Shown here in pieces: positions 1 through 32,154 of a DNA stretch of 32,154 bases. The position numbers and the translations under genes are program-made. The stretch comes from Chitinophagaceae bacterium (GTDB taxonomy: Bacteria; Bacteroidota; Bacteroidia; Chitinophagales; Chitinophagaceae): contig CANGEZ010000003.1 of assembly GCA_947452875.1 (NCBI GenBank), forward strand, positions 1 to 32,154, given 5' to 3'. Below the pieces are notes generated by a model. It searched no databases. It was not told where the DNA came from and saw only the letters and a program-made list of their open reading frames with translations. How positions within the stretch are numbered: position 1 is the first letter of the stretch; every line of letters starts with the position of its first letter.

Positions 1-139
1 AAAACAAGATTTTTTAACCCTGACACACTTTATTGAGCACTACCATTCAAAAGAACCCTATAGTATTCTAAAATTATTATTATTGCATTACTAACTTGCT
101 TTTACATTAGGAATAATTATCCTTGTATAACAGAACAAA

Positions 140-1189
140 TTATTTATACATATTTAATACATTCTCTGCCATCCCCTTCACCTTCTCCGCCACTTCTTTC
201 GGTTTCACAACTTTCACCGAATCCCCAAATCTATAAATAAGCATATACAATTCCGGGCTTTCAAATAAATTCAAAGTCAATTTCAATTTCTTTTTGTCTT
301 TACTGTATTCAACTTGCTGAGACAAATGAAGCGGGTTTTTCTCAATAGATGAAAATTGTATGGGATTGTTGAATTCCAAAACTAATGTAATTGGTTTCTT
401 ATCATGCTCATGCCAGATGCCAATTGAATATTTGAAATAATCTTCTGTATTAAATTCGGGGTCCTTGAAATAAGGCTTATTACTATGGTCGATGGATTGG
501 ATATTGTCTAATGAAAACACATTGGTTTTTCTTTCATGGCTAGAGGTGTAGTCATAAGCAACCATATACCATTTGTTATTGAATTGTTTGATGATGTAAG
601 GGCATAGGTGCTTAGTTTTAACCACGCCATTATTATTTTGGTACACTATTTCCATGCACCATTCTTCACTGATAGATCTAAGTAATTGAGGAATCCACTT
701 TCTGCTGGATGGTTTTATTGGATTTTCAATTTGTATAAAGTCTTTGTTTTTTTTGTTGACAAATTTATCTGCAGTAATACTTTCATCAATTAACCTGTTT
801 ACAATGCTTTCAAATTGTTCGTGTAATTCAGTGCCTTGAAAAATATTAAATAAACTTCCGGCAAGCATCAAAAGATTTTGTTCGTCTTTATTTACGGTGT
901 CTCTGAAAATGCGAAAGCTATTGTCAGAATAATAATATCCTGTGGTTCTATTGTTGATTAATTTGAATCTCGTTCCCTTTTTTCGATTGATATTGTCAAT
1001 CTCTATTTTCAAGTCTCTGATGTCATTACTTAAACTGTCGTTAGTAATTGGACTTTGTAAATGACTGTTCAGTTTTCTTAATAAGTTCTCCCTGCTGAGG
1101 TACTCATATCTGTACAATAAATCGTCGATTATTTCCAGTCTTTCGTTATAGCGCTTGGGTGTTTCTCTTACTGTTTTTTTTGTTGCCAT
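140..1189 (-). CDS. WYL-domain transcriptional regulator (HTH + WYL)
   Basis: ORF 349 aa; N-terminal HTH-like region, WYL-type segment (IENPIKPSSRKWIPQLLRSI...YQNNNGVVKTKHLCPYIIKQFNNKWYMVAYD) and WCX-like C-terminus; paralogous in layout to 14190..15185. Confidence 0.85.
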   Translation of the reverse strand: MATKKTVRETPKRYNERLEIIDDLLYRYEYLSRENLLRKLNSHLQSPITNDSLSNDIRDLKIEIDNINRKKGTRFKLINNRTTGYYYSDNSFRIFRDTVNKDEQNLLMLAGSLFNIFQGTELHEQFESIVNRLIDESITADKFVNKKNKDFIQIENPIKPSSRKWIPQLLRSISEEWCMEIVYQNNNGVVKTKHLCPYIIKQFNNKWYMVAYDYTSSHERKTNVFSLDNIQSIDHSNKPYFKDPEFNTEDYFKYSIGIWHEHDKKPITLVLEFNNPIQFSSIEKNPLHLSQQVEYSKDKKKLKLTLNLFESPELYMLIYRFGDSVKVVKPKEVAEKVKGMAENVLNMYK

Positions 1190-1247
1190 TATATATGAAT
1201 TACTATTTCAAATATAAACTTTGCATGATAATTATTAAAATATCAAT

Positions 1248-1370
1248 ATGGAAACAATTATTATCGTCAAACAAGAATGGAGCTCTTCAAATACTTTTTC
1301 ATATGATACTTATTTAAATAAAATTGGTCCTGCAAAAAAGAAAGCTTGGAATACTTTGTTGAACAGGTGA
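1248..1370 (+). CDS. possible 40-aa small protein (METIIIVKQEWSSSNTFSYDTYLNKIGPAKKKAWNTLLNR)
   Basis: Read directly: ATG 1248 to TGA 1368-1370, below the ORF-track size cutoff; divergent to the WYL gene; could be a truncated gene. Confidence 0.3.
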   Translation: METIIIVKQEWSSSNTFSYDTYLNKIGPAKKKAWNTLLNR

Positions 1371-1371
1371 T

Positions 1372-1605
1372 TTATTTCTTCCACCATTCCTTTATTTCTT
1401 TCTTCAAAAAATTAATACTCAGATTTACCAGTATTACAATCAAAAGCCATTTTACAAACCACCAGATTTGTTTGAATGGAGGGATATCTCTCAGGAAAAA
1501 ACTTAAAACTAACAATGCACTTACAATAGCGTAAATAAAAACTATTAAGTATTCTCCAGCACTACCATGACCAAAGAAAAAAGGATCTGAAAATAATAAA
1601 TTCAT
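1372..1605 (-). CDS. small two-TM hypothetical membrane protein (77 aa)
   Basis: Two hydrophobic stretches with a Lys-rich C-terminus; preceded by a TGTAA-N5-TTACA promoter module at 1643-1657. Confidence 0.55.
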   Translation of the reverse strand: MNLLFSDPFFFGHGSAGEYLIVFIYAIVSALLVLSFFLRDIPPFKQIWWFVKWLLIVILVNLSINFLKKEIKEWWKK

Positions 1606-1623
1606 AATTGTTGATTTAGAATT

Positions 1624-1657
1624 CTAAATTAGAATCCTTGGTTGTATTCTACTTACA
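1624..1657 (-). promoter_or_regulatory. promoter module for 1372..1605: TGTAT-N5-TTACA (1643-1657), -7-like TAATTTAG (1631-1624)
   Basis: 9/10 match to palindrome, 11-nt spacing to -7-like element. Confidence 0.55.
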
Positions 1658-1687
1658 ATTGAAAATGATTGAAAAAAAATCTCTCAT

Positions 1688-1721
1688 TGTACAAAGATTA
1701 CAATCTCCCTTCCCATATTTA
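1688..1721 (+). promoter_or_regulatory. promoter module for helicase: TGTAC-AAAGA-TTACA (1688-1702), CATATTTA at 1714
   Basis: 9/10 palindrome, 11-nt spacing; palindrome ends 34 nt before ATG 1737. Confidence 0.6.
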
Positions 1722-1736
1722 CACAAATTTTCAATT

Positions 1737-4679
1737 ATGTCTGATTCTCAATTTCATTTCAACAACGCCAAATCAAAATTGAATGTGGCTCAATTGCAAG
1801 CAGTCGAAACCATCGAAGGTCCTGTAATGGTACTCGCTGGTCCAGGTACGGGAAAGACGGAAGTATTAGCAACAAGAATCGGTCAAATCCTTACCGAGAC
1901 GGACATGCAGGCTTCCAATATTTTGTGTTTGACTTTTTCAAATGCAGGCGTGGAGTCGATGGAAAAAAGATTGGCGAAATTGTTGGGTAAGACAGGGGAG
2001 GAGATTGAAGTACATACTTATCATTCTTTTGCTCAGAAAATTATCAATGAAAACAACCAGACGTCAATTGAGAAATCACAGTTGATCACCGATTCACAAC
2101 GTTTCATGATTCTTGAAAAATTGTTTTCCAATCCGATTCTTGCAGGGAAATATTTTGATTTGAAGCCGGCGAATAAATCAAGACTGGTTTCAATGGCTTC
2201 ATTATTTAGTTTGTTTAAAAAAGAAGGGATTTGTGTTGACGATTTGCGTGATGCATCTCAACATGCTGTAAATAATTTACTGCCTTACGTTGAAAAGTTT
2301 TTAAAAAAGAACGGAGACTTAAATGCTGAAGGTAAAAAAATCGAAATTCAAATTCAAGAATTCACTGAGGCCGTTGCACCTATGTATGAGGCTTATCTTA
2401 ACATCATCAAGGAACGAAACAAATTGGAATACGATGATTTGCTCGACAAAGCCATTCAAATTCTATCGGATGATGAGAACATGCTTTTCAATTACCGCGA
2501 AAAATACCAATACATTTTAGTTGATGAATTTCAGGACACCAATAAAAAGCAATTGGATTTATTGGAAGTGTTGATAAGAGAAGTTGAGCAACCGAATTTA
2601 TTTATCGTTGGTGATGATGATCAATGCGTATATAAATTTCAGGGTGCCAATGCAGCCAACTTCAATTGGATATGCGAAATGCTTCCTGATATGCAGGTGA
2701 TTCTTCTTGAAAAAAATTACAGGAGCACACAGGCGATTTTAGATAGTTCGCATCAAGTGATCAGCAATAACAACAATCGACATGAACTGAAAACCGCTTC
2801 ATTACAAGCTTGTATCGTTTCTGAAGACAACCATCATCCCATTGTAAAGTCTTTCAAAGATGAAGACCAGGAAGCATTTGACATTGTTTCTGAAATAAAA
2901 AGATTGATAGAAGCTGGTCACGAAAACAGTACGATTACGGTATTGTACAGAAAGAACAAAGAAGCTGCTGTTATCAAAAAATGGCTCAATCATTTTGACA
3001 TTCCTTTTTCTGTAAACCAAACCAAAGGTGATTTGATGGATACGGAATTTGGAAAAAGACTGTATCAAATTTTACAGTTTATTAGATTGTATCAAAAAGA
3101 CAACAACGTCGCCATCGTGCATTTTCACAAACTTATGATGGAGCTGGGATTTACTAATTCATTGTTGTATACTTTTCTTTATCACAAACAACACGTAGAT
3201 AGGAGTTTGAGCTATTTTGATTGGCTACAATCTTTGCAGGAAGATGATTTGAATAAAAATACAATCAATGTGTTTAGTCAGTTGATGCTTTTACACGAGC
3301 AAGGAGATAAAACATTGACGGCTGAATTTTTAGAAAGTCTGTATGAATTGGCAACTACTAATCTTATTGTTGGTGAAAATATTTCAAACGCTTGGGATGA
3401 ATTTGTGAATGAGTTCTCAGCCACAACCAATTTGAATACACCGATTTCATTGGCGAACATGATGTTTTACCATCACATTTATGATTTGTCGATTGATTAT
3501 AGATTAACCGACAAGATTAGTTCTGGTGTGATATTGTCTACTATACATTCCAGTAAAGGATTGGAATATGATGTAGTTTTTATCAAAGGCTGTCAGAATA
3601 AAAACTGGGAAGATACCGGTGATTCAAGAGGTGGCATCACTGTGCCGAGAGTTTTGAACCAAATTATCAGACAAGATAATGATGATATTGAAGATTTAAG
3701 AAGAGTTTTCTATGTTGGCTTAACCAGAGCAAAATGTAGATTGTACATCAGCTTTTGCAAAGATGAAACGTTGAAATATCCTTCCATCGCCTCAACTTTA
3801 TTGGCGCCGTTTTTTGAATCAGAAAATATCATCGTTGAAGACATTCCATTGATTGAACTACCTTCTCTTGAAGATGATTTGATTTCCTTAGAAACTTCAG
3901 AACCTTTAATGGAGTTGATTCGTTACAGAGTATCACAGTTTGCGATTTCGACAAGCAGTACTTACAATTGGTTGCAGTGTCAAAACAAATTCTTCTTCAC
4001 CAATATCTGCAAGATTCAAGATGAAGGTAATGAAGCGATGAGTTTTGGGAGCATGGTGCATGAAGTGTTAGAAGAGATTGCAAAAGATATTTCTATTCAG
4101 CGTGATGCGGTAAGAATTCAATCACTTGTTGATCGTGTGTTCTTGTCTTATAAATATCAGTTTCATCCTTTACATCAAACCGGTTACAGACAAGCTGCCA
4201 AATCTGTGGTCATTAATTATTTGAATGAAAAGCCATTTACAAAGACACCCGATGAAGTAGAAAAATATTTAGCTCATACTATGGATAATGGTGTGAAGTT
4301 GAGCGGCGTTTTAGATAGGCTAGAATTTCATGTAGACACCGCAAAGGTTATTGATTATAAATCCGGAAAATATTATGCCAACAATGAAATTTTCTCGAGC
4401 AGTCTAGAACCCGGTAGCGGATATTGGAGGCAGGGGATGATGTATAATTATCTTATAAATGGGGTTTATGGGAATAAATACAAAGTTGATTTTGCATTTC
4501 ATTATGTAGAGGAAAAAGATGAAAAGAATAGAGTAAAACCATTTACCTATGAACCGAATCCTGGTTATGAAGAATGGTTATTAAAAATCTGGAACCAGAT
4601 TCAGGAGATGAAATTTAATAGGAGTTGTGTTGATGAGGGATGTGTGTATTGTAGAGAGAAGTTGTCTACTAAACAATAA
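1737..4679 (+). CDS. UvrD/Rep-family ATP-dependent helicase with C-terminal PD-(D/E)XK nuclease domain
   Basis: Walker A AGPGTGKTEVLATR, DEFQDTN, GDDDQCVYKFQGAN, STIHSSKGLEYDVVFI, RRVFYVGLTRA; C-terminal GVLDRLEFH...VIDYKSGK. ATG at 1737 (MSDSQFHFNNAK) preferred over the track start 1638 because promoter motifs lie at 1643-1721. Confidence 0.93.
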   Translation: MSDSQFHFNNAKSKLNVAQLQAVETIEGPVMVLAGPGTGKTEVLATRIGQILTETDMQASNILCLTFSNAGVESMEKRLAKLLGKTGEEIEVHTYHSFAQKIINENNQTSIEKSQLITDSQRFMILEKLFSNPILAGKYFDLKPANKSRLVSMASLFSLFKKEGICVDDLRDASQHAVNNLLPYVEKFLKKNGDLNAEGKKIEIQIQEFTEAVAPMYEAYLNIIKERNKLEYDDLLDKAIQILSDDENMLFNYREKYQYILVDEFQDTNKKQLDLLEVLIREVEQPNLFIVGDDDQCVYKFQGANAANFNWICEMLPDMQVILLEKNYRSTQAILDSSHQVISNNNNRHELKTASLQACIVSEDNHHPIVKSFKDEDQEAFDIVSEIKRLIEAGHENSTITVLYRKNKEAAVIKKWLNHFDIPFSVNQTKGDLMDTEFGKRLYQILQFIRLYQKDNNVAIVHFHKLMMELGFTNSLLYTFLYHKQHVDRSLSYFDWLQSLQEDDLNKNTINVFSQLMLLHEQGDKTLTAEFLESLYELATTNLIVGENISNAWDEFVNEFSATTNLNTPISLANMMFYHHIYDLSIDYRLTDKISSGVILSTIHSSKGLEYDVVFIKGCQNKNWEDTGDSRGGITVPRVLNQIIRQDNDDIEDLRRVFYVGLTRAKCRLYISFCKDETLKYPSIASTLLAPFFESENIIVEDIPLIELPSLEDDLISLETSEPLMELIRYRVSQFAISTSSTYNWLQCQNKFFFTNICKIQDEGNEAMSFGSMVHEVLEEIAKDISIQRDAVRIQSLVDRVFLSYKYQFHPLHQTGYRQAAKSVVINYLNEKPFTKTPDEVEKYLAHTMDNGVKLSGVLDRLEFHVDTAKVIDYKSGKYYANNEIFSSSLEPGSGYWRQGMMYNYLINGVYGNKYKVDFAFHYVEEKDEKNRVKPFTYEPNPGYEEWLLKIWNQIQEMKFNRSCVDEGCVYCREKLSTKQ

Positions 4680-4691
4680 TTTATCTATCTT

Positions 4692-4715
4692 TGATAGTAT
4701 CATTTGATACTATCA
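4692..4715. promoter_or_regulatory. perfect 24-bp inverted repeat TGATAGTATCA-TT-TGATACTATCA, candidate operator of the Fic gene
   Basis: 11-bp arms, 2-nt spacer, directly abutting the probable TTG start at 4716. Confidence 0.7.
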
Positions 4716-5669
4716 TTGAAGCCTCCATACGACATATCATCCCGGATTTTGCAACTGATCAGCTCTATTTCTATTAAGTTAGGAGAGGTGAATGCCAATT
4801 TTCTGAACAGACAAACACCATTGCTGAGAAAACAAAATCGAATCAAAACCATTCATGCTTCTTTGAGTATTGAGGGCAATACACTTAGTGAAGAACAAAT
4901 TACTGCCATTATCGAAAAGAAGCGAGTTGTAGGTCCGCAAAAAGATATTTTGGAAGTGCTTAATGCAGCCAAAGTATATGAGAACTTAAAATCATACAAT
5001 CCTAATGCTGTAAAATCATTTCTTAGTGCACATAAAACATTGATGTCCGGACTAATTGAAAGTTCAGGCAAATTCAGAAGCAAAGGTGCCGGTATTGTAA
5101 AGGGCTCTAAAATCACACATATTGCACCACATTATCAAAATGCTCCTGGCTTGATAAATGATCTTTTTGATTATCTTAAAAAGGATGACGATTTATTGCT
5201 GATAAAAAGTTGTGTTTTTCATTATGAAATGGAATTCATTCATCCATTTGCCGATGGTAACGGAAGGATGGGACGTTTATGGCAAACTTTGATTTTACAA
5301 AAAGCGTTTCCAGTTTTTGAATTCCTTCCATTAGAAACAATTGTTCGGGATACTCAAAAAGAATATTACGAGTCTTTATCTAAAAGTGATAAGAAAGGAA
5401 ACTCTACTCCGTTTATTGAATACATGCTAGATGTCATTGATAAATCACTAGATGATTTGTTGAATTACAATAACAGAGTGATGACCGACTTGCAACGCAT
5501 TGAATATTTTATACACCTTGGCAAAAAAGAATTCTCAAGAAAAGATTACATGGGCGTATTTAAGAATCTTTCATCTGCTACTGCCAGTAGAGATTTGCAG
5601 AAAGGAACTGAGATGAAGTTGTTTAAAAAAGAAGGGGAGAGAAATAAGGCTAGGTATTTAGTAGTGTAA
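4716..5669 (+). CDS. Fic family protein (class II-like, N-terminal inhibitory helix)
   Basis: HPFADGNGRMGR Fic motif; inhibitory motif SIEGN; probable start TTG 4716 (MKPPYDISSRIL) rather than 4704. Confidence 0.92.
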   Translation: MKPPYDISSRILQLISSISIKLGEVNANFLNRQTPLLRKQNRIKTIHASLSIEGNTLSEEQITAIIEKKRVVGPQKDILEVLNAAKVYENLKSYNPNAVKSFLSAHKTLMSGLIESSGKFRSKGAGIVKGSKITHIAPHYQNAPGLINDLFDYLKKDDDLLLIKSCVFHYEMEFIHPFADGNGRMGRLWQTLILQKAFPVFEFLPLETIVRDTQKEYYESLSKSDKKGNSTPFIEYMLDVIDKSLDDLLNYNNRVMTDLQRIEYFIHLGKKEFSRKDYMGVFKNLSSATASRDLQKGTEMKLFKKEGERNKARYLVV

Positions 5670-5670
5670 C

Positions 5671-6216
5671 TTACATCCGCGAAATCTTCTCAACATTAAA
5701 CCTCGCAATCGGATTGATTGCCGCTAACTCCCCATAAAATTTAATCACATTGTGATAAATAATATCACTGGAATAATTCGCATGTTCTGAAACAATCTCA
5801 CTGAATTTATCATTCGACTCATTGATGATTTCTTCTTTTACATCATAATCATACATCCAGGCTTCGGGTAATTCGGAAATGAACATGCCAGAAAAGAAAC
5901 CATTTAATTGATGCGTTTCAACAAACTTATTGGCATGGCACCAAATGAAGATATTGTCTTTATTTTTTAATGCCGGAACAAAACTATGATCAACTATATA
6001 GGATAGTTGTTCTTCATCTTCAAACTGTCCGACAGCGAATAATCCTTCTGGTGAGCCATGTCCCATCATCATAATGCGATCATGTTCGTGGACTAATTGT
6101 AATAATTCGGCTTTGGTAATATCTCCGGTTATCAAAGTGCTATTTAGTACGTTTTTATAAATAGGTTTTAAAAAATCGGTTGAAGCGTCTGTGGGATGGA
6201 TGATGAGCGTTTTCAT
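5671..6216 (-). CDS. caspase/CHAT-like (clan CD) putative peptidase, hypothetical
   Basis: His in a hydrophobic-strand context (RIMMMGHGSPEGLF) followed by Cys after the next strand (NIFIWCHANKF), compatible with a clan CD dyad. Confidence 0.5.
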   Translation of the reverse strand: MKTLIIHPTDASTDFLKPIYKNVLNSTLITGDITKAELLQLVHEHDRIMMMGHGSPEGLFAVGQFEDEEQLSYIVDHSFVPALKNKDNIFIWCHANKFVETHQLNGFFSGMFISELPEAWMYDYDVKEEIINESNDKFSEIVSEHANYSSDIIYHNVIKFYGELAAINPIARFNVEKISRM

Positions 6217-6233
6217 TTTTTTAAAGTTTGTTT

Positions 6234-6267
6234 TAAAACTATGTGTGATTATAGTATCCTTTTTACA
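6234..6267 (-). promoter_or_regulatory. degenerate promoter module for caspase-like gene: TGTAA-AAAGG-ATACT (minus), -7-like TAGTTTTA
   Basis: 8/10 palindrome match, same 11-nt spacing. Confidence 0.45.
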
Positions 6268-6280
6268 ATTAAATAAATCA

Positions 6281-6592
6281 CTAACAGTTGACGCCTTTTA
6301 TTTTGTAACCCCAATCACTCATCATGGGTCCCAATTCATTTTTCTTTTCTCTTAAAAAAGTTTTCAGATTTTGAATCATCAATTCGGTTTCTTCCGGTGA
6401 ATTGTATTCAACAGGTTTAGCTTCAAACTTCATTCCCAGCTTGACAAGAGCAGATTTTTTAATGAGGTAGAATTTCTCCTCTCCAAATTTTATGTACTCA
6501 CTATCATTCACCTGGTTGATGTAATAATAACGAGATAGTTTGATCACTTTGAAATTCTTAAATGGAATGATTTTTATTTTTTGTTTCTTCAT
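6281..6592 (-). CDS. hypothetical protein
   Basis: ORF 6281..6652; probable start at ATG 6592 (MKKQKIKIIPFKNFK). Confidence 0.5.
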   Translation of the reverse strand: MKKQKIKIIPFKNFKVIKLSRYYYINQVNDSEYIKFGEEKFYLIKKSALVKLGMKFEAKPVEYNSPEETELMIQNLKTFLREKKNELGPMMSDWGYKIKGVNC

Positions 6593-6614
6593 GATTTTAA
6601 ATTTAGGCCCCGAG

Positions 6615-7217
6615 TTATCGGGACAAGTTTTTAACTTCTCTGATTTGTTCACCTAATAATTTGAATTCGTTGATCTCAAGTGGAGAGACTTTCAATAAAC
6701 TCATTTTTCCTTTGTTTTCTCTGTAGTATTCCCTTAAATCCATCAATAATCTTCCCAACACATTTTCTCCTGTAACAATATTTTCATTTCCTTTTTCTCT
6801 CACACAACCCCAGAAACGATCACTGTTACTGATTTCTACAATTTCTTTATTACCTGTTCTGTCCAATAAACCTCCAAACAGAAGAGGATGTGAACATAAT
6901 TTTACTTTCAAACACCAGTACATCAAATCAACTTTTATTTCATCAAAATCATCCCTTGTAAATTCTTTTCTGTATTTCTTCGAAACCATTTTTGAACCTT
7001 TCGGACTCTTATTTTCTAAAATCTCCCTTTGAATATCAGGATGTGAAGTAAAACGTAAACACTGATACAATGATTCACTACTTCTTACCAAAATATCATT
7101 TACATGTAAATGAAAATATTTACCTGACATGTTTGATAACCCACCGAAAGGTTCATCGACTTTGTAAAATGAGATGACTTGAGTTAAATCATACTTTTGA
7201 AGTGTTGTTGTTTCCAT
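6615..7217 (-). CDS. NADAR-domain (YbiA/DUF1768-like) protein
   Basis: FYKVDEPFGGLSNMS...SSESLYQCLRF...KGSKMVSK...MYWCLKVKLCSHPLLFGGLLDRTGNKEIVEISNSDRFWGCVREKGNENIVTGENVLGRLLMDLRE is characteristic of NADAR. Confidence 0.9.
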   Translation of the reverse strand: METTTLQKYDLTQVISFYKVDEPFGGLSNMSGKYFHLHVNDILVRSSESLYQCLRFTSHPDIQREILENKSPKGSKMVSKKYRKEFTRDDFDEIKVDLMYWCLKVKLCSHPLLFGGLLDRTGNKEIVEISNSDRFWGCVREKGNENIVTGENVLGRLLMDLREYYRENKGKMSLLKVSPLEINEFKLLGEQIREVKNLSR

Positions 7218-7236
7218 ATTTTTATTTTTAGAAAAA

Positions 7237-7270
7237 CAAATATGGTTGTAGTGATTGTAATCTTTTTACA
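7237..7270 (-). promoter_or_regulatory. promoter module for NADAR gene: TGTAA-N5-TTACA (7256-7270), -7-like CATATTTG
   Basis: 10/10 palindrome, 11-nt spacing. Confidence 0.7.
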
Positions 7271-7282
7271 TCGCCTAAAAAA

Positions 7283-7864
7283 TTATCCTGACATACCCCA
7301 TTTATTTTTAATGATTCTATTTATGTCATCAACAGGATTGAGTTTGAAATTTATTTTTGGTTTTTCATAACTGAAGAAACAAAAATCTCTTACATCAAAA
7401 GTGAATAATTTCAATGCACTTGGGTGTATGGTATTCTCGCAATACAAATAATCTGCAGCGTATACGCCATGGACATTGGCATCATTAATCAAATTAGGAT
7501 CTAAATACCAGGTATTGTTTATCAATGAAGTATCAATCCTCCACACATCAAATTCATAAATAAATCTGAGGTATTCATAATTATCCAATCCATAACTATC
7601 AAAACAGATAGGCCATAAACCGGTTAATTTATGTATCTGATTGTTTGCCCACACACCTCCTAAACCTTTATCTTTCCCACAAATTCCATCAAAAACAAAA
7701 CTCAGTCTTTTTAAAAATATTTCTTCATCCGTCTGGTTTACATTTCCGACATAATTCAGATGATACAAATACCGATCAGGTCTGTATTTTTTCCATTCTG
7801 TTTTAGGAGTGCTGATAGTGTGTCTTCTTTTCCGCTTGATTGGGCAATAAGGAGTCGATTTCAT
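7283..7864 (-). CDS. hypothetical protein, possible ADP-ribosyltransferase (ART)-like fold
   Basis: ORF 193 aa; order of elements YLYHLNYVGN...GLGGVWANN...FDVWRIDTSLIN-WYLDPN...YLYCENTIHPSALKLF resembles ART-fold layouts; low-certainty motif reading. Confidence 0.35.
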   Translation of the reverse strand: MKSTPYCPIKRKRRHTISTPKTEWKKYRPDRYLYHLNYVGNVNQTDEEIFLKRLSFVFDGICGKDKGLGGVWANNQIHKLTGLWPICFDSYGLDNYEYLRFIYEFDVWRIDTSLINNTWYLDPNLINDANVHGVYAADYLYCENTIHPSALKLFTFDVRDFCFFSYEKPKINFKLNPVDDINRIIKNKWGMSG

Positions 7865-7938
7865 TTTTAATGAATTTTATTAAACTTTGAAATCGATGAA
7901 AAAGATTAGGAGGAAGTCATATTGTTGCTTTGATAAAA

Positions 7939-7972
7939 CAAATGTCTGAATCCAAATTGTAATGTATTTACA
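7939..7972 (-). promoter_or_regulatory. promoter module for 7283..7864: ATTGTAA-TGTAT-TTACAAT, -7-like GACATTTG
   Basis: 10/10 palindrome, 11-nt spacing. Confidence 0.6.
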
Positions 7973-8101
7973 ATGAAGAAAATATTTTTAAATATAATGC
8001 TTGTTTGTTTTCATTCAATTATGTTCAATAAATGGCTTAATGTGTTTTATTTTCTTTCCGAAAAAATCTAAGTTTTCTCTAAATTTCTTTAAATTTGATA
8101 A

Positions 8102-8332
8102 ATGGCATTAAAAGCAGAAATACCGTTTAATCAGATTTTGACAGTTGTCAAAACATTGAGTCCTTCTCAAAAGGAGCAGTTAAAAGCAGTCCTTTCAGAG
8201 CCCAAAAGTATCTCCAAAAAACAATCCGATTTGACCAAATTATTACTTTCCGGCCCGGTTTTTTCTAAAAAGCAAATTGATGTAATTAAGCAAAACAGAA
8301 AAAGTATAAACCAATGGCGGACAAAAAAATAA
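8102..8332 (+). CDS. putative antitoxin of a VapC module
   Basis: 76-aa ORF overlapping the start of the downstream PIN toxin. Confidence 0.7.
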   Translation: MALKAEIPFNQILTVVKTLSPSQKEQLKAVLSEPKSISKKQSDLTKLLLSGPVFSKKQIDVIKQNRKSINQWRTKK

Positions 8333-8700
8333 TGATAGATACTTCTGTTCTCATTGAATATTTTAGAAAAACAGATAAAAATAAAACTACTTTATTAAAT
8401 CTTTCACTTGAATTTAATCATATTTATATTTCTTCAATTACAGAGTTTGAAATTTTTAATGGGGCTACTCCAAATCAGATTCAATTTTGGAATGAATTGA
8501 TTTCTAAACTCACAGTTCTTCATTTTGACAGCCAAGCTGCGAGAATCGCCGCGAAAATAGTGAGCAATCTCAAGAAAAAAAGAAAAAGCATTGATAAACC
8601 AGATTTATTCATAGCTTCAACAGCCTTAGCCAATAAACTGACACTTGCTACTTTAAACAAAAAAGATTTTGATGTAATTGATTCTTTAAGTGTCATTTGA
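8314..8700 (+). CDS. vapC: type II toxin VapC, PIN-domain ribonuclease
   Basis: MIDTSVLIEYF, SSITEFEIFNG, KPDLFIASTALANKLTLATLNKKDF. Confidence 0.88.
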   Translation: MADKKIMIDTSVLIEYFRKTDKNKTTLLNLSLEFNHIYISSITEFEIFNGATPNQIQFWNELISKLTVLHFDSQAARIAAKIVSNLKKKRKSIDKPDLFIASTALANKLTLATLNKKDFDVIDSLSVI

Positions 8701-8714
8701 TTATTCATTTTATA

Positions 8715-10382
8715 CTACCTATTAAACCCAATCACCTCCCTCATACTCTTCTTCTCCAGCATCAATTCTTGTTCTGCCAATTGCATTAAATAGGCTTCGT
8801 TGATTTTGATTTTCTCATCCAGTAAAGTATCTACCGCAACTTTCTTTCGAATGTTTTCTATCTGTCCTCCGCTTAAAGTTATTTTAGAGCAGATGCTTTT
8901 TAACACCGAAGTTTTAACCTCAGGAAATTTAGTTTTCCAAATTTGAGCAACAGTTTGTGGACCGGGTTTATCGAAACGAATTTTGTATAGGAATCTTCTG
9001 TCGAATGCTTTGTCGAGATTGTCGACAAGATTGGTGGTGGCAATGAAAATGCCTTCGAAGTTTTCCAACTCTTCCAACAAGATATTCTGCATGGTGTTCA
9101 TTTCCTGATCACCACGGTCGTTAACATTATGACGCTTACCGATAATCGCATCGGCTTCATTGAATAACAAGATAGGAGTCTGTTCGAATTCTTTCACAGC
9201 CTTACGATATTCATCAAACAATGCTTTTACGTTTTTAGCCGTATCGCCTACCCATTTGCTTTTTATTTTACTGGCATCAGCTAGCATCACAAATCGATTG
9301 CTGTTTTTACCCAATTGCATCACTGTTTCTGTTTTGCCGGTTCCAGGATGGCCGTATAACAATACGCTGATACCTTTTTTCATACCCTGACTCTCTAAAC
9401 GTTCAGTGAGATTGGGGAAATTATCCTGACTCAGCATATTGTGCAATTTATTCACCATCTGCTGTTCATTGTTTTCGAAAATGAGTTTCTTTTCAACGAT
9501 GCCGGTAGGCTCCAATTGCTTGAGCATTCCTTCAGGTAATTTGTTTTTTACGACAGCATTTTTATCAAATGCATGAACAGCTTTTTCAGAAAGGAAATAA
9601 CTAATACCGCCAAACATGTCATTGCTAACAGATTCTTTAATCAAACCTGAAGTCAACAAGAAATTAGTTCCGGCCTTATAAGAATTTCTGAGCTGGTATT
9701 GTTCTTCTTTTGAAGGTGTCAATTCACGAATGATGGTATCGTAATCGCAACTTTCATTTCCTAAATAATGTTGTAGACAAATGAACATGAAATGAGTTGC
9801 ATCCTCAGGTTGCATGTTCATATTGATGATGAATTCAGCCAACTCGATTTTGGGATTGCTATTGATTAAATCTGCAGTCCATTGAATGAATTGTTTGTAA
9901 GTAATACGATGGCTGTTCCTGTCGGCAATTTTACTTTGAAAACGAGAGATCAACTGAAATGAAGTTATTATTTCAGGTAAATCAAAGTTCTCCATCTTGC
10001 CGGTTAATACCGATTTGATTAGTTTGACGGTCAAATGGTAATCAGTCAACGGATATAATTTAGGGTCCTTCTTAGGTGACATCCACTCACGGGCAACTAT
10101 AGGCGCCAATACATCGTTCAACATCAAGGCGCTGGAAGTTCTCAAATCCAAATAAGACAATAATTCTTTGATGGAACAATTGCTGTTTTCAAATTGCGAT
10201 TGAATCAACAAAGCAGTTATTACCGTTTGTTCATCTGTAGCATTAAAGAAATTGGATAACAACTCAGTTTCATTTTTACAGGCTTCCAATTGTTCCGCCT
10301 TAAGACAGGAGTCTTTTGAAGCATCATAAATCTTTTCAATAGCATCAAGAATCGGGTTTTGAGATGGTGTGAATTCGAACAT
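8715..10382 (-). CDS. AAA+ ATPase (Vps4/FtsH-like ATPase core) with long N-terminal helical region
   Basis: Walker A LLYGHPGTGKTETV, Walker B ILLFNEADAIIG, IFIATTNLVDNLDKAFDRRFLYKIRFDKP. Confidence 0.9.
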   Translation of the reverse strand: MFEFTPSQNPILDAIEKIYDASKDSCLKAEQLEACKNETELLSNFFNATDEQTVITALLIQSQFENSNCSIKELLSYLDLRTSSALMLNDVLAPIVAREWMSPKKDPKLYPLTDYHLTVKLIKSVLTGKMENFDLPEIITSFQLISRFQSKIADRNSHRITYKQFIQWTADLINSNPKIELAEFIINMNMQPEDATHFMFICLQHYLGNESCDYDTIIRELTPSKEEQYQLRNSYKAGTNFLLTSGLIKESVSNDMFGGISYFLSEKAVHAFDKNAVVKNKLPEGMLKQLEPTGIVEKKLIFENNEQQMVNKLHNMLSQDNFPNLTERLESQGMKKGISVLLYGHPGTGKTETVMQLGKNSNRFVMLADASKIKSKWVGDTAKNVKALFDEYRKAVKEFEQTPILLFNEADAIIGKRHNVNDRGDQEMNTMQNILLEELENFEGIFIATTNLVDNLDKAFDRRFLYKIRFDKPGPQTVAQIWKTKFPEVKTSVLKSICSKITLSGGQIENIRKKVAVDTLLDEKIKINEAYLMQLAEQELMLEKKSMREVIGFNR

Positions 10383-10419
10383 GTTGAAAATATTTAAAGG
10401 TGGATAAAAAAGTGGATGA

Positions 10420-10453
10420 CAAACATAGAAACCGAGATTGTAATCTTTTTACA
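10420..10453 (-). promoter_or_regulatory. promoter module for AAA+ gene: GATTGTAA-TCTTT-TTACAATC, -7 TATGTTTG
   Basis: 10/10 palindrome, perfect TAnnTTTG at 11-nt spacing. Confidence 0.75.
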
Positions 10454-10483
10454 ATCAGAAAAAAATAAAAGAAAATATTTCAA

Positions 10484-10517
10484 TGTAAATAGATTACAAA
10501 TCCAGTTTTTATCATTG
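10484..10517 (+). promoter_or_regulatory. promoter module for 10533-DraG operon: TGTAA-ATAGA-TTACA, -7-like TATCATTG
   Basis: 10/10 palindrome, 11-nt spacing; palindrome ends 34 nt before ATG 10533. Confidence 0.7.
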
Positions 10518-10532
10518 TGAAAAATATTTCGA

Positions 10533-11192
10533 TTGATGAATATAGACACTATAAATGAGCTTCCCTTGGTTCAAAAATATTTCGGACTAAAAGAAAACAA
10601 GTCAGTAATGAATCTTCTCGGATCAGATTATTGGGATGAAATGCCCGATGATTTATCAAGAAATGAATTTTTGATTTATTTGGATTTACCGAGACCTGCT
10701 GTTTTGCTTCGTTTAAGAGGAGGGAAGTCATTGTCTTCAAGAATAGCTAAACTGCCACCAATCAAAGAAGTGCTAATGCAATTAGCTGATTTGAATTTTG
10801 ATTCGATTTTATTTGCGCTTACTTTATATGGCACAGCTTCCAATCAAAATCCGCTTGATATTATTAACAGCTCAAAGGATTTTAAATCAATTCCTTTAAT
10901 TGATGATATTTTAAAACCAACAAATGGCTATGTGTTATTTGCACATCAGTTTGAACAAATTTACTCCAGAATACCTTCCTCCTCAGAAATAGAAATTGTC
11001 ACATTAAGAAAAGATTGGAATAAGAAAAAGCCTGAGGCCATTGAACTTGTTAAGCAAACTGAAATTACTTCGGGTTTGAGTTTTTATGATTTGCTAATAG
11101 AAAAAACGATAGAAGAAAATCACTTTGTATGGAATGCGAATTTTAAAGGAGCGAAGTTGTTGTGGGATTACTTAAACAAAATTCAAAAGTAA
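10533..11192 (+). CDS. hypothetical protein (first gene of DraG operon)
   Basis: 219-aa ORF, divergent from AAA+ gene, 24 nt upstream of DraG ORF. Confidence 0.65.
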   Translation: MMNIDTINELPLVQKYFGLKENKSVMNLLGSDYWDEMPDDLSRNEFLIYLDLPRPAVLLRLRGGKSLSSRIAKLPPIKEVLMQLADLNFDSILFALTLYGTASNQNPLDIINSSKDFKSIPLIDDILKPTNGYVLFAHQFEQIYSRIPSSSEIEIVTLRKDWNKKKPEAIELVKQTEITSGLSFYDLLIEKTIEENHFVWNANFKGAKLLWDYLNKIQK

Positions 11193-11216
11193 AAATTCAA
11201 AATTAAAACGTCAAAA

Positions 11217-12158
11217 TTGAAAAATATAAAAGATGCCCTTTGGGGTTTTGTAGTGGGAGATGCATTAGGCGTTCCCTATGAATTTTCAACGCGAAGTATG
11301 ATGAAAGAAAATCCTGCAGTTGACATGGTAGGATATGGAACTTATAATCAACCGCCTGGAACATGGAGTGACGATACTTCCATGTTGTTATGTGTGTTGG
11401 AAAACATCATTAATAAAGGAGATATTCATTCTCTTGCTGACTTGTTTTTGAAATGGTATCGTGATGATTATATGACGCCGCATGGCGAGTTGTTTGATAT
11501 CGGCATTACCACAAGTGCTGCATTGCAGAAAGTCTTGATTGGTGTAAAGCCTTCACTGGCAGGTGGCGATGATGAAAATTCAGCTGGCAACGGTAGTTTG
11601 ATGAGATCCTTGCCTTATGCATTTGTGGAAGATATCAATAAATCGGTTTTCAATATGAACAGGGAAAACCGGATTACGCATCGAAATAGTAAATGCTCGT
11701 TGTGTTGTATGTTTTATGTGAAGATGATGCGTTCGCTACTAGAAGGAAATGATAAGTTTGAGGCATTCAAAACTGGAGGTGCTTACTTAAGATTTGGTTG
11801 GCGGATAACAGACAGTGATGATGACCACGAAGAAGAATGGCAATGGTTTAAAAAATTATTCAATCCTGATTTTAGCTCATTGCCTGAATCTGAAATCAAA
11901 TCAACTGGTTATGTATTGAGTACATTAGAAGCTGCCAGCTGGTGTTTTTTAAATACCGATAACTATAAAGATGCGGTTTTGAAAGCAGTGAGTTTAGGTG
12001 GCGATACGGATACAATTGCAGCGTTGACAGGCGGTTTGGCAGGCATGTACTATGGTTATGAAAATATTCCACTAGAATGGCGGCAACAAATTGCCAGTCC
12101 ACATTTAATCAATAATCTTTTAGATAAAATAAATCCCGATGCAAAATACATTCACTAA
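11217..12158 (+). CDS. ADP-ribosylglycohydrolase (DraG family)
   Basis: DALWGFVVGDALGVPYEF, GTWSDDTSMLLC, VSLGGDTDTIAALTGGLAGMYYG metal-binding motifs; TTG start. Confidence 0.93.
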   Translation: MKNIKDALWGFVVGDALGVPYEFSTRSMMKENPAVDMVGYGTYNQPPGTWSDDTSMLLCVLENIINKGDIHSLADLFLKWYRDDYMTPHGELFDIGITTSAALQKVLIGVKPSLAGGDDENSAGNGSLMRSLPYAFVEDINKSVFNMNRENRITHRNSKCSLCCMFYVKMMRSLLEGNDKFEAFKTGGAYLRFGWRITDSDDDHEEEWQWFKKLFNPDFSSLPESEIKSTGYVLSTLEAASWCFLNTDNYKDAVLKAVSLGGDTDTIAALTGGLAGMYYGYENIPLEWRQQIASPHLINNLLDKINPDAKYIH

Positions 12159-12540
12159 TTATGAGCCTGCCGGTCCTTTGAGTTATCTTTTAATGGATGA
12201 CGATGGTAATATGCAACTTGGACTTTACAAGAAAATCGGCCGAAACAAATTGGTATTGATCTTGAAATTCAAAACTGATTATTTTGTCATCAATCCAACA
12301 GAGGAGATGATGAATGCTTTTTTCAGAAACGAAAAGACGGTGATAGATATGGCATATCATCCTGAAAATATTTACTTAACAGACACTGAGAATAATCCGC
12401 TTTCAAAAGATCAAGCTTGGGATATTTACAATTATATATTATCGCAACTTTCCGGGACATTATCTACGCAGTTATTCTTTACGACTTATCCGAATTATTA
12501 TTATTTGTATAGGGAGAGGATGGAGATTTTTAATAATTGA
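12139..12540 (+). CDS. hypothetical protein, translationally overlapping DraG
   Basis: 133-aa ORF overlapping the DraG 3' end by 20 nt. Confidence 0.65.
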   Translation: MQNTFTNYEPAGPLSYLLMDDDGNMQLGLYKKIGRNKLVLILKFKTDYFVINPTEEMMNAFFRNEKTVIDMAYHPENIYLTDTENNPLSKDQAWDIYNYILSQLSGTLSTQLFFTTYPNYYYLYRERMEIFNN

Positions 12541-12618
12541 GTATATAAATACAGCTAATCGCTTTAAATTTTATTTATCCAATTATTTTATATTTGAGCC
12601 GATTATAAATCTATAATA

Positions 12619-12831
12619 ATGACACTTCTTTTAACATCCATTGATACCTGGACTTCCGAAGACACCCAAGGTGCTTGGATGCTTGGTGCAATAGTCCTTT
12701 TGTATTTCGTTAGAAACCAATCGCCAGTTCTCAGATCTATTTGGGATATTTTTGTGGTGATAATGGCAATCATTCTGGTTATATGCACTTTAGGCTTACT
12801 TCGTGATTGGGCTAAAAAGTTCTTCAAATAG
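12619..12831 (+). CDS. small hypothetical membrane protein (70 aa)
   Basis: Two hydrophobic segments and Lys-rich C-terminus, similar architecture to 1372..1605. Confidence 0.5.
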   Translation: MTLLLTSIDTWTSEDTQGAWMLGAIVLLYFVRNQSPVLRSIWDIFVVIMAIILVICTLGLLRDWAKKFFK

Positions 12832-12902
12832 TCATTTTGAAAGGGTTATTAAATTCCTTTTTCATTGTATGCAAATCAATTCTTAAATAATTAATTATTG
12901 AA

Positions 12903-12931
12903 TAATTCAAGATTTTATAAATCTTGAATTA
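12903..12931. promoter_or_regulatory. inverted repeat TAATTCAAGATTT-TAT-AAATCTTGAATTA, candidate TA operator
   Basis: 13-bp perfect arms with 3-nt spacer, 26 nt upstream of the 12958 start. Confidence 0.65.
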
Positions 12932-12957
12932 AATTTATTAATTTCATAAAAAAAATT

Positions 12958-13182
12958 ATGGCTATTCCTGTAAAATATATGGTGGATGATAAAGGCCAAA
13001 AAACCTCAGTTTTGGTTCCAATAAAGGCATGGACAAAAATTAATGAGGATTATTCAAAACTTCAAAAGAAAATTGAAATATTAACAGGTATAAAAGATTC
13101 TTTACAAGAGATTAAAAGTGCTAGAAAGTCGGGAAAGAAATTACAAACCTTAAAAGACTTTTTAAGTGAAGGTAACAATTAG
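12958..13182 (+). CDS. putative antitoxin of RelE/ParE-type module
   Basis: 74 aa, coiled, overlaps downstream toxin start by 17 nt. Confidence 0.7.
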   Translation: MAIPVKYMVDDKGQKTSVLVPIKAWTKINEDYSKLQKKIEILTGIKDSLQEIKSARKSGKKLQTLKDFLSEGNN

Positions 13183-13525
13183 AATTACAACAAATTTTTT
13201 AAAATCAGCAAAACCTTTACTCAAGAAATACATTTCTCTAAAGAAAGATTTATTAATGTTAGAGAAAGAGTTGATTCAAAATCCCCATATTGGTATTTCA
13301 TTAGGTAATAATGCTTACAAAATAAGGCTTAAAATTTCTTCTAAACAAAAAGGTAAAAGTGGTGGAGCTAGAGTAATTACATTAGTTGAATCTAACCTTT
13401 TAATTAAGACGGAAAAAGTTTCAGAAAACGAAACTTACGTTTATCTTTTATCAATTTTTGACAAATCCGAAACTGAAAATATTTCCGAAAAAGAATTAAA
13501 GGATTTGATAAAGAGCATCAAATAA
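13166..13525 (+). CDS. RelE/ParE-like type II toxin
   Basis: 119 aa; YKIRLKISSKQKGKSGGARVITLVE...YLLSIFDKSETENIS layout typical of Bacteroidota RelE/ParE-like toxins. Confidence 0.75.
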   Translation: MKVTIRITTNFLKSAKPLLKKYISLKKDLLMLEKELIQNPHIGISLGNNAYKIRLKISSKQKGKSGGARVITLVESNLLIKTEKVSENETYVYLLSIFDKSETENISEKELKDLIKSIK

Positions 13526-13541
13526 ATATTTCTTCCTCCAT

Positions 13542-13575
13542 TGTAAATACTTTACAATCCCAATTTCTACTTTTA
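13542..13575 (+). promoter_or_regulatory. promoter module: ATTGTAAA-TAC-TTTACAAT, -7-like TACTTTTA
   Basis: 10/10 palindrome, 11-nt spacing; no intact gene immediately downstream. Confidence 0.6.
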
Positions 13576-13579
13576 ACCC

Positions 13580-13713
13580 ATGATTTACAATTACACTCTC
13601 GTCTTCTAGTTTTCATTCTTTAATCAAATTTTATCGCCAAACAACTTTAGGGTTGTATCAGGAGAAGTATGTCTTTGATGTACAGAAACTGAAAATCGAC
13701 ACAAAGGTATCGA
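13580..13713 (+). pseudogene. possible decayed gene downstream of a regulon-type promoter
   Basis: Promoter module at 13542-13575, ATG 13580 stops after 9 codons (MIYNYTLVF*), followed by a coding-like fragment KFYRQTTLGLYQEKYVFDVQKLKIDTKVSRW*. Confidence 0.25.
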
Positions 13714-13807
13714 GGTGGTAAAATAGTTCTTTGACTTATGGATAAAGTTTTCATTCTCAGTGATGAGACTTTATAAATAATTATTTAAACAATTTAAAAC
13801 TACAATT

Positions 13808-14086
13808 ATGAGTAAAGAAAAAATCCAAAAAATCGACTTAATCAAGTCGTACGATGTTAGTGAAGAATATGTAATCGATTCATCGAAAAGAAGGAGAGAG
13901 TTTGTAATGAGATACTGGTTTGATGAAGTGAATTTTCAACATGAAACCAAACCTAGGTTTAAATTTCTATCCGAAAATTCGGAGTTAAGAAAAAGATGTG
14001 AACTGATTTTAAAAACACATTCGTTAGACAACAGAAATGTAAGATTTGAAGAATCGCTGGTATTTGTGTTATTGATAAGTAAATAA
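13808..14086 (+). CDS. hypothetical protein (92 aa)
   Basis: ORF with ATG; upstream shares CTTTATAAATAAT with the WYL gene at 14190. Confidence 0.45.
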   Translation: MSKEKIQKIDLIKSYDVSEEYVIDSSKRRREFVMRYWFDEVNFQHETKPRFKFLSENSELRKRCELILKTHSLDNRNVRFEESLVFVLLISK

Positions 14087-14189
14087 AATTCATCGATTTC
14101 TATTATAATCCTAAAGTCTATATAATACATAAAAGCTTTATAAATAATATTTTATAAATTGCTAATTCTCAATTTAAAACCAAATCATT

Positions 14190-15185
14190 ATGCCTGTAAA
14201 TAAAAATGCAGTTTTTCGTTATAGAATTATTGATGGATGCTTGAGAAATTCAATGCGCAAATATCCCACGCTACAGATGCTTAAGGAAATGATTATGGAA
14301 GGCGCCGGACTTGAATCTTTGTCCGACTCGCAAATCAACAAAGATATCAGAGCGATGAAAGATATTTACAACGCGCCTATTGAAAATCATAAAATTCATG
14401 GTGGTTATTATTATACTGAACCTGATTTTTCCATCAATAGCTTTCCACTAACACATGACGAAATTCGTGTGCTGGATTTGTCTACTTCAATTCTCAAGCA
14501 AATCAAATACTCAGGTTATTTTAATCAATTTGAGTCGGTGATTGATAAACTAATCAGCGGGTTCAGAATTTCGCAGATTCCTGGATATGAGCAGAGACAA
14601 ATCATAGAAATTGAACAACCCATATCCGATACCGGTTTACGTTGGATAGAAATGGCTTACGAAAGTATCATCAACAAATTGCCATTACATATCGATTACA
14701 GAAAATTCAATAGTGATGAAGTAAAGCAACATATTTTCAGCGCTTACATCATTCGCGAATATAGGAATCGATGGTATATAACAGGATATTCTGAACGTTC
14801 AGAAGGTATAACTACACTTGCGCTTGATCGTGTGGTGAATATGGAACTAATGAAAGGTGGTTATCATTCTGCTGACTTTGATGCCAAAGATTTTTTTAAA
14901 TATGGTTTTGGTGCAACCGTGTACAATGATTCTAAACCCTTTAAAGTGGAGTTGCAATTTGACAATTCAGTTGCTGGTTACATGCTTACCAAGCCCTTAC
15001 ATTCTACTCAGAAAATAATATCTCATGATGAAAACCTTCATCTTGAAATTGAGTGTTATCTCACACCTGAATTAGAGGGCACAATTTTAAGTTATGCGGA
15101 GAATGTGAAAGTGATTGCACCACAAGAGCTGATAGACAAAGTTCAAAAAAGAGCAGAAGAACTAGTGGCGTTGTATAAAAAGTAA
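14190..15185 (+). CDS. WYL-domain transcriptional regulator
   Basis: Same layout as 140..1189: FRYRIIDGCLRN, GGYYYTEPDFSI, IEIEQPISDTGLRWIEMAYESI, AYIIREYRNRWYITGYSER, FFKYGFGATVYNDSKPFKVELQFDN. Confidence 0.87.
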   Translation: MPVNKNAVFRYRIIDGCLRNSMRKYPTLQMLKEMIMEGAGLESLSDSQINKDIRAMKDIYNAPIENHKIHGGYYYTEPDFSINSFPLTHDEIRVLDLSTSILKQIKYSGYFNQFESVIDKLISGFRISQIPGYEQRQIIEIEQPISDTGLRWIEMAYESIINKLPLHIDYRKFNSDEVKQHIFSAYIIREYRNRWYITGYSERSEGITTLALDRVVNMELMKGGYHSADFDAKDFFKYGFGATVYNDSKPFKVELQFDNSVAGYMLTKPLHSTQKIISHDENLHLEIECYLTPELEGTILSYAENVKVIAPQELIDKVQKRAEELVALYKK

Positions 15186-15205
15186 TATCATTCTAATTCA
15201 TCAAA

Positions 15206-16099
15206 ATGCGTAAATCAATTACACTATTATTTTTGTTGTGGCTGGCCTTTACTTCTTTTGCTCAACATCATAGCAACGTTGATTTTGAAATTCCTGAATT
15301 AAAGAAAGGGGAACAAGTGATTCGTCATGCAGGGTTCTCATTGGTATACAATGAAACATACGAACAAGCAATTTGGGTGGCATACGAAATTACTGCAGAT
15401 GAAACTGTAAAACGTTATGAGCGTACCAATCGCTTTCTTACCGATCCCAAAATATCAACTGGTTCTGCTGATAATGCCGATTACATGGGCAGTGGCTACG
15501 ACAAAGGACATCTCGCGCCGGCAGGCGATATGGAATGGTCTGCCGAATCCTGTGCCGAATCTTTTTATTTCAGCAACATGTCGCCACAGGTGGCTGCATT
15601 CAATCGCGGTATCTGGGAAACGATTGAAGAATTTGTAAGAACCAATGCGGTAACTAGCGGTGCTGTATATGTGGTTACAGGTCCAGTTTTACAACCAGGC
15701 CTTTCGGTCATCGGACACAATCAAGTTGCCATTCCTGCATATTATTACAAAGTAATTCTTGATTACCGCAATCCGGTAAAAAAAGGAATCGGTTTCATGT
15801 TGCAAAACCAGGAATCACACAATAGTATTCAAGTGTATGCCATGAGTATTGATGAGGTGGAGAAAAATACAGGCATTAATTTTTTTCCTTCACTGACAAA
15901 AGATGAAGAAAAATTACTTGAATCGCATTTTGATCTAAACGCCTGGAATTGGGGTCATGAAAAATCTCAAACTTCAACAGCTATGGTTGCAAAAAACAAA
16001 TCGACATCTGTACAATGTTCAGGTACAACTAAAAAAGGAGCCCGTTGCAAAAAAATGACAACCAATGCCAATGGCAGGTGTAATTTGCATCAACTTTGA
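15206..16099 (+). CDS. secreted DNA/RNA non-specific endonuclease (NUC1) with C-terminal Cys/His zinc-ribbon-like tail
   Basis: Signal peptide; YDKGHLAPAGDMEWS (DRGH-like motif), FYFSNMSPQVAAFNRGIWETIE; tail CSGTTKKGARCKKMTTNANGRCNLHQL. Confidence 0.9.
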   Translation: MRKSITLLFLLWLAFTSFAQHHSNVDFEIPELKKGEQVIRHAGFSLVYNETYEQAIWVAYEITADETVKRYERTNRFLTDPKISTGSADNADYMGSGYDKGHLAPAGDMEWSAESCAESFYFSNMSPQVAAFNRGIWETIEEFVRTNAVTSGAVYVVTGPVLQPGLSVIGHNQVAIPAYYYKVILDYRNPVKKGIGFMLQNQESHNSIQVYAMSIDEVEKNTGINFFPSLTKDEEKLLESHFDLNAWNWGHEKSQTSTAMVAKNKSTSVQCSGTTKKGARCKKMTTNANGRCNLHQL

Positions 16100-16165
16100 G
16101 ATACATACTCAATTCTTTCAATCAAATAAGTTTAACATCCGTTAACATTTAATTTATCAATCCTT

Positions 16166-16199
16166 TGTAAATCCTTTACATCGTAGCTCCCTATCTTGT
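16166..16199 (+). promoter_or_regulatory. promoter module for secreted protein 16215: TGTAA-ATCCT-TTACA, -7-like TATCTTGT
   Basis: 10/10 palindrome, 11-nt spacing; palindrome ends 34 nt before ATG. Confidence 0.6.
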
Positions 16200-16214
16200 C
16201 TTAAACTAATTATT

Positions 16215-16889
16215 ATGTGCAGAATCCTCCTTATTTCAATTTCCATGTTATGTCATTGCTTTACCCAAGCACAACATGTAGAACCAGTTAAAGACAGTTT
16301 CATATTAAGTAGTTTACCAACTTATGACATAAACGGAAATTATTATAGTTATGAGAAGAAATACGATCATTTGCCTACCCAACAAGACAGTATTGATTTT
16401 CGTGACGAAAAGAATGAGGCATTCAAGCCGATAATTGATAGCGTAGAACGTGAAGTGTCGATACAACAAAAACGAATCGAAGAAACGAATCGTGAGTATT
16501 ACGCCAATCATAAACAAAAACAATACGCACCATTATACCCACGTGAGGGCAAACATCTGTTTTCTCTGCATTGGATCAGCTGGAAAAAATTTGGCAGCGT
16601 CAACATCAAAAAAATAAACACAAAAAAATACAGCATCAAAGGTTTACAAAAAGATGATAAAGGAAATTATGTGACGATTGATGGATTTTTGATTCCCCTA
16701 ACAAAAGGCAAATTGTGTTTCATAGGTGAAATCGTTACCAGAACCTCGGGTAATAATAATGGTGTTGCTTGTACAAAAAACGGAACCTACACTTTCTTGT
16801 CCAAGCCAGGTAGCAAGTACTGGCGATTGCAGGAAATGGAAAATTGTGAGGGTGGCGAGCTGGTGGATTATGTAGATATTTTTTTCTAA
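16215..16889 (+). CDS. hypothetical secreted protein
   Basis: Signal peptide MCRILLISISMLCHCFTQAQ; promoter module upstream. Confidence 0.65.
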   Translation: MCRILLISISMLCHCFTQAQHVEPVKDSFILSSLPTYDINGNYYSYEKKYDHLPTQQDSIDFRDEKNEAFKPIIDSVEREVSIQQKRIEETNREYYANHKQKQYAPLYPREGKHLFSLHWISWKKFGSVNIKKINTKKYSIKGLQKDDKGNYVTIDGFLIPLTKGKLCFIGEIVTRTSGNNNGVACTKNGTYTFLSKPGSKYWRLQEMENCEGGELVDYVDIFF

Positions 16890-17224
16890 TAATTTTTGCA
16901 GGTAACCAAACAATGTACTTTGATTCTGAAACCCATCCCTGAAGGGTATGCATAAAAATTAATCTTAAACAAAACCGACATTGCATCAATTGACCGCATA
17001 GATGTGATGGATGATGGAAATGGTTATTGGGATGTGGTATTAGCATCGCCATCAAATAAAAAAGCACGAAAATACTCGCGATATTCCGTAAGTCCCACGA
17101 ATATTCCCGTATCGAAATTTCGTGAATTCTCGTGCTCATATACAGGAACTCATAAACACGATATTTTGCGTGTTCCCACGAGAATTATACGATTAAGCAC
17201 ATGAAATCTATGTGTTTTGATTAT

Positions 17225-18316
17225 TTATGTCAACAGATAACTAGCATTTCTTCCGCTTTCCTCAGTCTGCTTCAGCATTCCTTTTTCCACGAGATCTTTT
17301 ATATCACGCAAAGCAGTATCATTGGAGGTCTTTGTGATTTTTGCCCATTTTGAAGTTTGTAATTTTCCCTCAAAATCTTCAAAGAGTTTGTTGAGCATTA
17401 ATCGCTGGCGTTCATTAATAGAAACATGTTCGTGAAGTCTCCAAAATTCAGCTTTGCGTAAAATTTTGTGTGTGGTATTTTCGGTTGACAACATTGCATT
17501 TTTCAGACAATTCAAAAACCATTCGAGCCATTCTGTAATATCGCCTGAACTGTGCTGTACTTTTTGTAATACTTCGTAATAGCGTTTTCGTTCAATTAGA
17601 ATCTGACTCGACATACTATAAAAACGTTCGCCGCTTTTTTCGGCACGAGAAAGCAACATGTCTGCAATAGCTCTACCAACTCTGCCATTACCATCATCAA
17701 AAGGATGAATGATGATAAACCAAAAATGGGCAATAGCAGCTTTTAAAACAGCATCCAGTTTTTCATCTCGGTTGAACCAATCCAAAAATGAATCCATCTC
17801 TTTTTTTACAAACTTCGGTTTGATGGCTTCGTAATGCACTTTTTCTTTTCCCATTGCTCCGGAAACCACTTGCATTTCACCTGTTCGATATTTACCTACT
17901 TCAATTTCATAAGGTCCGCTAAAGCCTATTGGAAACAAAGCTGCATGCCATCCCAATAATCTTTTTTCGGTTAATGGCAAATCATATCGTTGGGTGGCAT
18001 CAAGCATCATTTCTACAACACCTTCGATATGTCGGTTGCTTGGAACTAATCCTGCAGTGTTGATTCCCAAACGTCTGGCAATAGAAGAACGCACTTGATT
18101 ATAATTGAGCAATTCGCCCTCAATCTCACTTGATTTTACAACATCCAGGGTTAATGTACTTAGTGTGGCTTCTACTTTGTCTGAAAACCCCATAGTGTTC
18201 ATTTGTCCCATAAGTTTTCCCTGCATTGAGCGTACCTCACCAAAAACGGCATTGATGGCTCTGTCGTCCCAAGTAAAATCAGTCCAGTTTTTATTTTGAT
18301 AGATGTATTTTGCCAT
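17225..18316 (-). CDS. Fic family protein (second)
   Basis: HPFDDGNGRVGRAIADM, inhibitory motif SSEIEGE; probable start ATG 18316 (MAKYIYQNKNW), since the track extension to 18400 runs through a palindromic operator. Confidence 0.93.
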   Translation of the reverse strand: MAKYIYQNKNWTDFTWDDRAINAVFGEVRSMQGKLMGQMNTMGFSDKVEATLSTLTLDVVKSSEIEGELLNYNQVRSSIARRLGINTAGLVPSNRHIEGVVEMMLDATQRYDLPLTEKRLLGWHAALFPIGFSGPYEIEVGKYRTGEMQVVSGAMGKEKVHYEAIKPKFVKKEMDSFLDWFNRDEKLDAVLKAAIAHFWFIIIHPFDDGNGRVGRAIADMLLSRAEKSGERFYSMSSQILIERKRYYEVLQKVQHSSGDITEWLEWFLNCLKNAMLSTENTTHKILRKAEFWRLHEHVSINERQRLMLNKLFEDFEGKLQTSKWAKITKTSNDTALRDIKDLVEKGMLKQTEESGRNASYLLT

Positions 18317-18329
18317 GATTGGGACTAAA

Positions 18330-18374
18330 ATGCGGTGAATATACGAATTATTCACCGCATATATGCGGTGAATA
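18330..18374. promoter_or_regulatory. triple operator: ATGCGGTGAATA (18330-18341), inverted TATTCACCGCAT (18349-18360), ATGCGGTGAATA (18363-18374)
   Basis: 18349-18374 is a perfect 26-bp palindrome; all three 12-mers identical; directly upstream of Fic start. Confidence 0.75.
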
Positions 18375-18514
18375 TGGAGATTTTTTGCCGCAGTAGACAA
18401 TAAAATGTGTAGAGATTTTATTTATTTATTTTATATCAGACTTTGTGTTTCGAATTGTCTCTATAACAGACAAGCTTCAATAATGGCAATATCAATTTTA
18501 GACGATTGCCTGTT

Positions 18515-19219
18515 TTATAGATCTTCTCCATTTGATCTATTGTATTCATTGTCGTAAAACATAGTGATATAATACTTCCCATATAGTTCACTAATCATGA
18601 ACCAAACAACTTTCTTTGAAAATCTATCTAGCATGTAAGAAAGCCCTTCCTTTATTATATTGTTTTTGATTTCTTCTGTGGGATTTGAGATTTGCTCTTG
18701 GGTATATTTCTTTAAAAGATAATCACTAAACTCTTTTTTCATAATCGTTGAATCTATTTCTTTTGTTGGCAGTTGGTAAAAGGCTGCTTCATAACGCTTA
18801 GTATTTACTTTCATTTCATATGAAATATCTTCATCTTCCGAAATTGTGTAGGAAGAATCAAACAATGATGCTGATATATATTTTTTGTTATTATGAAATT
18901 GATTTAAGAGGTTATTGAATCTTATTTTAACATCGCCCTCATCTATCATGTTGGCATCAGAAATCATAATTCTGTATACTTTATTGTTATTTGTAGCAAT
19001 GTATAAATTCACTTTTGTTCCATTAAATTCACCTACTAATGCTTCTTTATCGGAAGGATTAGTAACAAATCCTTTTTCTTTTAATTTCTTTATCATTTCA
19101 GGTTTATATCCATCAATAGGTAAGCCTAAGAACTGAGTTATATCCTTTTGTGCATACACGGCTACTGAAAGCTGAAGATGCATGAATATCACTAAGATGG
19201 TTTTTATTATTTTGTTCAT
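18515..19219 (-). CDS. hypothetical secreted protein
   Basis: 234 aa with signal peptide (MNKIIKTILVIFMHLQLSVAVYAQ). Confidence 0.65.
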   Translation of the reverse strand: MNKIIKTILVIFMHLQLSVAVYAQKDITQFLGLPIDGYKPEMIKKLKEKGFVTNPSDKEALVGEFNGTKVNLYIATNNNKVYRIMISDANMIDEGDVKIRFNNLLNQFHNNKKYISASLFDSSYTISEDEDISYEMKVNTKRYEAAFYQLPTKEIDSTIMKKEFSDYLLKKYTQEQISNPTEEIKNNIIKEGLSYMLDRFSKKVVWFMISELYGKYYITMFYDNEYNRSNGEDL

Positions 19220-19404
19220 TGTGAATTCTTATTATTTGTTGTTGAACCTTTACTGTATTCTAAAATCCACATTCTGTCGAGTTGGTCTAGAATGTTCAAT
19301 TAACCACGGAAACGTCACTTTTACTCTTTACTCAAATGTAATAAATTTCCTATCTCATTACGTATAAGTAATGCAGCAATTAATATCCGTGTATGTTTTA
19401 AACA

Positions 19405-20631
19405 TTACTGATATATCCCCATAATCTTACTCATCTCATTCTTCACTTTCGAGCCCGTAATTTTCGCATAAGCCTGAGTATGTTTTATGGTACTATGACC
19501 GAGCATCTTACTCACGGTTTCAAGAGAAATCCCATTGCTTAAAGTTATAGTAGTAGCAAAAGTGTGACGACCCAAGTGCATAAATATTTTCTTATCAATA
19601 TTCGCCAGCAATGCTATTTCTTTCAACTTGCCATTAAGTTTAGAGTTGTAGGGAACCTTCCAGCGGAAATTTCTAAAGTCAGCATCTATGGAATATTTCA
19701 GTAGGATTTTTTCAGCGGTTGGTAAGAGCGGAATCAAACTCATGATATCCGTTTTGTAACGAGCTTTATGAATAAACTTACTTCCGTCTTGGTCGATGTT
19801 GATATGCCCTTTTTTGAGTTCTGTGATATCCGAATAAGCCAGTCCAGTGTAGCAGGCAAATAAAAATAAATCACGGGCCAATTCTAAATCTGGCTTCAAA
19901 TCGGATAGCCGCTGCAATTGATCTAATTCTTCTATGGAAAGATATTCTCTGTTTACTGGCTTTCTTTTAAAATGAACCGAATCAAAAGGGTTCTTTTGGA
20001 TGACACCACTTTCAATAGCTAGTTTTAAAACTGATCTAAGAACACTTAATAAAGCGGTAACCGAGTTTTGACCGTTCTGTTTTTCTTTACGCAGAAAGTT
20101 GCTGAATTTGTTGATGAAATCTACATCAATTCCACTAACGGGATAGTTTTTAAAATTCCTACTGTTCATCAGAAACTCTTCAAGATATCGTTTAACTCTT
20201 TTGTACTTATAAAAAGTAGTGCCCCGCATATCAATATCAACGGACTCTTCCAGCTCTTTTATTTTTATATCCATGTATTCCATCACGGACTGGGGCGCTG
20301 GTTCTTTCCCTTTGATACAATCGATAAGCTCGTTGACACTAAATGGCTTTTTACTTTCCTTTAGTTCACGGTACCGCTCTTTGGATTTTTCTCTGATGAG
20401 TACCAGTTCTTCATTGACAGCGATGGCCTCATCATTAACTGGGTCAACCATGTTTTTCTCCGAGATCCAGTAATCAGCATGGCAGGAAAGACCTGTTACG
20501 ATATCTTTTCTGATTTTGTGATAGTTAACCCTCATTACAATAGGGTGTTCTCCATTTTCATAGGCAAATGTTCTTCTAAGATGGAAATGAATGCTGAACT
20601 CAGCTGATTCCATTAAATTGTTTTTTCTCAT
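19405..20631 (-). CDS. Bacteroidota-type tyrosine recombinase/integrase
   Basis: FACYTGLAYSDITELK, HLGRHTFATTITLSNGISLETVSKMLGHSTIKHTQAYAKI catalytic motifs; N-terminal arm-binding and SAM-like regions. Confidence 0.93.
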   Translation of the reverse strand: MRKNNLMESAEFSIHFHLRRTFAYENGEHPIVMRVNYHKIRKDIVTGLSCHADYWISEKNMVDPVNDEAIAVNEELVLIREKSKERYRELKESKKPFSVNELIDCIKGKEPAPQSVMEYMDIKIKELEESVDIDMRGTTFYKYKRVKRYLEEFLMNSRNFKNYPVSGIDVDFINKFSNFLRKEKQNGQNSVTALLSVLRSVLKLAIESGVIQKNPFDSVHFKRKPVNREYLSIEELDQLQRLSDLKPDLELARDLFLFACYTGLAYSDITELKKGHINIDQDGSKFIHKARYKTDIMSLIPLLPTAEKILLKYSIDADFRNFRWKVPYNSKLNGKLKEIALLANIDKKIFMHLGRHTFATTITLSNGISLETVSKMLGHSTIKHTQAYAKITGSKVKNEMSKIMGIYQ

Positions 20632-20831
20632 TTTTCTAAAATTTAAGGTTTAAAATGGGTTTAAAATTGCATTAATTTTTGTTTCGATTTTGGTGCAAAA
20701 CGAAGCAATTCAATGCGTAAAAAACGAGAAAGAAGAAGTGTGAGTTACGTGATTTTCTGTTGCGGGTATGTTGCCAAATTGGTGCAACATTGAGGCGACT
20801 TATGCACGTATATGCATTTTAAAAATGTAAA

Positions 20832-20872
20832 AAGGCCTGAAAAACAGCTATTTGCACGTTTTTGCAGGCCTT
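20832..20872. terminator. stem-loop AAGGCCTG...CAGGCCTT just 3' of tRNA-Phe
   Basis: 8-bp perfect arms next to the tRNA 3' end; may be the tRNA terminator or part of the att region. Confidence 0.4.
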
Positions 20873-20873
20873 C

Positions 20874-20949
20874 TGGTGGTGTGGGCCGGGGTTGAACCGG
20901 CGACACATGGATTTTCAGTCCATTGCTCTACCAACTGAGCTACCGCACC
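20874..20949 (-). tRNA. tRNA-Phe (GAA), CCA encoded
   Basis: Minus strand GGTGCGGTAGCTCAGTTGGTAGAGCAATGGACTGAAAATCCATGTGTCGCCGGTTCAACCCCGGCCCACACCACCA; anticodon stem ATGGA/TCCAT, T-arm GCCGG/CCGGC. Confidence 0.95.
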
Positions 20950-21049
20950 TTTTCCCTTTCGGGAGGGCAAAAATAAGGGATTTTTCTTTTAATAAAAGAA
21001 TCAAATGGAAAATCTTTGTCGAAATACAAGAAAATAAATTAGAACATTA

Positions 21050-23308
21050 CTAGTTTCCGTATTCGCACAAGAATTTAATACGCATAATTTTCAATTGCTC
21101 CCAATTGAAATTACTGTCGGCTAATTCTTCTTGTGCGATTTGTAATGAGGAGGTATCACAACCTTTAAAATAGTCGATGATTTCTTCTTGTTCGTATTCG
21201 TCTACCATTTCGTCGATGGCGTAGTTGAGATTCAATTTGGTGCCACTGGCAACGATGGTTTCCATTTGCTCCAACAGTTCATCAATACGCAGGTCTTTGT
21301 TTTTGGCAATAGTTTCCAAAGGAATTTTCTTGTCGACGTTTTGTATGATGAAGATTTTGTTGTTGTTTCTGTTCAGCACGCTTTTCATCACAAAATCATC
21401 TGGTTTGATGATGTCGTTTTCTTCCACATAAGCAGCAATCATATCAATGAAAGGCTTGCCATAACGAAGTGCTTTTCCCTTACTTACACCGCTGATTTTT
21501 TCTAATTCCGTCATGGAAGTCGGATACATCGTAGCCATATCTTCAAGCGAACTTTCCAGGAAAATAACGAAAGGCGGAAGGTTTTTTTCTTTGGCGACAC
21601 GTTTGCGCAAATCTTTAAGATTGGCGAGCAATTTTTCGTCTGTTGCGCCTGATTCTGCAATGGAAGTAACCGTTTCATCTTCATCTGCATTGGCTTCTTC
21701 AAAAAGATTGTTTAAGGCAATAGTAAATGAAGTTGGTTTTTTTGAAAAGGCAATTCCTTTTTTGGTGAGTTTGAGAACGCCATATTCAACGATATCTTTT
21801 TCCAGCAAACCATGAAGTAACATTTGTCGGGTTAGACTATTCCAGAAATGAGCTTCTTTGTCGTTGCCGATGGCAAATACATCGAGCGCATCATGACGAT
21901 ACATCTGCACTTGCTTTGTGGCTTTACCGGTGATGATGTTGATGAGATATTCTATAGTGAAATGTTCACCAAGAGCTTTGATGGTTTTTAAAACATCAAC
22001 AGCTTCTTTTTTCGCTTCTATTTTTTCTTTTGGATTCAGACAATTGTCGCACTGACCACAGCTTTTACTATCGTCAAACTCTTCTCCAAAATAAAACAAC
22101 AAGGTTTTTCTTCTGCATATGCTGCTTTCAGCGTAGGAGAGTGTTTCGTTAATCAATTGAGCACCAACTTCTCTTTCACTAAGCGGTTTGTCTTTCATCA
22201 GGTGTTCAAGCTTAGCGATATCTTTATGTGAGTAATAAAGAATACATTTTCCTTCCATGCCATCTCTTCCTGCGCGACCTGTTTCCTGATAATAATTTTC
22301 AATCGACTTTGGGATGTTATAATGAATCACAAAACGCACATCCGGTTTGTCGATGCCCATGCCAAACGCAATGGTGGCAACGATTACATCTACTTCTTCG
22401 TTCAAAAATTCGTCTTGTCTTTTCGCTCTTAATTTAGCGTCTAACCCTGCATGATAGGCAACGGCTTTAATGCCATTCGCCATGAGCATATTAGCTAAAT
22501 CTTCGGTTGTCTTGCGGTTCAATGTATAAATGATACCGCTTTTGTTTTTATGTTGTTGTATGAAACGAACAATGCTTTTATTGGTTTGGTCAACATTTAC
22601 TTTAGGCTGTATTTCATAATACAAATTAGGCCTGTTAAATGACGACATAAAAATCTGTGGCGTTCTAAGACCAAGATTTTTCACAATATCACTTTGTACT
22701 TTTGGTGTAGCCGTAGCCGTTAGTGCGATGATGGGAGCGTCAGTATTGATCAGTTCCATCATTTCTTTTAAACGACGATACTCGGGACGAAAATCATGAC
22801 CCCATTCTGAAATACAATGCGCTTCATCTACGGCAAAAAATGAAACTTTGATGGATTTGAAAAAATTGATATTGTCTTCTTTGGTTAAGGTTTCTGGAGC
22901 GACATAGAGCATTTTTGTTTTGCCTGATGTCAAATCGTCCTTAACAGTTTTTTGTTGTCCTTTATTTAAAGTGCTGTTTAAAAAATGGGCCACATTGTCT
23001 TTGCTACTGTAGCTTCTCACCAAATCAACCTGGTTTTTCATCAAAGCAATTAGTGGAGAAACGATGATAGCAACACCTTCACTCATCATAGCTGGAAGTT
23101 GATAACATAAGCTTTTTCCGCCTCCTGTAGGCATGATCACAAAAGTATCAGTGCCCGACAAAATTGAATTGATAATAGCTTCTTGTGGTCCTTTAAAACT
23201 ATCGAAACCAAAATGTTGTTGAAGTTGTGCTGTTAATATATCAGTTTCGATGTGATTCTGTTTTTTTTCAACCGATGCTTTCGAAACTTTATTTTTTGTG
23301 GTAGCCAT
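21050..23308 (-). CDS. recQ: ATP-dependent DNA helicase RecQ
   Basis: QQHFGFDSFKGPQEAIINSIL, MPTGGGKSLCYQLPA, DEAHCISEWGHDFRPEY, GRAGRDGMEG, zinc Cys set, HRDC region. Confidence 0.95.
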   Translation of the reverse strand: MATTKNKVSKASVEKKQNHIETDILTAQLQQHFGFDSFKGPQEAIINSILSGTDTFVIMPTGGGKSLCYQLPAMMSEGVAIIVSPLIALMKNQVDLVRSYSSKDNVAHFLNSTLNKGQQKTVKDDLTSGKTKMLYVAPETLTKEDNINFFKSIKVSFFAVDEAHCISEWGHDFRPEYRRLKEMMELINTDAPIIALTATATPKVQSDIVKNLGLRTPQIFMSSFNRPNLYYEIQPKVNVDQTNKSIVRFIQQHKNKSGIIYTLNRKTTEDLANMLMANGIKAVAYHAGLDAKLRAKRQDEFLNEEVDVIVATIAFGMGIDKPDVRFVIHYNIPKSIENYYQETGRAGRDGMEGKCILYYSHKDIAKLEHLMKDKPLSEREVGAQLINETLSYAESSICRRKTLLFYFGEEFDDSKSCGQCDNCLNPKEKIEAKKEAVDVLKTIKALGEHFTIEYLINIITGKATKQVQMYRHDALDVFAIGNDKEAHFWNSLTRQMLLHGLLEKDIVEYGVLKLTKKGIAFSKKPTSFTIALNNLFEEANADEDETVTSIAESGATDEKLLANLKDLRKRVAKEKNLPPFVIFLESSLEDMATMYPTSMTELEKISGVSKGKALRYGKPFIDMIAAYVEENDIIKPDDFVMKSVLNRNNNKIFIIQNVDKKIPLETIAKNKDLRIDELLEQMETIVASGTKLNLNYAIDEMVDEYEQEEIIDYFKGCDTSSLQIAQEELADSNFNWEQLKIMRIKFLCEYGN

Positions 23309-23595
23309 AATTATTTTTCACCTATTACACTGGATAAACAATCAAAAAAATAGCATTTTATATTTTTTTGAAGGGCAACGAAGTTAACTTAAAAACCTTG
23401 TAAAAGCAACCCTTACAACACCATAATAACAGATATTCTAAGTAAATGTGCATTGGTTTTTAAAATAACAATCATTTTCTTGCAACGAGAGGCTTCATGA
23501 AAAATTAGCTAACTCATTGTTTATAAAAGAAATAGAGCGAAATCAATTCCACTTTGCATTTTCCATTAATTGAAGTAGGTTTGCGGCTCAAATTA

Positions 23596-24558
23596 ATGAA
23601 TACAACTACAATTATACCTGCAGCATTAAGAACCTTGCAAATTCAATCGGAGGCGATTAGTCAGTTGGCTCCTTTTATCAACGATGATTTTGTGAAAGCT
23701 GTTGAAAAAATTGCAGTCAACAAAGGTCGTTTTGTAGTGAGCGGTATCGGTAAAAGCGCCATCATCGCTCAAAAAATCGTTGCGACACTAAACAGTACCG
23801 GTACGCCTTCTTTATATATGCATGCAGCGGATGCCATTCATGGAGATTTAGGAATGATTCAGCAAGATGACATTGTGATGATCATCAGCAAAAGCGGCAA
23901 CAGTCCGGAAATTAAAGTATTGATCCCATTGGTGAAAGGCTTAAGCAATTTAGTTATTGGCATGGCTGGAAATACTTCCTCTTTTTTAGCGACCAATTGC
24001 GATATATTATTAAACACTACTGTTTTGCATGAGGCTTGTCCAAACAACTTGGCGCCTACTACCAGCACAACTGCGCAAATGGTGATGGGAGATGCGCTAG
24101 CAGTTTGTTTGATGGAATTAAAAGGATTCAACAGTTCAGATTTTGCCAGATTCCATCCCGGTGGAGCTTTGGGAAAAAAATTATATTTACGAGTGTCTGA
24201 TGTGATGACTTCGCAACGTCCTTTTGTAACACCTGAAAACAATGTAAAGCAAGCCATTTTGCAAATCACAAAAAGCAGATTGGGTGCAGCGGCAGTATTG
24301 GATGAAAATGAAACTATCTGTGGCATTGTAACCGATGGCGACATCAGAAGAATGCTCGAAAAATATGATGAATTTTCTTCCTTGAAAACAAAAGACATCA
24401 TGAGTGTTAACCCCAAACAAATCAACCAAGATGCGTTAGCGGCTGAAGCACTTGAACTAATGAGAAATAACAACATCAATCAGTTACTCGTAACCGATAG
24501 TGAAAAATTTGTTGGTGTTATACATATACAAGAATTGTTGAGAGAGGGAATTATTTAA
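23596..24558 (+). CDS. kdsD: arabinose-5-phosphate isomerase, SIS + 2 CBS (KdsD/KpsF/GutQ family)
   Basis: SGIGKSAIIAQKIVATLNSTGTPS, ISKSGNSPEIKVLIP, FHPGGALGKKL, CBS repeats; ATG 23596 preferred. Confidence 0.9.
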   Translation: MNTTTIIPAALRTLQIQSEAISQLAPFINDDFVKAVEKIAVNKGRFVVSGIGKSAIIAQKIVATLNSTGTPSLYMHAADAIHGDLGMIQQDDIVMIISKSGNSPEIKVLIPLVKGLSNLVIGMAGNTSSFLATNCDILLNTTVLHEACPNNLAPTTSTTAQMVMGDALAVCLMELKGFNSSDFARFHPGGALGKKLYLRVSDVMTSQRPFVTPENNVKQAILQITKSRLGAAAVLDENETICGIVTDGDIRRMLEKYDEFSSLKTKDIMSVNPKQINQDALAAEALELMRNNNINQLLVTDSEKFVGVIHIQELLREGII

Positions 24559-24579
24559 AAAAAATCGAATCAGTTTTTT

Positions 24580-25662
24580 ATGAACAAGAATCATTACGTA
24601 GCTATAATGGCAGGTGGAATTGGAAGTCGTTTTTGGCCAATGAGCAGAACTAATTATCCAAAGCAGTTTTTAGATATTTTGAATACAGGCAGTACATTGA
24701 TTCAATCAACCTTTAATCGTTTTGCCAGGTTTATTCCAAAGGAAAATATTTATGTAGTTACTTCTGAACATTACAAAGAGATTGTTCAAGAGCAATTAAC
24801 AGAAATTGATCCTGCGAATATTTTATGTGAGCCATCAAGAAAAAACACAGCGCCTTGTATTGCATATATTTCTTACAAATTGGCGCAGCTTAATCCCGAG
24901 GCTAATTTGATTTGTGCTCCAGCTGATCATATCATTACAGACAATGATTCTTTTGAGAGCATTTGTTTGAGTGCTTTGACATTCACTTCAAACATCAAAG
25001 CCTTATTGACTTTGGGCATTAAGCCAACCAACCCTAACACGGGTTATGGCTATATCCAGTTTGAGCAAATGGCTGTGAGCAATAATGTTTATAAAGTAAA
25101 AACATTTACCGAAAAACCTGATCGTGATTTAGCAAAAACATTTGTTGCCAGTGGAGATTTCTTATGGAACGCCGGCATTTTCGTTTGGCAAATAAAAAAT
25201 ATCGTAAAAGCATTTGAAACATTATTGCCTGAGTTGCATGAAATGTTTGATGCCGAAAAAGAAAATTTCAATACCGAAAAAGAAACAGAAGCCATTGAAA
25301 GAATCTATCCTCAATGTGTAAATGTTTCCATTGATTATGGTATCATGGAAAAGGCGGATAATGTATATGTTATTCCATCTTCATTTGGCTGGAGCGACCT
25401 TGGAACCTGGGCTAGTGCTTATGAGAATCTGGAGAAAGATTATCTGGATAATGCTGTAGCCGGCAACAATGTGATGATTATCGATGCCACCAAAAACATG
25501 GTTCATGCTGATAACAAGAAATTAGTTTTATTACAAGGACTCGAAGATTTTATTGTAGTAGACACTAAAGATGTGTTACTCATTTGTAAAAAAGACAAAG
25601 AACAAGAGATTAAAGAATATGTAGCTGAAGTGAAAAGAAATAAAGGCGAGAAATTCATTTAA
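24580..25662 (+). CDS. manC: mannose-1-phosphate guanylyltransferase
   Basis: MAGGIGSRFWPMSRTNYPKQFLDI, APADHIITD, FTEKPDRDLA, WNAGIFVW, SFGWSDLGTW. Confidence 0.92.
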   Translation: MNKNHYVAIMAGGIGSRFWPMSRTNYPKQFLDILNTGSTLIQSTFNRFARFIPKENIYVVTSEHYKEIVQEQLTEIDPANILCEPSRKNTAPCIAYISYKLAQLNPEANLICAPADHIITDNDSFESICLSALTFTSNIKALLTLGIKPTNPNTGYGYIQFEQMAVSNNVYKVKTFTEKPDRDLAKTFVASGDFLWNAGIFVWQIKNIVKAFETLLPELHEMFDAEKENFNTEKETEAIERIYPQCVNVSIDYGIMEKADNVYVIPSSFGWSDLGTWASAYENLEKDYLDNAVAGNNVMIIDATKNMVHADNKKLVLLQGLEDFIVVDTKDVLLICKKDKEQEIKEYVAEVKRNKGEKFI

Positions 25663-25693
25663 TTATTATTAGTTCACTTTCAAATTTTTCTTT

Positions 25694-26845
25694 TTGACAC
25701 CTGACATTCAAAGCAAACTTCCACAAGTTGGCACTACGATATTTACAGTGATGAGTGCATTGGCGGTAAAGCACAATGCCATTAACCTTGGACAAGGGTT
25801 TCCTGATTTTCCCATGAATCCCAAACTGACTTCGCTTGTAAATGAAACCATGCAATCAGGGTATAACCAGTACGTACACATGTGCGGCTTACCTGCATTA
25901 CGGGAACGCTTAGCCGAAAAAGTAAATGAAGACTACAATACCCATGTCAATCCGGAAACAGAGATAACACTTACCCCTGGCGGAACTTATGCTATATATA
26001 CGGCATTCACTTCAATTTTACAACCCGGCGACGAAGTGATTTTATTTGAACCGGCTTATGATTCTTACATTCCGAATATAGAAATAAATGGTGGTGTTGC
26101 AATTCGCATTCCTCTTGAATTTCCTGATTATTCAATCAATTGGGAATTGGTGAAATCAAAAGTCAACAGCAAAACAAAGGCTATCATCATCAATACGCCT
26201 CACAATCCAACAGGCAGTGTGCTCACGCAAGAGGATATAGCACAATTAAGAAGTATTGTTGAAGGCACGAATATTTTCATCATTAGCGATGAAGTGTATG
26301 AACATTTAATTTTTGACAATAAAGAACATTTATCTATTCTTCGTTATCCTGATTTAAAAGCAAGAAGTTTTGTTTGTTTTTCATTTGGAAAAGTATACCA
26401 TTGCACCGGTTGGAAAATGGGTTATTGTATTGCACCAGAATCGATGATGAAAGAATTTAGAAAAGTGCATCAGTTCAATTGTTTTACTTGCAATAGTCCT
26501 GTACAATTTGCATTGGCTGAATTTTTAAAAGATAAAAATCAATACAGAGAACTAGGTTCTTTTTTACAAAAGAAAAGAGATTATTTCAAATCATTGATGG
26601 CACAAACACCATTCAAACCATTGCCTTCATTTGGCAGTTATTTTCAGTTGTATGATTACAGTGGTTTTAGCAATGAGAGTGAAAATGATTTGGCTATTCG
26701 TCTAACACAAGAGGCTGGTGTTGCCACTATTCCTGTTTCTGCTTTTTATAAAACTCCTGTAGATAACAAAGTGTTGCGTTTTTGTTTTGCCAAAAAAGAA
26801 GAGACTTTGGAAGCAGCTGTGGAGAGGTTGGTGAAGTTTTTCTAA
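25694..26845 (+). CDS. PLP-dependent class I/II aminotransferase (methionine aminotransferase-like)
   Basis: INLGQGFPDF, INTPHNPTGSVLT, SDEVYEHLIFD, SFGKVYHCTGWKMGY. Confidence 0.9.
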   Translation: MTPDIQSKLPQVGTTIFTVMSALAVKHNAINLGQGFPDFPMNPKLTSLVNETMQSGYNQYVHMCGLPALRERLAEKVNEDYNTHVNPETEITLTPGGTYAIYTAFTSILQPGDEVILFEPAYDSYIPNIEINGGVAIRIPLEFPDYSINWELVKSKVNSKTKAIIINTPHNPTGSVLTQEDIAQLRSIVEGTNIFIISDEVYEHLIFDNKEHLSILRYPDLKARSFVCFSFGKVYHCTGWKMGYCIAPESMMKEFRKVHQFNCFTCNSPVQFALAEFLKDKNQYRELGSFLQKKRDYFKSLMAQTPFKPLPSFGSYFQLYDYSGFSNESENDLAIRLTQEAGVATIPVSAFYKTPVDNKVLRFCFAKKEETLEAAVERLVKFF

Positions 26846-26865
26846 GAAGTTTCAAATGTTCAATA

Positions 26866-27041
26866 GGTTCAAAATGTTTCATGACCTCACCCCCCTGCCT
26901 ACCGGCAGGCAGGCAACCCCTCTCCCGAGTGAGAGGGGGGCAATCGAAATTTTTTTCTAAAAAATCATTTCAAAAATTCAAAGTGTTTCATTTACGCTAA
27001 GAACTAATTGAACCAATTGAACCTTTTAAACATTTTGAACC
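26866..27041. repeat. intergenic nested inverted-repeat block between convergent genes
   Basis: Outer GGTTCAAAATGTTT/AAACATTTTGAACC (14-bp perfect arms), inner CCTGCC-TACC-GGCAGG and CCCCTCTC-CCGAGT-GAGAGGGG hairpins. Confidence 0.7.
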
Positions 27042-27045
27042 ACTT

Positions 27046-27774
27046 TTATCCTCCACCTAACAGATACTTCTCCGCCTTCTCCAAATCTTCCGGCACATCT
27101 ATTTTCACGCCCGCATGATCAGTGATTACCATTTTTAATTTGATGCCATTTTCAAGATAGCGCAGACATTCAATTTTTTCTACAGATTCAAGTGGTGTCA
27201 TTTCCCATTTGGTGAATTGAAGTAAAGCTGCTTTCCTGAACGCATAGACGCCGATGTGTTCATAATAGGTGGGTTGTATTTCTTTGTCGCGGTGAAATGG
27301 AATGACACTTCTGCTGAATAAAAGCGATTCCATGTTTTTATCTACCACTACTTTTACAAAATTCGTATTGCTCACAAGAGATAGATCAGTAAAGGGTTTC
27401 ATTACAGAAACCACCTGAATTTTCTCATCATCAAAAGCGTCCAATAATTTTGCTAATGACGATTTATCAATAAAAGGTTCATCACCCTGAACGTTTAAAA
27501 CAATATCTACATCCATATTTTCAACCGCTTCCGCAATTCTGTCGCTGCCACTTTCATGAGACTTGATACTCATGATCGCTTTGCCGCCATTATTAGTAAT
27601 CTCATTGAAAATAATATCGCTGTCAGTGATTACAAAGACTTCATCAAACAAGCCTGTTGCAATCGTATTATCATAAGTGTGTCGGATAACAGTTTTATTA
27701 CCAAGAGGCTGCATCAGTTTGAATGGAAATCTAGTAGCAGCATATCGCCCCGGTATCATGGCAATTTTCTTCAT
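27046..27774 (-). CDS. kdsB: 3-deoxy-manno-octulosonate cytidylyltransferase
   Basis: IPGRYAATRFPFKLMQPLGNKTVI, NVQGDEPFID, YEHIGVYAFRKAAL. Confidence 0.95.
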   Translation of the reverse strand: MKKIAMIPGRYAATRFPFKLMQPLGNKTVIRHTYDNTIATGLFDEVFVITDSDIIFNEITNNGGKAIMSIKSHESGSDRIAEAVENMDVDIVLNVQGDEPFIDKSSLAKLLDAFDDEKIQVVSVMKPFTDLSLVSNTNFVKVVVDKNMESLLFSRSVIPFHRDKEIQPTYYEHIGVYAFRKAALLQFTKWEMTPLESVEKIECLRYLENGIKLKMVITDHAGVKIDVPEDLEKAEKYLLGGG

Positions 27775-28008
27775 GTTTTTTCAATTGTATTTCGCAAAAT
27801 TATTGATGATAATCCGAAACTTCTAGTATAATCCGTTTTTTAAAAATCAATACATATTTCACGTTTAATGCAAATCTTCATTTACATTTGAAAACTAAAT
27901 GATTTGCTTTTTTATTCCAACTTTTTCTGAATCAAAATTGAGATAACAAAAGGGGATGAGTATATAAAGGCATGTCTTTGAATACTACTTAAATATTAAA
28001 ATACGCAC

Positions 28009-30042
28009 ATGAAAAAAATCTACGTTCTCGCTTTATTATTATTTGCCTTTATTGCTTCAAATGCACAAACGGTAAGTATTTTGTACAATCTAAACACGAC
28101 AGATTCTACAGTTATCGGCAATAAAAGATATCATGTAAGTGAATCTATTTATACAGATGAAGAAATTGGTTCAAGTAATTTCACTTCTGCAGTCTCTGCT
28201 ATACAGCGTATTGGTTATTATTTATACATACAAGGAGCCAATACAACAGTAAGCAGTTTTAAAATTTGGATGAAAAATGTACCTGCTGGTACTGAAACAT
28301 TTTCTTCAGGAACTTACACCACAACGGGTTACACTAATGTTTACAACAGCAGCTTTACAGCTAGTCCAACAGGATTCAGGTATTTTACTTTGAGTACACC
28401 TTTTGTAAGAACACCAGGAACCAACTTACAGGTGTTGATTGAAAGACTAGACAACTTAGCCCATGCAGGAACATATTTTTTAGAATCTGAAGGAAATATT
28501 ACTGATCCTACTTTAAATACAACTCGTTATTATAATGGCAATCCAGCTCCTAATGGCTCCACTGTACTGACACCCAAAGTTTCTCGTCCAGCCATCAGAC
28601 TTATACATACTTATGCGTTAGATGCAGGTATTGTTGACATCGTAAATCCTCCTGTTTCTTGTTATGGTGATCCTCAAAACATTGATGTGCAAGTTTATAA
28701 TGCAGGTACTGATGTTATTCCTGCAGGAGCGGCTTCTGTTACATTGAATATTTCCGGACCAAATAGTTTCAGTGGTGTACAAACAAATGCGACCTCTATT
28801 GCTTCAGGTTCAGTAGGAGTTGTTACTTTTAGCAATATCAGTCTTAATAATGCAGGTGATAATATCGACTCTGCTTATGTCACATTAGCTGGAGACGGTA
28901 CTACATTTAATGATACATTAGTTTCTGTTACAACTACTGCTTCAACATTAAATACCTATCCTATTGTTGAAGATGCAGAGTCCACACTACCAGTGTTTCC
29001 ATTTGTAGCACAAGTTTCTGGTACGTCTCAACTATGGACGTTACAAACTGGAGATTACACAAATATTGATCAAACAGCTCCATTATCACCAAGGGCTCCT
29101 GGCACTACTTATTATCTTTTTGATAGTTACAGCGGTTCAAGCTCTGTTGGCTTTGTGAGTAGATTGTACAGCAATTGCATCGAATTACCAACACCATTGG
29201 CGCCTAATCCTGCTCCAGTTACAACAGTTAGTTTCTGGATGAGTCATGATAATACTTATGCTACCACTTTAGATAGTTTATATTTAACCATTTCTACTGA
29301 TAAAGGTGCAACATGGACAAGATTATTGCCAGGCTATCAGAGAGCTGATGTGGGTGCAGCAGCTCCTTACTGGCAGGAAGAAATAGTAGATATTTCTGCT
29401 TATAACGGTCAAACTGTTCAGTTAGGTTTTGAAGGTGTGAGTCAATACGGAAACGCATTTGGATTAGATGATATCAACATCAATTACACTGGTATTGCTC
29501 CTGTTTCTTTATTAAGTTTTGATGCAGTAAGAAATGGAAAAATAAATAACCTTCAGTGGTCTACAAGTTTGGAAGTTAATACCAATAAATTTGTCATCGA
29601 AAGAAGTGCAGACGGTAAAAATTTCACTTCATTGGGTGAAGTAAGAGCAACAGGAAACAGCACCGTTAATCAATACTATCGCTTTACAGACGTAGCTCCA
29701 ATAAAAGCAGTGAACTACTATCGCATCAGAATGATTGATAATGATAACACTTATAAATTCAGCGAAATCAAGAATGTGAAAAATTCAGGAATCGCTGAAA
29801 TGGCTATTAATCCTAATCCGGTTAACCAGTTGATGAGAATTAGTCTGGAAGCAGATGCAAATGAAACTGCAACTGTTGTGGTTACTGATTTATCTGGAAA
29901 AAGAATCATCAGTAAATCAATGAGTGTTATTGCAGGATTGAACAATTTGGAAATTCCGGTTAGTCAGTTGTCAAGCGGAACTTATATTGTGACTGTAAGA
30001 TTAAGTAGCCAGACGTTGGTGAAGAAGATAAATAAGTTGTGA
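28009..30042 (+). CDS. secreted T9SS-sorted protein (type A sorting domain)
   Basis: Signal peptide MKKIYVLALLLFAFIASNAQ; C-terminal MAINPNPVNQLMRISLEADANETATVVVTDLSGKRIIS...LSSGTYIVTVRLSSQTLVKKINKL. Confidence 0.88.
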   Translation: MKKIYVLALLLFAFIASNAQTVSILYNLNTTDSTVIGNKRYHVSESIYTDEEIGSSNFTSAVSAIQRIGYYLYIQGANTTVSSFKIWMKNVPAGTETFSSGTYTTTGYTNVYNSSFTASPTGFRYFTLSTPFVRTPGTNLQVLIERLDNLAHAGTYFLESEGNITDPTLNTTRYYNGNPAPNGSTVLTPKVSRPAIRLIHTYALDAGIVDIVNPPVSCYGDPQNIDVQVYNAGTDVIPAGAASVTLNISGPNSFSGVQTNATSIASGSVGVVTFSNISLNNAGDNIDSAYVTLAGDGTTFNDTLVSVTTTASTLNTYPIVEDAESTLPVFPFVAQVSGTSQLWTLQTGDYTNIDQTAPLSPRAPGTTYYLFDSYSGSSSVGFVSRLYSNCIELPTPLAPNPAPVTTVSFWMSHDNTYATTLDSLYLTISTDKGATWTRLLPGYQRADVGAAAPYWQEEIVDISAYNGQTVQLGFEGVSQYGNAFGLDDININYTGIAPVSLLSFDAVRNGKINNLQWSTSLEVNTNKFVIERSADGKNFTSLGEVRATGNSTVNQYYRFTDVAPIKAVNYYRIRMIDNDNTYKFSEIKNVKNSGIAEMAINPNPVNQLMRISLEADANETATVVVTDLSGKRIISKSMSVIAGLNNLEIPVSQLSSGTYIVTVRLSSQTLVKKINKL

Positions 30043-30087
30043 TTTTGTGAGTGATTTTTAATCACGAATGCATGAATTCATATATTG

Positions 30088-30118
30088 AAAGCCGTTCCAA
30101 ATTTGGGACGGCTTTTTT
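30088..30118 (+). terminator. rho-independent terminator after T9SS protein
   Basis: AAAGCCGTTCC-aaattt-GGGACGGCTTTTTT stem (one G-T wobble) plus T-run. Confidence 0.8.
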
Positions 30119-30173
30119 ATTAAAGAGAATTTTGGGTAGGGAATTAGTTAGTTCGAATGGCTTTTTTTCCTGT

Positions 30174-30217
30174 CGTAATATTGCGATATTGCGATATTGC
30201 AATATCGCAATATTACG
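30174..30217. repeat. long perfect inverted repeat CGTAATATTGCGATATTGC-GATATT-GCAATATCGCAATATTACG
   Basis: 19-bp perfect arms, 6-nt loop; built of TTGCGATA-like units. Confidence 0.85.
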
Positions 30218-30383
30218 TGTTCTCAACTCGAACAGCCAAATATTTTCACTAATGTTTCTTCACTATCACTGAAGTTTCTTCAACAGTATACTTTAATGAT
30301 TTTATCATTGAAAATGTGATACATTTTATAGCTCGAATTTTCTTATTTAAATTTTAAATTTTTACTTTTGAATTTATGTCGCA

Positions 30384-30414
30384 TTAAAAAAGCCGCTCTA
30401 AATAGAACGGCTTT
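30384..30414 (-). terminator. rho-independent terminator of dnaN
   Basis: Minus strand AAAGCCGTTCTATTTAGAGCGGCTTTTTTAA. Confidence 0.8.
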
Positions 30415-30436
30415 GTCTTTTTAAATATTTCAGTGA

Positions 30437-31552
30437 TTAATTATTCAACATCAGTGGCATTACCAGCATCAACAATTCCTCATCAGGATTTTGCTCGCTT
30501 GGTTTAACGATACCGGCTTTTGTTGATGTACTTAATTCCATTACAATTTCGCTTGTATCTGCGCCATTCAACATTTCAATAAGGAATTTTGCATTGAATG
30601 CAATTTGCAAATCTTCTCCATCATACTGACAAGCCATGCCTTCATTTCCTTCATTGCTGAAATCAACATCCTGTGCTGTTAATTGAAGACGATTACCGCT
30701 TATTGCCAATGCAATCTGATTGGTACTTTTATTACTGAATACGCTAACTCTTCTTAGAGCATTTTGGAAATCACCTTTATTGATAATCATTTTGTATGGA
30801 TTATCGGTTGGAATCACCACTTTATAATCAGGAAAACGAGCGTCGATAAGGCGACATACCAATTCAGTACTGCCGTGTGTGATAAAAAGATGGCTGCCGT
30901 TATAAGAAACAGTCAATTCATCTTCATTGTCAGGAAGTGCTCCTTTTAATAAAGTCAAAGGTTTTTTTGGAACGATGAAAGAATCTTTCTTTGGACATTG
31001 TATATCATTTCTTGTAAAGCGAACCAAACGATGTGCATCGGTAGCTACAAAAGTGATTCCTTTTTTATCCAATTCGAAGAAAACGCCAGTCATAGCCGGA
31101 CGTAAATCATCGCTGCTTACTGCAAAAATTGTTTTGTTGATGGCAGTTACCAAAGCAGAAGAGCTCATGGTAAAAGCATTGGCTTCATCAGCCTGAGGTT
31201 CTTTAGGGAAGTTATCAGGATTTTCGCCCATTACTTTGTATTTCCCATTATCGCTGGTAATTTCAATACCAAAGTTTTTGTCGATATTGAAAGTCAGTGG
31301 TTGATCGGCAAGATTTTTAAGTGAATCCATCAATATTTTCGCAGGAATACATACTTTACCGCTGTCTTTGGCTTCAATAGACATGTGAACTTTCATAACA
31401 GTTTCTAAGTCGGTAGCCACAACCGTCAGCTTGTTTGCTTCTATTTCAAATAGAAAATCTTCTAATATTGGCAACACCGTGTTGGTATTGATTACGCCAC
31501 TGATTTGTTGCAATTGTTTCAACAGTGCAGAGGATGATACGATAAACTTCAT
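30437..31552 (-). CDS. dnaN: DNA polymerase III subunit beta (sliding clamp)
   Basis: MKFIVSSSALLKQLQQISGVINTNTVLPILEDFLFEI; ATDAHRLVRF; C-terminal LMLVMPLMLNN. Confidence 0.96.
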   Translation of the reverse strand: MKFIVSSSALLKQLQQISGVINTNTVLPILEDFLFEIEANKLTVVATDLETVMKVHMSIEAKDSGKVCIPAKILMDSLKNLADQPLTFNIDKNFGIEITSDNGKYKVMGENPDNFPKEPQADEANAFTMSSSALVTAINKTIFAVSSDDLRPAMTGVFFELDKKGITFVATDAHRLVRFTRNDIQCPKKDSFIVPKKPLTLLKGALPDNEDELTVSYNGSHLFITHGSTELVCRLIDARFPDYKVVIPTDNPYKMIINKGDFQNALRRVSVFSNKSTNQIALAISGNRLQLTAQDVDFSNEGNEGMACQYDGEDLQIAFNAKFLIEMLNGADTSEIVMELSTSTKAGIVKPSEQNPDEELLMLVMPLMLNN

Positions 31553-31651
31553 AACTAAAATTTAATAAGTGTCAAAGATAAAAGATTGCCGTTAATGAAA
31601 CGAAGATAATTTCTTCCTAATTTCAACATCGCAACAGCAAATTTTCAACAT

Positions 31652-32119
31652 TTGACACAACCATTGAACATAGGACCGGAAAAAGCCCTTCAAAAAATCG
31701 GTCAATTTTGTGCTTATCAGGAGCGCAATCACAAGGAAGTGAAGGAAAAGCTTTACAGTTATGGACTTTATAAAGATCAAGTTGAAGAGTTGTTATCAAA
31801 ATTAATACAAGAGAATTTTCTAAATGAAGAACGATATGCCATTGCTTATGCCGGTGGAAAATTCAGGGCAAAAGATTGGGGGAAAAACAAGATAAAATAT
31901 GGCTTAAAGCAACATCAGGTAAGTGATTATTGCATCAAAAAAGCGTTGAAAATTATAGATGAGGAAGAATATGTTCAAAAATTACAGAAGCTTTATACAG
32001 CGAAAGAAAAAACACTGAAATCAGAAAAAAATATTTTTATTAAAAAGAGAAAAATACAACAATACTTGATGCAGAAGGGTTATGAAAGCTCGTTGATAAA
32101 CGAATTGTTATCTCAATAA
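31652..32119 (+). CDS. recX: regulatory protein RecX
   Basis: AYQERNHKEVKEKLYSYGL, LIQENFLNEERYAIAYAGGKFRAKDWGKNKIKYGLKQHQVS. Confidence 0.88.
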   Translation: MTQPLNIGPEKALQKIGQFCAYQERNHKEVKEKLYSYGLYKDQVEELLSKLIQENFLNEERYAIAYAGGKFRAKDWGKNKIKYGLKQHQVSDYCIKKALKIIDEEEYVQKLQKLYTAKEKTLKSEKNIFIKKRKIQQYLMQKGYESSLINELLSQ

Positions 32120-32154
32120 ATCAAATTACAATGGCAGAAGACTTGCAAATAAAA

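Follow-up and report, generated by a model that had tools for sequence, protein, structure and literature searches.

The intergenic region between an AAA+ ATPase gene and the divergent gene of a 219-residue protein carries two palindromes that we regard as operators of a single island-wide regulon, at which a WYL-domain protein would bind and act as an activator, with regulator-polymerase complexes placed back to back at divergent units. To this reading as a whole we assign a probability of about 0.5. The window, that is, the entire 32,154-nt stretch of Chitinophagaceae DNA analyzed here, contains the operator TTGTAA-N5-TTACAA at eight sites in addition to a weak ninth, each in front of an island gene, with exactly 10 nt between it and the downstream Bacteroidota -7 box, which reads TAnnTTTG or a degenerate form of that sequence (Table 1). 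Nearly every gene of the island is preceded by such a site. The operators are conserved in relatives of the same genus as well as in other genera of the family.

The initial annotation had reported two palindromes 45 bp apart with promoters directed outward. Both claims hold: operators A and B have a start-to-start distance of 45 bp, the interval 10439-10453 given earlier being the inner 15 bp of operator A, and the pair is flanked by a -7 box on the minus strand at one side and on the plus strand at the other. The corresponding start sites are predicted near 10415 (AAA+ side) and 10522 (10536-DraG side), ~107 bp apart. Operator A has the highest composite score in the window (45.6 bits). Shuffling the mononucleotides of the 154-bp intergenic region yielded two palindromes with at most one mismatch in 0 of 20,000 shuffles (mean 0.004).

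Table 1. Operators, promoter elements and genes of the window, with variant operators of two relatives in the last row
Feature	Position	Strand	Remarks
Operator A, TTGTAATCTTTTTACAA	10438-10454	-	serves AAA+ gene; reads TTGTAAAAAGATTACAA toward it; perfect 6-bp arms, 5-bp spacer
Operator B, ATGTAAATAGATTACAA	10483-10499	+	read toward 10536 gene
-7 box TATGTTTG of AAA+ gene	10420-10427	-	exact TAnnTTTG, 10 nt from operator A
-7 box TATCATTG of 10536-DraG unit	10510-10517	+	10 nt from operator B
Spacer between operators A and B	10455-10482		28 bp, A/T-rich
AAA+ ATPase	8715-10382	-	served by operator A; Pfam AAA 1.1e-24
219-aa protein	10533-11192	+	served by operator B; no known family; start more likely ATG 10536
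ADP-ribosylglycohydrolase (DraG fold)	11217-12158	+	Pfam 1.5e-71
Operator of 77-aa protein gene	1642-1658	-	one half of other 45-bp pair
Operator of UvrD-like helicase gene	1687-1703	+	other half of that pair
Single operator before NADAR gene (6615-7217)	7255-7271	-	
Single operator before 193-aa protein gene (7283-7864)	7957-7973	-	
Single operator before 92-aa protein gene (13808-14086)	13541-13557	+	leader ~228 nt
Single operator before 16215 gene	16165-16181	+	10.5 bits; weaker -7 box
Weak operator before 5671-6216 gene	6252-6268	-	11.6 bits
WYL-A, wHTH-WYL-WCX regulator	14190-15185	+	leading operator-binding candidate
WYL-B, second WYL-WCX regulator	140-1189	-	also candidate
Variant operators TTGCCAATAGRTTACAGAG	L070:1456-1472 and L072:11306-11322		at WYL-A homologues

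With its flanking symmetry TGATTGTAA/TTACAATCA, the operator forms a palindrome of ~20 bp that suits a homodimer. The five central bases, mostly AAAGA, ATAGA or ATACA, are asymmetric, so that each operator has a direction, and paired operators are inverted relative to each other. The window, which makes up 1.4% of the genome, holds 8 of its 48 palindromes with at most one mismatch and 7 of its 8 composites of operator, N10 and TAnnTTTG with at most two mismatches. The initial annotation described two paired regions and missed, in this finding, the single operators at 7255, 7957, 13541 and 16165 and the weak one at 6252. Most sites are single, and the conserved unit is one operator 10 nt upstream of its own -7 box. 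Single promoters generally show no further operator 45 bp upstream, with degraded ones seen by eye in the same-genus genomes G043 and G052. As to the nature of the motif, an RNA element was rejected after an Rfam search of the window returned a tRNA alone, and a phage origin was rejected as well, the viral contigs having no exact match to the strict composite pattern.

The second divergent pair of the window has the identical offset, exactly 45 bp. When the relatives are included, the offsets of divergent pairs are 45 bp (eight pairs), 44 bp (two), 42, 35 and 80 bp, over at least six different gene pairs, namely 77-aa and UvrD, AAA and 219-aa, AAA and 92-aa, in addition to three involving unknown genes. 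Among the same-genus pairs (n=11; eight at 45 bp, the others at 44, 35 and 80), 9 of 11 fall at 44-45 bp, as do 6 of the 8 distinct gene combinations, a clustering with a probability of ~5e-9 if offsets are uniform between 17 and 100 bp, a model that takes no account of common descent. Two genomes of another genus, G575 and G522, have the orthologous AAA and 219-aa region with an offset of 44 and a different spacer sequence, and G300, also outside the genus of the window but in the family, has a pair at 42. The earlier argument that two regions would hardly share this offset by chance is supported. The accompanying assertion that these regions are unrelated is less certain, since their 28-nt spacers are identical at 18 of 28 positions, and the proposed fixed geometry holds as a strong preference for 45 with exceptions at 44, 42, 35 and 80.

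Overall, the 45-bp spacing is real and probably matters for how the shared regulator works; it may result from regulator contact, back-to-back polymerase packing or common descent. An explanation that dispenses with contact between regulators, and relies on common descent of divergent modules and/or a limit on polymerase packing, has in our view not quite an even chance. It agrees with the likeness of some spacers (18/28 between the window pairs, 19/28 between other pairs), which may share descent, and with the occurrence of the offsets 42, 35 and 80. In G575, moreover, a gap of 11 at one of the two operators makes up for their 44-bp spacing, and the -7 boxes are as far apart as in the window pair. 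By contrast, the spacers of other 45-bp pairs are similar at the level of shuffled sequences (12-14/28), and differing gene combinations nevertheless keep the length within 1 bp. As for the back-to-back dimers suggested by the initial annotation, the palindromes fit dimeric sites in that arrangement, whereas the sequence gave no support for coupling of the two divergent promoters. It is rather doubtful that an island-borne WYL activator drives divergent defense genes from operator pairs locked at ~45 bp, with two dimers and two polymerases assembled back to back and both directions firing jointly. If true, this bidirectional promoter architecture would be new for WYL regulators in the literature examined.

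The gap between operator and promoter was analyzed with 61 palindromes from 16 motif-bearing loci, picked without reference to the promoter. A -7 box TAnnTTTG with at most one mismatch lies at a gap of 10 in 44 of the 61, 20 of them exact, and any other gap from 0 to 40 accounts for at most 4 cases; the gap of 11 in G575 occurs once. With the -7 box at -12 to -5, as described for the Bacteroidota -7 element (PMC9723704), the operator spans -39 to -23, is centered near -31 and covers the -33 region. As an activator is expected to need such a rigid gap and a steric repressor is not, activation is favored over repression. The missing -33 box was dropped as proof of activation: a TTG at the canonical -33 spacing is absent in 57 sites, but ordinary promoters of the genus are also weak at -33 and have no clear box. 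In general terms, a geometry this rigid would make it possible to tell an activator from a repressor, and linked divergent promoters from ones that act independently.

Comparison with known WYL systems suggested that the promoter anatomy of the island is closest to that of DriD of Caulobacter, rather than to the repressors CapW and BrxR. According to the available part of the DriD report (PMC12340889; PDB 8tp8, 9pfq, 9pfv), DriD is a WYL activator whose sites overlap the -35 at one fixed distance from the -10 on the promoters studied, just as the island palindrome covers -33 at a fixed distance from the -7 box. The homologous DriD protein has ~330 residues, as here, its targets are of the DNA-repair type, as here, and, as with the island operators, the site next to driD controls the operon transcribed away from it. 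They differ in the DNA sequence recognized, ATACGAC-N7-GTCGTAT for DriD against TTGTAA-N5-TTACAA, in both arms and spacer, so the island site is not a DriD site but may work like one. Furthermore, the DriD targets described there are scattered whereas those of the island lie together, and the same part of the report does not mention paired operators at constant offset. PafBC of mycobacteria (PMC11804915) is also a WYL activator with a fixed promoter architecture, but it is a heterodimer that uses a single -26 motif without palindrome, compared to the palindromic site of the island.

A WYL protein might instead repress from the same operators, blocking the polymerase over -33 until released upon infection or damage, as CapW and BrxR are; we consider this possible but on the unlikely side. 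Known WYL regulators of defense genes do include repressors (PMC9122588, PMC9122601), and a site over -33 would obstruct the polymerase. BrxR of BREX and other defense islands (PMC9122601) binds inverted repeats with 5-bp spacers at more than one site per island, as here, and CapW of CBASS (PMC9122588) is a WYL homodimer on a ~20-bp palindrome that controls both directions of a divergent region. In addition, the available part of a report on ADP-ribosylglycohydrolase systems with WYL or Nudix regulators (PMC9503650) links WYL to the ADP-ribosylglycohydrolase, predicts that the systems counter viral ADP-ribosylation and predicts an ADP-ribose-sensing WYL repressor for such neighborhoods, though operator and geometry are not given in that part. 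The positions, however, differ: the CapW palindrome overlaps the -10, whereas 10 nt separate the island operator from its downstream -7 box, and BrxR has two sites, with the site downstream of the -10, compared to eight sites upstream of the -7 with a fixed gap. Nor does a repressor call for a -7 box precisely 10 nt away, as seen at 44 sites.

The regulator is likeliest to be an island-encoded WYL protein, WYL-A and/or WYL-B. Two WYL proteins are encoded in the window and WYL proteins are present in most motif-bearing relatives. The 5-bp spacer of the inverted repeats agrees with those bound by the WYL protein BrxR. WYL-A orthologues (at least 75% identity) occur in 5 of 93 genomes of the genus (G000, G046, G052, G057, G128), all of which carry at least five operators. 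WYL-B adjoins an operator in G024, G048, G057, G128 and G575, and thus in other species and another genus, with the site directed at the divergent gene; in relatives, the operators face the gene that diverges from WYL-B or WYL-A. WYL-B is missing from G046 and WYL-A from several genomes, so the full set of sites is not accounted for by either protein on its own. Structural similarity search placed PafBC as the top match and DriD next among solved folds, followed by BrxR and CapW; the WYL-A model, built from a thin alignment with low confidence (pLDDT 57), was used for domain identity alone. The operator is a predicted, testable site for a WYL regulon in Bacteroidota, of which our literature search found no described example.

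The composite search revealed operator clusters in the same-genus genomes G046, G052, G057 and G128 and smaller sets in G043, G024, G048, G030 and G101, and no site above 14 bits in ~340 kb of non-island DNA of G046. A wide distribution of the motif was discarded, as exact composites are confined to 3 of 399 genomes of the order, including two from the genus of the window. Two operator-bearing genomes, G043 with two perfect composite sites and G300 with four sites, have no recognizable WYL domain, and in both the island may end at the contig edge. For this reason, the AAA+ ATPase or another island protein, such as the 219-residue protein, stays a candidate for binding the operators, albeit an improbable one. 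AAA+ orthologues (at least 66%) occur in six genomes of the genus, all with AAA-linked operators and including the WYL-less G043, and a distant orthologue in G038 also has an operator. However, G024 and G048 have operators beside WYL-B and UvrD but no AAA+ orthologue, and family searches of the AAA+ and the 219-residue protein returned no DNA-binding family. Single one-mismatch sites do turn up elsewhere in the genome, but chance palindromes in A/T-rich DNA are refuted as an explanation and carry practically no weight, given the shuffles, the concentration of sites within the genome, the constant gap, the repeated offset and the cross-genus conservation.

Two observations concern possible changes of the regulators themselves. 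In G043, a 111-residue protein (L028:8278-8613) that resembles the N-terminus of WYL-B only sits in the WYL-B position beside an operator and is possibly a truncated regulator. In G032 and G034, the variant operators of Table 1 lie at the 5' ends of WYL-A homologues (43-46% identity), where site and regulator have possibly co-evolved.

We propose that a dimeric WYL regulator (WYL-A and/or WYL-B) binds the operator over -33, centered near -31, with the -7 box at a constant distance of 10 nt, and most likely activates the housekeeping polymerase, as DriD does. At divergent units, two regulator-polymerase complexes would stand back to back, and the preferred operator distance of 44-45 bp would set the start sites ~107 bp apart, so that both directions could be switched on together. 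The signal is probably a nucleic acid or ADP-ribose.

The operators precede the NADAR gene, the gene of the 219-residue protein followed by the ADP-ribosylglycohydrolase, the UvrD-like helicase followed by Fic, the AAA+ gene and several unknowns, which suggests an ADP-ribose or DNA-damage defense island. By analogy with the systems in the available part of PMC9503650, its likeliest role would be to respond to phages or rivals that act through ADP-ribosylation or DNA damage. Sharing the motif, the NADAR, ADP-ribosylglycohydrolase, Fic, AAA+ and helicase genes appear to be co-regulated as a single island, and in the relatives the motif marks more island genes without assigned function. The AAA+ ATPase weakly resembles IetA (PADLOC) and IteA (NCBIfam), far below the NCBIfam cut-off, and homologues of the 219-residue protein adjoin DraG in relatives.

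Several features of the window were noted in passing. The listed TTG start of the UvrD-like gene (1638-4679) lies upstream of its own promoter, and the true start is probably an ATG near 1735, giving 979 residues as in relatives. The leader of the 92-residue protein gene (13580-13807) is conserved over ~220 nt in four species; it contains a hairpin, ACAAC/GTTGT, and a conserved element like ATTAGTTCTTTGAC, which we take to resemble a boxA antitermination site. Next to a tRNA gene (20877-20949, minus strand; Rfam) lies a tyrosine recombinase-like gene (19405-20631, assigned by reading), an arrangement that suggests the end of an integrated island, and an attachment-site repeat of the tRNA of at least 13 nt was not found in the window. 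Finally, the small gene pairs at 8102-8700 and 12958-13525 look like toxin-antitoxin modules (PIN domain; weak RelB/RelE).
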